A stretch of DNA of 37,727 nt from a virus. Positions 1 through 37,727 of the stretch are shown one piece after another. The notes beneath the pieces were generated by a model. It had not been told where the DNA came from. It worked only from the letters and a program-made list of their open reading frames with translations, and did not search any database. The position numbers and the translations under genes were made by a program. The stretch spans positions 1 to 37,727 of the IMG/VR virus record IMGVR_UViG_3300037339_000802. One strand, written 5' to 3'. How positions within the stretch are numbered: the first letter of the stretch is position 1; the number at the start of each line of letters is the position of its first letter.

Positions 1-212
1 ATGATCTCCTTGGCCACGATGACCGCACCTCCGACGGCTCCTGCGAAGGCGAGCCAGTCGGCCTTGAGGCCTTGGAGCATCCCACGCTGTTGCGACGACT
101 GCTGGTTCGCCTGCTGGTTCGCCGACTTGAGCTTGTCGAGGGCGGCCGCGGCTTCCTTGACCTTGGCAGAGACTTCCTCGATGGCTCCGATACGGATGTT
201 CACGTCGCTCAT
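1..212 (-). CDS. Tail tape-measure protein, N-terminal part (runs off the left edge)
   Basis: The start is ATG at 212, whose ATGA overlaps the stop of the GT frameshift product at 211-209. Seventy codons are visible before the edge: a polar helical start rich in Lys, Ala and Gln, then a hydrophobic stretch of the LAFAGAVGGAVIVAKEI kind, typical of tape-measure N-termini. The place directly after the two tail assembly chaperones is the conserved place for this gene in siphophages. The gene very likely continues at the right end of the window (37727 downward), which encodes the rest of a tape measure. A direct join is out of frame, giving a TGA, so a short stretch whose length leaves 1 when divided by 3 seems to be missing. 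Confidence 0.8.
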   Translation of the reverse strand, partial: MSDVNIRIGAIEEVSAKVKEAAAALDKLKSANQQANQQSSQQRGMLQGLKADWLAFAGAVGGAVIVAKEI

Positions 213-981
213 GGCGTCCCCCTACCGACTCCCAGCTTCGCGGACTGCTCGGCGTTCTTGAGCGTACACCATTCGCGACGGATCGTGTTGAGGACGTCCA
301 TGTCGTACCACGGCTGGTTGCGACGGGCCCCGTCGTACGGAAAGTGCCTGAACGTCCCGTCGCCGTCCATCAGGTCGACGCACTCCATGACCCACGTCCC
401 CCATCGCGCCACGAGGACCAGCGGTCGCCGCCCGTCAGGGAGGACGCTGTCGCTGGTGAACTGCGTCCCCCGGTACACCCACTCCGTTACGTCGCGGATG
501 TCTCGACGGGCGTCTTTGCCAAAGGGGCGTTCCACCCTTCGACGACGGTCCCGATCTCGGAAGCGAGGTCGTCCCACTCGAGGATCTTCATGACGATCTC
601 CTCGGGGAACGTCCGACCGCCGCCGACGAGGGCGCCGGCGTCGTCAGCGAAGTCGTGCTCGCCGATGCCGTGCGTCAGGTATAGACGGTAGATGGCCGTC
701 CGCATCGCCTTCGAGAAGTGCGGGACCGTCTTGAGGAGGTCGCCCACTTCATCCTCGGTCGGGTCGCGCCCCTCCGCCTGCGCCTTTTTGAAGATGGCCT
801 GATACGCACGCATGCGCTCCGGGTTGTCGCCGTCTTCGAGCATCGCGAGGCGGATCGACCGCACCTCGTCGACGACCTCCGTCGGCAGTTTCTTCGGCGC
901 CACGTGGCACTCCTCGCCCGTCGCCTTGAGGGCGACGCGCGATCCCACGAGCGACTTTCGCGTGCTGTTCTCCCACCCCAC
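209..981 (-). CDS. Tail assembly chaperone GT, -1 frameshift product (about 257 aa)
   Basis: This is the predicted fusion made when ribosomes on the upstream chaperone frame slip back one base at the heptamer C CCT TTG (526-520). They then read the overlapping frame starting GKDARRDIRD and ending GVGRGTP before the TGA at 211-209. About 154 residues come from the first frame and 103 from the second. In lambda and most siphophages the equivalent G and GT proteins bind the tape measure and tail tube protein during tail assembly and are absent from the finished virion. The second frame has no convincing start of its own, because its only in-frame ATG (577) would add an arginine-rich shadow segment. 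This supports expression by frameshift only. I see the heptamer and frames directly; the slippage is inferred. Confidence 0.75.
487..981 (-). CDS. Tail assembly chaperone G-like protein (164 aa)
   Basis: This is a mostly helical, charged protein between the tail tube gene and the tape measure, which is the standard G position in siphophages. I chose GTG at 981 because AAGGAGG lies 7 nt upstream. The in-frame GTG at 987 would touch that Shine-Dalgarno sequence. The sequence contains PTEVVDEVRSIRLAML and a FSKAMRTAIYRLYLTHGI segment, with no enzymatic motif. The normal product stops at 489-487, and a minority product extends by -1 frameshift (see the GT entry). The start follows the tail tube stop by only a few bases, so the two genes are probably co-translated. 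The specific role rests on position and the frameshift architecture rather than on sequence identity. Confidence 0.8.
   Translation of the reverse strand: MGWENSTRKSLVGSRVALKATGEECHVAPKKLPTEVVDEVRSIRLAMLEDGDNPERMRAYQAIFKKAQAEGRDPTEDEVGDLLKTVPHFSKAMRTAIYRLYLTHGIGEHDFADDAGALVGGGRTFPEEIVMKILEWDDLASEIGTVVEGWNAPLAKTPVETSAT
520..526 (-). other. Programmed -1 frameshift slippery heptamer C CCT TTG
   Basis: On the minus strand the zero-frame codons read GCC CCT TTG GCA AAG, so the heptamer CCCTTTG has the X XXY YYZ phasing needed for simultaneous -1 slippage (CCT to CCC, TTG to TTT). The -1 frame is open from before this site to 209. The heptamer sits in the overlap of the two tail chaperone frames, as GGGAAAG does in lambda G/GT. 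A short GGC-AAAGAC-GCC hairpin is possible just downstream but is weak. Confidence 0.75.
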
Positions 982-993
982 TGTCACACCTCC

Positions 994-2286
994 TTAGAAG
1001 GCCGCCGCGTCCTGCGAGATGAAGTCGATGTACAAGGGACCGTCCCACTTCGTCCCCTTCGGGTTGACGCCCTTCCACGTCATCTTCGCGTCGAACGACC
1101 CGTCACGGTCGACGAACTCGAAGTTGCTCATGAGGGCGAACGGGATCGAGGCGATGAGCATCTCGGGGACACTGGCCGCGATGTCCTTCCCCTTGAAGTG
1201 GAACGACATGGCACCGGGCGTCGACCCGAAGATTTCAGCCCGCTTGGCGTAGCTGTCGGCGTCGAGACGGACCTGCAGGTCGCCCGTGAGGGAGAACATC
1301 GCCTTCGACTGGTACTGCCGCCCCATGAGGCCCTGCCCGTACGTCTCCTTCCTGTGCGAGTTGCCCATGGTCATCGACAGGTTGGCCGTGTACGTGAACT
1401 CCTTCGACTTGATCGTCGTCGACCCTTTCCAGAAGATGTACGGGTCGCGGTCCTCGAGGGTGAATCCCGTCGGCGTCTGTCCGATCGTCTCCTTCATGCC
1501 GAGGACGTCGACGTCGGCCTCGACCATGCCCGAGAGGGCCGCGCTGATTTTCATCTGGTCGAAGACGTTGCCGTCGTACAGGAGGCCAGTGTCCTGATAC
1601 CCCTCGCCTTGGATCGAGTACGTCGAACGTTCGGTGTCGGTCAAGACCGGGGTGAACCGCCGCCAGTAGACGCCCGTCGCCGCCCCCGCGAAGAAGAAGT
1701 ACGCCCACCGGTCCTTCCCCTGCGTGTAGGTGACGGTCTGGATCTCGCCCGAGGAGACGGACCCGAGGCCAGCGACCAGTTCCGCCTCGTAGTCGGTGAG
1801 GCCGGCGATGTACGCCACCAGCTCGGTCAGGGTGTCGTACGACGCACCCGCGAGGTCGATCGTCCCCGCCGTCCCGAAGGCAGCGTCGTTCGACTCGGTC
1901 CCGAGGGCGCCGATCTTCGAGTTGAGGGTGTTGCCCGTGCCGTCGGCAGCGAGCTTGCACGACGCCGACGAACCGGCGTACCTGACGCGGACGACCGCCG
2001 CGATCTGGACCGGCGTCGACTCGGCCCCGAGGAGGCCCTTGAGGACCTTCCCGAACCCGGGACACGACCGCGGGGAGAGCGGGAAGCTCCCCTCGACGGA
2101 GTCCTGCATTGGGTACTCCCCGACGTCCATGTTCGACCCGACGATCGCCGGGTCAATGGCCCGCACGGGCTTCTTCGTCAGCGACGGGTTGGACCGCACC
2201 GGCAGGACGTGGGTCCGCGCCACCGCGATGCCGGGCGTCGACTCTGCGCCGCCGATCGTCCACAGGATGTTCTTGACCGAAGGCAT
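994..2286 (-). CDS. Major tail tube protein (430 aa)
   Basis: This protein is rich in Gly, Thr and Ser with beta-type composition, with segments such as KSKEFTYTANLSMTMGNSHR and FVDRDGSFDAKMTWKGVNPK. These resemble tube proteins that polymerise around the tape measure. It lies between the tail terminator candidate and the tail chaperones, exactly where the major tail protein is expected. The ATG at 2286 has the strong ribosome site GGGGAGGGAGG upstream. At 430 residues it is longer than many siphophage tube proteins (about 150 to 250), so it may carry an extra surface domain. I cannot place that insertion by eye. There is no sheath gene nearby, which argues for a non-contractile tail. Confidence 0.75.
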   Translation of the reverse strand: MPSVKNILWTIGGAESTPGIAVARTHVLPVRSNPSLTKKPVRAIDPAIVGSNMDVGEYPMQDSVEGSFPLSPRSCPGFGKVLKGLLGAESTPVQIAAVVRVRYAGSSASCKLAADGTGNTLNSKIGALGTESNDAAFGTAGTIDLAGASYDTLTELVAYIAGLTDYEAELVAGLGSVSSGEIQTVTYTQGKDRWAYFFFAGAATGVYWRRFTPVLTDTERSTYSIQGEGYQDTGLLYDGNVFDQMKISAALSGMVEADVDVLGMKETIGQTPTGFTLEDRDPYIFWKGSTTIKSKEFTYTANLSMTMGNSHRKETYGQGLMGRQYQSKAMFSLTGDLQVRLDADSYAKRAEIFGSTPGAMSFHFKGKDIAASVPEMLIASIPFALMSNFEFVDRDGSFDAKMTWKGVNPKGTKWDGPLYIDFISQDAAAF

Positions 2287-2301
2287 CTGGCCCTCCCTCC
2301 C

Positions 2302-2775
2302 CTACGTGTGCAGGGTGCGGACCGTCAACGTGATCCGCATCTCCTGTCCGAGCTCACCGCTTGACTGGTTCCGCATCATCGACCCGAAGTCACACCCGCC
2401 AACGCGGACCCTGTTGAACCGCCCGACGGCAGTGTTGTCGGCCGTGACGATCCTGTCAACGGCCTCGGCGTACCGCAGGAGCGCATACTCGACGTCGCGC
2501 GCCTCCTGCCCTGCGTGCGTGAAGTACAGGAAGACGGTGTAGATGTCCCAGTGCTCGTGGTCGAGGGCTTCGCCTTCGGCCGAGTACTGGCACTCCGCCC
2601 GGTCGGGCAGGACCTCGAGGGCCGGGTATTGTCGATCCTTGAGGTCGTACGTCGCCGTCGACCGCAGGCGCGGCACCTCGCAATCGTCGTCCGTCTCGAT
2701 GGCCCGCACCGTCGTCTCGAGGGCGTCGGAGAACCACGCGACGATCCCTTCGAGGACGTCGACCATGGACGTCAT
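2302..2775 (-). CDS. Tail terminator / minor tail protein candidate (157 aa)
   Basis: This is a small protein between the gpG-like protein and the tail tube. It contains YPALEVLPDRAECQYSAEGE and EHWDIYTVFLYFTHAGQE, a pattern like tail terminator or gp37/gpU-like proteins: an early strand naming the target value, a central strand-rich part, and a C-terminal strand ending in RITLTVRTLHT. Such proteins form a ring that ends tail tube growth and joins the tail to the head. The ATG at 2775 overlaps the stop of the upstream gene (ATGA), so translation is coupled. The assignment depends mainly on gene order. Confidence 0.55.
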   Translation of the reverse strand: MTSMVDVLEGIVAWFSDALETTVRAIETDDDCEVPRLRSTATYDLKDRQYPALEVLPDRAECQYSAEGEALDHEHWDIYTVFLYFTHAGQEARDVEYALLRYAEAVDRIVTADNTAVGRFNRVRVGGCDFGSMMRNQSSGELGQEMRITLTVRTLHT

Positions 2776-3290
2776 CGCGTGATCCCCCGGAACTCACGGT
2801 CGAGGCCGGCCGACTGGCGGGCCGCTTCCACCTCGCGCTTCATGAGGTCGACCGCCCACTTGTGGACGATGCGCCCCCACCCGACCTTCATGTCGTCGCT
2901 CAACTGCACGACCTTCCGCGCGACCATCCGACGCGTCCCGAGTTGGTGGAAGATGGCGTACCGCAACGACGTCCCGAAGGTCGCCTGCCGCTCACGGACG
3001 TCCCGCACGGCAAAGGCGCCCTGCCCAGCCATCGACTCCGCGAGGGCTCCCGTCCGTTCGAGGATCTTCCTGCCCGGGTAGTGGACGGCCTTCCACTCCG
3101 CGTACCGACGCGTCAGGGGCGCCCACCCCGACGGCCACCCCTGCTCGCGGAAGGACCGCTTCTCGATCCCTGCGAAGTCGTCGGCGATGAGGTTGAACGG
3201 CTCACGGAAGTCCTTGACGTCTTCGCCGATGCGATTGAAGGCCCGCACGAATCGCTCGGCCCCGATCGTTTCGATGCGCAGTTCTACCAT
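2772..3290 (-). CDS. Mu gpG-like virion morphogenesis / tail completion protein (172 aa)
   Basis: The sequence contains EQGWPSGWAPLTRRYAEWKA, an LxxTGALxxS-like motif (ILERTGALAESMA) and YAIFHQLGTRR. These are the hallmark signatures of the phage virion morphogenesis family that includes Mu gpG and related tail completion proteins, which act at the head-tail joint. The length (172 aa) is normal for the family. The ATG at 3290 overlaps the upstream connector gene by 7 nt, and the stop overlaps the next ATG. The position between connector and terminator fits a neck component. Confidence 0.8.
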   Translation of the reverse strand: MVELRIETIGAERFVRAFNRIGEDVKDFREPFNLIADDFAGIEKRSFREQGWPSGWAPLTRRYAEWKAVHYPGRKILERTGALAESMAGQGAFAVRDVRERQATFGTSLRYAIFHQLGTRRMVARKVVQLSDDMKVGWGRIVHKWAVDLMKREVEAARQSAGLDREFRGITR

Positions 3291-3733
3291 TGCCGCGACT
3301 GCCGCTGGAACGTCCGACCGTTGTCGTAGTCGTCGTCTCCCGGCGACCCCTCGGTTTCGAGGACCGGGTCAAAGGTCGTGAGGGTACCCTTCTGCGCCGA
3401 CGGCGTCGAGAGGATCGCCGGGTTGGCGTCGACGTCCTTGAGGCGCTGTCGGTACATGGCGTTGTAGTCGACGGCCTTCCCGCCCCCGACGACCTCGAGG
3501 GCGATCATGATGCGCGCCGCCACGCCGTAGAGGGCGATCTGTTTGACGACCTTGAGCTTCGTCGCGTCGGTCACCGGCACGACGATGCCGGCCGCCGAGA
3601 AGTGGGCGTCCATCTCGGCCGTGATGTCGCCGCACCACGTCGTCACCTGCGCCATGGTCGGCTTCGACGTCGCGTTGATCGTCAGGTGCGGCAGTTCGGC
3701 CGCGACCTCGGCCACCGTGCAGTAGTCGGCCAT
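3284..3733 (-). CDS. Head-tail connector, Mu gp36-like (149 aa)
   Basis: The protein begins MADYCTVAEVAAELPHLTI and has a central helical segment with DAHFSAAGIVVPV and LKVVKQIALYGVAARI. This is the layout of DUF1320/gp36-type adaptor proteins, where a small helical bundle docks beneath the portal. A flexible acidic and polar tail (SPGDDDYDNGRTFQRQS) follows. The location after the capsid gene and before the gpG-like gene matches Mu-like head modules. No strong ribosome site precedes the ATG at 3733, so expression may depend on coupling to the upstream gene. Confidence 0.65.
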   Translation of the reverse strand: MADYCTVAEVAAELPHLTINATSKPTMAQVTTWCGDITAEMDAHFSAAGIVVPVTDATKLKVVKQIALYGVAARIMIALEVVGGGKAVDYNAMYRQRLKDVDANPAILSTPSAQKGTLTTFDPVLETEGSPGDDDYDNGRTFQRQSRQW

Positions 3734-3743
3734 GTCCTACGCC

Positions 3744-3968
3744 TCACACGTCGGCGTCGGCGCGCCGCTTCTTCTTCCGTCCGTCGACCTTCTCGGCATC
3801 GTCGCCTTCCTTGGCCGCCGCCGCGGGCTCTTCGACGGGGCCGACGATCGTCAGCCGTCCGCGGGCCGCGAAGACTTTCGCCGTCTCCTCGCTCATGGCC
3901 GCCTCGACGATGTCGCCCTTGTACTTCGGATGGTCGACGTCCCACCGAACCTTCACCATTCCGCCCAC
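3744..3968 (-). CDS. Small structural-region protein with lysine-rich tail (74 aa)
   Basis: I do not recognise a family. The start is GTG at 3968, close behind AGGAGGG, with a second possible ATG three codons later. The first half (VKVRWDVDHPKYKGDIVEAA) looks like a small beta domain. The second half is low in complexity, with Ala and Glu followed by GRKKKRRADADV. Small genes of this type between capsid and connector are common in Mu-like siphophages. This one is preceded by a strong RNA hairpin at 3993-4016. Confidence 0.65.
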   Translation of the reverse strand: MGGMVKVRWDVDHPKYKGDIVEAAMSEETAKVFAARGRLTIVGPVEEPAAAAKEGDDAEKVDGRKKKRRADADV

Positions 3969-3992
3969 GGTGCCCTCCTCGCTGGATAGACG

Positions 3993-4016
3993 ACGGGGAG
4001 CCCGAAGGCCCCCCGT
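3993..4016 (-). terminator. Strong C(UUCG)G hairpin after the capsid gene
   Basis: On the minus strand ACGGGGGGCC pairs with GGCTCCCCGT around a TTCG loop, giving ten base pairs with one G-U. It begins about 34 nt after the capsid stop and has no U-run. It therefore looks like a processing or stability element, or a leaky terminator that sets capsid mRNA above downstream genes, rather than a full terminator. Confidence 0.55.
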
Positions 4017-4049
4017 CTCGATTCCGATTGTGACCGTCGAACTCCCGGC

Positions 4050-4973
4050 CTACGCGACGCCGGAGACGAGCTTCACCGCGAGGTGCGGGAGGCTGTACCC
4101 GAAGTTGCCCCGGTAGTCGACGCCGAAGTGGAGCAGGCGGTTGCGCTTCGACTGCGTCTCGTCGAGCCACTGCTCGGGCGCCTGCCTGTTCTGGAACACG
4201 AACGGCTTCACCGGCATGTTCACGACGAACCCGTACACGTCGTTGACGTCCGACGCTCCGGGCAGGACCACGACGTCCTCGACCCACTCCTTGAACGGGT
4301 TCATGGCTCCCGCGTTCGAGGTTCCGGGGTCGGCCGTCGAACCCATGACGGTCCGGAACAGCCGCTCCATCTGCGGGTGGCAGGCGAAGACGGTCGCCAC
4401 GAGGCCGAGCGTCTCGCCCTTGTCGTCGGTGAACTGCATGATCGTCCGCCGCATCGTGTCGATGTCGGCCTCGACCTGCGCGATCGTCGGGGTGCCGGCC
4501 GAGATGGTCCCAGCCCCGAGGTTGTCGATCAACCTCACGCCGCTCACGTCCGAGAAGAACGCGATGGCGTCGAACGCCTTGTACGTGGTGCCGTTCAGGA
4601 TGAGGTCCTGAATCTGCTTTCCGCGGTGCTGGAGGGCGCGGATCGCCAGCCCCTCGATGCGCGGCCTGATGATGCCGAACTTGTCGTCGGCCACCTCGTC
4701 GGCGTCGATGCCGACGGCCGCCGCGTAGTGCTTGTTCCGCAGGGTGTAGCTGTAGTCGGCCAGCTGGTCGACGTCGATGTCCCCCAGCCACTCCTGCACC
4801 ACCGGCAGCGCACCGAGCCACCGGTAGTCCTCCTCGGAGCCGTCGCTCATGACTTCCATGGCGAGCGACCCGAGTTTGGTCCACGGATCGAGGCGCGAGA
4901 ACTTCTGCAACGCCTCGTTGAAGATGGTCTTGAAGACCTTCTCCGCCACGACGATCTGCGTATGAGACAGCAT
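4050..4973 (-). CDS. Major capsid protein, Mu gpT-like (307 aa)
   Basis: This is a HK97-fold type major head subunit of the Mu gpT family. Supporting segments are FNEALQKFSRLDPWTKLGSL, SDGSEEDYRWLGALPVVQEW and LADYSYTLRNKHYAAAVGID near the N-terminus, and YGFVVNMPVKPFVFQNRQAP with a HFGVDYRGNFGYSLPHLAVK C-terminus. The LRNKxYxxxVxIDxDEVxDD pattern and the closing R/YxxxGYxxPxLA pattern are typical. The length of about 305 residues is standard, with no N-terminal propeptide evident. The ATG at 4973 has AGGGAGG upstream. It lies between the decoration protein and connector, and head assembly would use the nested scaffold and protease encoded just upstream. Confidence 0.88.
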   Translation of the reverse strand: MLSHTQIVVAEKVFKTIFNEALQKFSRLDPWTKLGSLAMEVMSDGSEEDYRWLGALPVVQEWLGDIDVDQLADYSYTLRNKHYAAAVGIDADEVADDKFGIIRPRIEGLAIRALQHRGKQIQDLILNGTTYKAFDAIAFFSDVSGVRLIDNLGAGTISAGTPTIAQVEADIDTMRRTIMQFTDDKGETLGLVATVFACHPQMERLFRTVMGSTADPGTSNAGAMNPFKEWVEDVVVLPGASDVNDVYGFVVNMPVKPFVFQNRQAPEQWLDETQSKRNRLLHFGVDYRGNFGYSLPHLAVKLVSGVA

Positions 4974-4988
4974 CTATTCCTCCCTCTC

Positions 4989-5405
4989 TTACGCCATCGC
5001 CGTCTTCGGCGGGGTCACGCGCATGTCGACGAGCAGGTAGCCCGTCTTGAAGCCGACGATCAGCCCGCAGGTTCCGACGTTCGTGGAGGTCTTCGCGATG
5101 GTGTCGTCCGCCGTCGCGTAGGCCCAGTCACCCACGTCGGTCTGTGCCGCCGAACCGAAGGCGAGCCAGACCTTGCCGCGCTCGACTTCGACGTCGGGGT
5201 TGTCGGCCGCGATCGTCACGCGACCTTCCTTGAGCACACCCGCGGGCATGCACGACGCGGTGTCGGCGGCCTTCACGAGAAGACCGGTCGTCGCGTCCCA
5301 CATGACGATCCCGCCCTTGTACCACGTGGTCGAGGCGGTGAGCTTCGCCTTGACCACTTCCGGCGGCCCCGAGAACGTCAGGAGCCGGTCGGCAGACAGT
5401 GCCAT
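4989..5405 (-). CDS. Capsid decoration-type protein, DUF2190-like (138 aa)
   Basis: This is a small beta-rich protein (GGIVMWDATTGLLVKAADT, MPAGVLKEGRVTIA, VERGKVWLAFGSA, VGDWAYATADDTIA, GLIVGFKTGYLLVDM). Its series of short strands with Gly turns resembles head decoration or DUF2190-like proteins encoded between protease/scaffold and major capsid in many phages. Such proteins bind the outside of the expanded capsid and stabilise it. The length fits the group. The identification is by pattern and position; the exact family is uncertain. Confidence 0.65.
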   Translation of the reverse strand: MALSADRLLTFSGPPEVVKAKLTASTTWYKGGIVMWDATTGLLVKAADTASCMPAGVLKEGRVTIAADNPDVEVERGKVWLAFGSAAQTDVGDWAYATADDTIAKTSTNVGTCGLIVGFKTGYLLVDMRVTPPKTAMA

Positions 5406-5429
5406 TGTTCCGTGCCTTTCCCGCGCCCG

Positions 5430-5903
5430 TTACTTGGGCGCGTGCTTCGCGATCGTCTCGTCGGTGAGGCCGGCCTTCTTGGCGGCCGAGACGAAGGCGA
5501 CGTCCACCTCGGTCCCGCCCGCACCGGTACCCCGTTCCGACAGGTCGACCTGTTTCGGCATCGAACCGAGGATCTCGGAGGTGAGGTCCGGGTTCTGGTC
5601 GAACCGCTTCTCCCACGCCTCCTTGTCCTTCGGCACGATGCGCCCCTCGTTGAGCGCGAGCTCGATCACTCCTGCCTTGCGCTTCGCGGCGGCATCCGCC
5701 GTCAGCACGGTCAGCCGATCGGACAGGGTCTTGTTCACGTCCCGCAACATCGAGACGTCGCCCATGAGGGCTTCGACCTTCGTGTTGAGGGCCGCGTCCG
5801 GCTTCGGTTCCTCGACTCCGAGGAGCTTCCGCAGGGCGCCCTTGTCGTCGTCGGTCAGGGTGATCGCGGCAAGCGCCGCCATGATCTCGGCGAAGGTCTT
5901 CAT
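5430..5903 (-). CDS. Nested scaffold protein from an internal start (157 aa)
   Basis: An in-frame ATG at 5903 (MKTFAEIMAALAAITLTDD) is preceded by GGAGGGG about five bases upstream, a far better ribosome site than chance would give inside a gene. The product would be the helical, charged C-terminal half of the protease gene, with a heptad-like TLSDRLTVL region. Mu makes its scaffold (gpZ) in just this way from an in-frame start within the protease gene. The scaffold would fill the prohead and then be cut up by the protease. The arrangement is seen; its use is inferred. Confidence 0.65.
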   Translation of the reverse strand: MKTFAEIMAALAAITLTDDDKGALRKLLGVEEPKPDAALNTKVEALMGDVSMLRDVNKTLSDRLTVLTADAAAKRKAGVIELALNEGRIVPKDKEAWEKRFDQNPDLTSEILGSMPKQVDLSERGTGAGGTEVDVAFVSAAKKAGLTDETIAKHAPK

Positions 5904-6443
5904 CTCCGCCCCTCCGTCGCCGGTCCCGCTCGTCGGGCCGTCGCCATGCGCAGCCCCGTCCGTCTCGGACAGGTGTGCGGCCGGCATCGTGTTCATCGCT
6001 GGCGTGTTCGTCAACGCCACAGCAACCAAGACTGGGTATACTTCATCGCCGTTGGTGACGTCAATCACCGACCCGATGTCCGCCGAGAAGTACTTGAACA
6101 GGCCGCCCTCGACGAGGGCCTTCCCCTTGTCCGTCCACTCGACCTTCGCGTACAGGCCATCGGCCCGCACCTGCAGGTCCTTGATCCACCCGTTCGCCTC
6201 GCCGCGGTCGTGGTCGGTGTCGACGAACGGCTCGCGCTCGCCGAGGACCTTCCCCGCCCAGTTGGCGACCATCTTCGCGCAGTACTCGGCCGTGATCGTG
6301 AGCTTCCCGTACGCGGACGTGAAGTACTCGCCGATCGGCAGAATTAACTGGTACGCGTCCTGTGCGTCGACCTCGGCGTCGGCCAGCGCGAGGCTCATCA
6401 TCCGTGCCTTCCGCACGGGGTCGAGGACCATTCCTTTCAGCAT
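5430..6443 (-). CDS. Prohead protease with C-terminal scaffold, Mu gpI-like (337 aa)
   Basis: The N-terminal half (about residues 1-170) resembles the Mu gpI / U35-type protease that matures the prohead. Segments include YQLILPIGEYFTSAYGKLTI, FVDTDHDRGEANGWIKDLQV, LYAKVEWTDKGKALVEGG and the FKYFSADIG strand. The His of the DTDHDRGEANG segment and the Ser of FKYFSADIG are the catalytic residues expected for this family. The C-terminal half is charged and helical, a scaffold domain. The ATG at 6443 overlaps the portal stop (TGATG), so the genes are coupled. A second start inside the gene (5903) probably gives free scaffold. Confidence 0.82.
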   Translation of the reverse strand: MLKGMVLDPVRKARMMSLALADAEVDAQDAYQLILPIGEYFTSAYGKLTITAEYCAKMVANWAGKVLGEREPFVDTDHDRGEANGWIKDLQVRADGLYAKVEWTDKGKALVEGGLFKYFSADIGSVIDVTNGDEVYPVLVAVALTNTPAMNTMPAAHLSETDGAAHGDGPTSGTGDGGAEMKTFAEIMAALAAITLTDDDKGALRKLLGVEEPKPDAALNTKVEALMGDVSMLRDVNKTLSDRLTVLTADAAAKRKAGVIELALNEGRIVPKDKEAWEKRFDQNPDLTSEILGSMPKQVDLSERGTGAGGTEVDVAFVSAAKKAGLTDETIAKHAPK

Positions 6444-8575
6444 CACACCCCCTCGCTTTCTGCCTTCATGACGGCGATCGTCATGCACCTGCACCGCGCC
6501 TCGGTCCCCGCACAGTCGGGATTCGGCGTCAAGTAGTCAGGGTCGTTGACGTCGTGGTGTTTCCCGTCGCGCGAGTGACAAAAGTCGCACGCGTTGCCGT
6601 CGAGGATGGCGGAGTAGTAGCAGTACTCGACGTCTTCGCTCACGTCGTCGAAGCCCGACTGCCGCCCGGTCCCCCACCCGCCGTTGACGGCCCCCGATGC
6701 CATGGCCTCCCACGTCGCCATGCTCATCTCGGCGGCCTCGGTTTCGAGGGCGACCCTCAACGACTCGCCCACGGCCCCCGCCTTCTTGGCCGACAGCGAC
6801 GCCGACGCGAGGGTCGTCTTGAGCTTGTCGCCCGCACCCTCGACCCACAACTGCAACTGCTCGTCGTACAGGTCGACGACCTTCTTCGGCCGCGACTGTT
6901 TCTTCGACACGGCCAGCGTCGACCGCTGGCGCCTGACCTCGTCCTGCACCTGCGCGCGCCCGACGGAGAACTGCCGGTCGAACTCCTTCCGCAGGGCCTC
7001 GTACATCTCTTTCTTGAGGACGACGCGGATGTCCTGCGGGCGCCGGCCGGCGACCAACTGGTTGACGATGTCCTGCGCCTGCGCCGTGCGCATGCCGAGG
7101 ATCCTGTCGGTGAGGGTCGCCGACGCGTCGGACAGTTGGAGCCCGTACCCCACGTAGTCGACGGTCTGTTCCTCGGCCGTCGGCGCGCGGTCGGCCAGCG
7201 TCATCCGTCCGTGGTCGTGGGCGTGGGCCTCCATGTCGTCCTGCGTCTCGTCGACGGTCGGCTCCTCGACCGTTTCGTCGTCCGATTCCTCGGCTACCGG
7301 TTCGTCGTCCCCAGTGTCCTCGACGACGGGCTCCTCGACCTCCTCGGCCTCGACGGCGTCGGGGAGGTGGAGTTGCGACCGCACGGCGGCTTCGAGGACG
7401 GCGTCGGGCTTGATGATCTTCGCGTCGACGAGGGTCTTGAGGACCGTCGGGTCGAGCGTCCTGATCTTCGCCGCCTTGACGATGGGGTACGCGTCGACCG
7501 TCCAGTTGTAATCGACCCACTCGCGCACGAGGTACCGGGTGAGGACCTGCGCGACGTAGTCGGCCGACGCCTGCAGGCTCATGAGGAAGACGTCGATGAA
7601 CGACCCGCCGAGGGCGCGGCTCCCAGTCTCCGACGTCCCGAGGTTGATGAACATGGCGAGGACGGCCTTCGCGATCATTTCGTCGTAGTACTTGATCGAC
7701 GGCAGGGCGTCGGTCCCGCCCTCCGACCCACCGCCGCCGAGGAGCGACACCTCGTACCCCTCGGGCTCCATGACGTACGCTTCCTCGTTGGCGTACAGGC
7801 GCCGCAGGGATTCCTCGGTCTGCCGCCATTCCTCGGAAGCGCGGTCGATGCCCGCTGGCACCTTCGCCTTCGGGATACCGACGCCGTGGCGGTCGTGCTT
7901 GATGGCGTTGATCTTCTCGAGGTTGTTCTTCACGAACCACGCTTTGTAGGCCGCCCGCAGGACGGACTGCCCCTCCCAGTTGTCGCCCTCTTTCTCGTTC
8001 GTGAAGACGAGGCACTTCTCGATCGGCAGGAAGTATTCCTTGCCCGAGTTGTCGCGTTGGACGATGTTCACGAGCCCGCCGTCCGCGCCGAGTTCCCACC
8101 GCACGATCGACTGCGGCAGGCGCGGGTCGAGCTTCTTCGGCATGACGAGGCCGTCGCGCAGTTCCCACACCTTCTCGAGGACGCTGAACCCGAAGGGGAA
8201 CATCAGGAGGGCGTGCCGCACGGTGTCGTCCCACGTAATCGACATCTCCTCCATGAGGCCGCGCTCGATCGTGTTGGCGATCTCGACGTCGCGCGCGTCT
8301 TCACTGGCCGGCTCGATGGTGTACGGATTCTGCCTGATCGGCAGTGCGATGGCGTTCGAGACGGCCTTGACCTGCGGGTCGCTCCGGCGCATCTCGTCGA
8401 AGATCGTCCGACCCGCGATGCCGTCGAGCTTCCGCAGGTACTCGCCCGTGTCCATGTACCCGCTCACCGTCGGCGCGTTGCCCGACACACCGACGACGGC
8501 CTTCGCCCCCGACGTCGGCGGCACCGACAGGCGCAGGGCGCGCGTCTCACTGACCCGACCGCTGTCCGTTCCCAT
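6443..8575 (-). CDS. Portal protein fused to a MuF-like minor head domain (710 aa)
   Basis: The N-terminal two thirds match Mu gp29-like (DUF935) portal proteins: DEMRRSDPQVKAVSNAIALP, PFGFSVLEKVWELRDG, KYYDEMIAKAVLAMFINLGT and GSFIDVFLMSLQASADYVAQ. The portal is the twelve-fold ring at the capsid vertex through which DNA enters and leaves. A very acidic linker follows (about residues 400-450). The last part ends with DGNACDFCHSRDGK (around 660) and ARCRCMTIAV, the Cys-containing end of MuF/gp30-type minor head proteins. The two are usually separate genes in Mu. The ATG at 8575 shares a base with the terL stop (TAATG) and follows GAGG. Confidence 0.88.
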   Translation of the reverse strand: MGTDSGRVSETRALRLSVPPTSGAKAVVGVSGNAPTVSGYMDTGEYLRKLDGIAGRTIFDEMRRSDPQVKAVSNAIALPIRQNPYTIEPASEDARDVEIANTIERGLMEEMSITWDDTVRHALLMFPFGFSVLEKVWELRDGLVMPKKLDPRLPQSIVRWELGADGGLVNIVQRDNSGKEYFLPIEKCLVFTNEKEGDNWEGQSVLRAAYKAWFVKNNLEKINAIKHDRHGVGIPKAKVPAGIDRASEEWRQTEESLRRLYANEEAYVMEPEGYEVSLLGGGGSEGGTDALPSIKYYDEMIAKAVLAMFINLGTSETGSRALGGSFIDVFLMSLQASADYVAQVLTRYLVREWVDYNWTVDAYPIVKAAKIRTLDPTVLKTLVDAKIIKPDAVLEAAVRSQLHLPDAVEAEEVEEPVVEDTGDDEPVAEESDDETVEEPTVDETQDDMEAHAHDHGRMTLADRAPTAEEQTVDYVGYGLQLSDASATLTDRILGMRTAQAQDIVNQLVAGRRPQDIRVVLKKEMYEALRKEFDRQFSVGRAQVQDEVRRQRSTLAVSKKQSRPKKVVDLYDEQLQLWVEGAGDKLKTTLASASLSAKKAGAVGESLRVALETEAAEMSMATWEAMASGAVNGGWGTGRQSGFDDVSEDVEYCYYSAILDGNACDFCHSRDGKHHDVNDPDYLTPNPDCAGTEARCRCMTIAVMKAESEGV

Positions 8576-10074
8576 TACCACCTCGCCTCGCGGAACCCGG
8601 CCGTGACGGGCTTCAAGTCGCCTTCGTCGGCCGGGCGCACCGATGCGGTGCCCTGTCCCATGAAGTACCCGCCCGCCGTCGCGTCCAACTGGTCATCGTG
8701 GGTACCATGGGGCGCTTCGGCCATCTCGTCAAGGTACTCAGCGTTCCAATCGCCTTCGACGACGTAGAAGTTCCCCGCCTCGACGACGGCCATGAGCGGT
8801 TCCCACCGCACGACCTTGTCCGTCGTAGGGACGATCGGCTGGACCGTGCGCGTCCCTTTGAACAGTTCACGGAAGCGCGTGAGGGTGTCCTTGTACCCCG
8901 CCACGCACTCGAGGCCGATGCGCACGCCGCGTCCGTCTGTCTCGGCCACGGCCCGGATCCGGCGGTCGCGCTCGGGGGCTTCCCACCGTCCGCGGTACGA
9001 AGTGGCGACGTACACGACGGGCTCAGGCGGCAGACCGTTCGCCCGCGGGCGCTGGACGGTCGCCATGAGGACGCCCGCCGTGTAGTCGGGGTCGTCCTTC
9101 GCCACCTGCTTCGTCGAGGAGGCGACGTCCCAACACCGAACCCACCGCAGGCCGCTCGGGACGGACGCCTTCTTGATCGTCTTCACCCGGTCGACGCGGA
9201 AGAGGTTGCCCGTCACGGCGACTGGCTCCTGTTGCATGAGGCACGCGAAGCCGACCGACCCGAGGGTCGCCTTCTGCGCCTCGTACCACTCGCGCGGGAA
9301 CCGTTCGGGGAACAGGACGCCCCCGGGGTAGGCGTCGTCCATCGCCGGGAACTTGATGACCTCGAAGTGCGGGAACTTCTCATCGGCGGCCATGGCCTTC
9401 TGCAGGCGCCCCACAGGGTCGTCCTTCCCCCACCGTGTCGTCAAGACGATCGTGACGGCCACGGGCGCCCGCCGGGTGAGGAAGTCGTTGCGGAACGACT
9501 CCCATACGAGGTTCCGCGTCGACTGCGACTCGGCCTGATCTTTGTTCTTGAAGAAGTCGTCGACGAGGCCGAGGGCGTACCCGCGGCCGCTCATGCCGCC
9601 CCCGAAGCCCACGGCGCTCATCAGTCCGCCCCTGCCCTCGATCGACCACCGGGCCGCCGCGGCCGACTCCGACGACACCTCGACGTCGGGCGCCCACGCA
9701 CGGAAGGCCTCGCCGTTGACGATCGTGCGGGCCGACCGCGACAGCGTCGTCGCGAGGTCCTGCCCGTACGTCGCGAGGAGGACCTCCGTCGACGGGAACA
9801 GGCCGAGCCAGTGCGGTGGCAGGGTCCGCGACAGCAGTTCACTCTTGCCGTGGCGGAAGGGGACCGTGACGACGAGGAACGTCGACCGCCCCTCGCGGTA
9901 CTCGGTGATCGCCCGGTCGATGCGGTCGCAGATGACGCGCGTGTGCCGACCGACGACGAAGGGCTCGGAGTGGTTCCACACCGACCGCACGAAGTCGAGG
10001 TGCCCCATGGCACGCTTCGAGGCCTCGACGCGGTAGTGGGCCGCGATCCTACCGAGTCCGTCGGGCGCCGGCAT
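8575..10074 (-). CDS. terL: Terminase large subunit (499 aa)
   Basis: This is the ATP-driven motor and nuclease that packages DNA through the portal. The Walker A motif is VPFRHGKSE (about residues 71-79), Walker B is LVDDFF (170-175), and a coupling motif TTRWGKDD follows near 212-219. The C-terminal RNase H-like nuclease shows WDVASS (Asp near 316) and HDDQLDA (Asp near 461 and 464). The length is typical. The start is uncertain. ATG 10074 is the most reasonable, but 10110 and 10014 are also in frame, and the gene begins inside terS. Neighbours are terS upstream and portal downstream. Confidence 0.92.
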   Translation of the reverse strand: MPAPDGLGRIAAHYRVEASKRAMGHLDFVRSVWNHSEPFVVGRHTRVICDRIDRAITEYREGRSTFLVVTVPFRHGKSELLSRTLPPHWLGLFPSTEVLLATYGQDLATTLSRSARTIVNGEAFRAWAPDVEVSSESAAAARWSIEGRGGLMSAVGFGGGMSGRGYALGLVDDFFKNKDQAESQSTRNLVWESFRNDFLTRRAPVAVTIVLTTRWGKDDPVGRLQKAMAADEKFPHFEVIKFPAMDDAYPGGVLFPERFPREWYEAQKATLGSVGFACLMQQEPVAVTGNLFRVDRVKTIKKASVPSGLRWVRCWDVASSTKQVAKDDPDYTAGVLMATVQRPRANGLPPEPVVYVATSYRGRWEAPERDRRIRAVAETDGRGVRIGLECVAGYKDTLTRFRELFKGTRTVQPIVPTTDKVVRWEPLMAVVEAGNFYVVEGDWNAEYLDEMAEAPHGTHDDQLDATAGGYFMGQGTASVRPADEGDLKPVTAGFREARW

Positions 10075-10567
10075 CGGCTTCGTCGACGCCCGCCTTCGCG
10101 AGCAGGGCACCGAAGGTCTTCAACTCCGCGTCGGAGAGGCGCGAGAGGTCGCCGCCCGGTAGCGCCACGGACCCCGACAGCCGCGCGTCCTTGACGTCCC
10201 GCCACCGCTTCGGCAGTCGGTTCTTGAGGAAGAAGATGACGGCCGTCGGGTGCGGGGCGATGCGCTTCCGCACGACGCGGACCGTCTCGGCCCCCACGTC
10301 CTTCCCCTTGACCCGCCTCCGCTCCACCTGCGTCTCGGTCGCCTCGTACCCGGTCGCGAGGGTGAAGAGCGCGGCCTCGACCTCGGCGTTCGGCTTCCGC
10401 TTGCCCTCTTTTACGGCCTCCGCGAAGTCCGCGTGCCGTTTCTGCCACTCGTAGAAGGCCGTCTTGCGGATGCCGAGGGCCCGAGCCATCTCCTCGTCGG
10501 TATGCCCCTTGCGCGCGAGGTCGCGCACCGCCTTTGGGTGGACCTTCGCATTGTACAGCGTCTTCAT
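10049..10567 (-). CDS. terS: Terminase small subunit (172 aa)
   Basis: The N-terminus holds a helix-turn-helix (VRDLARKGHTDEEMARALGI, then RKTAFYEWQKRHADFAEAV). The next part, EGKRKPNAEVEAALFTLATG, and a later block with IFFLKNRLPKRWRD are typical of terminase small subunits, which recognise the packaging site and load the large subunit. The gene directly precedes terL, which starts inside its 3' end. The ATG at 10567 follows the ParB-like gene by a few bases. No cohesive-end site is visible to me. Confidence 0.87.
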   Translation of the reverse strand: MKTLYNAKVHPKAVRDLARKGHTDEEMARALGIRKTAFYEWQKRHADFAEAVKEGKRKPNAEVEAALFTLATGYEATETQVERRRVKGKDVGAETVRVVRKRIAPHPTAVIFFLKNRLPKRWRDVKDARLSGSVALPGGDLSRLSDAELKTFGALLAKAGVDEADAGARRTR

Positions 10568-10571
10568 GGCG

Positions 10572-11234
10572 TCACTCGCCTTTCTTGTGCGCGAGCTTCA
10601 ACAGGTAGACGAGGACGCGGCCGAGGGCGACCTCCTTCGGCACGCGCTTCTTGACGAGCGTCTCCGAGAGGCCTGCCAGACGGTGCTCGACCGTCGGCCA
10701 GTCGCGCTCGGCGATGCGCATCGCCACGAAGTGGTACTCCCCGTCGTCCTCTTCGGCCTCGCCGCCGACCTTCGCCGGTTCCCACTGGACGTCGGCGATG
10801 GCGATGAGCTCGTCGATCTCGTGCTGGGCCATGTCGACGCCCGCGAAGTCGTCGCCGGCCGCCTTGAGCTCGGCGAGCAGTTTGCCGAGTTCGATCTTTT
10901 CGGCCTCCCAGCGCGTCTCGTTCATGACGACCGTCAGACGCTTCGCCTGCGCCTCGGTGAGGCCCGTCAGGACGTTGACCGACACCGCCCGCCACCCGGC
11001 GTTCTTCGCGGCGATCCACCGGTGCTCGCCGTCGAGGATCTGCCAGTACCCCTTCTTCCGCGGGTGCAAGCGGACCGTCACCGGGTCGACGAACCCGTAC
11101 GACTTGATTGACGCCTCGGCCGCGGCGATCGTGTCGGGAGCCATGCGGTTCGGATTCCACGGGTTGGCGACGAGCTTCCCGATGTCGACGCGACGAACGT
11201 CGACGTGGACGGCCGACCCGTTCACTTTGCCCAT
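10572..11234 (-). CDS. ParB-like nuclease-domain protein (220 aa)
   Basis: The protein carries the ParB/sulfiredoxin-like fold motifs: a region with VDIGKLVANPWNPNRM, then IKSYGFVDPVTVRL and WQILDGEHRWIAA (DGEHRW at 68-73, the nucleotide-binding motif). Phages often encode such proteins beside terminase or next to 7-deazaguanine DNA modification genes. The role may be DNA binding, nucleolytic or regulatory rather than partition, as no ParA is present. I chose ATG 11234 over 11255 because GGAGGGG lies six bases before it. It overlaps the DpdA-like gene by 13 nt. The C-terminal part ends VYLLKLAHKKGE and is helical. Confidence 0.8.
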   Translation of the reverse strand: MGKVNGSAVHVDVRRVDIGKLVANPWNPNRMAPDTIAAAEASIKSYGFVDPVTVRLHPRKKGYWQILDGEHRWIAAKNAGWRAVSVNVLTGLTEAQAKRLTVVMNETRWEAEKIELGKLLAELKAAGDDFAGVDMAQHEIDELIAIADVQWEPAKVGGEAEEDDGEYHFVAMRIAERDWPTVEHRLAGLSETLVKKRVPKEVALGRVLVYLLKLAHKKGE

Positions 11235-12016
11235 ACGATGCCCCTCCTCCGCCACACCTCGGAGACGTGGCGCTCGACCGCCCGTGCCTTCCTGATCTTG
11301 TCACCAGTGAAGACCTTATTCAATCGCCCGGTCATCTCGGCCGTGTTCGTCACGCGCCACCCGCCGTTCTTCGTCATGTCGAGTTCGTGGGCGAAGTACG
11401 GCCCGCGGCGCTCGAAGTACAGCCACGCCCGCGAGTCGGCCGACCACACCGGCCACCGCGTCGCGGCCCACTCGTTGACGAACCCGAACCAGTGCAGGCG
11501 CGGCATCTGCCCAGTGCGGCCCCACTGCGCGTACACGTGGTGGTAGACGCGGTCGAACCACGCCGCGATCTCCCGCCGGCGCGTGGCGTGGGGGACGAGG
11601 CCCCCGAGGGCGATGCGTCCGTACTCCTTGACGACGGCGGAGACGGCCCGGTCGTCGGCCCCGTACGTGACGATCGGCATGGGGGAGAGCCCGCGGCGCT
11701 CGAGGGCCCGCTGATTGCGCCGCGTGCCGTCTTGGTCGCCCATGACGTCGAGGTTCGCGTACTCGAAGGCACACCCCGCCTTCCTGCACGCCGCATCGAC
11801 GTCGCGGACCCACGCCGCGTACGAGGCAAGGTCGACGGCCTTCCCCTTCGTCGCCGCCGTGAAGGCCCCCGAGTCGACGAACAGGTGCGTGACTTGCGAA
11901 CCGAGGCGATCGACGAGGGAGTTGAAGTCTTCTTTGTAGGCGAACGACACGAGGATCGCAGTCAGGAGACGGGAGCGGTCGAGGTACCCGGCCGCCCCCG
12001 CGAAGTAGACGATCAC
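11222..12016 (-). CDS. dpdA: DpdA-like DNA (or tRNA) guanine transglycosylase (264 aa)
   Basis: This protein resembles phage and defence DpdA proteins, the branch of tRNA-guanine transglycosylases that swaps guanine in DNA for a 7-deazaguanine base. Visible motifs are HLFVDSGAFTA (Asp near 48), YANLDVMGDQDGT (88-98), MPIVTYGAD, IALGGLVPHA (substrate loop), LHWFGF (175-180) and VWSADSRAW near 190, which matches the SxDSxxW pattern of the family. The GTG at 12016 overlaps the queC stop (GTGA). The neighbouring queC and yhhQ genes strengthen the call. The length of 264 is short for a full TGT but fits phage DpdA-type proteins. Confidence 0.75.
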   Translation of the reverse strand: MIVYFAGAAGYLDRSRLLTAILVSFAYKEDFNSLVDRLGSQVTHLFVDSGAFTAATKGKAVDLASYAAWVRDVDAACRKAGCAFEYANLDVMGDQDGTRRNQRALERRGLSPMPIVTYGADDRAVSAVVKEYGRIALGGLVPHATRRREIAAWFDRVYHHVYAQWGRTGQMPRLHWFGFVNEWAATRWPVWSADSRAWLYFERRGPYFAHELDMTKNGGWRVTNTAEMTGRLNKVFTGDKIRKARAVERHVSEVWRRRGIVWAK

Positions 12017-12666
12017 ACGTAGTGCGCCAGAGGTCCGTCGACGACGCCCGCTTCCGCGAAGGCCTCGTCGCGCTCGACGCACGTCCCGCACACGCCGCAC
12101 GGCCGATCGCCGCCGGCGTAGCACGACCACGTCTTCGCCATGCGTAGGACGCACGGCCGCCCGAGGCGAGCGCCGGCCCGCACGATGGCCGCCTTCGTCA
12201 TGCGCGCGAAGGGCGCCTCGACGACGACCTTCCCGTACGTCCCGAGCCGGGCCGCCCGCGACAGGGCGCGCACGAATCCGCGACGGCAGTCAGGGTAGAT
12301 GGCGTGGTCGCCCGCGTGTGCCCCGTACCACACCCGCTGAGCCCCGACGGCCTCGGCGTACGCCACGGCGAAGGCCAGCATGACGCCGTTGCGGAACGGC
12401 ACGACCGTCGAGCGCATCGACGGGTCGTCGTACCGACCCTCGGGGAGTGGGACGTCCTTGGACATGAGGGCCGACCCTCCGCTGGGGAGCATGAGGTCGA
12501 CGGTCGTGAGGTACGGGTACAGTTCGTGGGCCGACCGGGCCTCGGCCGCGTCGTGCCTGCTCCCGTAGTGGAAGCGCACAGTGATGAGATCGTGGCCCTC
12601 GGCCTGCAACCAGTCGTGGAGGACGAGCGAATCGAGGCCGCCCGAGACGACGACGACGCCCCGCAC
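12013..12666 (-). CDS. queC: 7-cyano-7-deazaguanine (preQ0) synthase QueC (217 aa)
   Basis: QueC turns 7-carboxy-7-deazaguanine into preQ0 using ATP and ammonia. The PP-loop ATP-binding motif SGGLDS is at 8-13, and the C-terminal zinc site has four Cys (near 182, 190, 193 and 196) in SCYAGGDRPCGVCGTC, as in bacterial QueC. VVPFRNGVMLAFA and YGAHAGDHAIYPDCR are also characteristic. The length of about 220 is normal. The start is GTG at 12666. The gene lies between the transporter and the DpdA-like gene. No QueD, QueE or GCH1 is encoded in this window, so precursors would come from the host or medium. Some phage QueC relatives make other 7-deazaguanine derivatives. Confidence 0.9.
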   Translation of the reverse strand: MRGVVVVSGGLDSLVLHDWLQAEGHDLITVRFHYGSRHDAAEARSAHELYPYLTTVDLMLPSGGSALMSKDVPLPEGRYDDPSMRSTVVPFRNGVMLAFAVAYAEAVGAQRVWYGAHAGDHAIYPDCRRGFVRALSRAARLGTYGKVVVEAPFARMTKAAIVRAGARLGRPCVLRMAKTWSCYAGGDRPCGVCGTCVERDEAFAEAGVVDGPLAHYV

Positions 12667-12669
12667 CGT

Positions 12670-13389
12670 TCAGCCCCACTTCATCGGCGACCACGACCGG
12701 GCGCCGACGACGTCGAGACCTTCGACGCGCTTCGTCGCGTTGACGACGAGGTACGTCACCGGGGTCATGACGACCTCGACGGCGACCTTGAAGACCCACT
12801 GCCACAAGACCATGGCGAAGACAGCGGACAGCGGCATCGTGAACAGGAAGGCAGCGACGACGAAGAGGAGTGAGTCGACTCCCTCGCCGACGACCGTCGA
12901 CGAGATCGTCCTCACGAAAAGAAAGCGCCCTGCCGGATCCCAGCGTTGCATGAGGACCTTGAGCTTCGCAAGGACGAACGAGTTGGCGAACTCGCCCGCC
13001 CAGTACCCGATCATCGAGGCAATGACGATGCGCGGCACCTGCCCGAGGATCCTCACGAGGGCCGCCTGCCCGTCCCAAAACGACGCCGGAGGCAGGACGA
13101 TCGCCATGAGGAAGGCGAGGACCATGACGACGTTGGCCCCCATGCCGAGCCAGATGATGCGCCGTGACCCCTCGTACCCATACACCTCCGTCAGTACGTC
13201 GCCGAAGATGTACGTCACGGGGAACAGGAACACGGCCGCGGTCAGGACGATCGGCCCGAGGACGATGAGCTTGACGGCGACGACATTCGACGCGAGGAGG
13301 CACGTCACGAACAGGGCAAGGTACACGGCGTACAGCTTGGACCGCCCCTCGATCCCAGCCGCCGGGTCCGTCTTCATCGCATCTGACAC
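12670..13389 (-). CDS. yhhQ: Queuosine-precursor transporter, YhhQ/VUT family (239 aa)
   Basis: This is a multi-pass inner membrane protein (about six membrane segments, starting near KLYAVYLALFVTCLLASNVV). The family signature is FPVTYIFGDVLTEVYGYEGS, and it also has YWAGEFANSFVLAKLKVLMQ and RTISSTVVGEGVDSLLFVVA. YhhQ proteins import queuosine precursors such as preQ0 and preQ1. The GTG at 13389 follows GGGAGAGGG by 7 nt; ATG 13377 is the alternative. The length is usual. It is the first gene of the 7-deazaguanine set and is followed by queC within four bases. Its presence suggests the phage raises precursor supply by uptake. Confidence 0.9.
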   Translation of the reverse strand: MSDAMKTDPAAGIEGRSKLYAVYLALFVTCLLASNVVAVKLIVLGPIVLTAAVFLFPVTYIFGDVLTEVYGYEGSRRIIWLGMGANVVMVLAFLMAIVLPPASFWDGQAALVRILGQVPRIVIASMIGYWAGEFANSFVLAKLKVLMQRWDPAGRFLFVRTISSTVVGEGVDSLLFVVAAFLFTMPLSAVFAMVLWQWVFKVAVEVVMTPVTYLVVNATKRVEGLDVVGARSWSPMKWG

Positions 13390-13393
13390 TCTG

Positions 13394-13897
13394 CTACCCT
13401 CTCCCTTCTCGCCGACGTTGCGTGTCGGCCTTCCACCGGGCGATGAGGGCCGCGTCGACCTCGTCGGCCGTCGACGCCCGCAGTCCCCGTGTCCGGTTGA
13501 TGTACGCGACGTACGCCGCGTTCTTGCGCATCGCCCGCTCGCCCGCGGACAGGTGCGACTTCCACGCCCGAGGGTTGACGACTTCGACGTCCCACCCCCG
13601 GGCCCACGCCTCGGCATACACGATGCCGCGGACCTCCGCAAGGACGGAGATCGACGTCGCCGCCTGCCGGTAGATGCCGTCCTCGACGACGACGACGACC
13701 CGGTCACGTCGGTCGGCGCCCACCGCCACCTCGCCGAAGATGCGCCGCACGCCACCGGCCACGTACCGCAGGCGCGCGACGCGTTCCTTCACCTCCTTCG
13801 GCACGACGACGGCCCGCGTCTGCGCGACGACCGATTGGTCCTCGACGATGGCGACGCCGAGGGAGTGCGACCCGGGGTCCACGCCGACGATGGTCAT
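13394..13897 (-). CDS. RuvC-like Holliday junction resolvase (167 aa)
   Basis: The RNase H-like fold starts with MTIVGVDPGSHSLGVAIV (first catalytic Asp at 7). VVVVEDGIYRQAATSIS then supplies a Glu, followed by LAEVRGIVYAEAWARG. The C-terminal STADEVDAALIARW supplies the paired acidic residues, as in RuvC. Such phage enzymes resolve branched DNA before packaging, which fits the ERF recombination system upstream. The ATG at 13897 overlaps the previous stop (ATGA). The length of 167 is close to RuvC (about 170). Confidence 0.85.
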   Translation of the reverse strand: MTIVGVDPGSHSLGVAIVEDQSVVAQTRAVVVPKEVKERVARLRYVAGGVRRIFGEVAVGADRRDRVVVVVEDGIYRQAATSISVLAEVRGIVYAEAWARGWDVEVVNPRAWKSHLSAGERAMRKNAAYVAYINRTRGLRASTADEVDAALIARWKADTQRRREGRG

Positions 13898-14283
13898 CCG
13901 TCGCCGTCCAAGTCGAGCTCACCCTGCACGACGCCCTCGGGGTGGTAGACGAGGTCCGCCAGCGGGTGCCCGCACCCGGGGCAGTACTTCATGCCGTTCT
14001 CGGCAGGGTCGCCGGCAGAGAACGTCCACTCGCACCCGCACCCCCCGCACTCCCACAGGGCCGAGTCCTCGTCGGTCAGCGTCCACGTCACCGGGTTCGT
14101 CCGGTCGACGGCCGCCACGACGTCCTGCGACGCCCCGACGACGGCCTCCTCGACGGCCCGCGTCAGGGCCTCGAGGCACCGCTCGACCGCCGCGGCGACG
14201 CCCTTCAACGCGTCGACAGCCCGTCCGCCCTTCGCCTCAGGCGCCGTCGCCTCAGGCGCCTTCAGGACCGTTACGTCGCGCAT
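13894..14283 (-). CDS. Small zinc-ribbon protein (129 aa)
   Basis: The N-terminal half is helical and alanine-rich (APEATAPEAKGGRAVDALKG). The C-terminal half has a two-knuckle zinc ribbon: WECGGCGCEW, then MKYCPGCGHPLADLV. Such ribbons bind nucleic acid or protein in phage replication regions. I do not recognise a named family. The ATG at 14283 has AAGGAGG upstream. The gene overlaps its upstream neighbour by 32 nt and the RuvC-like gene by ATGA. Confidence 0.7.
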   Translation of the reverse strand: MRDVTVLKAPEATAPEAKGGRAVDALKGVAAAVERCLEALTRAVEEAVVGASQDVVAAVDRTNPVTWTLTDEDSALWECGGCGCEWTFSAGDPAENGMKYCPGCGHPLADLVYHPEGVVQGELDLDGDG

Positions 14284-14491
14284 CGTCGTCCTCCTTCCGA
14301 TCGTCGTCCGTCTTCCTGCCACGGAACAGGTCGGGCCGCGTGCAGTTCCCCCAGTGCGGAGTGCCGTCCCACTCGATGGGCATCGTCCGCCCCGAGGGCG
14401 TCTTGACGAAGTGTAGTTGTTTCCCGCACGCCCGACACGGACGCCCGACGTCGCCCGCTGGGACCGGGTACTTCACCTGCGCGTCGCTCAT
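14252..14491 (-). CDS. Small zinc-binding protein (79 aa)
   Basis: One Cys pair is at the N-terminus (GRPCRACGKQLHFVKTPSGR), followed by MPIEWDGTPHWGNC. This could complete a four-ligand zinc site with His or Cys. The C-terminus is very polar and charged (RKTDDDRKEDDD). The pattern recalls small phage proteins that hold the text CxxCgxxlxfvxtxxGkxmPiD, widespread but without known function. The start ATG 14491 overlaps the upstream stop. Confidence 0.7.
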   Translation of the reverse strand: MSDAQVKYPVPAGDVGRPCRACGKQLHFVKTPSGRTMPIEWDGTPHWGNCTRPDLFRGRKTDDDRKEDDDARRNGPEGA

Positions 14492-14874
14492 GGGCGTCCA
14501 CCGTCGGCGACGAAGGCCAGCGACAACTGGTCGTCCAACTGGCCGCGGAGGGCCGACCGCACCGCGGCGATCGACGCGATGCGCTGGTCGAGGGAGACAA
14601 GGTACGACCGCACCTCGTCGGCCGTCTGCGCCTTCCAGTACCCGCGCGAGTCCGCGCACAGCCACCGCACCTCGCCGGTGACGCGCAGGACGTGGACGAC
14701 GCGCCGGACCCGGGCCTGCCCGTGCATCCCTGTCCACCCGACGGCGGCAGAGAGGACCCGGGCAGGGATGACCTGCCCGGGCGTCGTCTTCCGAAGCATC
14801 GAACAGATCGTCGGCACCCCACGCCACTCGCGCTCGGTGAGGACCGACGTGACGTCCTCGAACCCGTCGATCAT
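14488..14874 (-). CDS. Hypothetical protein, possible winged-helix (128 aa)
   Basis: I do not recognise the family. Residues 1-85 look helical, with VPTICSMLRKTTPGQVIPAR, then RVRRVVHVLRVTGEVRWLCA, compatible with a winged-helix DNA-binding fold (recognition helix then a beta wing). The rest is a helix with SLDQRIASIAAVRSALRGQL. ATG 14874 and the stop are both in four-base overlaps with neighbours, so it belongs to a coupled chain. A regulatory or replication role is only a guess. Confidence 0.65.
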   Translation of the reverse strand: MIDGFEDVTSVLTEREWRGVPTICSMLRKTTPGQVIPARVLSAAVGWTGMHGQARVRRVVHVLRVTGEVRWLCADSRGYWKAQTADEVRSYLVSLDQRIASIAAVRSALRGQLDDQLSLAFVADGGRP

Positions 14875-15215
14875 GGGAGGACCTCCCGCGCCTTCTCGAC
14901 GACGCGGTCGACGTCGGGCCAGAACCTCTCGTCGAGGTTCATCCGCAGGATGATGAGGTCACCGACGACCTCGCGCAACGTGATGTTCGTCCTATAACGG
15001 TCCTTCTTCAGTTCGTCGAGGCGCCGCACGAGGGCGAGGTCGCCGACCGTCAACGCCTCGCCCTTGAGGAGGACACGCGTCTCGCGCAGGGCCGCTACGT
15101 GCGATACGTCGATCGTCGCCACCGCCTCCGACCCCTGCGCCGCGATCCACCCGCTCACCCACCATAGGACGTCGGCGACCTTGTCGCTCAACGCCTCGCG
15201 CTGTTCCGTCGTCAC
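14871..15215 (-). CDS. Hypothetical helical protein (114 aa)
   Basis: No family is recognised. The start GTG 15215 has TAGGAGGTGG just upstream. The sequence is mostly helical (EALSDKVADVLWWVSGWIAA, then LALVRRLDELKKDRYRTNIT), with a closing FWPDVDRVVEKAREVLP. The first segment is amphipathic rather than a true membrane span. It lies in a chain of small genes between the replication initiator and the RuvC-like resolvase. Confidence 0.65.
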   Translation of the reverse strand: MTTEQREALSDKVADVLWWVSGWIAAQGSEAVATIDVSHVAALRETRVLLKGEALTVGDLALVRRLDELKKDRYRTNITLREVVGDLIILRMNLDERFWPDVDRVVEKAREVLP

Positions 15216-15226
15216 CGTGCCACCTC

Positions 15227-15448
15227 CTACGTGTGGTGCCGGACCTTCCACGCCCGGCACTGCCCCTTCAAGTCGACGGTCGCCTCGTCGAGGTCGAAGA
15301 CGCCCAACTGCTCGCAGTTGTTCCGCGTCGTCCCCGATCGGTACGTCACCGTCTTGTGGTGCTCGCACGCGCCGCACAGCCGCGTGCCCTTCCCCTTCGC
15401 CACGTACCCCATGGTCGACTTCAAGGCCCGGTACGATTCGGGGGCCAT
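15227..15448 (-). CDS. Small Cys-containing protein (73 aa)
   Basis: Four Cys and several His residues (LCGACEHHKTV, NNCEQLGVF, GQCRAWKVRHH) suggest one zinc site of the CxxC...C...C kind. No known family. ATG 15448 begins three bases after the stop of the 25-residue membrane peptide, whose end supplies the ribosome site GGGGGTG. Small zinc proteins like this often bind nucleic acid or host proteins in phage early regions. Confidence 0.65.
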   Translation of the reverse strand: MAPESYRALKSTMGYVAKGKGTRLCGACEHHKTVTYRSGTTRNNCEQLGVFDLDEATVDLKGQCRAWKVRHHT

Positions 15449-15451
15449 CGC

Positions 15452-15529
15452 TCACACCCCCGTCGCGAGGAGGGCCACGACCGCCACGACGACGATCGCC
15501 ACCCACGCCGCCATGATGACCACTACCAT
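15452..15529 (-). CDS. 25-residue membrane peptide
   Basis: ATG 15529 is preceded by GGGGAGGTGGG, a strong ribosome site. The product is almost wholly hydrophobic (MVVVIMAAWVAIVVVAVVAL and five more residues), one membrane helix. It fits exactly between the replication initiator (stop at 15544) and the next gene (start at 15448), filling an otherwise empty gap. It could be a tiny inner membrane peptide acting on a host protein, or simply a translation spacer. Confidence 0.55.
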   Translation of the reverse strand: MVVVIMAAWVAIVVVAVVALLATGV

Positions 15530-15543
15530 CCGTCCCACCTCCC

Positions 15544-16440
15544 CTACGCCGTCGGGAGTCCCATCTTCCGCCGCAACGCGGCGGCCCGGGCCTCGGCCTC
15601 GGCCACCTTCGCCGGGTCTTGCTCCTCGACGCCGATCGCTTCGACGACCGCCCGTCGCTCGCGCTCGCGCGCCGCCATGTTCGCCGCCGTGTCGCCGGCC
15701 GCCCTTGAGGGGACGCGCTTCGGCCCGAGGGTGAGGTAGTCTTCCCACCGCCGGGCCGGCCCGACGAACGTCGCCGGGTGCATGACGAAGTCGACCTCCT
15801 TCCCCGCCACCGTCTTGACGTAGTTCGCGAGCCCCTGCATGACCTGCTGGGCCGCGAGGCCTCGCGACGCCGACCCGCCCTTCACTTCGACCATGCGGGC
15901 GTGCCACGCCTTGCGGGCCCCGGCCTTGTTCACCTTCCGCGGGTAGGCCGCCCAGAAGGCGTCGAAGAGAGGGTCGCCGGCGTTCATTGGTTCTGGTTCG
16001 ATCTGGTTCTGGTTACTGGCAACGTCGTTGCGTACCCGTACGCACTCCGGTTGCGTACCGTGGTCAACGTCGTTGAGGGGGTGGGCAACCACGTTGCGTA
16101 CCCCTGCCACGAGGGCCACCGTCTCGACGGTCAGGACGTACCGATTCGACGTCCTGTCGCCCGCCTTGTCCATGCGGGCCTCGACGGCGAGGTACCCGCA
16201 CGCGACGAGGACCTTCATCGCCGCGCGGACCTTCGGCGCCGAACACCTGCACCGCTTCGCCACCGTCGCCACCGACGGCCAGCACGAACGGTCGCGGTCG
16301 GCGAACCGGGCGAGGACGGCGTACACGGCGATCTCGTACGCCCCCAGCCGGTCGTCGTCGACGACGACGTCCTCGACCATGCCGAACGGCACCGCGTGCC
16401 GACGGCCCACCTCGACTGCTTCGGATTGTCCAAGCGCCAC
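15544..16440 (-). CDS. Replication initiator, lambda O-like (298 aa)
   Basis: The N-terminal domain (about residues 34-105) looks like a winged-helix replication protein: LGAYEIAVYAVLARFADRDR, then SCWPSVATVAKRCRCSAPKV and GDRTSNRYVLT. A polar linker (ASNQNQIEPEP) follows. Then comes FDAFWAAYPRKVNKAGARKA near 160-178, a module common at the C-terminus of phage replisome organisers. These proteins bind the origin and recruit the host helicase. I chose GTG 16440 because GGAGG lies eight bases before it; a TTG at 16491 and GTG at 16461 are also in frame. Iterons lie inside the linker coding region (see the origin entry). No helicase or loader follows. Confidence 0.78.
   Translation of the reverse strand: MALGQSEAVEVGRRHAVPFGMVEDVVVDDDRLGAYEIAVYAVLARFADRDRSCWPSVATVAKRCRCSAPKVRAAMKVLVACGYLAVEARMDKAGDRTSNRYVLTVETVALVAGVRNVVAHPLNDVDHGTQPECVRVRNDVASNQNQIEPEPMNAGDPLFDAFWAAYPRKVNKAGARKAWHARMVEVKGGSASRGLAAQQVMQGLANYVKTVAGKEVDFVMHPATFVGPARRWEDYLTLGPKRVPSRAAGDTAANMAARERERRAVVEAIGVEEQDPAKVAEAEARAAALRRKMGLPTA
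15985..16102. other. Putative replication origin (iterons plus A/C-rich tract)
   Basis: Within the initiator linker, GTTGCGTACC occurs at 16027, 16050 and 16093, and a degenerate GTTGAGG copy at 16072. The start spacings are 23, 22 and 21 bp, about two helical turns. The flanking dyads CAACGTCGTTG (16020 and 16064) and CAACCACGTTG (16086) phase with them. Next to this lies a stretch poorer in G+C with repeated CTGGTT units (15989-16017). Lambda places its iteron origin in the same part of gene O. Confidence 0.6.
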
Positions 16441-16465
16441 GCTCGCCACCTCCACGGCCACGACC

Positions 16466-16666
16466 TTACGACCTCGCCGCGTCGGCGTCAACTCCGCCGT
16501 CGGGGCGCCGCTTCGTCAGGGTCACGTCGCCCGTCCGACCGTCGACCAACTGCCAGAGGACGTCGCCGACCCTGATACCCGTCCCCTGCAGGGCGTACAC
16601 GATGGCCCCGCCGTCGCCCCCGCTCTGCCGCACGACCGTCGGCTTCGCCCGTACGAGTCGTTTCAT
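16466..16666 (-). CDS. Hypothetical small protein (66 aa)
   Basis: ATG 16666 overlaps the nuclease gene stop (ATGA) and has AAGGAGA just upstream. It has a beta-type core with IVYALQGTGIRVGDVLWQLV and DGRTGDVTLTKRRP, and an acidic end. No family is recognised. It may be an accessory to the nuclease or the replication initiator, whose start lies about 26 nt downstream. Confidence 0.65.
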   Translation of the reverse strand: MKRLVRAKPTVVRQSGGDGGAIVYALQGTGIRVGDVLWQLVDGRTGDVTLTKRRPDGGVDADAARS

Positions 16667-17286
16667 CCGTCGTCTCCTTTCTGTGGACCCAGCGGGTGGT
16701 CCCGCCACCACGCCATCGGCACCCACGCCCAGTCGTCGACGTCCGTCGACGGGTCCGTCAGGACGAGGTTGTACCGCCCAGCCGGGGTCAGGTACAGCCT
16801 CCCGTGCCCGATCGACACGGGGTTGATGCGCAGTTCGTCGGACACCGCCAGCCGGTAGAGGCCCGTCTGCGCGACGTGCCAGTCGGCCTTCGCCCCACTC
16901 TTGACGTCGAGGACCCACGGCCTCGATGAACCCGGCAGGCGACCGACGAGGTCGACGCGGCCGGCGAACCGTAGAGTCTCGTGGTACACGACCCACTCGC
17001 GGTCGTCGACGACGAACCCGCTGTACGCAACGAACGTCCGCCACGCCTCGAGGTACGGGGCGAGGTCGTCGCCCACCGTCGCCTCGTCGAGGATCCCCAG
17101 CGAGTCGAGCTCAACCAGCGTATGGACCCGCCGCCCGCGCTCGGCGTGCCACTCGGACGCCCCGTGCCAGTACGTCCCCGACTGCCAGCGGACCATCGAC
17201 GTGACGCCCGGGACCTCCTCGCCCCGGGCGTCGTAGTACCGATGCGCCGCGTCGTCGAAGCGCAAGCGCGCGACCCGCACGCTCAC
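16663..17286 (-). CDS. PD-(D/E)XK exonuclease, RecB/Cas4-like (207 aa)
   Basis: The catalytic layout is visible: YHETLRFAGRVDLVGRL (Glu near 103, Asp near 112), PWVLDVKSG (Asp 127, Lys 129) and AQTGLYRLA (Gln 140). This is the D...(D/E)xK...QxxxY pattern of RecB-type and lambda exonuclease-like enzymes. With ERF two genes upstream it would form a phage recombination pair, resecting double-strand ends to give single strands for annealing. The GTG at 17286 overlaps the upstream stop (GTGA). The N-terminal domain starts RFDDAAHRYYDA, as in many phage relatives. Confidence 0.82.
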   Translation of the reverse strand: MSVRVARLRFDDAAHRYYDARGEEVPGVTSMVRWQSGTYWHGASEWHAERGRRVHTLVELDSLGILDEATVGDDLAPYLEAWRTFVAYSGFVVDDREWVVYHETLRFAGRVDLVGRLPGSSRPWVLDVKSGAKADWHVAQTGLYRLAVSDELRINPVSIGHGRLYLTPAGRYNLVLTDPSTDVDDWAWVPMAWWRDHPLGPQKGDDG

Positions 17287-17990
17287 GCCGCGCCCGTCCG
17301 CCGGGTCGTCCCTTTGTCGTAGACCCGCACGCCCGGGATCGTCGTCGACGCCTTGAGGGCCTTGACGACCTTCGTGATCGCCGAGTCGGCCGTCGTGAGG
17401 AAGGCGAGCGGGGCCTTCCCCGCCGCCACCGCCTCGACGAGGTCCTTGAGCTCGACGCACTCCCACTGCCAGTTCTCGACGAAGGTGTACCCGGCCGCCT
17501 TCGGGGCCTCGACGGCCTGCGGGGCCACCGCCACGGGCGCCTCGATGAGGGCGTCGGCCTCCTTCGTCAGGCCCACGGCTGAGAGGTCGGTCGCGATGGC
17601 GAGGCGCGCGTCCTCCTCGCGCTTCCGTGCCGCGTCCTGCCGCTTCTTTTCCTCGGCGGCCAGCCGCTTCCGCTCGGACTCCCTCCACGCGTACGCCTTG
17701 CGCTCGAAGAGCGCCGCCGCCTCGCGGAGCGGGTCGCACAGGCCCTTGATGGCCCGCGTGATCGACTGCCACGTCGCGTGGGCGTTCTTCTTCGTCTCGC
17801 CGAAGACGTCCTCGACGTTCGCCACGCCCCGGTCGCACCGGGCCTTCCCGTCCATGGCGAGGGCGAAGGTCGCCTCGTCGACGACCTCGATGGCCTTCGC
17901 CTGCTCGACGATCGGCCGCGTCATCGTCTCGACGGCCGTCACCTGCTCGACGTTGAGGACCGTGAGGTCCGTGGTATTCTGGTCGCTCAC
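17283..17990 (-). CDS. Coiled-coil recombination-associated protein (235 aa)
   Basis: The protein has a short N-terminal part, a helical section (TKKNAHATWQSITRAIKGLC, PLREAAALFERKAYAW) and a long charged coiled coil (ERKRLAAEEKKRQDAARKRE). A small C-terminal domain follows with WQWECVELKDLVEAVAAG and GVRVYDKGTT. A family with the same layout is common in phages beside ERF/RecT and the RecB-like nuclease. Its biochemical role is not known to me. GTG 17990 overlaps the ERF stop (GTGA), so expression is coupled to ERF. Confidence 0.7.
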   Translation of the reverse strand: MSDQNTTDLTVLNVEQVTAVETMTRPIVEQAKAIEVVDEATFALAMDGKARCDRGVANVEDVFGETKKNAHATWQSITRAIKGLCDPLREAAALFERKAYAWRESERKRLAAEEKKRQDAARKREEDARLAIATDLSAVGLTKEADALIEAPVAVAPQAVEAPKAAGYTFVENWQWECVELKDLVEAVAAGKAPLAFLTTADSAITKVVKALKASTTIPGVRVYDKGTTRRTGAA

Positions 17991-18787
17991 GATGCACCTC
18001 CCTGCGTCTTCGCCGCGCGGCCGGCGACGACCGCCGCCCGCAGTTCCGTGTACGTCTTGAACAGCGCCGCCTGCCGGGCCGCGACGTCGACGACGGCCTT
18101 CGCCTCGTCGGCCTCGTGCTTGTAGGCGATGCGCGTGTTCTGGTCGATCGACGACACCGGCCCCGCCTCGGTGCGGATGACGTCCGACAGGAGGGCCATG
18201 CACCCCGCGTACAACTGCTCCGCCGACGCGGTCGCCGGCAGTTCCTTCGCCGCCGGGGCGCTCACCGGGGCCCCGCCCGCCGAGGGCCGCGCCGCGGCCG
18301 CAGGCGCCGGAGGTCGTCCGCTCGCCCCGTTGCCGTCGTCGTCGTCGTCGGCCTGCGCGATGCCCGCCATGGCCGCCGCCCCGTACCGCCGCAGGTACGT
18401 GATGCCGCTCCCGAGGTCCTGCGCCGTCGGAGGGACGTTGAGGGCCACCTGCTCCTCGTCGGCCGACTGCCCGCGCTTGCCCTTCCGCCTCACGACCTCG
18501 ACCGTCAGCCCGTCGTCGAGGATCCACTGACCCGAGGAATGGAGGACCATCGTCGGGACCGTGAGGAACATCCGCGACCGGTCGTCGTTCCACGTCGTCT
18601 CTGGCGACTGGACCATCGACAGCCCGTTCGCCGAGAACGGCCCACGGATCGCTTCGAGGACGCCAGCGAGGTCCGCGTACTTCGACCCGAAGTACGGGTT
18701 GTTCGCGTCCGCCGTCGGATTCTGGATCGCCGCCTGCGCCTTCGCCAGTGCCACCGCGATCTCTGTCATCTGCTCCGAGTGCTTCAT
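17987..18787 (-). CDS. ERF-family single-strand annealing protein (266 aa)
   Basis: This is a recombinase of the ERF superfamily. Evidence includes the N-terminal helix, the NPYFGSKYADLAGVLEAIRG block (the N..f.s.yA.l..v....), GLSMVQSPE, TMVLHSSGQWI and AQDLGSGITYLRRYGAAAM, the typical G..iTYarRYal motif. It anneals complementary single strands in phage recombination and replication. A low-complexity Ala/Pro/Gly linker (about residues 150-185) leads to a helical tail. ATG 18787 has GGGGGTG upstream; this is the first gene after promoter B. The nuclease and SSB nearby complete the set. Confidence 0.88.
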   Translation of the reverse strand: MKHSEQMTEIAVALAKAQAAIQNPTADANNPYFGSKYADLAGVLEAIRGPFSANGLSMVQSPETTWNDDRSRMFLTVPTMVLHSSGQWILDDGLTVEVVRRKGKRGQSADEEQVALNVPPTAQDLGSGITYLRRYGAAAMAGIAQADDDDDGNGASGRPPAPAAAARPSAGGAPVSAPAAKELPATASAEQLYAGCMALLSDVIRTEAGPVSSIDQNTRIAYKHEADEAKAVVDVAARQAALFKTYTELRAAVVAGRAAKTQGGAS

Positions 18788-18830
18788 CGAGCACCCCCTT
18801 GTTTTTCGTCGGCGGAGATGGTAGGTTCGT

Positions 18831-18905
18831 TGCGTCACCGACGCACGGGCCCTCGCGGGCCCCTGCCACCTTCCACCGCGGACCCGGACGCCACGCCGGG
18901 TCCGC
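18831..18905 (-). promoter_or_regulatory. Three-hairpin 5' leader of the ERF operon
   Basis: Between promoter B and the ERF start the transcript would form three hairpins. The first is GCGGACCCGG with CCGGGTCCGC (18905-18878, 10 bp). The second is GGGCCC-GCGA-GGGCCC (18862-18847). The third is TGCGTC-GGT-GACGCA (18845-18831). The first starts about 10 nt from the expected transcription start. The leader may stabilise the mRNA or act as an attenuator or protein-binding site. No U-run follows. Confidence 0.6.
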
Positions 18906-18922
18906 TTCTTTTCTACAAAGAC

Positions 18923-18951
18923 AGTTTACCGTATTTCCGTGGAAACGTCAA
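18923..18951 (-). promoter_or_regulatory. Promoter B (sigma70-like) with embedded operator palindrome
   Basis: The -35 TTGACG (18951-18946) and -10 TAAACT (18928-18923) are separated by 17 bp. The spacer holds TTTCC-AC-GGAAA (18945-18934), a near-perfect palindrome shared with promoter A. The -35 overlaps the ssb stop codon. Transcription would begin near 18916 and run through ERF and the replication genes. The region is clearly AT-richer than its surroundings. Confidence 0.7.
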
Positions 18952-19334
18952 GCCAGCCCGGGCGGATACTCCTCCGCCGCCGCACCGCCGCCCTCGGCCT
19001 GCTTCGGGCTCGCCCCGAGGATGAGGCGCCCGACGTTGACGACGACCTTCGACCGCGGGCTCCCGTCCTGCGCCGTCCACCGGTCCTGCTTGAGCCCCCC
19101 GACGACGGTGACGGCCTTCCCTTTCTTGACGTACTCCCCGACGACCTCCGCCGTCCGCTCCCACGCCACGACCTCGAAGAACGACGCCTCCTCGACGGTC
19201 GCCCCGTCGTCGCCCTTGCGCGACCGGTTGACCGCGAGGGCGAAGGTCGCCACGGCCGTCCCCTTCGGCGTGTACTTCAGTTCGGCATCCCGGGTCGCCC
19301 GACCCGCGAGGACCACGACGTTCAAGTCTTCCAT
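18948..19334 (-). CDS. ssb: Single-strand DNA-binding protein (128 aa)
   Basis: This is an OB-fold SSB: LNVVVLAGRATRDAELKYTP, GTAVATFALAVNRS, FFEVVAWERTAEVVGEYVKK and GKAVTVVGGLKQDRW follow the bacterial SSB pattern in order. It would coat single-stranded DNA during replication and ERF-mediated annealing. The C-terminus (EEYPPGLA) lacks the usual acidic DDDIPF-like tip, so it may not recruit the host partners that bind that tip. ATG 19334 follows AAGGAGA by six bases. The third copy of the structured leader element lies directly upstream. Its stop overlaps promoter B. Confidence 0.9.
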   Translation of the reverse strand: MEDLNVVVLAGRATRDAELKYTPKGTAVATFALAVNRSRKGDDGATVEEASFFEVVAWERTAEVVGEYVKKGKAVTVVGGLKQDRWTAQDGSPRSKVVVNVGRLILGASPKQAEGGGAAAEEYPPGLA

Positions 19335-19344
19335 CGGCACTCTC

Positions 19345-19419
19345 CTTCTGTCCCGGCTTCGGACGGGACGTGCGCTTTCCGACGGGGCGCCCCTCCCGGT
19401 ACCCCGCCGCCGTCAGCAT
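19345..19419 (-). ncRNA. Structured leader element, copy 3 (before ssb)
   Basis: It starts right after the stop of the upstream gene with GCTGACGG. A first stem closes with GACGG/CCGTC, followed by GGAAAGCGCAC. A second stem GTCCCG/CGGGAC carries loop TCCGAAGC, then AGAAGGAG, the ssb ribosome site. The loop and linker equal copies 1 and 2 while the stems differ in a paired way. Confidence 0.65.
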
Positions 19420-19619
19420 CACTCGAACGGGAACCCCCGCCGCGCGTTCACCTCGTCGAGGGTCGACGGACCCACGACGTCGCGGACCGTCACCCGCCCC
19501 TGCCGCTCGCGCTCGCGCGCCCGGAGGACCCGCACGAGGTCACGGACCGACACGCCCACAAGGGCCGCCGCCCCCGCGCACGACACCCCGAGGCCGACCG
19601 CCCGCACGAGGGCCGTCAT
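19419..19619 (-). CDS. Hypothetical small protein with one membrane segment (66 aa)
   Basis: ATG 19619 overlaps the upstream stop (ATGA). The first third (LVRAVGLGVSCAGAAALVGV) is hydrophobic enough for one membrane helix. A basic stretch (VLRARERERQGR) follows, and the end is VVGPSTLDEVNARRGFPFE. The family is not recognised. It is the last small gene before the ssb leader element. The repeated codons for Arg could mark a charged cytoplasmic tail. Confidence 0.55.
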   Translation of the reverse strand: MTALVRAVGLGVSCAGAAALVGVSVRDLVRVLRARERERQGRVTVRDVVGPSTLDEVNARRGFPFE

Positions 19620-19819
19620 CCGTCGGCCTCGATGGTCTCGCCCATCTCGCGCAGTTCGGCGAACCCGTCGTACCCGTGCCGCGACCACCCGCAGTAGCAC
19701 CGGTCAAGCCCGACGTGGGCCCCGCACGTGCCGCACACGTACGCCCCGCAGTAGTCGTCCCGGGTCGCCGTCCCGTGGCACCCCGACTTGTCGCACGCCT
19801 TCTCTTTCGGCTTCGGCAC
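19616..19819 (-). CDS. Small Cys-rich zinc-finger protein (67 aa)
   Basis: Seven Cys residues lie in CDKSGCHG, DYCGAYVCGTCGAHVGL and RCYCGW, enough for two zinc-binding sites. The end is acidic and helical (FAELREMGETIEADG). GTG 19819 follows AGAAGGAGG. There is no known family. Small zinc-finger proteins in early phage regions often bind nucleic acid or modulate host factors, but no function can be read from this sequence. Confidence 0.65.
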   Translation of the reverse strand: MPKPKEKACDKSGCHGTATRDDYCGAYVCGTCGAHVGLDRCYCGWSRHGYDGFAELREMGETIEADG

Positions 19820-19820
19820 C

Positions 19821-20018
19821 TCACGCCTCCTTCTGGTCGGCCGCATTGAGGGCCACCTGCAGTTCGACCTCTCCGCCCGTGGCCGCCACGTGCTTCAACG
19901 ACACGCGGCGCACCGGCCCGTCGCCCTTCCTGACCTCGGCCCACGGCGGGACTGCCGAGCGGCACACCGCCACGACCGTGACGGCCACCTGTTGCCCGAC
20001 GACGTACACCATCCTCAT
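19821..20018 (-). CDS. Hypothetical small protein (65 aa)
   Basis: ATG 20018 overlaps the upstream stop and sits behind GGGAAGGGAGA. The product is beta-rich (MVYVVGQQVAVTVVAVCRSA, then KGDGPVRRVSLKHVAATGGE) and ends with VALNAADQKEA. It looks like a small single-domain beta protein. No family is recognised. Its last codons carry the ribosome site of the next gene. Confidence 0.6.
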   Translation of the reverse strand: MRMVYVVGQQVAVTVVAVCRSAVPPWAEVRKGDGPVRRVSLKHVAATGGEVELQVALNAADQKEA

Positions 20019-20230
20019 TCTCCCTTCCCGACCCAGTCGAGCCGGGCCACGGCGGCGACACACGCCGCCCGCATCCGTCGGACGCCCTCGACGGCCCCGT
20101 CGTAGAACGCCTTGTCGAGCCGGCCCTGCTGAGTCATGGCCCGGTCCTTCTCGACCTTCCGCACGCAGTCGTCCTCGGCGTCCATGATCGCCTTCGCGAC
20201 GCGGTACGCGAACTTCTGCCGCCGCGTCAC
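20015..20230 (-). CDS. Hypothetical helical small protein (71 aa)
   Basis: GTG 20230 overlaps the upstream stop (GTGA). It is a mostly helical, charged product: RRQKFAYRVAKAIMDAEDDC, then VEKDRAMTQQGRLDKAFYDG and VRRMRAACVAAVARLDWVGK. No family is recognised. Such a short two-helix protein could be a DNA-mimic or host-binding factor, but nothing in the sequence decides this. Confidence 0.6.
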   Translation of the reverse strand: MTRRQKFAYRVAKAIMDAEDDCVRKVEKDRAMTQQGRLDKAFYDGAVEGVRRMRAACVAAVARLDWVGKGE

Positions 20231-20472
20231 GTAAGGATCCCCGCGTGGGCCTGCACGCGCGCCGCTACGATCTGCACCACCGCGTCGTAGCTCTCGCCCG
20301 GCTGGCCGTCCTTCCCGACGACGTACATCGTCCGCCGGCGCGCGTGGCCGTCGCGGATCGTCGCCCCGTCGCTCTCGATCGACAGCATGGCCGCCGCCGT
20401 CTCGAGGTACTTCGCCGCCCCGATGTACTCGCCCATGGCGTTGTACACCTTCCACCGCGGAGCCGCCGCCAT
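20227..20472 (-). CDS. Hypothetical small protein (81 aa)
   Basis: ATG 20472 lies in a TGATG junction with the upstream gene and follows GGGGGTG. The sequence has a strand-helix layout: PRWKVYNAMGEYIGAAKYLE, then TAAAMLSIESDGATIRDGHA, then RTMYVVGKDGQPGESYDAVV. This resembles short phage proteins of unknown role that contain VYnpqgeyiaat-like starts. No function can be assigned. Confidence 0.65.
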   Translation of the reverse strand: MAAAPRWKVYNAMGEYIGAAKYLETAAAMLSIESDGATIRDGHARRRTMYVVGKDGQPGESYDAVVQIVAARVQAHAGILT

Positions 20473-20741
20473 CACCGCACCCCCTTCCCGTCGCGCGGGC
20501 CGGGTGCGAAGTGCACGAACCGACCCGCCTCGTGGACGATCTCGTCGAGCTCACCGGTGCTGTCGAAGTACAACAGCCGCCGGCCGTCGACGAGCCTCCC
20601 TGCCGCGTACAGTTCGGCGACGACGACTTCGATAGCGTTCGTCACCGACTGGTACTGGTCCCACGGACCCACGTCCTTGATGAACAGCGTCCCGCCCGGG
20701 TCGTCGCGCACGACGACGTAGTTCGCCCTGTCGCCGCGCAT
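20472..20741 (-). CDS. Hypothetical small protein (89 aa)
   Basis: ATG 20741 is in a TGATG overlap with the upstream zinc protein. The pattern YVVVRDDPGGTLFIKDVGPW, DQYQSVTNAIEVVVAELYAA and RRLLYFDSTGELDEIVHEAG is like a small phage protein often found in early regions of Gram-negative phages, where it has no assigned role. It is an alpha/beta single domain. Confidence 0.65.
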   Translation of the reverse strand: MRGDRANYVVVRDDPGGTLFIKDVGPWDQYQSVTNAIEVVVAELYAAGRLVDGRRLLYFDSTGELDEIVHEAGRFVHFAPGPRDGKGVR

Positions 20742-20911
20742 CACCGCACCGTCGGCATCAGCGCGACGCCCGGACACCGTTCGTTGGTGCATTCGTTGTT
20801 CTTGTTGACGTAGCACCCGCACGCGGCGCACCGCAGGCGCGTCTCGGCGTTCCGCCGCCACGCCTCCCGCTGGGCGATCGACGGCCGCCAGATTCGACGC
20901 TTGACTTTCAT
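20741..20911 (-). CDS. Small zinc-ribbon protein (56 aa)
   Basis: ATG 20911 overlaps the upstream stop (ATGA). A basic N-terminus (MKVKRRIWRPSIAQREAWRR) is followed by LRCAACGCYVNKNNECTNER and CPGV. The Cys residues form CxxCxC...C...C, suitable for one zinc ion. It is probably a nucleic-acid or protein binder. No named family. Confidence 0.6.
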   Translation of the reverse strand: MKVKRRIWRPSIAQREAWRRNAETRLRCAACGCYVNKNNECTNERCPGVALMPTVR

Positions 20912-21063
20912 CCCCGCACCTCCGATCTCGCCCGCGCCAGCACCCGGGCCGCCAGCCTGCACGCCGCCTCGTGACGGAGCATCCCGGACGACCTGATGGA
21001 TTCGCCGTCGAACCACACGACGACCCACCGCTTCCCATGACCCATGATCTTGACCCGCACCAC
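20908..21063 (-). CDS. Hypothetical small protein (51 aa)
   Basis: This gene is not long, but GTG 21063 is six bases behind GGGAGG, right after copy 2 of the leader element, and the stop overlaps the next ATG. The product is VVRVKIMGHGKRWVVVWFDG, then a helix SGMLRHEAACRLAARVLARA. This is a short beta hairpin followed by one helix, resembling a small DNA-binding or scaffold module. No family is recognised. Confidence 0.55.
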   Translation of the reverse strand: MVRVKIMGHGKRWVVVWFDGESIRSSGMLRHEAACRLAARVLARARSEVRG

Positions 21064-21074
21064 GTCGGGCCTCC

Positions 21075-21143
21075 CTTCTGGTGGGGCTTCGGACCCACCG
21101 TGCGCTTTACGCGGGCGCCCCGCGGCGCCCGTGCCGTCAGCTT
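21075..21143 (-). ncRNA. Structured leader element, copy 2
   Basis: It begins just after a stop codon (TGG TAA GCTGACGG). An ACG/CGT closure surrounds GGGCGCC-GCGG-GGCGCCC. AAAGCGCAC follows, then GGTGGG/CCCACC with loop TCCGAAGC, then AGAAGGGAGG, the ribosome site of the next gene. Both stems differ from copies 1 and 3 but stay paired. Confidence 0.65.
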
Positions 21144-21420
21144 ACCACAGGACCATCGACGGGCGCACCGCCTGCGCCTTGACGACGTACCCGATGTGCA
21201 GGTACGCCGCGACGTACCAATGGACGAACACGAGGACGTCGTCGACGGACCCCGTCGCGGCCGTCCCGCTCGCCGACCGGTAGATGCCGTCCTTCGTCCC
21301 GAGGGCGTACCCCGCGACGACCTGACTGTCGCGACCGTCCTCAAGGTTGAGGAAGGCCGTCGCCCGCGCGGAGTCGAAGCCGCGCTCCATGTACACCTCG
21401 ACTGTCAACTGCGCGACCAT
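21142..21420 (-). CDS. Hypothetical small protein (92 aa)
   Basis: ATG 21420 is in a TGATG overlap with the first early gene. It has a beta-rich start (MVAQLTVEVYMERGFDSARA), then TAFLNLEDGRDSQVVAGYAL, and a C-terminal VLVFVHWYVAAYLHIGYVVK that may be an amphipathic or buried strand-helix. No family is recognised. It precedes copy 2 of the leader element, which begins directly behind its stop. Confidence 0.6.
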   Translation of the reverse strand: MVAQLTVEVYMERGFDSARATAFLNLEDGRDSQVVAGYALGTKDGIYRSASGTAATGSVDDVLVFVHWYVAAYLHIGYVVKAQAVRPSMVLW

Positions 21421-21629
21421 CACGCGGCCGCCTTCCGGTACAGGCCGGCCGCCCCGCGCATCCGTTCGAGGTCGAGGCGGTCGACTTCCTCCCACGCCCT
21501 GCGGTACGTCCCGGCCTTCTCGAACATCCTCCGGTCGGCGCACCACAGCGCCATGCCGGCGAGGTAGTTCGCGTACTGCCCGATCGTGTACCGCGCCCCT
21601 GTGCTCTCTGCGACGATCTCTGGACCCAT
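21420..21629 (-). CDS. First early gene, hypothetical (69 aa)
   Basis: ATG 21629 follows GGAAGGAC, directly after copy 1 of the leader element and about 230 nt from promoter A. It is a helical protein with IGQYANYLAGMALWCADRRM, FEKAGTYRRAWEEVDRLDLE and an ERMRGAAGLYRKAA end. It is likely among the first proteins made after infection. The family is not recognised. Confidence 0.6.
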   Translation of the reverse strand: MGPEIVAESTGARYTIGQYANYLAGMALWCADRRMFEKAGTYRRAWEEVDRLDLERMRGAAGLYRKAAA

Positions 21630-21640
21630 TCTGTCCTTCC

Positions 21641-21707
21641 CTTCTGACCCGGCTTCGGACGGGTCGTGCGCTTTACGGCGGATCGTTCGACCCGCCGCCG
21701 TCAGCTT
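21641..21707 (-). ncRNA. Structured leader element, copy 1
   Basis: On the minus strand GCTG leads into ACGGCGG paired with CCGCCGT, then AAAGCGCAC. GACCCG/CGGGTC follows with loop TCCGAAGC, then AGAAGGGAAGG, the ribosome site of the first early gene. Linker and loop are identical to copies 2 and 3 while both stems vary in a compensated way. Confidence 0.65.
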
Positions 21708-21805
21708 CACGCCCCCAGCCCTTTGCGGCTTCTCGGGGTGCGATCGTCGGACTGTTCGGATTTGCGTCGGAGCGGTTCAGCCGTCGACGCTTCCGGGGTG
21801 CCCTT

Positions 21806-21849
21806 GGACGATCGCGTGGGGGACCTTTTCCTTCCCACCCCCACCGTCC
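21806..21849 (-). promoter_or_regulatory. Leader hairpin downstream of promoter A
   Basis: About 13 nt after the expected start of transcription, GGACG-GTGGGGG pairs with CCCCCAC...CGTCC across a purine-rich loop (12 bp in two parts). It parallels the first hairpin after promoter B. Possible roles are 5' end protection or attenuation. The rest of the leader to copy 1 (21805-21708) shows no gene I can support. Confidence 0.5.
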
Positions 21850-21869
21850 TACTTTTTTACTACGCCTTA

Positions 21870-21898
21870 AATATCGCATACTTCCATGGAAATCTCAA
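21870..21898 (-). promoter_or_regulatory. Promoter A (sigma70-like) with embedded operator palindrome
   Basis: The -35 TTGAGA (21898-21893), a 17-bp spacer and a -10 GATATT (21875-21870) lie in an AT-rich island. The spacer carries the perfect palindrome TTCCATGGAA (21891-21882), matching the site in promoter B at the same place. A further half-site (CATGGAA, 21911-21905) lies upstream. It would drive the small early genes from about 21862. Confidence 0.68.
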
Positions 21899-21919
21899 GC
21901 CCCGTTCCATGTTTTTTTT
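21885..21919 (+). terminator. Plus-strand terminator-like hairpin with T8, or operator inverted repeat
   Basis: Read on the plus strand, CATGGAA pairs with TTCCATG across 13 nt and is followed at once by eight T. This could stop antisense transcription heading away from the early genes. The same bases overlap promoter A, so the inverted repeat may instead be two operator half-sites. No plus-strand gene is present. Confidence 0.4.
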
Positions 21920-22181
21920 CGCTGATCTGACGATTTCTCGGCGGACTACTACACGGCCGTTCACCCCTCCCGGGCCCACGGACCCGTGCCCGCGGCCGCG
22001 ATCCCGATTCCCCGCGCCCGATGGGACGGCGCCGAACGTTCCCCCCCGACCACGTCAAATGACACCACCGACCCCCTCGCGCCCCGCGTAGGCCCGCCTC
22101 GTGCGTCGTACGGGGTCGCCGTTAAACGCCGAGGGCCGCCCCCGTGGACAGCCCCCGTTCCCGCACCCTGCTACCAGCCGT
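21920..22181. other. Intergenic region upstream of promoter A
   Basis: No gene is supportable here. The GC-rich part nearest the last late gene contains a possible minus-strand hairpin around CACGG-GT-CCGTG (near 21980-21992) without a U-run. The remainder shows no repeats, tRNA or attachment-like core. It separates the end of the late module from the early promoter. Confidence 0.6.
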
Positions 22182-22601
22182 CTACGGCGTCCCCGCGGCC
22201 CACCCTCCGACGAACCCCGCCGCCGCGGCGACGACGACCGCGACAACGACCGTCCCCCACGGGAACCCCCGGGGGGCGATCCTGACGCGCACCTCGGGCA
22301 GGCGCACCTCGTACAGCAGGCGCCCGCCCGCCACGTCGACGACGATCGGGCCGGCGTACGTCACGACGGCGACGTCGTCGGTGACGGTGAGGACCGTCAA
22401 CGGCAAACGGACCGTCGGCACTGCGAGCTCGATCGTGTCGAGGGCCACGACGTCGAGCGCCGCGTCCTCGGGGTGGGCCGCGACGTACGCCCGCGCCTCT
22501 TCGAGGGTCAACGGCACCTGCCCTCCCCACGCCCCGACGGCGACCGCGAGGAGGACGACGATCGCGACAGCGATCCTACCGACGACGGTCAGCGTGCGCA
22601 T
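22182..22601 (-). CDS. Membrane protein, N- and C-terminal hydrophobic segments (139 aa)
   Basis: The N-terminus is signal-like (MRTLTVVGRIAVAIVVLLAV). It is followed by a beta-rich domain (LDVVALDTIELAVPTVRLPL, YAGPIVVDVAGGRLLYEVRL) and a C-terminal membrane segment (WGTVVVAVVVAAAAGFVGGW). The topology (periplasmic domain held at both ends) recalls unimolecular spanins, but there is no lipobox Cys. It overlaps the upstream gene by 26 nt. It is the last gene of the late module. I do not recognise a family. Confidence 0.6.
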   Translation of the reverse strand: MRTLTVVGRIAVAIVVLLAVAVGAWGGQVPLTLEEARAYVAAHPEDAALDVVALDTIELAVPTVRLPLTVLTVTDDVAVVTYAGPIVVDVAGGRLLYEVRLPEVRVRIAPRGFPWGTVVVAVVVAAAAGFVGGWAAGTP

Positions 22602-22902
22602 GCTTCACCTCCACGACGGCCACGCCGCGCGTCGCCCCGATGGCCCTGACGTCCTTCGCCACGACTCCCTTCGGTAAATCGACGGTGATCCACCCCGCGT
22701 CGCCCTTCACCGCAACGTGCGTGTCGTCGATCGGCACGAACGGCATCCCGCCCTTCACCGTCCCGAGACGCGACTTGACGGCGATGAGGACCTTCCGACC
22801 CGTCCCGAGGGCGAGGGCGAAGAAGACGGCCACGGCGACGAACCTCCACCGTTGGACGACCCACGCCCCGATCGCCTTGACGACCTCGACGACCTTCTTC
22901 AC
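22576..22902 (-). CDS. Small membrane-anchored protein (108 aa)
   Basis: GTG 22902 overlaps the upstream stop (GTGA). One N-terminal membrane segment (about 15-37: WVVQRWRFVAVAVFFALALG) is followed by a beta-type domain with FVPIDDTHVAVKGDAGWITV and GVAVVEVKHAHADRRR. The N-in, single-span layout is spanin-like or holin-partner-like. No specific family is recognised. It sits with two other membrane genes after the tRNA and transglycosylase, which suggests a lysis or envelope role. Confidence 0.6.
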   Translation of the reverse strand: MKKVVEVVKAIGAWVVQRWRFVAVAVFFALALGTGRKVLIAVKSRLGTVKGGMPFVPIDDTHVAVKGDAGWITVDLPKGVVAKDVRAIGATRGVAVVEVKHAHADRRR

Positions 22903-23165
22903 CCTGCGCCCCCGATCACGTCCGTGTCGCCCGACACGACCGTCGTCCCCGAGGTCGCCTTCGCGATCTCGACCTTCGCCGCCTGTCCACTGGCCGCGAC
23001 GTTCAAGACGCCGAAGGAAGTCAGCGACGCGACGGGTGCCCCGAGGACGACGATCAGCATCGACGAGTCGATCGTCGTCCCCTTTAAGAGCAATCCGCCG
23101 AAGACGACGAGCGGGAACACGAACCCGGCCCCGACGGCCAACCAGAACTTTGTGCCTGTCCGCAC
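22899..23165 (-). CDS. Small two-span membrane protein, holin candidate (88 aa)
   Basis: GTG 23165 lies just behind AGGAGGTGG. Two hydrophobic segments (FWLAVGAGFVFPLVVFGGLL and MLIVVLGAPVASLTSFGVLN) are separated by a short polar turn with KGTTIDSS, followed by a polar tail. That is the size and layout of class II holins. It is one of two holin candidates; the other is at 29901-30065 next to the M15 endolysin. The 148 bases between this start and the tRNA hold no gene I can support. Confidence 0.6.
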   Translation of the reverse strand: MRTGTKFWLAVGAGFVFPLVVFGGLLLKGTTIDSSMLIVVLGAPVASLTSFGVLNVAASGQAAKVEIAKATSGTTVVSGDTDVIGGAG

Positions 23166-23313
23166 GGTCCACCTCCTCGTCCGTAGAATGGGCGGCCGGG
23201 CGCGCGAGCGGCCGTGCGCCTGATGCCGGACGCCGACGTCCGATTGCCTGCATCTTTCGACCCATGTCCTGCGAGCCCTGACGCCGCCCCCGATCGCCAA
23301 CGGCGACCGTCTC

Positions 23314-23385
23314 TGGCAGGGGTGGGGATCGAACCCACGACTTCCGGATTATGAGTCCGGTGACCTCCCGCTGGTCCACCCTGCT
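23314..23385 (-). tRNA. tRNA with anticodon CAT (Met or lysidine-Ile type)
   Basis: A full cloverleaf of 72 nt folds: acceptor AGCAGGG/CCCTGCC (first pair A-C mismatched), D stem GACC/GGTC with loop AGCGGGA, and anticodon stem CCGGA/TCCGG with loop CTCATAA. The T stem is GTGGG/CCCAC with loop TTCGATC, and the discriminator is A. CCA is not encoded. The anticodon stem lacks the GGG/CCC of initiator tRNA, so an elongator Met or Ile2 tRNA is likely. Its 5' half overlaps the end of the transglycosylase gene. Confidence 0.9.
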
Positions 23386-24002
23386 CCGTACGCCACCGCC
23401 ACCGCCCTGTCCACCTCCCGCTCGACCGCCAGCACGTCCGCCAAGTACCGCACCGTCGACCGCGGCGGACGGTCGTCGTCGCCGTGGTTGTACGCCACGA
23501 CGGCCGCCTCCCACGTCCCCCACCGCACGTACCCGTCGTGGAGGTGCTTACACCCAAGACCGACGTTGACGACTGAGTCGAAGGCCTCCGCCTCCGAGAG
23601 GTACCAGTACGCCTTCGAGTTCAGTTGCATCACGCCGCGGTCGTACGACCCGTCACCGTTCGGTCCTCCGACGGCCCGGCTGTAGAAACCGCTCTCCCTG
23701 CTCCCGATCGCGATTGCAATTCCGAGCGGCACGCCGTCGGCGATCGCCGCGGCCACGAAGGCCGACGCCGTCGACCTGTCGTGTGTGAACTGCTCGACGA
23801 CCGCCGTGAGCTCGTCGAGGGCCCCGACGTCGGCCGCCGCCCGAACCGCCTCCGCCGTCGTCGCCCGCGACGCTACGACGACGATCGACGCAGTCGCCGG
23901 CCGCGCGACCGTCCGTGCCGCCATGACGAGGATCCCCGCCGCGAGTAGAAGAAGGACGACGCCGACCACGAAGGCCGCCCACGCCAGCCCCGGGGGCCTC
24001 AC
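23349..24002 (-). CDS. Membrane-anchored lytic transglycosylase (217 aa)
   Basis: This is a SLT-type murein lyase. An N-terminal membrane helix (about 7-28, WAAFVVGVVLLLLAAGILVM) anchors it. The catalytic domain has IAIGSRESGF (Glu 103), RGVMQLNSKAYW (123-134), VGLGCKHLHDGY and AVVAYNHGD (170-175), the standard E / GxMQ / AYN-G set. It cuts peptidoglycan glycan strands, either at DNA entry or in lysis. GTG 24002 overlaps the upstream stop. The stop TAA lies inside the anticodon loop of the following tRNA. Confidence 0.85.
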   Translation of the reverse strand: MRPPGLAWAAFVVGVVLLLLAAGILVMAARTVARPATASIVVVASRATTAEAVRAAADVGALDELTAVVEQFTHDRSTASAFVAAAIADGVPLGIAIAIGSRESGFYSRAVGGPNGDGSYDRGVMQLNSKAYWYLSEAEAFDSVVNVGLGCKHLHDGYVRWGTWEAAVVAYNHGDDDRPPRSTVRYLADVLAVEREVDRAVAVAYGAGWTSGRSPDS

Positions 24003-24298
24003 GCGGGCTGTCCCTTGTCGAGGACGGTCAGCTTCTCGGCCACGGTGACGAGCGTATTCCCGCCGTTCGTCCCCTCGACCCACAGCGTCCACACGCCAGC
24101 CGTGTCGTTCTGCGCCCCCGTGACGTCGTAGTGCCCCTCGCCAGCCGGCGCGTCGTCGATCGTCGCCGGCGTCCACGTCCCTTGCGTCCCGTCGGGCTTC
24201 TGGTACCCAACGCTGAGCGTGTATCCCGTCAAGTTGACGGAGACACCCTGATCCTCGACGGTGAACTCGTACACGTACGACTGCCCTTTGACCTTCAC
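23999..24298 (-). CDS. Small Ig-like / BppU-type tail accessory protein (99 aa)
   Basis: GTG 24298 is seven bases behind GGAGG and overlaps the fibre stop (GTGA). The fold pattern is beta-sandwich: YVYEFTVEDQGVSVNLTGYT, LSVGYQKPDGTQGTW, then DVTGAQNDTAGVWTLWVEGT and VTVAEKLTVLDKG. This resembles BppU N-terminal or small Ig-like domains of baseplate and fibre assemblies. It probably attaches to or sits beside the fibre encoded upstream. Confidence 0.6.
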   Translation of the reverse strand: MKVKGQSYVYEFTVEDQGVSVNLTGYTLSVGYQKPDGTQGTWTPATIDDAPAGEGHYDVTGAQNDTAGVWTLWVEGTNGGNTLVTVAEKLTVLDKGQPA

Positions 24299-26529
24299 GG
24301 CGTCACCTCCGTCTGTCTGACGCGCAGGACGACGGGCTCGCGCTCGTCCCACTCGAGGGTTTCGACCTCCGTCAGCATGTCCCGCAACGTCACGACCTCG
24401 AACGGAGAGGCCACGAGGCGCTTCCGCTCGAACCGCGACCACCATAGCACGACGGCCTCGGTCTGTAACGGGGCGGTACCTGTGAAGACGATCGGCTCCC
24501 CGAACGCCTCCGCACTCGCGATCCCACCCACGACGGCGATCGACGCCGAGAGGTCCGGCACCCCGAAGACCTCACCGCTGGCGATCGCCCCCACGCCACT
24601 GACGACGACCCCGACGCCCGGCGTCCCCACGGCGCCGGCGCTGGCGATCGCCCCCGCCCCCGTGATCGACGCCGCGACCGACGGACTGCCGAAGGCTTCC
24701 GCTCCGGCGATCGCCCCTGCCCCGGTGATCGACACCGCGACCGACGGGCTCCCGAACGCCTCCGCGCTCGTGACGTTCCCGACGGCGGCGACGTTGACGG
24801 TCAGCGTCGGATTGCCGAAGGCCTCGGCACTGGCGATCGCCCCGACGCCAGAGACGTACCAGTCGCCCCCGACGACGGTGACGGTCGGCTCCCCGAATGC
24901 TTCCCCGCTCGCGATTCCCCCGACGGACGTGATCGCCACGGAGACGCCCGGCGTCCCGACGGATTCCCCGCTCGCGATCGCCCCGACGCCCGCGATCGTC
25001 GCCGCGACCCCGGGTGTGCCGAAGGCGCCGGCGCTCACGATCGCCCCGACGCCCGCGATCGACACCGATACGCCAAGCGTTCCGAAGGCCCCCGCACTGA
25101 CGATGGCGCCAGCACCAGCGATCGTCGCCGCCACCGACGGCGTCCCAACAGCCTCCGCGCTCGCGATCGCCCCGGCCCCCGCGACGTTCACCGACGCCGA
25201 TAGCGTCCCGAACGCTTCCGCGCTCGCGATAGCCCCGACGCCGCTGATGTCGTGATCGCCACCGACCTCGACGTACGGCGCCAGCGTCTCGCCGAGGAAC
25301 GCGTCGAGGCTGAACGGAGCCGGGACGCCGCCAGCAATGAACCACTCGCGCAGAAAAGCGTCGAGTCCAAAGGGAGCTTCCGCGGTAGTGGACGTGTCCT
25401 CTGCGTCATGTACGAGTGAACTGATGCTCAAATCAAACGAGTCGAAATCTATCGTCGTCCCCGGATTGTACGGAGAACTGTACGCGTTGCCGAAGCGCAG
25501 GTAATCGGGTTCTCGCGTCGAACCCGCCAAACTCCCCGAGTCGATCGCCGCGCCGAGGTCCTCATCGGTGCTGAGGTACCACGCGTAGGTTGCACCTGTG
25601 GTGTCGTACTTGATTCCGAAGTGGTACCAAGTGTTCGCAGCTATGTTCTGCGCCGTGCCCGTCACGTCGCCGTTGTCGTAATATTCGAGGTTGACTGTTA
25701 GTTGCGTCCCGGTTTTCGTGACATAGAGGGCCGAGCAATTGTACCCCGACGGATTGTAAATGCCCACCGGGTAGATGTAGTTGCCGTCAGCCAAACCGTC
25801 GGTACTGATCTTAAACCACCCGGCGAGGTACGCGACGTCGCTGACAGCCGCGGGTTGAATCGCGTAGTACTCTGACGAAAGGCCAGTCATCCTCTCGCAA
25901 TAAGCACTGTCGCCGTGCGATCCGCCAGCGACGAACGAGTGGGTGGGAGAACCCGTCAGCGTCCAGCTCTGGTCGTGCTCATTCTCAAATCTCTCAAATG
26001 CCGTCGTCCATTCGATCGTCAACGTTTCGGCGGCAACGGAGTTGAAGCGCATATAATCGCCCGACGTATCTTCATCTGACCACAGGCAGATGTTGATGTA
26101 GTCCCCGCTCTCCAACTGGTCGCCGGCATCTGAATCTATCGCGATGGCAAGGTCTGCCGCGAGGTCAATCTCGCGCGTCTCCCCAGGTCCGAAGCAATCT
26201 TCCTGATACACCCACGCGGTTTCGATCGAAGCCCTCGCGTCAGCCCACGCCGCCGCATTTGGTTCGTTCGATCCGCTCCACACCGCCCACGTATTTTTCT
26301 GCACCCTCACGGCAACCTTCACGGTCGTGTTGCTGTCGGGCGTCCCGTGCAAGTACATGTGCAGAATGGTGTCGGCTTTTTTTATAGTCGGTCCGTCGTA
26401 CAGAAACGACAGACCACCGATGATGTAGGACCCGCCTATATTTCCGGCAATGGCAGGGTCGCCGCCCTCCCACGTCCCGAGGTAATCAGTCCCATCTACT
26501 GCCGCAGCAGTCGGTCCCCACGTCGGCAC
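24295..26529 (-). CDS. LamG-like tail fibre with 12 GVGAIASAEAFG repeats (744 aa)
   Basis: The N-terminal part (about 1-160) is beta-rich, with GGSYIIGGLSFLYDGPTIKK. A concanavalin/LamG-like domain follows (about 185-360: LAGWFKISTDGL, AANTWYHFGIKYDTTG, YLRFGNAYSS), likely for glycan binding. Twelve repeats of about 21 residues (around 425-680) each carry a GxGAIxSAEAFG core. The C-terminus (WWSRFERKRLVASPFEVV) is a separate tail. Codons in the N-terminal 1.1 kb are visibly richer in A+T than the rest of the genome, suggesting acquisition. GTG 26529 follows GGGGAGGGG. It is a host-recognition or accessory structural protein. Confidence 0.72.
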   Translation of the reverse strand: MPTWGPTAAAVDGTDYLGTWEGGDPAIAGNIGGSYIIGGLSFLYDGPTIKKADTILHMYLHGTPDSNTTVKVAVRVQKNTWAVWSGSNEPNAAAWADARASIETAWVYQEDCFGPGETREIDLAADLAIAIDSDAGDQLESGDYINICLWSDEDTSGDYMRFNSVAAETLTIEWTTAFERFENEHDQSWTLTGSPTHSFVAGGSHGDSAYCERMTGLSSEYYAIQPAAVSDVAYLAGWFKISTDGLADGNYIYPVGIYNPSGYNCSALYVTKTGTQLTVNLEYYDNGDVTGTAQNIAANTWYHFGIKYDTTGATYAWYLSTDEDLGAAIDSGSLAGSTREPDYLRFGNAYSSPYNPGTTIDFDSFDLSISSLVHDAEDTSTTAEAPFGLDAFLREWFIAGGVPAPFSLDAFLGETLAPYVEVGGDHDISGVGAIASAEAFGTLSASVNVAGAGAIASAEAVGTPSVAATIAGAGAIVSAGAFGTLGVSVSIAGVGAIVSAGAFGTPGVAATIAGVGAIASGESVGTPGVSVAITSVGGIASGEAFGEPTVTVVGGDWYVSGVGAIASAEAFGNPTLTVNVAAVGNVTSAEAFGSPSVAVSITGAGAIAGAEAFGSPSVAASITGAGAIASAGAVGTPGVGVVVSGVGAIASGEVFGVPDLSASIAVVGGIASAEAFGEPIVFTGTAPLQTEAVVLWWSRFERKRLVASPFEVVTLRDMLTEVETLEWDEREPVVLRVRQTEVTP
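24485..25250 (-). repeat. Twelve tandem ~63-bp coding repeats
   Basis: This is the coding stretch for the 12 repeats of the LamG-like fibre. Each unit holds a GCGATCGCC-like core on one strand or a close variant, with GAxGC(C/G)TTCGG nearby. The periodicity is about 63 bp (21 codons), with one longer unit near 24860 (GGDWY insertion). The units are diverged rather than identical, so the array is old or repeatedly shuffled. Confidence 0.7.
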
Positions 26530-26564
26530 CCCGGGCCCCTCCCCTTATGTCGCCACCTCTCGCA

Positions 26565-27110
26565 CTACGCCTGCTTCATCGGCCCGAGCAACGCGTCCGG
26601 CCACGTCGCCTTCAACGCCTCGCACGTCGCCGCCGCCTCGATGGCCGGGTCGTCCGTTACGTCGCGCAGTAAAGCACGCTTCTCCTCGACCTTCACGGCC
26701 TCCGCGTCGTCCTTCGACCCCGTCGCCTTCATCCACTCGCCGTCGAGTTCGACGAAGGCCCGCGCCCGGGCGTGCCTCAGCATGGCGCGGTGCAGTTCGC
26801 GTGCGGCAGGCAGGTCGTGTTCCAGCTTCCCCCCGCGGTCGCGCAGGGCGTCGCGGTACGTCCGGTCCACCGGCACGTCGCCCGACGCCACGATGCGCCA
26901 CCCCTTGATCGGGCCGTCGACGGTGAGGAACGGGCTCCGCTTGATCTCCTCGTCGACGTTCTGCGCGCTCGCCTCGCGCATCCATACCCCCGCGTCCTTG
27001 TCCGCCCACTCTGCCCCCGGCGGCAGGACGTTCCCCCGTCCGAGGGTGACGAACGTCATGATGGCGACCTCGTCGGTCGCTCGCACGATGGACACCTTCA
27101 CGTCAGCCAT
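26565..27110 (-). CDS. Tail-associated hypothetical protein (181 aa)
   Basis: ATG 27110 follows AGGAGGGG. The C-terminal two thirds match a widespread phage pattern: DRTYRDALRDRGGKLEHDLP, AARELHRAMLRHARARAFVE, DGEWMKATGSKDDAEAVKVE, KRALLRDVTDDPAIEAAATC and LKATWPDALL. These proteins sit beside tail fibre genes and may help fibre assembly, but I know of no proven function. It lies between the accessory protein pair and the LamG-like fibre. Confidence 0.7.
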   Translation of the reverse strand: MADVKVSIVRATDEVAIMTFVTLGRGNVLPPGAEWADKDAGVWMREASAQNVDEEIKRSPFLTVDGPIKGWRIVASGDVPVDRTYRDALRDRGGKLEHDLPAARELHRAMLRHARARAFVELDGEWMKATGSKDDAEAVKVEEKRALLRDVTDDPAIEAAATCEALKATWPDALLGPMKQA

Positions 27111-27119
27111 AACCCCTCC

Positions 27120-27935
27120 TCACATCCAGTAGCCGTAGCACACGGCGTAGTAGTTCGCCGGGTCGTCGACAAGCATCGTTGAAGCCGTGTGGTCGAAGCT
27201 CTCGATCTCGAAGGCCGTCTTCGTCTGACTGTTGAGCCGAATGTTGTTGTCCTCGACGTCGGCCACGGCGTACGTCGCCACCCCGCGCTCGAGGGAGCAG
27301 AGGATGGCGTAGACGGACTCCGCGAAGTCGGTAGCGATCGTCACGCCCAGCCGCCCGGTCCCCGTGTCGGAAATGCTCGTCACGTTGTAGTTGACCGTCA
27401 GCGTCACGCCGTCGCCCGTCGCCTTGAGCCACGCGTTCGCCGTCCCCGGGTGGTACGGCACGCGGCCGGTGACCGCGACGAGGGTGTTGTTGTTCGCCTC
27501 GCGCATGTCGCCAGCCGTCGCCAGTTCAATGACCCCGCGTCCCGTGTCGGTCGCCTCCCCCTCCTGCACCGTGGCTACGACCGCCCTGACCACCCGCCAC
27601 GACGACGCCTGCGACCAGTGGAGCGTGTCGCCCGGGCTCAAGACTCCGACGAACAGTTCCCGCTCCGTTGCACTGTTGTCGAACTTGACCGTCACCGTCA
27701 CCTCGGCCGTGTCGAGGTTGACGACCTGAATGTCGCGCACGAGGCGGTACGTCGACGCCCCCGGGGCCGCGACCATCGTGACCGTGGTCGTGTTGTTCGT
27801 CGCCCCGTCGGAGTGCCCGGGCGTGAAGCCCGAGGCCGTGACGTCCGACCAGTCGACGTTGAACTCCGGCTGGTTCGCCGCCACCGCCCCGCCGAGGACG
27901 ACCTCGAGGGTATCTCCGGCGTCGACGAGGTTCAT
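27120..27935 (-). CDS. Tail accessory protein, paralogue B (271 aa)
   Basis: ATG 27935 overlaps the stop of paralogue A (ATGA). It is a beta-rich protein opening with LEVVLGGAVAANQPEFNVDW and containing VTASGFTPGHSDGATNNTTT, PGASTYRLVRDIQVVNLDTA and a later NVTSISDTGTGRLGVTIATD run that is identical in paralogue A. It looks like a surface beta-sandwich protein of the virion or fibre. The function is unknown. A GVIELAT-AGDMREANN segment resembles the tail fibre GxVeLAT linker, which supports a fibre or appendage role. Confidence 0.68.
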   Translation of the reverse strand: MNLVDAGDTLEVVLGGAVAANQPEFNVDWSDVTASGFTPGHSDGATNNTTTVTMVAAPGASTYRLVRDIQVVNLDTAEVTVTVKFDNSATERELFVGVLSPGDTLHWSQASSWRVVRAVVATVQEGEATDTGRGVIELATAGDMREANNNTLVAVTGRVPYHPGTANAWLKATGDGVTLTVNYNVTSISDTGTGRLGVTIATDFAESVYAILCSLERGVATYAVADVEDNNIRLNSQTKTAFEIESFDHTASTMLVDDPANYYAVCYGYWM

Positions 27936-28726
27936 GCCTGATTGCCGTGGCAGGCCCAGTAGTACTGCGCCGGATCCTGCGCCGCCATGGTTACCGACGT
28001 ATGGTCGTAGCTCTCGACCTCGAACGAACCCGCCGCCTGCGACGCGTTCCTGATGTTGTTGTCCTCGACGCCCGTAGCACTGAGCGACGTTACCGACCGT
28101 TGAAGCGTGCACTGGATTCCGTAGTTCGCCGTCGAGAAGTCCGTGGCGATCGTCACCCCGAGGCGACCCGTGCCCGTGTCGCTGATCGACGTCACGTTGT
28201 AGCTCACGACGAGCGACGTGCCCGCCCCGTTCGCCATTCCCCAGCACTTGCAGACGGCCGGGTGGTACTGCAGACGGCCCGGCGTGACGACCTTCGTCGT
28301 GCTCGACCCCGTCTCCATCTCCGCCTGCGTGGCGATCTGGACGATACCCGGCACCGTGTCGCTCGCCGCCTGATACCCCGGCACGCGCCAACCAGCCTCC
28401 GCGCTCCACGTCAAGGACTGGCCGGGCTGTAAGGCGATCACGATCAGTTCCCGCAACGTGGCGTTGTTGTTGTACCGTACCGTCACCGTCGCCGCGACCG
28501 TGTCCTTGTTGTACACGTTGACGTGCTTCACGACCCGTTGCGTCGACGCACCGGGGGCGGCGCAGATGGTGACGGCCGTCCCGCCATTCGATGCCGTGTC
28601 CGAGTGACCGGGTGTGAACGCGCTCGCCGTGACGTCCGTCCACTCGACGCACACCGGAAGCTGGTTCGTCGTGACGGCCCCGCCGAGGATCAGTTCGAGG
28701 CTCTTCGTCGTGGCGTCGAGGATCAT
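27932..28726 (-). CDS. Tail accessory protein, paralogue A (264 aa)
   Basis: It is closely related to the gene directly downstream. Shared features are LELILGGAVTTNQLPVCVEW at the start, VTASAFTPGHSDTASNGGTA, PGASTQRVVKHVNVYNKDTV and the same NVTSISDTGTGRLGVTIATD block. It also shares the GIVQIATQAEMETG linker and an ending DPAQYYWACHGNQA like DPANYYAVCYGYWM. The pair arose by tandem duplication. ATG 28726 comes two bases after the lipoprotein stop. The role is probably structural in the tail or fibre. Confidence 0.68.
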   Translation of the reverse strand: MILDATTKSLELILGGAVTTNQLPVCVEWTDVTASAFTPGHSDTASNGGTAVTICAAPGASTQRVVKHVNVYNKDTVAATVTVRYNNNATLRELIVIALQPGQSLTWSAEAGWRVPGYQAASDTVPGIVQIATQAEMETGSSTTKVVTPGRLQYHPAVCKCWGMANGAGTSLVVSYNVTSISDTGTGRLGVTIATDFSTANYGIQCTLQRSVTSLSATGVEDNNIRNASQAAGSFEVESYDHTSVTMAAQDPAQYYWACHGNQA

Positions 28727-28730
28727 GGCG

Positions 28731-29129
28731 TCACCGGATCCTGATACGGATCACCGACCCCGGCGTCGCGTAGAAGACGACGTACCACGGCGACGGTGTC
28801 CCCACCTCGTCGGACTTCGCCCACTCCGACGGCAGGACCGTCCCATCCTCCACCACGGTGCGCACCGTCCTGACCATGACGCGGTACGCTCCCTCCGCGG
28901 CGAAGGTGACGACGCCGCCCGTGCCCGGGACCGTGGCGATCAGCGTGAAGGCCCCCGAGGGGTACCCTTGGATGCCGACCTCGTACGTGACTTCCGCCGG
29001 CGGAATCGTCCCGAGGGAGGGCGCGTCCCACTCGACCTCGAGCGACTGGCCGACGACGACCTTCGTCTGGCACGACGCGACGAGACAGACCGCGAGCAAC
29101 AGCGCCGCGACCATCATCGAACGTTTCAT
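28731..29129 (-). CDS. Lipoprotein with fibronectin-like domain (132 aa)
   Basis: A lipoprotein signal is clear: MKRSMMVAALLLAVCLVASC ends in the VASC lipobox (Cys 20). A single beta-sandwich (fibronectin type III-like) follows: VTYEVGIQGYPSGAFTLIAT, GVVTFAAEGAYRVMVRTVRT, ending RIRIR. The protein would be anchored in a host membrane. Phage lipoproteins often block superinfection or act in lysis (o-spanin), but the long fibronectin-like part does not look like a spanin. ATG 29129 follows GAGGGGGG. Confidence 0.7.
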   Translation of the reverse strand: MKRSMMVAALLLAVCLVASCQTKVVVGQSLEVEWDAPSLGTIPPAEVTYEVGIQGYPSGAFTLIATVPGTGGVVTFAAEGAYRVMVRTVRTVVEDGTVLPSEWAKSDEVGTPSPWYVVFYATPGSVIRIRIR

Positions 29130-29140
29130 CGTGGCCCCCC

Positions 29141-29542
29141 TCAGAGCTTGAAGATCCGGTTCGCCCCGCTGTCGAAGGCGATGTTCACCGTCTGGCCCGC
29201 GGCCGGCGTGAACGGCAGTCCCGTCGCCGTGTCGATGCAACAGATCACGCGCGCCGTCGCGTCTGACCCCGTATGCTTGAAGGCGACGAGCTTCCCGCTG
29301 GCCGTGGCCGCCGTGGCGACGAGCGACGTGTCGGCCGCGTCGGCGACTCCGCTCGTCACGGTCTTCGATCCGAGTGCCGCCGTCCGTCCGTTGTCGACGG
29401 CCCCGAGGTCAGACAGGTACCGGTCGGACGCGTCGAAGCTGTACGAGTTGAGGACGAGCATGAATCGGATGTCGTCGGTGTCCCAATCGATCGAGCCGTC
29501 GAGGAATCCCTCGCGACCCGGGTCGAACATCTGATTGGCCAT
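29141..29542 (-). CDS. Conserved phage structural-type protein (133 aa)
   Basis: The start MANQMFDPGREGFLDGSIDW, then DTDDIRFMLVLNSYSFDASD, with CIDTATGLPFTPAAGQTVNI and a closing FDSGANRIFKL, matches a protein family found in many Mu-like and siphophage tail modules. It is small, beta-rich and of unknown exact role, likely on the virion surface. The stop codon of the upstream gene touches the ATG (TAG ATG). Confidence 0.72.
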   Translation of the reverse strand: MANQMFDPGREGFLDGSIDWDTDDIRFMLVLNSYSFDASDRYLSDLGAVDNGRTAALGSKTVTSGVADAADTSLVATAATASGKLVAFKHTGSDATARVICCIDTATGLPFTPAAGQTVNIAFDSGANRIFKL

Positions 29543-29830
29543 CTACTTGATCCCTCCCACGGCTTCATTGCTCTCGATGCCGCCGACGCCCGTGATGTCG
29601 TGCGGCGGAACGGTCGATCCTTTCGCCGGGACGGCCGCGAGGGTCTGTGCGACGATGCCAACGATCTTCCGTACTGCGTGGACGACGTCGACCGGGTGCT
29701 GGCCCTTCGTCCCCTCGGCGATGGCATGCACGCGCGCCTTGTCCTTGGCGCTCAACAGTGCGAGGTCCGACGCCGAGACGTCGACGTGGAGGGCGAAGCC
29801 TCCCTTTTCGACACCAAAGAGTAATTTCAT
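29543..29830 (-). CDS. Hypothetical small protein ending in a fibre-like repeat (95 aa)
   Basis: ATG 29830 has GGAGGGC upstream, and a strong hairpin precedes it (29851-29878). The body (LHVDVSASDLALLSAKDKAR, VDVVHAVRKIVGIVAQTLAA) is helical with no known match. The end, HDITGVGGIESNEAVGG, closely resembles the HDISGVGAIASAEAFGT first repeat of the LamG-like fibre about 4 kb downstream. This suggests repeat exchange or a common partner. Confidence 0.62.
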   Translation of the reverse strand: MKLLFGVEKGGFALHVDVSASDLALLSAKDKARVHAIAEGTKGQHPVDVVHAVRKIVGIVAQTLAAVPAKGSTVPPHDITGVGGIESNEAVGGIK

Positions 29831-29850
29831 GCCCTCCACTCCTTCCTTCC

Positions 29851-29878
29851 GGTGGGCGTCGAACGTCCGACGCCCACC
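29851..29878 (-). promoter_or_regulatory. 11-bp hairpin before the 29830 gene
   Basis: GGTGGGCGTCG pairs with CGACGCCCACC around GACGTT, with the ribosome site GGAAGGAAGGAG just downstream. It resembles the second hairpin of the early leader element in position but not in loop or linker. It could affect translation or mRNA stability after the holin gene. No U-run follows. Confidence 0.45.
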
Positions 29879-29900
29879 CGTGCGGCGCATGCTCGGAAGC

Positions 29901-30065
29901 TTACGCCTTCTTGAAGATGGCGACGACTGCCGCGATGGCAGCGCCGATCGACAGCGCAATGGTCACGTAGGTTCCGACCTCGTCGGCCGTCGCCCCACCG
30001 ACCGCCACGGCGGCCGCGATCGCAACCGCAGCCACGGCGAAGCAAATCTTCTTCACTGTGCCCAT
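29901..30065 (-). CDS. Small two-span membrane protein, holin candidate (54 aa)
   Basis: ATG 30065 is preceded by AGAGGAGGGG. Two membrane helices (ICFAVAAVAIAAAVAVGGAT and GTYVTIALSIGAAIAAVVAI) with a short turn and a lysine end (FKKA) fit a small class II holin, although short for one. It lies next to the M15 endolysin, the usual holin place. A second small membrane protein at 30670-30990 and another at 22899-23165 are alternatives. Confidence 0.65.
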   Translation of the reverse strand: MGTVKKICFAVAAVAIAAAVAVGGATADEVGTYVTIALSIGAAIAAVVAIFKKA

Positions 30066-30081
30066 AGTCTTACCCCTCCTC

Positions 30082-30099
30082 TGGCCCACTGACGGGCCA
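30082..30099 (+). terminator. Plus-strand terminator-like hairpin with T5
   Basis: Plus strand: TGGCCC-ACTGAC-GGGCCA then TTTTT, a short intrinsic-terminator-like shape for antisense transcripts. On the minus strand the same hairpin lies just upstream of the holin ribosome site. The surrounding 96 bases (30161-30066) hold no gene I can support. Confidence 0.35.
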
Positions 30100-30161
30100 T
30101 TTTTCCAAGGCCGTCAACGACGGCTCCTTCGGCGCATCGTCGCACGACACACCGCCTTCGT

Positions 30162-30668
30162 CTACTGCGCAGGCATCTCCGCGTGGAATGGATCCCACCC
30201 GAGCCCGGTCGTCGCGTCGATCGGCTCGAACCGCCCGCCCCACGTGAACCCGTGGGCCTCGAGGATCGCCCCGACCTTCCTGTACCCGTCGAGGTCTTTC
30301 GTCACGTCCCACACCGCCTTCCCCTTCGTGTCGAGGACGACGAAGTCCCACGCCCGCTTCGACTGGTGGACTGACGGTAGGATGAACCCGTCGGCCTTCG
30401 TCACCCCCCGCGTCCGCCGCGCGTCCGACTCTGCGACCTTCGGGAGCGTCGCCGCGAGGCGCATCGCGTCGAGGAGACGCCGCCCCGTCCCCGGGTCGTC
30501 GCCGACGGCATCCTTGAACCGTGCGATCGCGAACTGCGCCAACTGCTCGAGGGCCGTGCGGCCCGTCGACGTCGGGACGATCCACACGTCCGCCGCCTTC
30601 GCGTCGTCGACGACGGCCTGCGCCCTGACGGCGACCTCAGGGTCGAGCTCGCTGAACGACCGTCCCAT
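30162..30668 (-). CDS. Endolysin, M15 family L-Ala-D-Glu / D-Ala-D-Ala peptidase (168 aa)
   Basis: The zinc peptidase signature is visible: LPSVHQSKRAWDFVV (His 101, Asp 108), HGFTWGGRF and GLGWDPFHAE (His 162), with a YRKVGAILEAHG helix between. This is the SxHxxxxAxD...WGG...HxE pattern of VanY/PBSX-type endolysins, which cut peptide crosslinks in the cell wall. There is no signal sequence, so it needs a holin. ATG 30668 comes one base after the upstream stop. A holin candidate follows directly. The length of 168 is normal. Confidence 0.85.
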   Translation of the reverse strand: MGRSFSELDPEVAVRAQAVVDDAKAADVWIVPTSTGRTALEQLAQFAIARFKDAVGDDPGTGRRLLDAMRLAATLPKVAESDARRTRGVTKADGFILPSVHQSKRAWDFVVLDTKGKAVWDVTKDLDGYRKVGAILEAHGFTWGGRFEPIDATTGLGWDPFHAEMPAQ

Positions 30669-30669
30669 G

Positions 30670-30990
30670 CTAATGCCTCGGCCAGAACCGGGCCGCGAAG
30701 GCAAGGGCCGCCATGATGAGTGCCGTCGAGACGAGGAAGAAGTCCTTCGTCCGCATCCACTTCCGATCGACAGACTGGCCCGTCCGCGCGACACACTTCT
30801 CTCGATGGTCGACGCACTCGGCCTTCGTCGCCAGCGTAGGGATGGTGCGTTGGATGTCGGCGACGCCCACGGCGGTGTCCTTGGCGGTCCCGATGAGGCC
30901 CGGCGTCCCGTTCATGCCCACGACGACGGCCATCAACTGCGACACCGCCTTGTGCGTGTCGGCCAGCATCCGTCCTTCCGTCTCGGTCAT
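30670..30990 (-). CDS. Small C-terminally anchored membrane protein (106 aa)
   Basis: ATG 30990 sits behind GGTGGTGGAG; a GTG at 31020 is also in frame. The first part is helical and polar (MLADTHKAVSQLMAVVVGMN, QRTIPTLATKAECVDHREKC). The last 20 residues (DFFLVSTALIMAALAFAARF) form one membrane helix. The layout is like XhlA-type or holin-associated proteins and like membrane proteins often encoded between tail and lysis genes. It directly precedes the endolysin. Confidence 0.65.
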   Translation of the reverse strand: MTETEGRMLADTHKAVSQLMAVVVGMNGTPGLIGTAKDTAVGVADIQRTIPTLATKAECVDHREKCVARTGQSVDRKWMRTKDFFLVSTALIMAALAFAARFWPRH

Positions 30991-31036
30991 CTCCACCACC
31001 TCACTCCCGGCGGTATACACCTTCGGCGCCCCTTTG

Positions 31037-31381
31037 TCACGGTGCCAGTCCGACCTCGGCGACGTAGTCGAACACGGGAATCAACGGCGTCCACGCCGAC
31101 GTCGGCGACACCTTGTACTTCGCCCACTCGGCCATGACCCAGTCACGCACGACCGTCACGTTCTTCCCAAGGAGGGCGAGGCAATGCGTCCGCTCTGGTT
31201 CATGATCAGTCGAAAAGAAGATCGCGTTGTTGATCCCGTACTTCTCGACGACGTCGGGGTCGGGCGCGATCGCCCCGGGCGTCGGGACGAGGATGATGGT
31301 GAACTGGACGTACTTCCTCGGCCAAAACCCATGGGAGACGTCCCCGAGCGTGTAGCTCATGCCGTTCGCAAGGTCGATCAT
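31037..31381 (-). CDS. Hypothetical protein (114 aa)
   Basis: ATG 31381 has GAGGAGG upstream. It is an alpha/beta small protein: WPRKYVQFTIILVPTPGAIA, KYGINNAIFFSTDHEPERTH, LLGKNVTVVRDWVMAEWAKY, with a short C-terminus. No family is recognised. It lies between the collar-domain fibre and the lysis genes; an accessory or morphogenesis role is possible. Confidence 0.65.
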   Translation of the reverse strand: MIDLANGMSYTLGDVSHGFWPRKYVQFTIILVPTPGAIAPDPDVVEKYGINNAIFFSTDHEPERTHCLALLGKNVTVVRDWVMAEWAKYKVSPTSAWTPLIPVFDYVAEVGLAP

Positions 31382-31391
31382 CGGAACCTCC

Positions 31392-32477
31392 TCAATCCTT
31401 CTTACAGATCAACAGTTCACGCGACAGGGGCATCGAGTTGTCTGTCCCCGTCACGTGGGTGTGGGTCACGGTGTGGTAGTGCGACAGCGTGGCGCAGGTG
31501 TACCCGTCGGCCGCCCCTCCGACGTCGGCCGCCCCGTACCCGCCGGATGCCCCGCTCATGGTGTGGCCGTGCGACGCCGACCCACCCGTCCCTTCGAGTC
31601 CAGTGCTGTTGAGCCTGACGAACCTCCCCAGCGCCGCCGAGTACACCGACCACCCGGGGGGGACGGTCGACCCGAGGAAGAAGGCGACGACGCCAGCGGG
31701 GATGAAGAGGGCGTCGCTACCCGTCGGCGAGATGAGGTCGAGGACGATGTACGGCGGGACGTTCGGTTCCGAATGATTCGGCACCGAGTGGGAGTGACCG
31801 CCAGCCGGCCGCGCCGGGTGGTTGTACGTCGTGCCGAGTTGTCGCTCGGCGTAGATGTCGTCGGTGACTGTGGCGTGTGTATGGATGTGCGCCGCCGCAC
31901 CCACGACTCCGCCCGTCCCGCTCGAATCGAGACTGACGAAATCGTCGGCACTGTACGTCGCCCGCGCCCACCCCGACGGGATCGACGACCCGTTGAAGAA
32001 CAGGAAGGCACCCACGGGGATCGACGCGGCCCCGTTCGCCGCCGCCCCACGCCACGACCGTCCCAACGGCTTGTGGTCTGTGGCGCCGTGGCTGTGCGAG
32101 TAGTTGTGTGAAGCGCCGTGGACGCTGATGACGTTCTGCCTGATGATCGCGTCGTCAGCCACCATCGAGGCGCAGTTGGCGAAGTTGGCTACCTGCGTCT
32201 CGTGTGAATGGGTGTCGGCGTACAGGTCGCTCCCGCCTTCGGCGTTGTCACCCAGCGGGTAGACGCCGCTGTACGAGATCGCCGACCACGGCGACGCAGG
32301 CGCCGAGGCGAACAGGGCGATCATGTTGTACGGGATGCGCGAGAAGAAGACCTTCCACGCCCCGCCTGCCCCTGCATGACCGAGTTGCGTCGCCTTCCAC
32401 GCCCCGCCGGACCCGACCCATAGTTCGTGAACGCGCTTCCACGCCGCGCTGACGCCGACGTTCATGTCGTGGGCCAC
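31392..32477 (-). CDS. Tail fibre with two collar-like domains (361 aa)
   Basis: Two repeats of the phage tail collar pattern appear: IPVGAFLFFNGSSIPSGWAR and IPAGVVAFFLGSTVPPGWSV, each with a following F-V-x-L-x-S-T-G strand. HxH metal-site motifs are frequent (IHTHAT, HSHSVP, SHGHTM, HYHTVTHTHV), as in T4 gp37-type fibre tips where they bind iron. The N-terminal part (AWKRVHELWVGSGGAWKATQ) is a small attachment domain. The start GTG 32477 or ATG 32465 is uncertain. It is encoded after the tail-tip gene. It likely contacts the host surface. Confidence 0.75.
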   Translation of the reverse strand: MAHDMNVGVSAAWKRVHELWVGSGGAWKATQLGHAGAGGAWKVFFSRIPYNMIALFASAPASPWSAISYSGVYPLGDNAEGGSDLYADTHSHETQVANFANCASMVADDAIIRQNVISVHGASHNYSHSHGATDHKPLGRSWRGAAANGAASIPVGAFLFFNGSSIPSGWARATYSADDFVSLDSSGTGGVVGAAAHIHTHATVTDDIYAERQLGTTYNHPARPAGGHSHSVPNHSEPNVPPYIVLDLISPTGSDALFIPAGVVAFFLGSTVPPGWSVYSAALGRFVRLNSTGLEGTGGSASHGHTMSGASGGYGAADVGGAADGYTCATLSHYHTVTHTHVTGTDNSMPLSRELLICKKD

Positions 32478-32480
32478 GAC

Positions 32481-35400
32481 TCACGTCTCCCGTTGGAGCC
32501 ACAGGTCGCCGTCGGCTGGCGTCCCGCTGGGGGCCGACGTCGACACCGTGACGACGGCCGCCACGAAGGGCCGCCAGTACGTCGCGTTCGGCGGCTCGAC
32601 GTTCTGGTTAGCGGCCAAGGCGATGTACGTCACCCCGCCGTGCGTGCAGATGCCGCCCAGCGGGAAGTACGTGTCGGCGAACCATTCGAGACTGCTGTTC
32701 TGCCCCCACGAGTTGCTGTTGTCGGCCTTCGTCTCCGTCCCGTCGTCGGTGAACTGCGACTCGTGGTAGTTCTTCGTCCCCTCGTACCTGCACAGCCCGT
32801 GGTCGAGGTAGGCGTACTCGGAGTTCTCGGCCGTCGAGGCGATGCGGAGGAGGATCTTGAACCCGGTGGCGTTCGTCGGGAGGGTGACGTCGACGTGGAG
32901 TTCTTCCCACGCGTCCTGCACGCTGGCGAAGTCTTCCGTCTCGGTCCACGCCCCGCTGACGTAGTACGCGGCCACGAGGCTCACCTCGGCGGCCGCCGGC
33001 CCGCCCGACGACGGGATGCGGACGAAGACGGAGTGGTGATACGTCTCCCCGGGGACTTGGTCGTGGAGGTCGGTCGTCGACTCGCTGTCTTGGAAGGCCG
33101 CGTGGGCCTCGGTCCCGGCGGCGATCGACTTCGTCACCTTCGCCGACTCGCCCGTCGTGGCGCCCGAGTAGAACACGCCCGTGTCGGTCGTGATGCCGAG
33201 GTTGACGAGAGTCGCCGACGCCTCGCCGTTGAACCGCGGCACGCGCTGGTACTCGTACGTCCCCGTCTCGCACTCGCCGTTGACGAACCTGTTCCTGTTC
33301 GACCGGCAGACGTTGCCCGTCACGACGACGCGCTCGGCCCCCGTGACGACGTGGATGCCGCCGGCGCCCGACCCGTGGCAGTTGATGCAGGTATTGCCGA
33401 TGACGAGGATGTCCTTCCCCGCGACCCTGATACCCGAACCGACGTTGCGGTACACCGTCCCGACGTCGCTGACGAGGTTACCCTTCACGACGACGCGTTC
33501 GCAGTTCGACGTCACTTGGATCGCCGAGTCGAGGGCGATGCCGTCGATGACGTTCCCTTCGATGACCGTGTCGAGGGCCTTGTCGACGGCGATCCCGGCC
33601 GTCGCGACGATGGCGTACCCCGTCCCACCAAGGAACGGGCTGTTGCCCTTCATCGTGTTCTTCGTGATGTTCCCGATCGTCTTGTACGCCACCGACCCAG
33701 TGTACACGTTGATGGCCGTCATGAAGTTGTCGAAGGCGTTCCCGTAGATCGTGTACCTCGTCGAGTCGACGATGAACGACCCATTGTAACAGTCATAGAA
33801 AAAGTTCTTGTCGATCGTCGACTGGTCGCAGTGGTCGAAGTACACGGCGGCGAACAGGCCGTCGAAGACGAGCCCCGTCACCTTGAGGTTGTCGACGTAC
33901 GTCCCACGGACGCCCGTCATGAGGTAATCGTGGGCGATCGTCAGGACGACCTTCATGTCCTCGATCGTCACGTTCTCCTTGTGCGTGCCACTCGACCCGA
34001 CGACCGACCAGCAGTTCCCTGTGCCAGAGAAGTTGATGAGCGTCGACGCGCCCGACCCACGGACGCGCATGTTCGACGGCACCTCGCAGTCGTCGGCGAA
34101 GTCGTACACCCCTGCCGTGAGGTAGGCCGACCCGTACCCCATGGCCGACGCCTGTGCGAGGGCGTTCTCGACGGCCGTGTGGTCGTCGGTCCCGGGGCAC
34201 CGGAAGTCACACCGCCCTTCGTACAGGGCCGATGCGATGATGGCCTCGCCGGCGACCCACGTCGGGGAGGCCCCCGTCCCCGTCTGCTGCGTGACGTGCC
34301 CCGCCCCCGTGGCAGAGTAATCGACCCGCTCGACGAGACGGACGCGCGTCCGCGTCGCAGTGTGCGGACCCTTCGACGTGTGCGTGTACTCGGCGACGAA
34401 ACACGTCAGGTCGACGTCGGTCGTCGGGTGGAAGGTCACGAGGGTGCCGATCTGCAGGTGGGGCGTCCAGTCGACGACGGCGTCGTATTCCTTCCGCGCC
34501 TCCTTCCCGAAGTCGACGTACCGACGGACGATCTGCTTGGCGAGGGCGTCGGTCGTCGCGTACTTCCCGGGCACCTCGCGCTCGATCTCGTCCCACTCGT
34601 CCGTCACCGTCGCGTCGACGTGCTCGACCTTCTTGACGGCGAGCTCACGGAGGGGCGTCCCGCGGACTTGGAACTTCCTGATCGTGATGGGCGACCCCGA
34701 GGTGTTCCGCAGGATGAGCTCGGAGGACGCGACGTTCTGCCGCGTCGCCGCCGTCGACCCGTTGAAGGAGACGATCGTCAAGCCCGATCCGCTGTACTCG
34801 ATGTCCGACCCGCTCCCCGAGGCCCCGATCGTCGGCGTGACGATGTCAGTCCCCACCGGGAACTTCTCGCCGTCGAAGCCGTACTCGAGGCGCCCGACGG
34901 CGTCGGCATCCGTCCCGCCCGGCCAGTACTCGCCAGCGGCGACGACGATGGCGTTCCGCTTGAAGGCGTCGTCCCACTGATCGAAGTTCTTGTAGACGAT
35001 TGACTCGGCGGGCAACGTCTGGTACTGCTTCCACTCCGTCGTGCACTTGTTGCAGAACCGGTTGCCGCCGACGGCTTGGAAGGAGTGCACGTTCGCGTCG
35101 TCGAAGACGTACTCGGGCGTCGGGCTGTTCCACTCTGCCGCCGTCCAGAGGGCGAGGCGGAGCTTGCCATCGTAGCGGAAGTGGAGAAGGGCCCCGTAGT
35201 GCTTCGCGAGGTCCTGCAACTCGGTGAACGGCTTCGTGTCGCCTCCCACCCCGACGTAGTCCTTCGTCTCGTCGACGTCGTAGAAGTCGCAGTCCCCGAC
35301 CGCGAGGCCCATGGCCGCCGCGAGGGCGTGGGCGAGGGACGTCGTCGGCGTCGACGCCTTGGCGACCTTGTAGGACAGGAAGGCCGTCGGCGGCATCTTC

Positions 35401-35825
35401 CGATTCAACCCGCGCGACTTCGCCGGGTCGTACGCCGTGAACGACACTGCGTCGTCGGTCATCGACTCCTTCGACCGCGTGCACCCCTGCTCGGAGACGT
35501 ACCCCGTAAAGACGACGATGTACGCCGCGGCCCCGATCTTCGCCGAGATGCGCACGGGCGCCCCGGCGAGATCGCCTTCCGTCCACACCTTCGGCGAGTT
35601 GCGAAACGTCCACTTGGCCTGCGCGGCCGTCGCCTCATCGAAGACGCTCCCCGCCGCCGAGATCGACAGGCCGTTGTTGTCGAGGGACGCCGTCAGGTCG
35701 TCGAACCCCCCACCGTCGTCGACCTCGACCTTCCAGTACGCGTTGCCGGTCGTGAGGGCCGTACGTGCGGCCAGTTCGGCCGTCCACGTCGCGTCGGTCG
35801 GGACGAGGAGGACTGGGGCCGCCAT
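32481..35825 (-). CDS. Tail-tip / beta-helix receptor-binding protein (1114 aa)
   Basis: A composite. Residues about 1-480 look like a baseplate or tail-hub type region (WTFRNSPKVWTEGDLAGAPV, YDPAKSRGLNRK, PFTELQDLAKHYGALLHFRY, LQIGTLVTFHPTTDVDL). Residues about 540-830 form a right-handed beta-helix like pectate-lyase and tailspike proteins (GYGSAYLTAGVYDFADDCEV, KVTGLVFDGLFAAVYFD, NAFDNFMTAINVYTGSVA and repeated GNxxxx turns). Next is a jelly-roll carbohydrate-binding-like part (830-1000), and the end has a CBM5/12-like AANQNVEPPNATYWRPF. The role is probably host polysaccharide binding or cleavage. ATG 35825. Confidence 0.75.
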   Translation of the reverse strand: MAAPVLLVPTDATWTAELAARTALTTGNAYWKVEVDDGGGFDDLTASLDNNGLSISAAGSVFDEATAAQAKWTFRNSPKVWTEGDLAGAPVRISAKIGAAAYIVVFTGYVSEQGCTRSKESMTDDAVSFTAYDPAKSRGLNRKMPPTAFLSYKVAKASTPTTSLAHALAAAMGLAVGDCDFYDVDETKDYVGVGGDTKPFTELQDLAKHYGALLHFRYDGKLRLALWTAAEWNSPTPEYVFDDANVHSFQAVGGNRFCNKCTTEWKQYQTLPAESIVYKNFDQWDDAFKRNAIVVAAGEYWPGGTDADAVGRLEYGFDGEKFPVGTDIVTPTIGASGSGSDIEYSGSGLTIVSFNGSTAATRQNVASSELILRNTSGSPITIRKFQVRGTPLRELAVKKVEHVDATVTDEWDEIEREVPGKYATTDALAKQIVRRYVDFGKEARKEYDAVVDWTPHLQIGTLVTFHPTTDVDLTCFVAEYTHTSKGPHTATRTRVRLVERVDYSATGAGHVTQQTGTGASPTWVAGEAIIASALYEGRCDFRCPGTDDHTAVENALAQASAMGYGSAYLTAGVYDFADDCEVPSNMRVRGSGASTLINFSGTGNCWSVVGSSGTHKENVTIEDMKVVLTIAHDYLMTGVRGTYVDNLKVTGLVFDGLFAAVYFDHCDQSTIDKNFFYDCYNGSFIVDSTRYTIYGNAFDNFMTAINVYTGSVAYKTIGNITKNTMKGNSPFLGGTGYAIVATAGIAVDKALDTVIEGNVIDGIALDSAIQVTSNCERVVVKGNLVSDVGTVYRNVGSGIRVAGKDILVIGNTCINCHGSGAGGIHVVTGAERVVVTGNVCRSNRNRFVNGECETGTYEYQRVPRFNGEASATLVNLGITTDTGVFYSGATTGESAKVTKSIAAGTEAHAAFQDSESTTDLHDQVPGETYHHSVFVRIPSSGGPAAAEVSLVAAYYVSGAWTETEDFASVQDAWEELHVDVTLPTNATGFKILLRIASTAENSEYAYLDHGLCRYEGTKNYHESQFTDDGTETKADNSNSWGQNSSLEWFADTYFPLGGICTHGGVTYIALAANQNVEPPNATYWRPFVAAVVTVSTSAPSGTPADGDLWLQRET

Positions 35826-35828
35826 CGG

Positions 35829-37727
35829 CTACGCTCCCGCCTCGAGGAAGTGGACGCGGGCCCCGGTCCCGAGGTACGCCTCGATGCCCTCGACGGTGAA
35901 CTTCCCGATCTGCACCATGCCGCCCTCGCCGACGACCGGCCCCTCAAAGATTTGCGTCACGTAGATGTCGGGCACCTGCTGGATCGTCGTCGACGACCCG
36001 GGGCTGGATCCACCGGTCCCCGTCGACTCCGTGGCGACGTCTTCGATCGTGATGGGCTTCAACATCCCCGACTCGTCGGCCTTCCACGAGATGTTCTTGA
36101 TCTTCCCCCACTGGAACGTGACGATGTAGAAGATCAGCGTCCCGAGGGCGCCGAGGAACGTGAAGATCGAGATGAGGGCGTTGGCGAACGGGACGATGGC
36201 CTTGTTGTACAGCCACACGAAGGCGTCGACGATGAACTCGATGACCGGCCCGAGGGCCGTGAGGAGCGGCATGACGATGGCCGCCAGCACCCGTCCGACG
36301 ATCGTCAGGATGTTGACGAGGGGTTGGAGGAGCGTGTTGATGACCGGCCCGAGGACGTCCATCATCGCTTGGAAGATCGTCTGTAACGGGCTCAACAGGG
36401 CCATGACGTTGGTGAGTTGCATGAACGCGTCGATGAGGGGCTGCATCGGCCCGAGGAGCTTTTGGAAGAAGCTCCCGATCCCACCGCCGCCTTCACCGCC
36501 GCCGCCCATCGACGACCGCAGGAGACGCTGTTCCTCGAAGGGTTCGTTGGTGACGGCCCGTTGAGCGGCGTTCGCCTCGGCCGCCGCCGCGGCCGCCGCC
36601 TGCTCTTCTCCCTTCGCCTCGCGCGCCAGTTCGGCCAGTTCCCGGGCGACCATCCGACCGTACGCCCCCTCGTACCCGACCCCGCCCACCCCGGCCCCGC
36701 CGCCCGCCCCACCGCCGCCGCTCGCCTGCACGGCCCTCATCGTCGCCTCGATCGACTCGGCTGGCCTCCGCCAGATGTCGATCATCTGCCTTACGTCCTC
36801 GGCCATGCTCGAGAAGAAGTCCTTTGACTGCTGACCCGCCGTCTGCCAGATCGACTTCAAGGTGTCGCCGAGGGGCTGACGCTCCGACCGCTGGTAGTCG
36901 ACGCGGCCGAACGACGTCCCGGCCAGGCCACCCCCGAGGACGCCGCCCGAGAGCTTCGACAGCCCAGCGCCGATCTTCTGCAACAACGATTCCGCCTGCT
37001 GGATGAGCCAGTTGAGGACCGTGACGAAGAACGACTTGATGGCCTCGATCGTGTCGTGGAAGGCGTACTCGATCGGCGCCCACAGGGTCTTCGCGACGGC
37101 CCCGACGAGTTGTGCCGCGAGCTTCATCGTCCCGTAGAACAGTTCGTACCCCCACGTCGATACCTTCGCGACGGTCAGCACGGCCTTGATGATGACGTCG
37201 ACGCCCGCCGCCGCCCACGTGCCGATCTGGTCGATCATGTCCTTGTTGGCCGTCACCGCGATGTACTGCTGGGCGATGACCTCCCCGATCTTCTCCTTCT
37301 GTTCGTCGAAGAGGTTCGAGATCGCCTGCTGGCGTCCGTACACCGTCTGCATGACGGCCTCGGTGACGCTCCCGTACGTTTCGGCGACGTACCGGATCGC
37401 GTCGCCCGACTTCAACTGCTCGTCGGTGAACGATCGCAACTGCGGCAGGAACCTCCCGAGCGTCCCCGTGCTCCCCTCGTACGACGCCCCGAGGCCGCGG
37501 ACGGCAGTCTCGAGTGGGACGATGCCAGTCGAGGCGAGCCCGATGGCCGCGTCCATCGTCTCCTTCATCTGCTTCTCGGTGAGGTCCATTCCCGCGAGGA
37601 GGATGAACCCGCTCTCGATCTGATCGTCGGTGAAGATCGTCGTCCGTTGCATCTCGTCGGAGTACGCCTTGAGGGCGAAGACCGTCGCGTCGGTCGCCTG
37701 CGTGTTGGCGTTGAGGACGGCCGTCAG
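35829..37727 (-). CDS. Tail tape-measure protein, C-terminal part (632 aa visible; runs off the right edge)
   Basis: The frame is open to the right edge (37727). The first visible region, LTAVLNANTQATDATVFALK, EMQRTTIFTDDQIESGFILL and KEAMDAA-like helices, matches the classic N-terminal block of siphophage tape measures. The middle is long, helical and alanine-rich with hydrophobic spans (WAAAGVDVIIKAVLTVAKVS, MDVLGPVINTLLQPLVNILT). These fit a protein that sets tail length and crosses the host membrane. The end (VGEGGMVQIGKFTVEGIEAY) precedes the tail-tip gene. Together with the fragment at 212-1 the protein would be at least about 700 residues. Confidence 0.85.
   Translation of the reverse strand: MTAVLNANTQATDATVFALKAYSDEMQRTTIFTDDQIESGFILLAGMDLTEKQMKETMDAAIGLASTGIVPLETAVRGLGASYEGSTGTLGRFLPQLRSFTDEQLKSGDAIRYVAETYGSVTEAVMQTVYGRQQAISNLFDEQKEKIGEVIAQQYIAVTANKDMIDQIGTWAAAGVDVIIKAVLTVAKVSTWGYELFYGTMKLAAQLVGAVAKTLWAPIEYAFHDTIEAIKSFFVTVLNWLIQQAESLLQKIGAGLSKLSGGVLGGGLAGTSFGRVDYQRSERQPLGDTLKSIWQTAGQQSKDFFSSMAEDVRQMIDIWRRPAESIEATMRAVQASGGGGAGGGAGVGGVGYEGAYGRMVARELAELAREAKGEEQAAAAAAAEANAAQRAVTNEPFEEQRLLRSSMGGGGEGGGGIGSFFQKLLGPMQPLIDAFMQLTNVMALLSPLQTIFQAMMDVLGPVINTLLQPLVNILTIVGRVLAAIVMPLLTALGPVIEFIVDAFVWLYNKAIVPFANALISIFTFLGALGTLIFYIVTFQWGKIKNISWKADESGMLKPITIEDVATESTGTGGSSPGSSTTIQQVPDIYVTQIFEGPVVGEGGMVQIGKFTVEGIEAYLGTGARVHFLEAGA

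Follow-up and report, generated by a model that had tools for sequence, protein, structure and literature searches.

We found that four adjacent viral genes, encoding a YhhQ-family queuosine-precursor transporter, the preQ0 synthase QueC, a DpdA-type transglycosylase and a ParB-like protein, probably constitute a salvage-type cassette for the modification of DNA with a 7-deazaguanine, as judged from their sequences. They occur in the window, i.e., the whole stretch of 37,727 nucleotides (37.7 kb) that we analysed, which is the uncultivated virus record IMGVR_UViG_3300037339_000802 and comes with no associated host genome. Both ends of the record fall in a tape-measure-like gene, which suggests that the genome is nearly complete and circularly permuted. 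The original prediction placed a four-gene cassette at positions 10572-13389, and all four open reading frames are indeed found there, with family models in agreement. On the minus strand lie the genes for YhhQ (12670..13389, GTG start, 239 amino acids), QueC (12013..12666, GTG start, 217 amino acids), DpdA (11222..12016, GTG start, 264 amino acids) and the ParB-like protein (10572..11234, ATG start, 220 amino acids). These frames contain no internal stops and have a GC3 of 0.90-0.93. They are separated by a few bases or overlap by 13 bases at most, and thus form a coupled string that continues into the genes of the terminase small subunit (TerS, 10049..10567, minus strand; phrog_309, E = 3e-41), the terminase large subunit (TerL, 8575..10110, minus strand; phrog_38, E = 8e-70) and the portal. 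The cassette lies directly upstream of the terminase, and it is itself directly preceded by the gene of a RuvC-like resolvase (13394..13897, minus strand; phrog_159, E = 1e-19; PF02075, E = 1.5e-7).

The transporter belongs to the YhhQ/QPTR family (COG1738, Vut_1), as shown by its matches to PF02592 (E = 1e-46; 159.5 bits for a cut-off of 27.2) and TIGR00697 (95.1 bits for a cut-off of 50.95). YhhQ is required for preQ0 transport in E. coli (PMC5372724), and substrate specificity varies within the family (PMC11130926). Among isolated phages YhhQ is rare (7 of 50,697 records), and a 2019 study noted that it does not correlate with particular groups of phages (PMC6884629). Single-protein scans of IMG/VR found no close relative of the window YhhQ, nor of the window DpdA.

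QueC, the 7-cyano-7-deazaguanine (preQ0) synthase, was identified by PF06508 (E = 7e-52) and TIGR00364 (160.2 bits for a cut-off of 150.3). With respect to the motifs defined in PMC13329287, our QueC alignment (A3) showed that the window protein possesses the SGGLDS loop, VPFRN, YPDC and all four zinc cysteines, and that the residues demonstrated to be essential in E. coli (PMC13329287) are conserved in it. Its YxQxHxxE motif reads YGSRHDAA, with the Tyr and His kept, Q replaced by S and E by A; similar S variants of this motif were found in phages devoid of YhhQ. A QatC identity was rejected (11.8 bits for an equivalog cut-off of 280). It is extremely unlikely that QueC works with the TGT-fold protein in protein deazaguanylation, as a pair similar to Cap9/Cap10 of type IV CBASS or to QatC, operating for or against immunity: although the fold matches include Cap10 (9ntn, Z 14.9) and the PADLOC QueC model matches P0002, QueC scores above the preQ0-synthase equivalog cut-off and far under the QatC one, the sequence matches of the second protein are to phage DpdA families and the 7UI4 structure, the scanned window genes include no nucleotidyltransferase partner, and in phage relatives the same QueC-DpdA pair lies next to a complete preQ0 pathway.

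In sequence, the 264-residue protein belongs with the phage DpdA proteins and not with the tRNA enzymes, in keeping with the DpdA-like identity first proposed for it. First, it matches phrog_887 (E = 2e-24) and is 33% identical to a phage 9g-type DpdA, its identity to phage DpdAs being only about 25-30%. Second, a profile of the DpdA set had a single match in the PDB, the crystal structure of a bacterial DpdA (7UI4, E = 1.2e-4), and none to a tRNA TGT; the Pfam TGT model gave no match at E<=0.1, and pairwise comparison with E. coli TGT gave no meaningful alignment. Third, the protein has only two cysteines, both in its first third, and lacks the zinc-site cysteines of the C-terminal zinc site of tRNA TGT. 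Fourth, it possesses the conserved residues D48-S-G-A, D90, G138-G139, H175 and D194-S195, of which D48, D90, G138, H175 and D194 are invariant across 16 relatives (alignment A1), and D48, D90, H175 and D194 across 39 relatives (alignment A5). A DpdA2 (nt-1 type) assignment was rejected, as DpdA2 is defined by the loss of the conserved DpdA histidine, at position 196 (PMC6884629), and the invariant histidine is present here as H175. The length of 264 residues had been regarded as unusually short; it is ordinary for this subgroup, the relatives being about 240-317 residues long.

The AlphaFold2 model of the window DpdA (pLDDT 83.8) matches TGT/DpdA folds. Foldseek gave no match at E<=0.001 and ranked unrelated barrel enzymes at the top, so a second look with VIA-align was needed; this aligned 219-232 residues of the model with TGTs and 7UI4 at Z 14.5-15.5. 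The comparison supports a TGT-type barrel, with DpdA 7UI4 (Z 14.5) and the archaeosine tRNA TGT (Z 15.5) nearly tied. This shared fold is what speaks for a transglycosylase that acts on tRNA, in which case the phage would increase the amount of queuosine, or of a related base, in host tRNA and so promote translation of its own genes. We regard such a role as very unlikely, and rejected it after examining family models, the PDB profile, the alignment to E. coli TGT and the fold: only the fold is common to both enzymes, the sequence profile reaches DpdA 7UI4 alone, there is neither a Pfam TGT match nor a set of zinc-site cysteines, and an E. coli mutant in tgt was not complemented by the phage 9g DpdA (PMC6884629). 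Phage DpdAs constitute a subgroup separate from the bacterial DpdA (PMC6884629). In our DpdA tree, the window protein sits on a long branch with no supported sister, and an AU test (p = 0.112) neither establishes nor rules out that the YhhQ-type DpdAs arose only once.

The fourth protein matches PF02195 (ParB_N; E = 3e-11, 43.8 bits for a cut-off of 26.3) and has the ParB/Srx-superfamily N-domain that is a trait of DpdB. Among phage proteins, its closest relative is the ParB encoded next to DpdA in Arthrobacter phage Mufasa8. Nearly all short-DpdA loci have ParB as a neighbour of DpdA, including 54 of the 54 YhhQ-type loci from the DpdA scan in which the upstream side is present. PADLOC, a library that may include no DpdB model, gave no DpdB match at E<=1. 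The ParB-like gene regularly accompanies DpdA but is not demonstrably DpdB.

The early enzymes of the pathway (GTP cyclohydrolase, QueD and QueE) had been reported as absent, and our searches agree: neither the Pfam models of FolE (PF01227), QueD (PF01242) and radical-SAM proteins (PF04055), at E<=1, nor HMMs made from phage FolE, QueD and QueE had a match in the 37.7-kb record. Hence, the locus differs from a de novo dPreQ0 cassette of the Rosebush/CAjan group, in which FolE, QueD and QueE accompany QueC and DpdA. Together with the affiliation of the DpdA and the preservation of the essential residues of QueC, this absence supports the earlier view of a 7-deazaguanine DNA-modification cassette that relies on precursors that the phage does not make. 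The same absence, along with the two substitutions in the QueC motif, could be taken to mean that the cassette is a decayed remnant of a full one, non-functional for want of FolE, QueD and QueE. This seems very improbable, since the four frames are intact and coupled, the catalytic residues are kept, an importer is encoded and many phages possess the same combination of genes.

This recurrence was measured in 129 DpdA loci, using QueC and a rumen-type DpdA as queries because the window DpdA and YhhQ had given no close relative and alignment A1 offered no stretch conserved enough for scanning; the E-values of the HMMs of DpdA, QueC, ParB and YhhQ, which were built with the window proteins included, are circular and were excluded as evidence. 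YhhQ occurs without FolE, QueD and QueE in 68 loci, the reverse holds in 57, one locus has both and three have neither. When DpdAs are clustered at 50%, there are three YhhQ-type clusters against 26 of the FolE/QueD/QueE type, one with both and one with neither (Fisher p = 0.0035). YhhQ-type phage records of up to 47 kb likewise lack FolE, QueD and radical-SAM genes. By gene content, YhhQ and FolE/QueD/QueE are mutually exclusive as neighbours of DpdA, and YhhQ replaces the early pathway. From this recurrence and the adjacency of ParB, we propose that the module is the known dPreQ0 cassette in a salvage form. The 7-deazaguanine DNA-modification reading of the original prediction is supported at the sequence level, and refined in that the arrangement recurs in many phages. 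Of the terminase relatives for which upstream sequence is available, the nearest (L189, 55% identity) has no cassette, so the latter looks like an accessory module.

Similarly to the window, the known phage dPreQ0 cassette (PMC6884629) comprises DpdA and QueC, with dPreQ0 as the predicted base, whereas the window has the YhhQ transporter instead of FolE, QueD and QueE. The B-cluster mycobacteriophages Saguaro and Quesadilla share with it a ParB-DpdA-QueC block adjoining the terminase. Arthrobacter phage Mufasa8 shares the DpdA-then-ParB order and has the nearest ParB (36%), and the QueCs of Mufasa8 and Sonali are 46-48% identical to the window QueC; unlike the window, both phages possess QueD, QueE and FolE, lack YhhQ and have their cassette away from the terminase. 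The ParB-DpdA-DUF6884-YhhQ block of Fusobacterium phage phiFN37, for which a host is on record, resembles the window in its ParB, 267-aa DpdA and YhhQ and its lack of FolE, QueD and QueE, but it has a DpdC-like DUF6884 gene and no QueC, and its DpdA is only 18% identical to that of the window. Streptococcus virus MS1 also combines DpdA, QueC and YhhQ (35% identical), but it is the only locus that has QueD, QueE and FolE as well, and it has no ParB neighbour. The bacterial dpd island (dpdA-dpdK, S. Montevideo), about 9% of which carry YhhQ (PMC11888242), resembles the window by a presumably analogous DpdA chemistry and a ParB-superfamily partner (DpdB). In place of dpdC and the restriction genes dpdD-K that stand beside dpdAB in such islands, the window has YhhQ, QueC, RuvC and terminase/structural genes as neighbours.

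We propose that YhhQ would increase the amount of a 7-deazaguanine precursor inside the cell, the precursor coming from the host or from other cells; that QueC would turn this precursor, 7-carboxy-7-deazaguanine (CDG), into preQ0; that DpdA, with the ParB-like protein, would swap guanine in the phage DNA for preQ0 to generate dPreQ0; and that the modified DNA would resist host restriction. Some YhhQ-type loci carry additional QueF-Like or DpdC-like genes; neither occurs in the window, where a DUF6884/DpdC-like HMM had no match, and dPreQ0 is therefore the predicted base. A DpdA devoid of a supply can remain silent, as in Mycobacterium phage Orion, where DpdA is the only such gene and the DNA is unmodified (PMC6884629). 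If YhhQ imported preQ0, QueC would be unnecessary, so their joint presence is not fully explained. The QueC motif changes, Orion, the YhhQ and QueC pairing, and the AU test count against the salvage reading.

The presence of QueC beside an importer points to a precursor upstream of preQ0 (CDG), or to CDG made by the host, and not simply to imported preQ0. Roughly half of the YhhQ-type loci retain QueC, and for these CDG may be the precursor instead of preQ0. It is possible, though less likely than not, that the host synthesises CDG and preQ0 to meet its own need for queuosine, the phage boosting only the last, QueC step and YhhQ adding outside preQ0; the phage DNA would then still be modified, but by drawing on host synthesis instead of salvage. 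In agreement with this, the complete queuosine pathway is encoded by many of the hosts that DpdA phages infect (PMC6884629), and the host of the window phage may have QueD and QueE. On the other hand, YhhQ specifically replaces FolE, QueD and QueE, which suggests that external supply matters; one Lachnospiraceae MAG, of unassured completeness and binning, has a YhhQ-type cassette without QueD or another QueC; and portal relatives point to actinobacterial phages, mycobacterial hosts being devoid of the pathway (PMC6884629). The terminase and portal relatives give only a hint at actinobacterial phages, and the host search by genome-contig scan reached solely gut and rumen genomes of another lineage.

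More speculatively, the YhhQ variants that travel with QueC might import CDG itself, an unrecognised substrate for this transporter family, an idea that we consider rather doubtful. Were CDG imported, the phage would pick up an early intermediate that nearby bacteria leak and finish it with its own QueC, and DNA armour would be possible even in hosts that make no 7-deazaguanine. Whether transporter type tracks QueC was examined on a YhhQ tree, in which the QueC label changes 13 times, versus 22.8 for shuffles. In one subfamily, loci with and without QueC form separate sister clades, while another is mixed, so that the support for such tracking is partial, and inflated by near-copies.

Phage 7-deazaguanine modification has so far been described as relying on full synthesis by the phage or on host precursors. 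The presence of YhhQ in place of FolE, QueD and QueE beside DpdA would represent a salvage strategy that is recurrent across phages, one in which the DNA armour of a phage might hinge on a nutrient that other microbes release. It raises testable questions regarding the cargo of YhhQ, the retention of QueC in half of the cassettes, and the ParB-like partner as a phage counterpart of DpdB.

The four cassette genes lie head to tail on the minus strand, with gaps of a few bases or overlaps between neighbours, and encode a YhhQ-family transporter (13389-12670; PF02592/TIGR00697), QueC (12666-12013; PF06508/TIGR00364), DpdA (12016-11222; phrog_887) and a ParB-like protein (11234-10572; PF02195). The genes for TerS, TerL and the portal protein follow downstream without break. 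Each identity rests on pre-existing family models (Pfam, TIGRFAM, PHROG), which bear out the original prediction of this cassette at 10572-13389. The early pathway genes, thought to be missing, were indeed not found in the record, either by family models (FolE, QueD, radical-SAM genes) or by HMMs built from phage FolE, QueD and QueE. This sequence, 37,727 bases from an uncultivated virus and the only record here for its lineage, begins with an apparent tape-measure protein N-terminus (3-212) and ends with the apparent remainder of the same gene (35829-37727). The break thus probably falls within a single structural gene of a circularly permuted, nearly complete genome. It also carries, on the minus strand, a tRNA-Met (CAT) gene (23314-23385) and a 744-codon open frame (24295-26529) that has no PHROG match and may not be a gene. 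The closest terminase relative for which upstream sequence is available carries no such cassette, so the cassette appears to behave as an accessory module. In B-cluster mycobacteriophages, as in the window, it sits immediately upstream of the terminase genes, a position also observed in the 14 salvage loci (YhhQ without FolE, QueD and QueE) in which a terminase relative was detectable, including the viral loci L095 and L100.

Two IMG/VR scans were analysed for gene content, one with a QueC query, which required QueC in each locus, and one with a short-DpdA-clade query. In the latter, YhhQ occurred without FolE/QueD/QueE in 67 of 80 loci, the reverse in 12, and both in none. Pooling all scan sets and isolates, with duplicates removed, gave 129 DpdA loci: 68 with YhhQ only, 57 with FolE/QueD/QueE only, three with neither and one, that of Streptococcus virus MS1, with both. 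After collapsing the DpdAs at 50% identity, these classes comprised 3, 26, one and one clusters, respectively, and the mutual exclusion was significant (Fisher p=0.0035) on lineages that are only partly independent. All three early genes were missing from the whole records (up to 47 kb) of seven YhhQ-type phages. Most of the salvage-type loci found here belong to a single DpdA clade in IMG/VR, whose few matches among genomes are rumen and gut bacteria; a single origin of the YhhQ-type DpdAs, including that of the window, was neither shown nor rejected (AU test, p=0.112).

The assignment to DpdA rather than to the tRNA enzymes was upheld by the following lines of evidence. First, an alignment with 15 phage DpdAs showed that the window protein keeps D48-S-G-A, D90, G138-G139, H175 and D194-S195, among them the histidine whose absence marks DpdA2 (PMC6884629). 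Second, when all PDB sequences were searched with a 39-sequence profile, the sole match was 7UI4, a crystal structure of a bacterial DpdA (E=1.2e-4); no tRNA TGT was retrieved, although the library includes many TGT chains. Third, the Pfam TGT model did not match the window protein, and E. coli TGT gave no meaningful alignment with it; a phage 9g-type DpdA aligns at 33%. The structure prediction proposed originally was informative in part, as the AlphaFold2 model (pLDDT 83.8) resembles archaeosine TGT, bacterial TGT and DpdA about equally well (Z 14.5-15.5), which establishes the fold though not the substrate. Of the "divergent DpdA of only 264 residues", the shortness did not stand: 264 residues is an ordinary DpdA length (277 in Arthrobacter phage Mufasa8, 267 in Fusobacterium phage phiFN37, about 240-250 in rumen phages, 317 in the 9g type). 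It is divergence rather than length that sets the window DpdA apart: when 59 DpdAs were placed in a tree, it stood by itself at the end of a long branch. In three other loci (L005, Microbacterium phage Nicole72; L074; L097) a tandem pair of DpdA genes adjoins ParB, perhaps providing a heterodimer or two specificities.

The window QueC scores above the preQ0-synthase equivalog cut-off; QatC was considered, and its equivalog cut-off was not reached. The residues found essential in E. coli QueC, namely the tyrosine of YxQxHxxE, the arginine of VPxRN, the tyrosine of YPDC and the tyrosine of the zinc region (PMC13329287), are retained in the window protein. Its YxQxHxxE motif reads YGSRHDAA, with two other positions altered, and comparable changes occur in some phages without YhhQ.

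In the DpdA scan, ParB is the neighbour of DpdA in each of the 54 YhhQ-type loci with the upstream side present and in 11 of 11 comparable de novo loci (early genes without YhhQ); in the QueC scan, 27 of 33 de novo loci show this adjacency. The closest isolated-phage relative of the window ParB is that of Mufasa8, where ParB adjoins DpdA in the same order, DpdA then ParB. No ParB occurs beside DpdA in the 9g-type phages examined. In mycobacteriophage CRB2, the corresponding gene has been proposed to act like DpdB (PMC6392294). As no DpdB model matched the window protein in PADLOC (E<=1), which may or may not include such a model, we describe the protein as a putative functional equivalent of DpdB and do not name it DpdB.

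Among the 67 YhhQ-type loci, QueC occurs in 32, a gene that we call ORFx in 26 and a DUF6884 gene in six. ORFx (101-116 amino acids; 7414-7725 in viral locus L103, with counterparts in 25 other IMG/VR loci) lies between QueC or DpdA and YhhQ. It has no significant Pfam or PHROG match, folds as the QueF-Like archaeosine synthase (5jyx, Z 14.9, 22% identity) and has an invariant Cys23; on this modelled fold, phages bearing it may have dG+ or dPreQ1 in their DNA. The DUF6884 gene was observed in phiFN37 (L021, 7586-8020) and six IMG/VR loci; the phiFN37 protein matches PADLOC DpdC models, and such salvage cassettes are suggested to make dADG. HMM searches found neither gene in the window, and dPreQ0 is therefore the predicted base, the same as in phages Rosebush and CAjan.

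In the pathway that we propose, YhhQ would bring in a 7-deazaguanine precursor, QueC would convert it to preQ0, and DpdA with ParB would swap guanine in phage DNA for preQ0. E. coli YhhQ transports preQ0 and preQ1 (PMC5372724; PMC11130926), imports for which QueC would be redundant; the pairing of YhhQ with QueC implies either CDG (7-carboxy-7-deazaguanine) made by the host or a transporter carrying CDG. In the YhhQ tree, one subfamily divides cleanly by QueC presence and another is mixed. YhhQs of the L084 type (named after a viral locus) fall into two sister clades, one from QueC-plus cassettes (12) and one from QueC-minus cassettes (7), a hint that the transporter substrates differ. One Lachnospiraceae MAG carries a cassette of this kind, and neither QueD nor a further QueC was found in it, which weakly hints at import. 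The interpretation as a 7-deazaguanine DNA-modification cassette using a supplied precursor seems right in essence, and the cassette exemplifies a recurrent salvage variant, new here, in which an importer stands in for the first three synthesis enzymes.

Follow-up and report, generated by a model that had tools for sequence, protein, structure and literature searches.

The window analysed here is a whole 37,727-nt stretch of viral DNA (IMG/VR record IMGVR_UViG_3300037339_000802), and its minus strand carries three early genes, one of them ssb, that are each preceded by a copy of the same structured RNA element. The phage gave no match to cultured phages by megablast, a search with its ERF protein found no close kin, and the relatives of its terminase are only 28-44% identical. 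Its portal is of Mu type (window 6443-8581; Pfam Portal_Mu E 1.5e-54) and its tape measure of siphovirus type. Two adjacent ORFs at window 11222-12666 match the queuine tRNA-ribosyltransferase and QueC-like queuosine biosynthesis families and are possibly 7-deazaguanine DNA modification genes; a ParB-like protein (window 10572-11255) adjoins them. A tRNA-Met-type gene with a CAT anticodon (window 23314-23385, minus strand) lies upstream of the early region.

An early region with three structured elements

The features of the early region, in the direction of transcription, are as follows.

21870..21898, minus strand: sigma-70-like promoter, TTGAGA-17-GATATT, a match to the consensus only, some 165 nt before copy 1
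21646..21705, minus strand: type-P5 twister copy 1 (RF02684 43.8 bits; fold z -4.1; T1 and T2 pair)
21420..21629, minus strand: gene after copy 1, encoding 69 aa that match no known family; AGAAGGGAAGG as ribosome site and ATG 45 nt past the predicted cut
21077..21141, minus strand: type-P5 twister copy 2 (RF02684 38.0 bits; fold z -2.2)
20908..21063, minus strand: gene after copy 2, read from the sequence, GTG start, about 51 aa, no function assigned; AGAAGGGAGG as ribosome site and start codon 45 nt past the predicted cut
19347..19418, minus strand: type-P5 twister copy 3 (RF02684 35.8 bits; fold z -2.3; longer P1 loop)
18948..19334, minus strand: ssb, after copy 3 (PHROG 44 E 1.4e-36; Pfam SSB E 7e-28); ribosome site AAGGAG; ATG 44 nt past the predicted cut

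The promoter-like match at 21870..21898 may possibly mark the start of the early transcript. Copy 2 begins directly after the TAA (21144-21142) of the upstream ORF and copy 3 directly after a TGA (19421-19419), and the gene after copy 2 runs into the next gene with an ATGA overlap. For copy 1 the assignment of an upstream stop is uncertain, because this copy stands at the front of the early region and, at 68% G+C, long frames stay open by chance. The rule for start codons that we describe below holds for all three copies.

A first-pass annotation had described the three minus-strand elements correctly in sequence, coordinates, stems, loop and linker. The pattern AAAGCGCAC-N6-TCCGAAGC has three exact matches in the whole window, and still three when up to three mismatches are allowed, against a shuffle expectation of 0.09. 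The predicted fold of each element has a P2-P1 hairpin and, apart from it, a hairpin of 6 bp that closes a loop of 8 nt; the minimum energies for copies 1, 2 and 3 are -36.1, -38.0 and -40.3 kcal/mol, with z scores relative to shuffles of -4.1, -2.2 and -2.3. The ribosome site is single-stranded and outside the predicted fold, and the fold therefore does not hide it. That reading frames through the element differ between copies, which had been offered as a sign of selection on the RNA, has no bearing on the matter, since the elements are intergenic. The broader claim is borne out: the RNA is structured, is selected at the RNA level and stands just before the ribosome sites of early genes, ssb among them.

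Assignment to the type-P5 twisters

In a scan against all Rfam families, copy 1 (43.8 bits) and copy 2 (38.0 bits) scored above the curated cut-off of 37.6 bits for RF02684, the type-P5 twister. The score of copy 3, 35.8 bits, lies 1.8 bits under this cut-off, with an E value of 1.2e-7 in its own genome. The elements matched no Rfam riboswitch or other Rfam class, and a search with RF02684 over 14 control genomes returned no matches. An artefact of base composition is ruled out by these control genomes and by the shuffles.

Twisters are recognized by three essential stems, two pseudoknots and a P4 that is extended by an invariant G-C pair; they cut 5' of a highly conserved A next to P1, the U at -1 is less conserved, and the base at this position makes hardly any contact with the active site (PMC5408937). 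The window elements map onto this plan, with GCU/AGC as P2, the first hairpin as P1 and the 6-bp stem as P4, and both folds and alignments place P2, the closed P1 hairpin and the P4 hairpin in the expected order. The linker AAAGCGCAC contains the cleavage-site A, the 3' strand of P2 and the GC strand of T2. The loop UCCGAAGC is L4, in which CCG pairs with the CGG of GCUGACGG to form pseudoknot T1 and GC forms T2. The parts of copy 1 and the cuts predicted from the RF02684 alignment, all on the minus strand, are listed here.

21705-21703, minus strand: copy 1 P2a, GCU; followed by GA (21702-21701) and T1a, CGG (21700-21698)
21697-21676, minus strand: copy 1 P1 hairpin; followed by U-1 (21675) and AA (21674-21673)
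21672-21670, minus strand: copy 1 P2b, AGC; followed by T2a, GC (21669-21668)
21665-21660/21651-21646, minus strand: copy 1 P4, GACCCG/CGGGUC
21658-21656 and 21653-21652, minus strand: copy 1 T1b, CCG, and T2b, GC, both in L4 UCCGAAGC
21675/21674, minus strand: predicted cut U^A, copy 1
21109/21108, minus strand: predicted cut U^A, copy 2
19379/19378, minus strand: predicted cut G^A, copy 3, with G rather than U at -1

T1, which joins L1 and L4 through three pairs, is CGG/CCG in all three copies. T2, between the conserved GC of L2 and the bulged GC of L4, reads GC/GC in every copy by inspection. The base 3' of the cut is A throughout; 5' of the cut, copies 1 and 2 have U and copy 3 has G. The window elements thus share with RF02684 P2, the P1 hairpin, the cleavage site, P4 with L4, and the pseudoknots T1 and T2. 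Judged from their sequences, the three elements all belong to the type-P5 twisters, a class of self-cleaving ribozymes, and we infer that they cleave at the predicted sites.

Their departures from the family are few in kind. The window has CGG/CCG in T1, whereas most relatives have GTG/CAC or GGG/CCC; its P2 consists of three pairs (GCU/AGC), the fourth pair of the RF02684 consensus being absent; and copy 3 alone differs from the consensus in its G at -1 and its long P1 loop. None of these departures breaks a core pair and each is found in other members. The P2 and T1 variants are present within the set of relatives described below. At position -1, the 119 parsed sequences, among them the window's three, comprise 110 with U, 6 with C, 2 with G and one with A. 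Where the elements differ from the family consensus, most substitutions are located in stems and compensate one another, as in T1, where GgG/CcC has become CGG/CCG.

Strong covariation had been claimed from the three copies. This is true of P4 and P1; P2 (GCU/AGC) and T1 (CGG/CCG), however, are identical across the window copies and covary only once relatives are added. T1 provides an independent test of the assignment because pseudoknots are not part of the RF02684 model. Of 119 sequences, 118 can pair it fully, using 11 different triplet pairs, and after shuffled reassignment of the partners a mean of 57.8 and a maximum of 72 of the 119 were paired. T2 also varies jointly among the relatives, from GC/GC to GG/CC; our parser puts T2 one base off in roughly one sequence out of ten, including copy 3, so that its pairing percentage is a lower bound.

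The first-pass annotation had read the conserved loop and linker as a translation switch, a binding site for an early protein or a ligand sensor. They are instead the catalytic core and pseudoknot strands of a twister: the invariant positions are L4 and the L1/L2 strands of two pseudoknots, and they can be accounted for without invoking a sensed ligand or a bound protein. A riboswitch, composed of aptamer and expression platform, was rejected for the lack of an Rfam riboswitch match and because the twister core explains all conserved positions. It is quite improbable, in our estimate, that the elements derive from twisters and no longer cleave, with the fold now serving one of the three roles suggested by the first-pass annotation. 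In favour of this are the location of the elements right at the ribosome site and the deviation of copy 3 at -1, but the catalytic and pseudoknot positions are retained in all three copies and the ribosome site lies outside the fold. The deviation of copy 3 also concerns a less conserved base with hardly any active-site contact (PMC5408937).

Relatives and their placement

A consensus pattern picked out 96 stretches in IMG/VR, and RF02684 was run on 89 whole contigs that came from this pattern and from a pattern for the window variant. Matches above the cut-off were present in 62 of the 89 contigs, which agrees with the earlier expectation that a covariance model would find homologues before other phage genes. 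From these contigs 130 elements were taken with their flanks, and the 120 distinct ones form the relatives set, which is biased toward canonical twisters because it was found with the consensus pattern. The window's own variant had no match in IMG/VR as an exact pattern, and looser patterns gave 5 and 10 matches, none of them twisters.

The relatives occupy a characteristic position. A Shine-Dalgarno sequence and start codon lie at most 50 nt downstream in 99 of the 120, compared with 15% at random positions on the same strand and 6 of 120 on the opposite strand, and when similar contexts are clustered the start is kept in 99 of 115 non-redundant contexts. At the other end, the stop codon of an open frame lies at most 12 nt from the 5' end in 78 of the 120 (11% at random; 19/120 on the opposite strand). 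The genes downstream of relatives and window copies are varied and include ssb, a Mu-type transposase, an exonuclease, ParA and a methyltransferase; position, not gene type, is therefore the constant. The same element precedes genes such as parA in Desulfosporosinus and other bacterial genomes. Membership in the type-P5 twisters, covarying pseudoknots and placement from stop codon to ribosome site are features of the window and of dozens of other phages.

Copies are often multiple. At least two lie above the cut-off in 26 of the 62 contigs, with a maximum of seven, and 66 of 67 pairs of neighbouring copies are on one strand, at a median spacing of 595 nt. Could adjacent ribozymes excise gene-length RNAs, whose ends an RtcB-type RNA ligase then joins into circular mRNAs? 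The ends left by twisters, a 5'-OH and a 2',3'-cyclic phosphate, fit joining by RtcB, and the adjacent same-strand copies of the window would free RNAs of 566 nt and 1730 nt. However, 36 of the 62 contigs, many of them fragments, have a single copy above the cut-off, and no RNA ligase was found among the window proteins from the part of the ORFs that was scanned. We consider circular messages highly improbable.

The three elements themselves are new members of a known ribozyme class; it is the placement rule, from stop codon to ribosome site, that may be new. A search for literature on twister with phage monocistronic messages, prophage or twister-P5, its scope being work other than the twister discovery paper (PMC3867598), found none. 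Twister and hammerhead ribozymes near the genes of Mu-like phages, cited in PMC10085705, are likewise self-cleaving and enriched near phage genes. The likeness extends to our relatives, since on some phage contigs a type-P5 twister precedes a Mu-type transposase. Overall, the window phage is no relative of Mu: its tape measure is of siphovirus type and its terminase is its own, even if the portal is of Mu type. The rule described here also differs in being positional and in involving several copies.

A proposed role in early messages

We propose that type-P5 twisters in the gaps before early genes of tailed phages cut the polycistronic early mRNA into separate messages, and we assign this reading a probability of about 0.7. 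As RNA polymerase passes, the RNA would fold and cut itself 5' of the A next to P1, dividing the early polycistronic transcript into separate messages. The downstream message would then begin with 5'-OH-AAAGCGCAC, followed by the P4 hairpin, the ribosome site and a start codon 44-45 nt past the cut, and the upstream message would end in an intact P1 hairpin bearing a 2',3'-cyclic phosphate. Because the P5 permutation keeps the closed P1 hairpin on the upstream product, both new ends would carry a stem, and we consider this the likeliest reason for the P5 permutation at such positions. As for expression, we suggest that the decay and level of each early mRNA would become uncoupled, as at the RNase III sites of T7, without a host enzyme. 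In T7 a host protein cuts the polycistronic early transcript at RNase III sites between the early genes; the cut in the window would also fall between early genes, but its predicted agent is the RNA. Against this best explanation stand the score of copy 3, below the Rfam cut-off, and its G at -1.

What the new 5' end would do to the message depends on the host. A 5'-OH end can escape decay that senses a 5'-monophosphate. In Bacillus subtilis, however, RNase J1 degrades the 5'-OH product of glmS (PMC3328962), so that cleavage could lower expression rather than protect it. The glmS ribozyme also self-cleaves in a 5' leader and leaves a 5'-OH end, but it has another fold and needs glucosamine-6-phosphate, whereas no ligand is implied for the window twisters. 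By analogy with glmS, cleavage might serve repression or timing, with the 5'-OH exposing the early mRNA to 5'-to-3' decay and limiting the protein to a short pulse. The RNase J1 result (PMC3328962) fits this view, as does a location just before start codons, which suits control of single genes. We nevertheless regard repression as unlikely: P4 invariably stays close to the new 5' end and should hinder 5' exonucleases, there is neither an aptamer domain nor a ligand, and ssb, which is needed in quantity, is among the targets.

The processing of early messages may extend well beyond the window. We lean slightly toward the view that type-P5 twister arrays in many unrelated tailed phages constitute a general self-processing system, and that this is a main role of type-P5 twisters. 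If so, each ribozyme spans the distance from a stop codon to the next ribosome site, and a single early transcript would yield several mRNAs with defined 5'-OH and hairpin-capped 3' ends. According to a review, many biological roles of nucleolytic ribozymes remain uninvestigated (PMC6154101), and the reason for bacterial twisters near phage genes is described as unknown in PMC10085705. The steady placement and the several same-strand copies per phage suggest a concrete role, which is self-processing of phage operons.

Tunturi_4 and other phage ribozymes

A cultured example is found in the Tunturiibacter phage Tunturi_4 (PP885687.1), which has four type-P5 twisters scoring 48-62 bits.

63092-63149, PP885687.1, minus strand: type-P5 twister (RF02684)
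62165-62226, PP885687.1, minus strand: type-P5 twister (RF02684)
59934-59991, PP885687.1, minus strand: type-P5 twister (RF02684)
58349-58409, PP885687.1, minus strand: type-P5 twister (RF02684)

All four lie in gaps between CDSs that were annotated by others, and two of them start one base past a CDS end. The next genes are gp87, gp86 and gp80 (hypothetical) and gp78 (DNA methyltransferase), and one of the twisters comes after the gene for the DNA polymerase processivity factor. The ribozymes carry no annotation in the stretch of PP885687.1 that was read. With four copies in a cultured phage whose host is Tunturiibacter empetritectus M8UP27, the proposed role is directly testable.

The Theta (HDV-like) ribozymes of gut phages are also phage-encoded, self-cleave and process phage transcripts, but they have another fold and lie beside tRNAs, not before protein start codons (PMC10879173). 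Matches to two further ribozyme families occur on the viral contigs. On a 70-kb contig (IMGVR_UViG_3300049138_000182), positions 2560-2635 of the minus strand match hammerhead type II at 31.7 bits, below the cut-off of 37, and this match begins at the TAG stop of an ORF, as twisters do. On another contig, L194, an HDV-F-prausnitzii ribozyme at 4572-4640 on the plus strand (48.4 bits, above the cut-off) shares both contig and strand with two type-P5 twisters.
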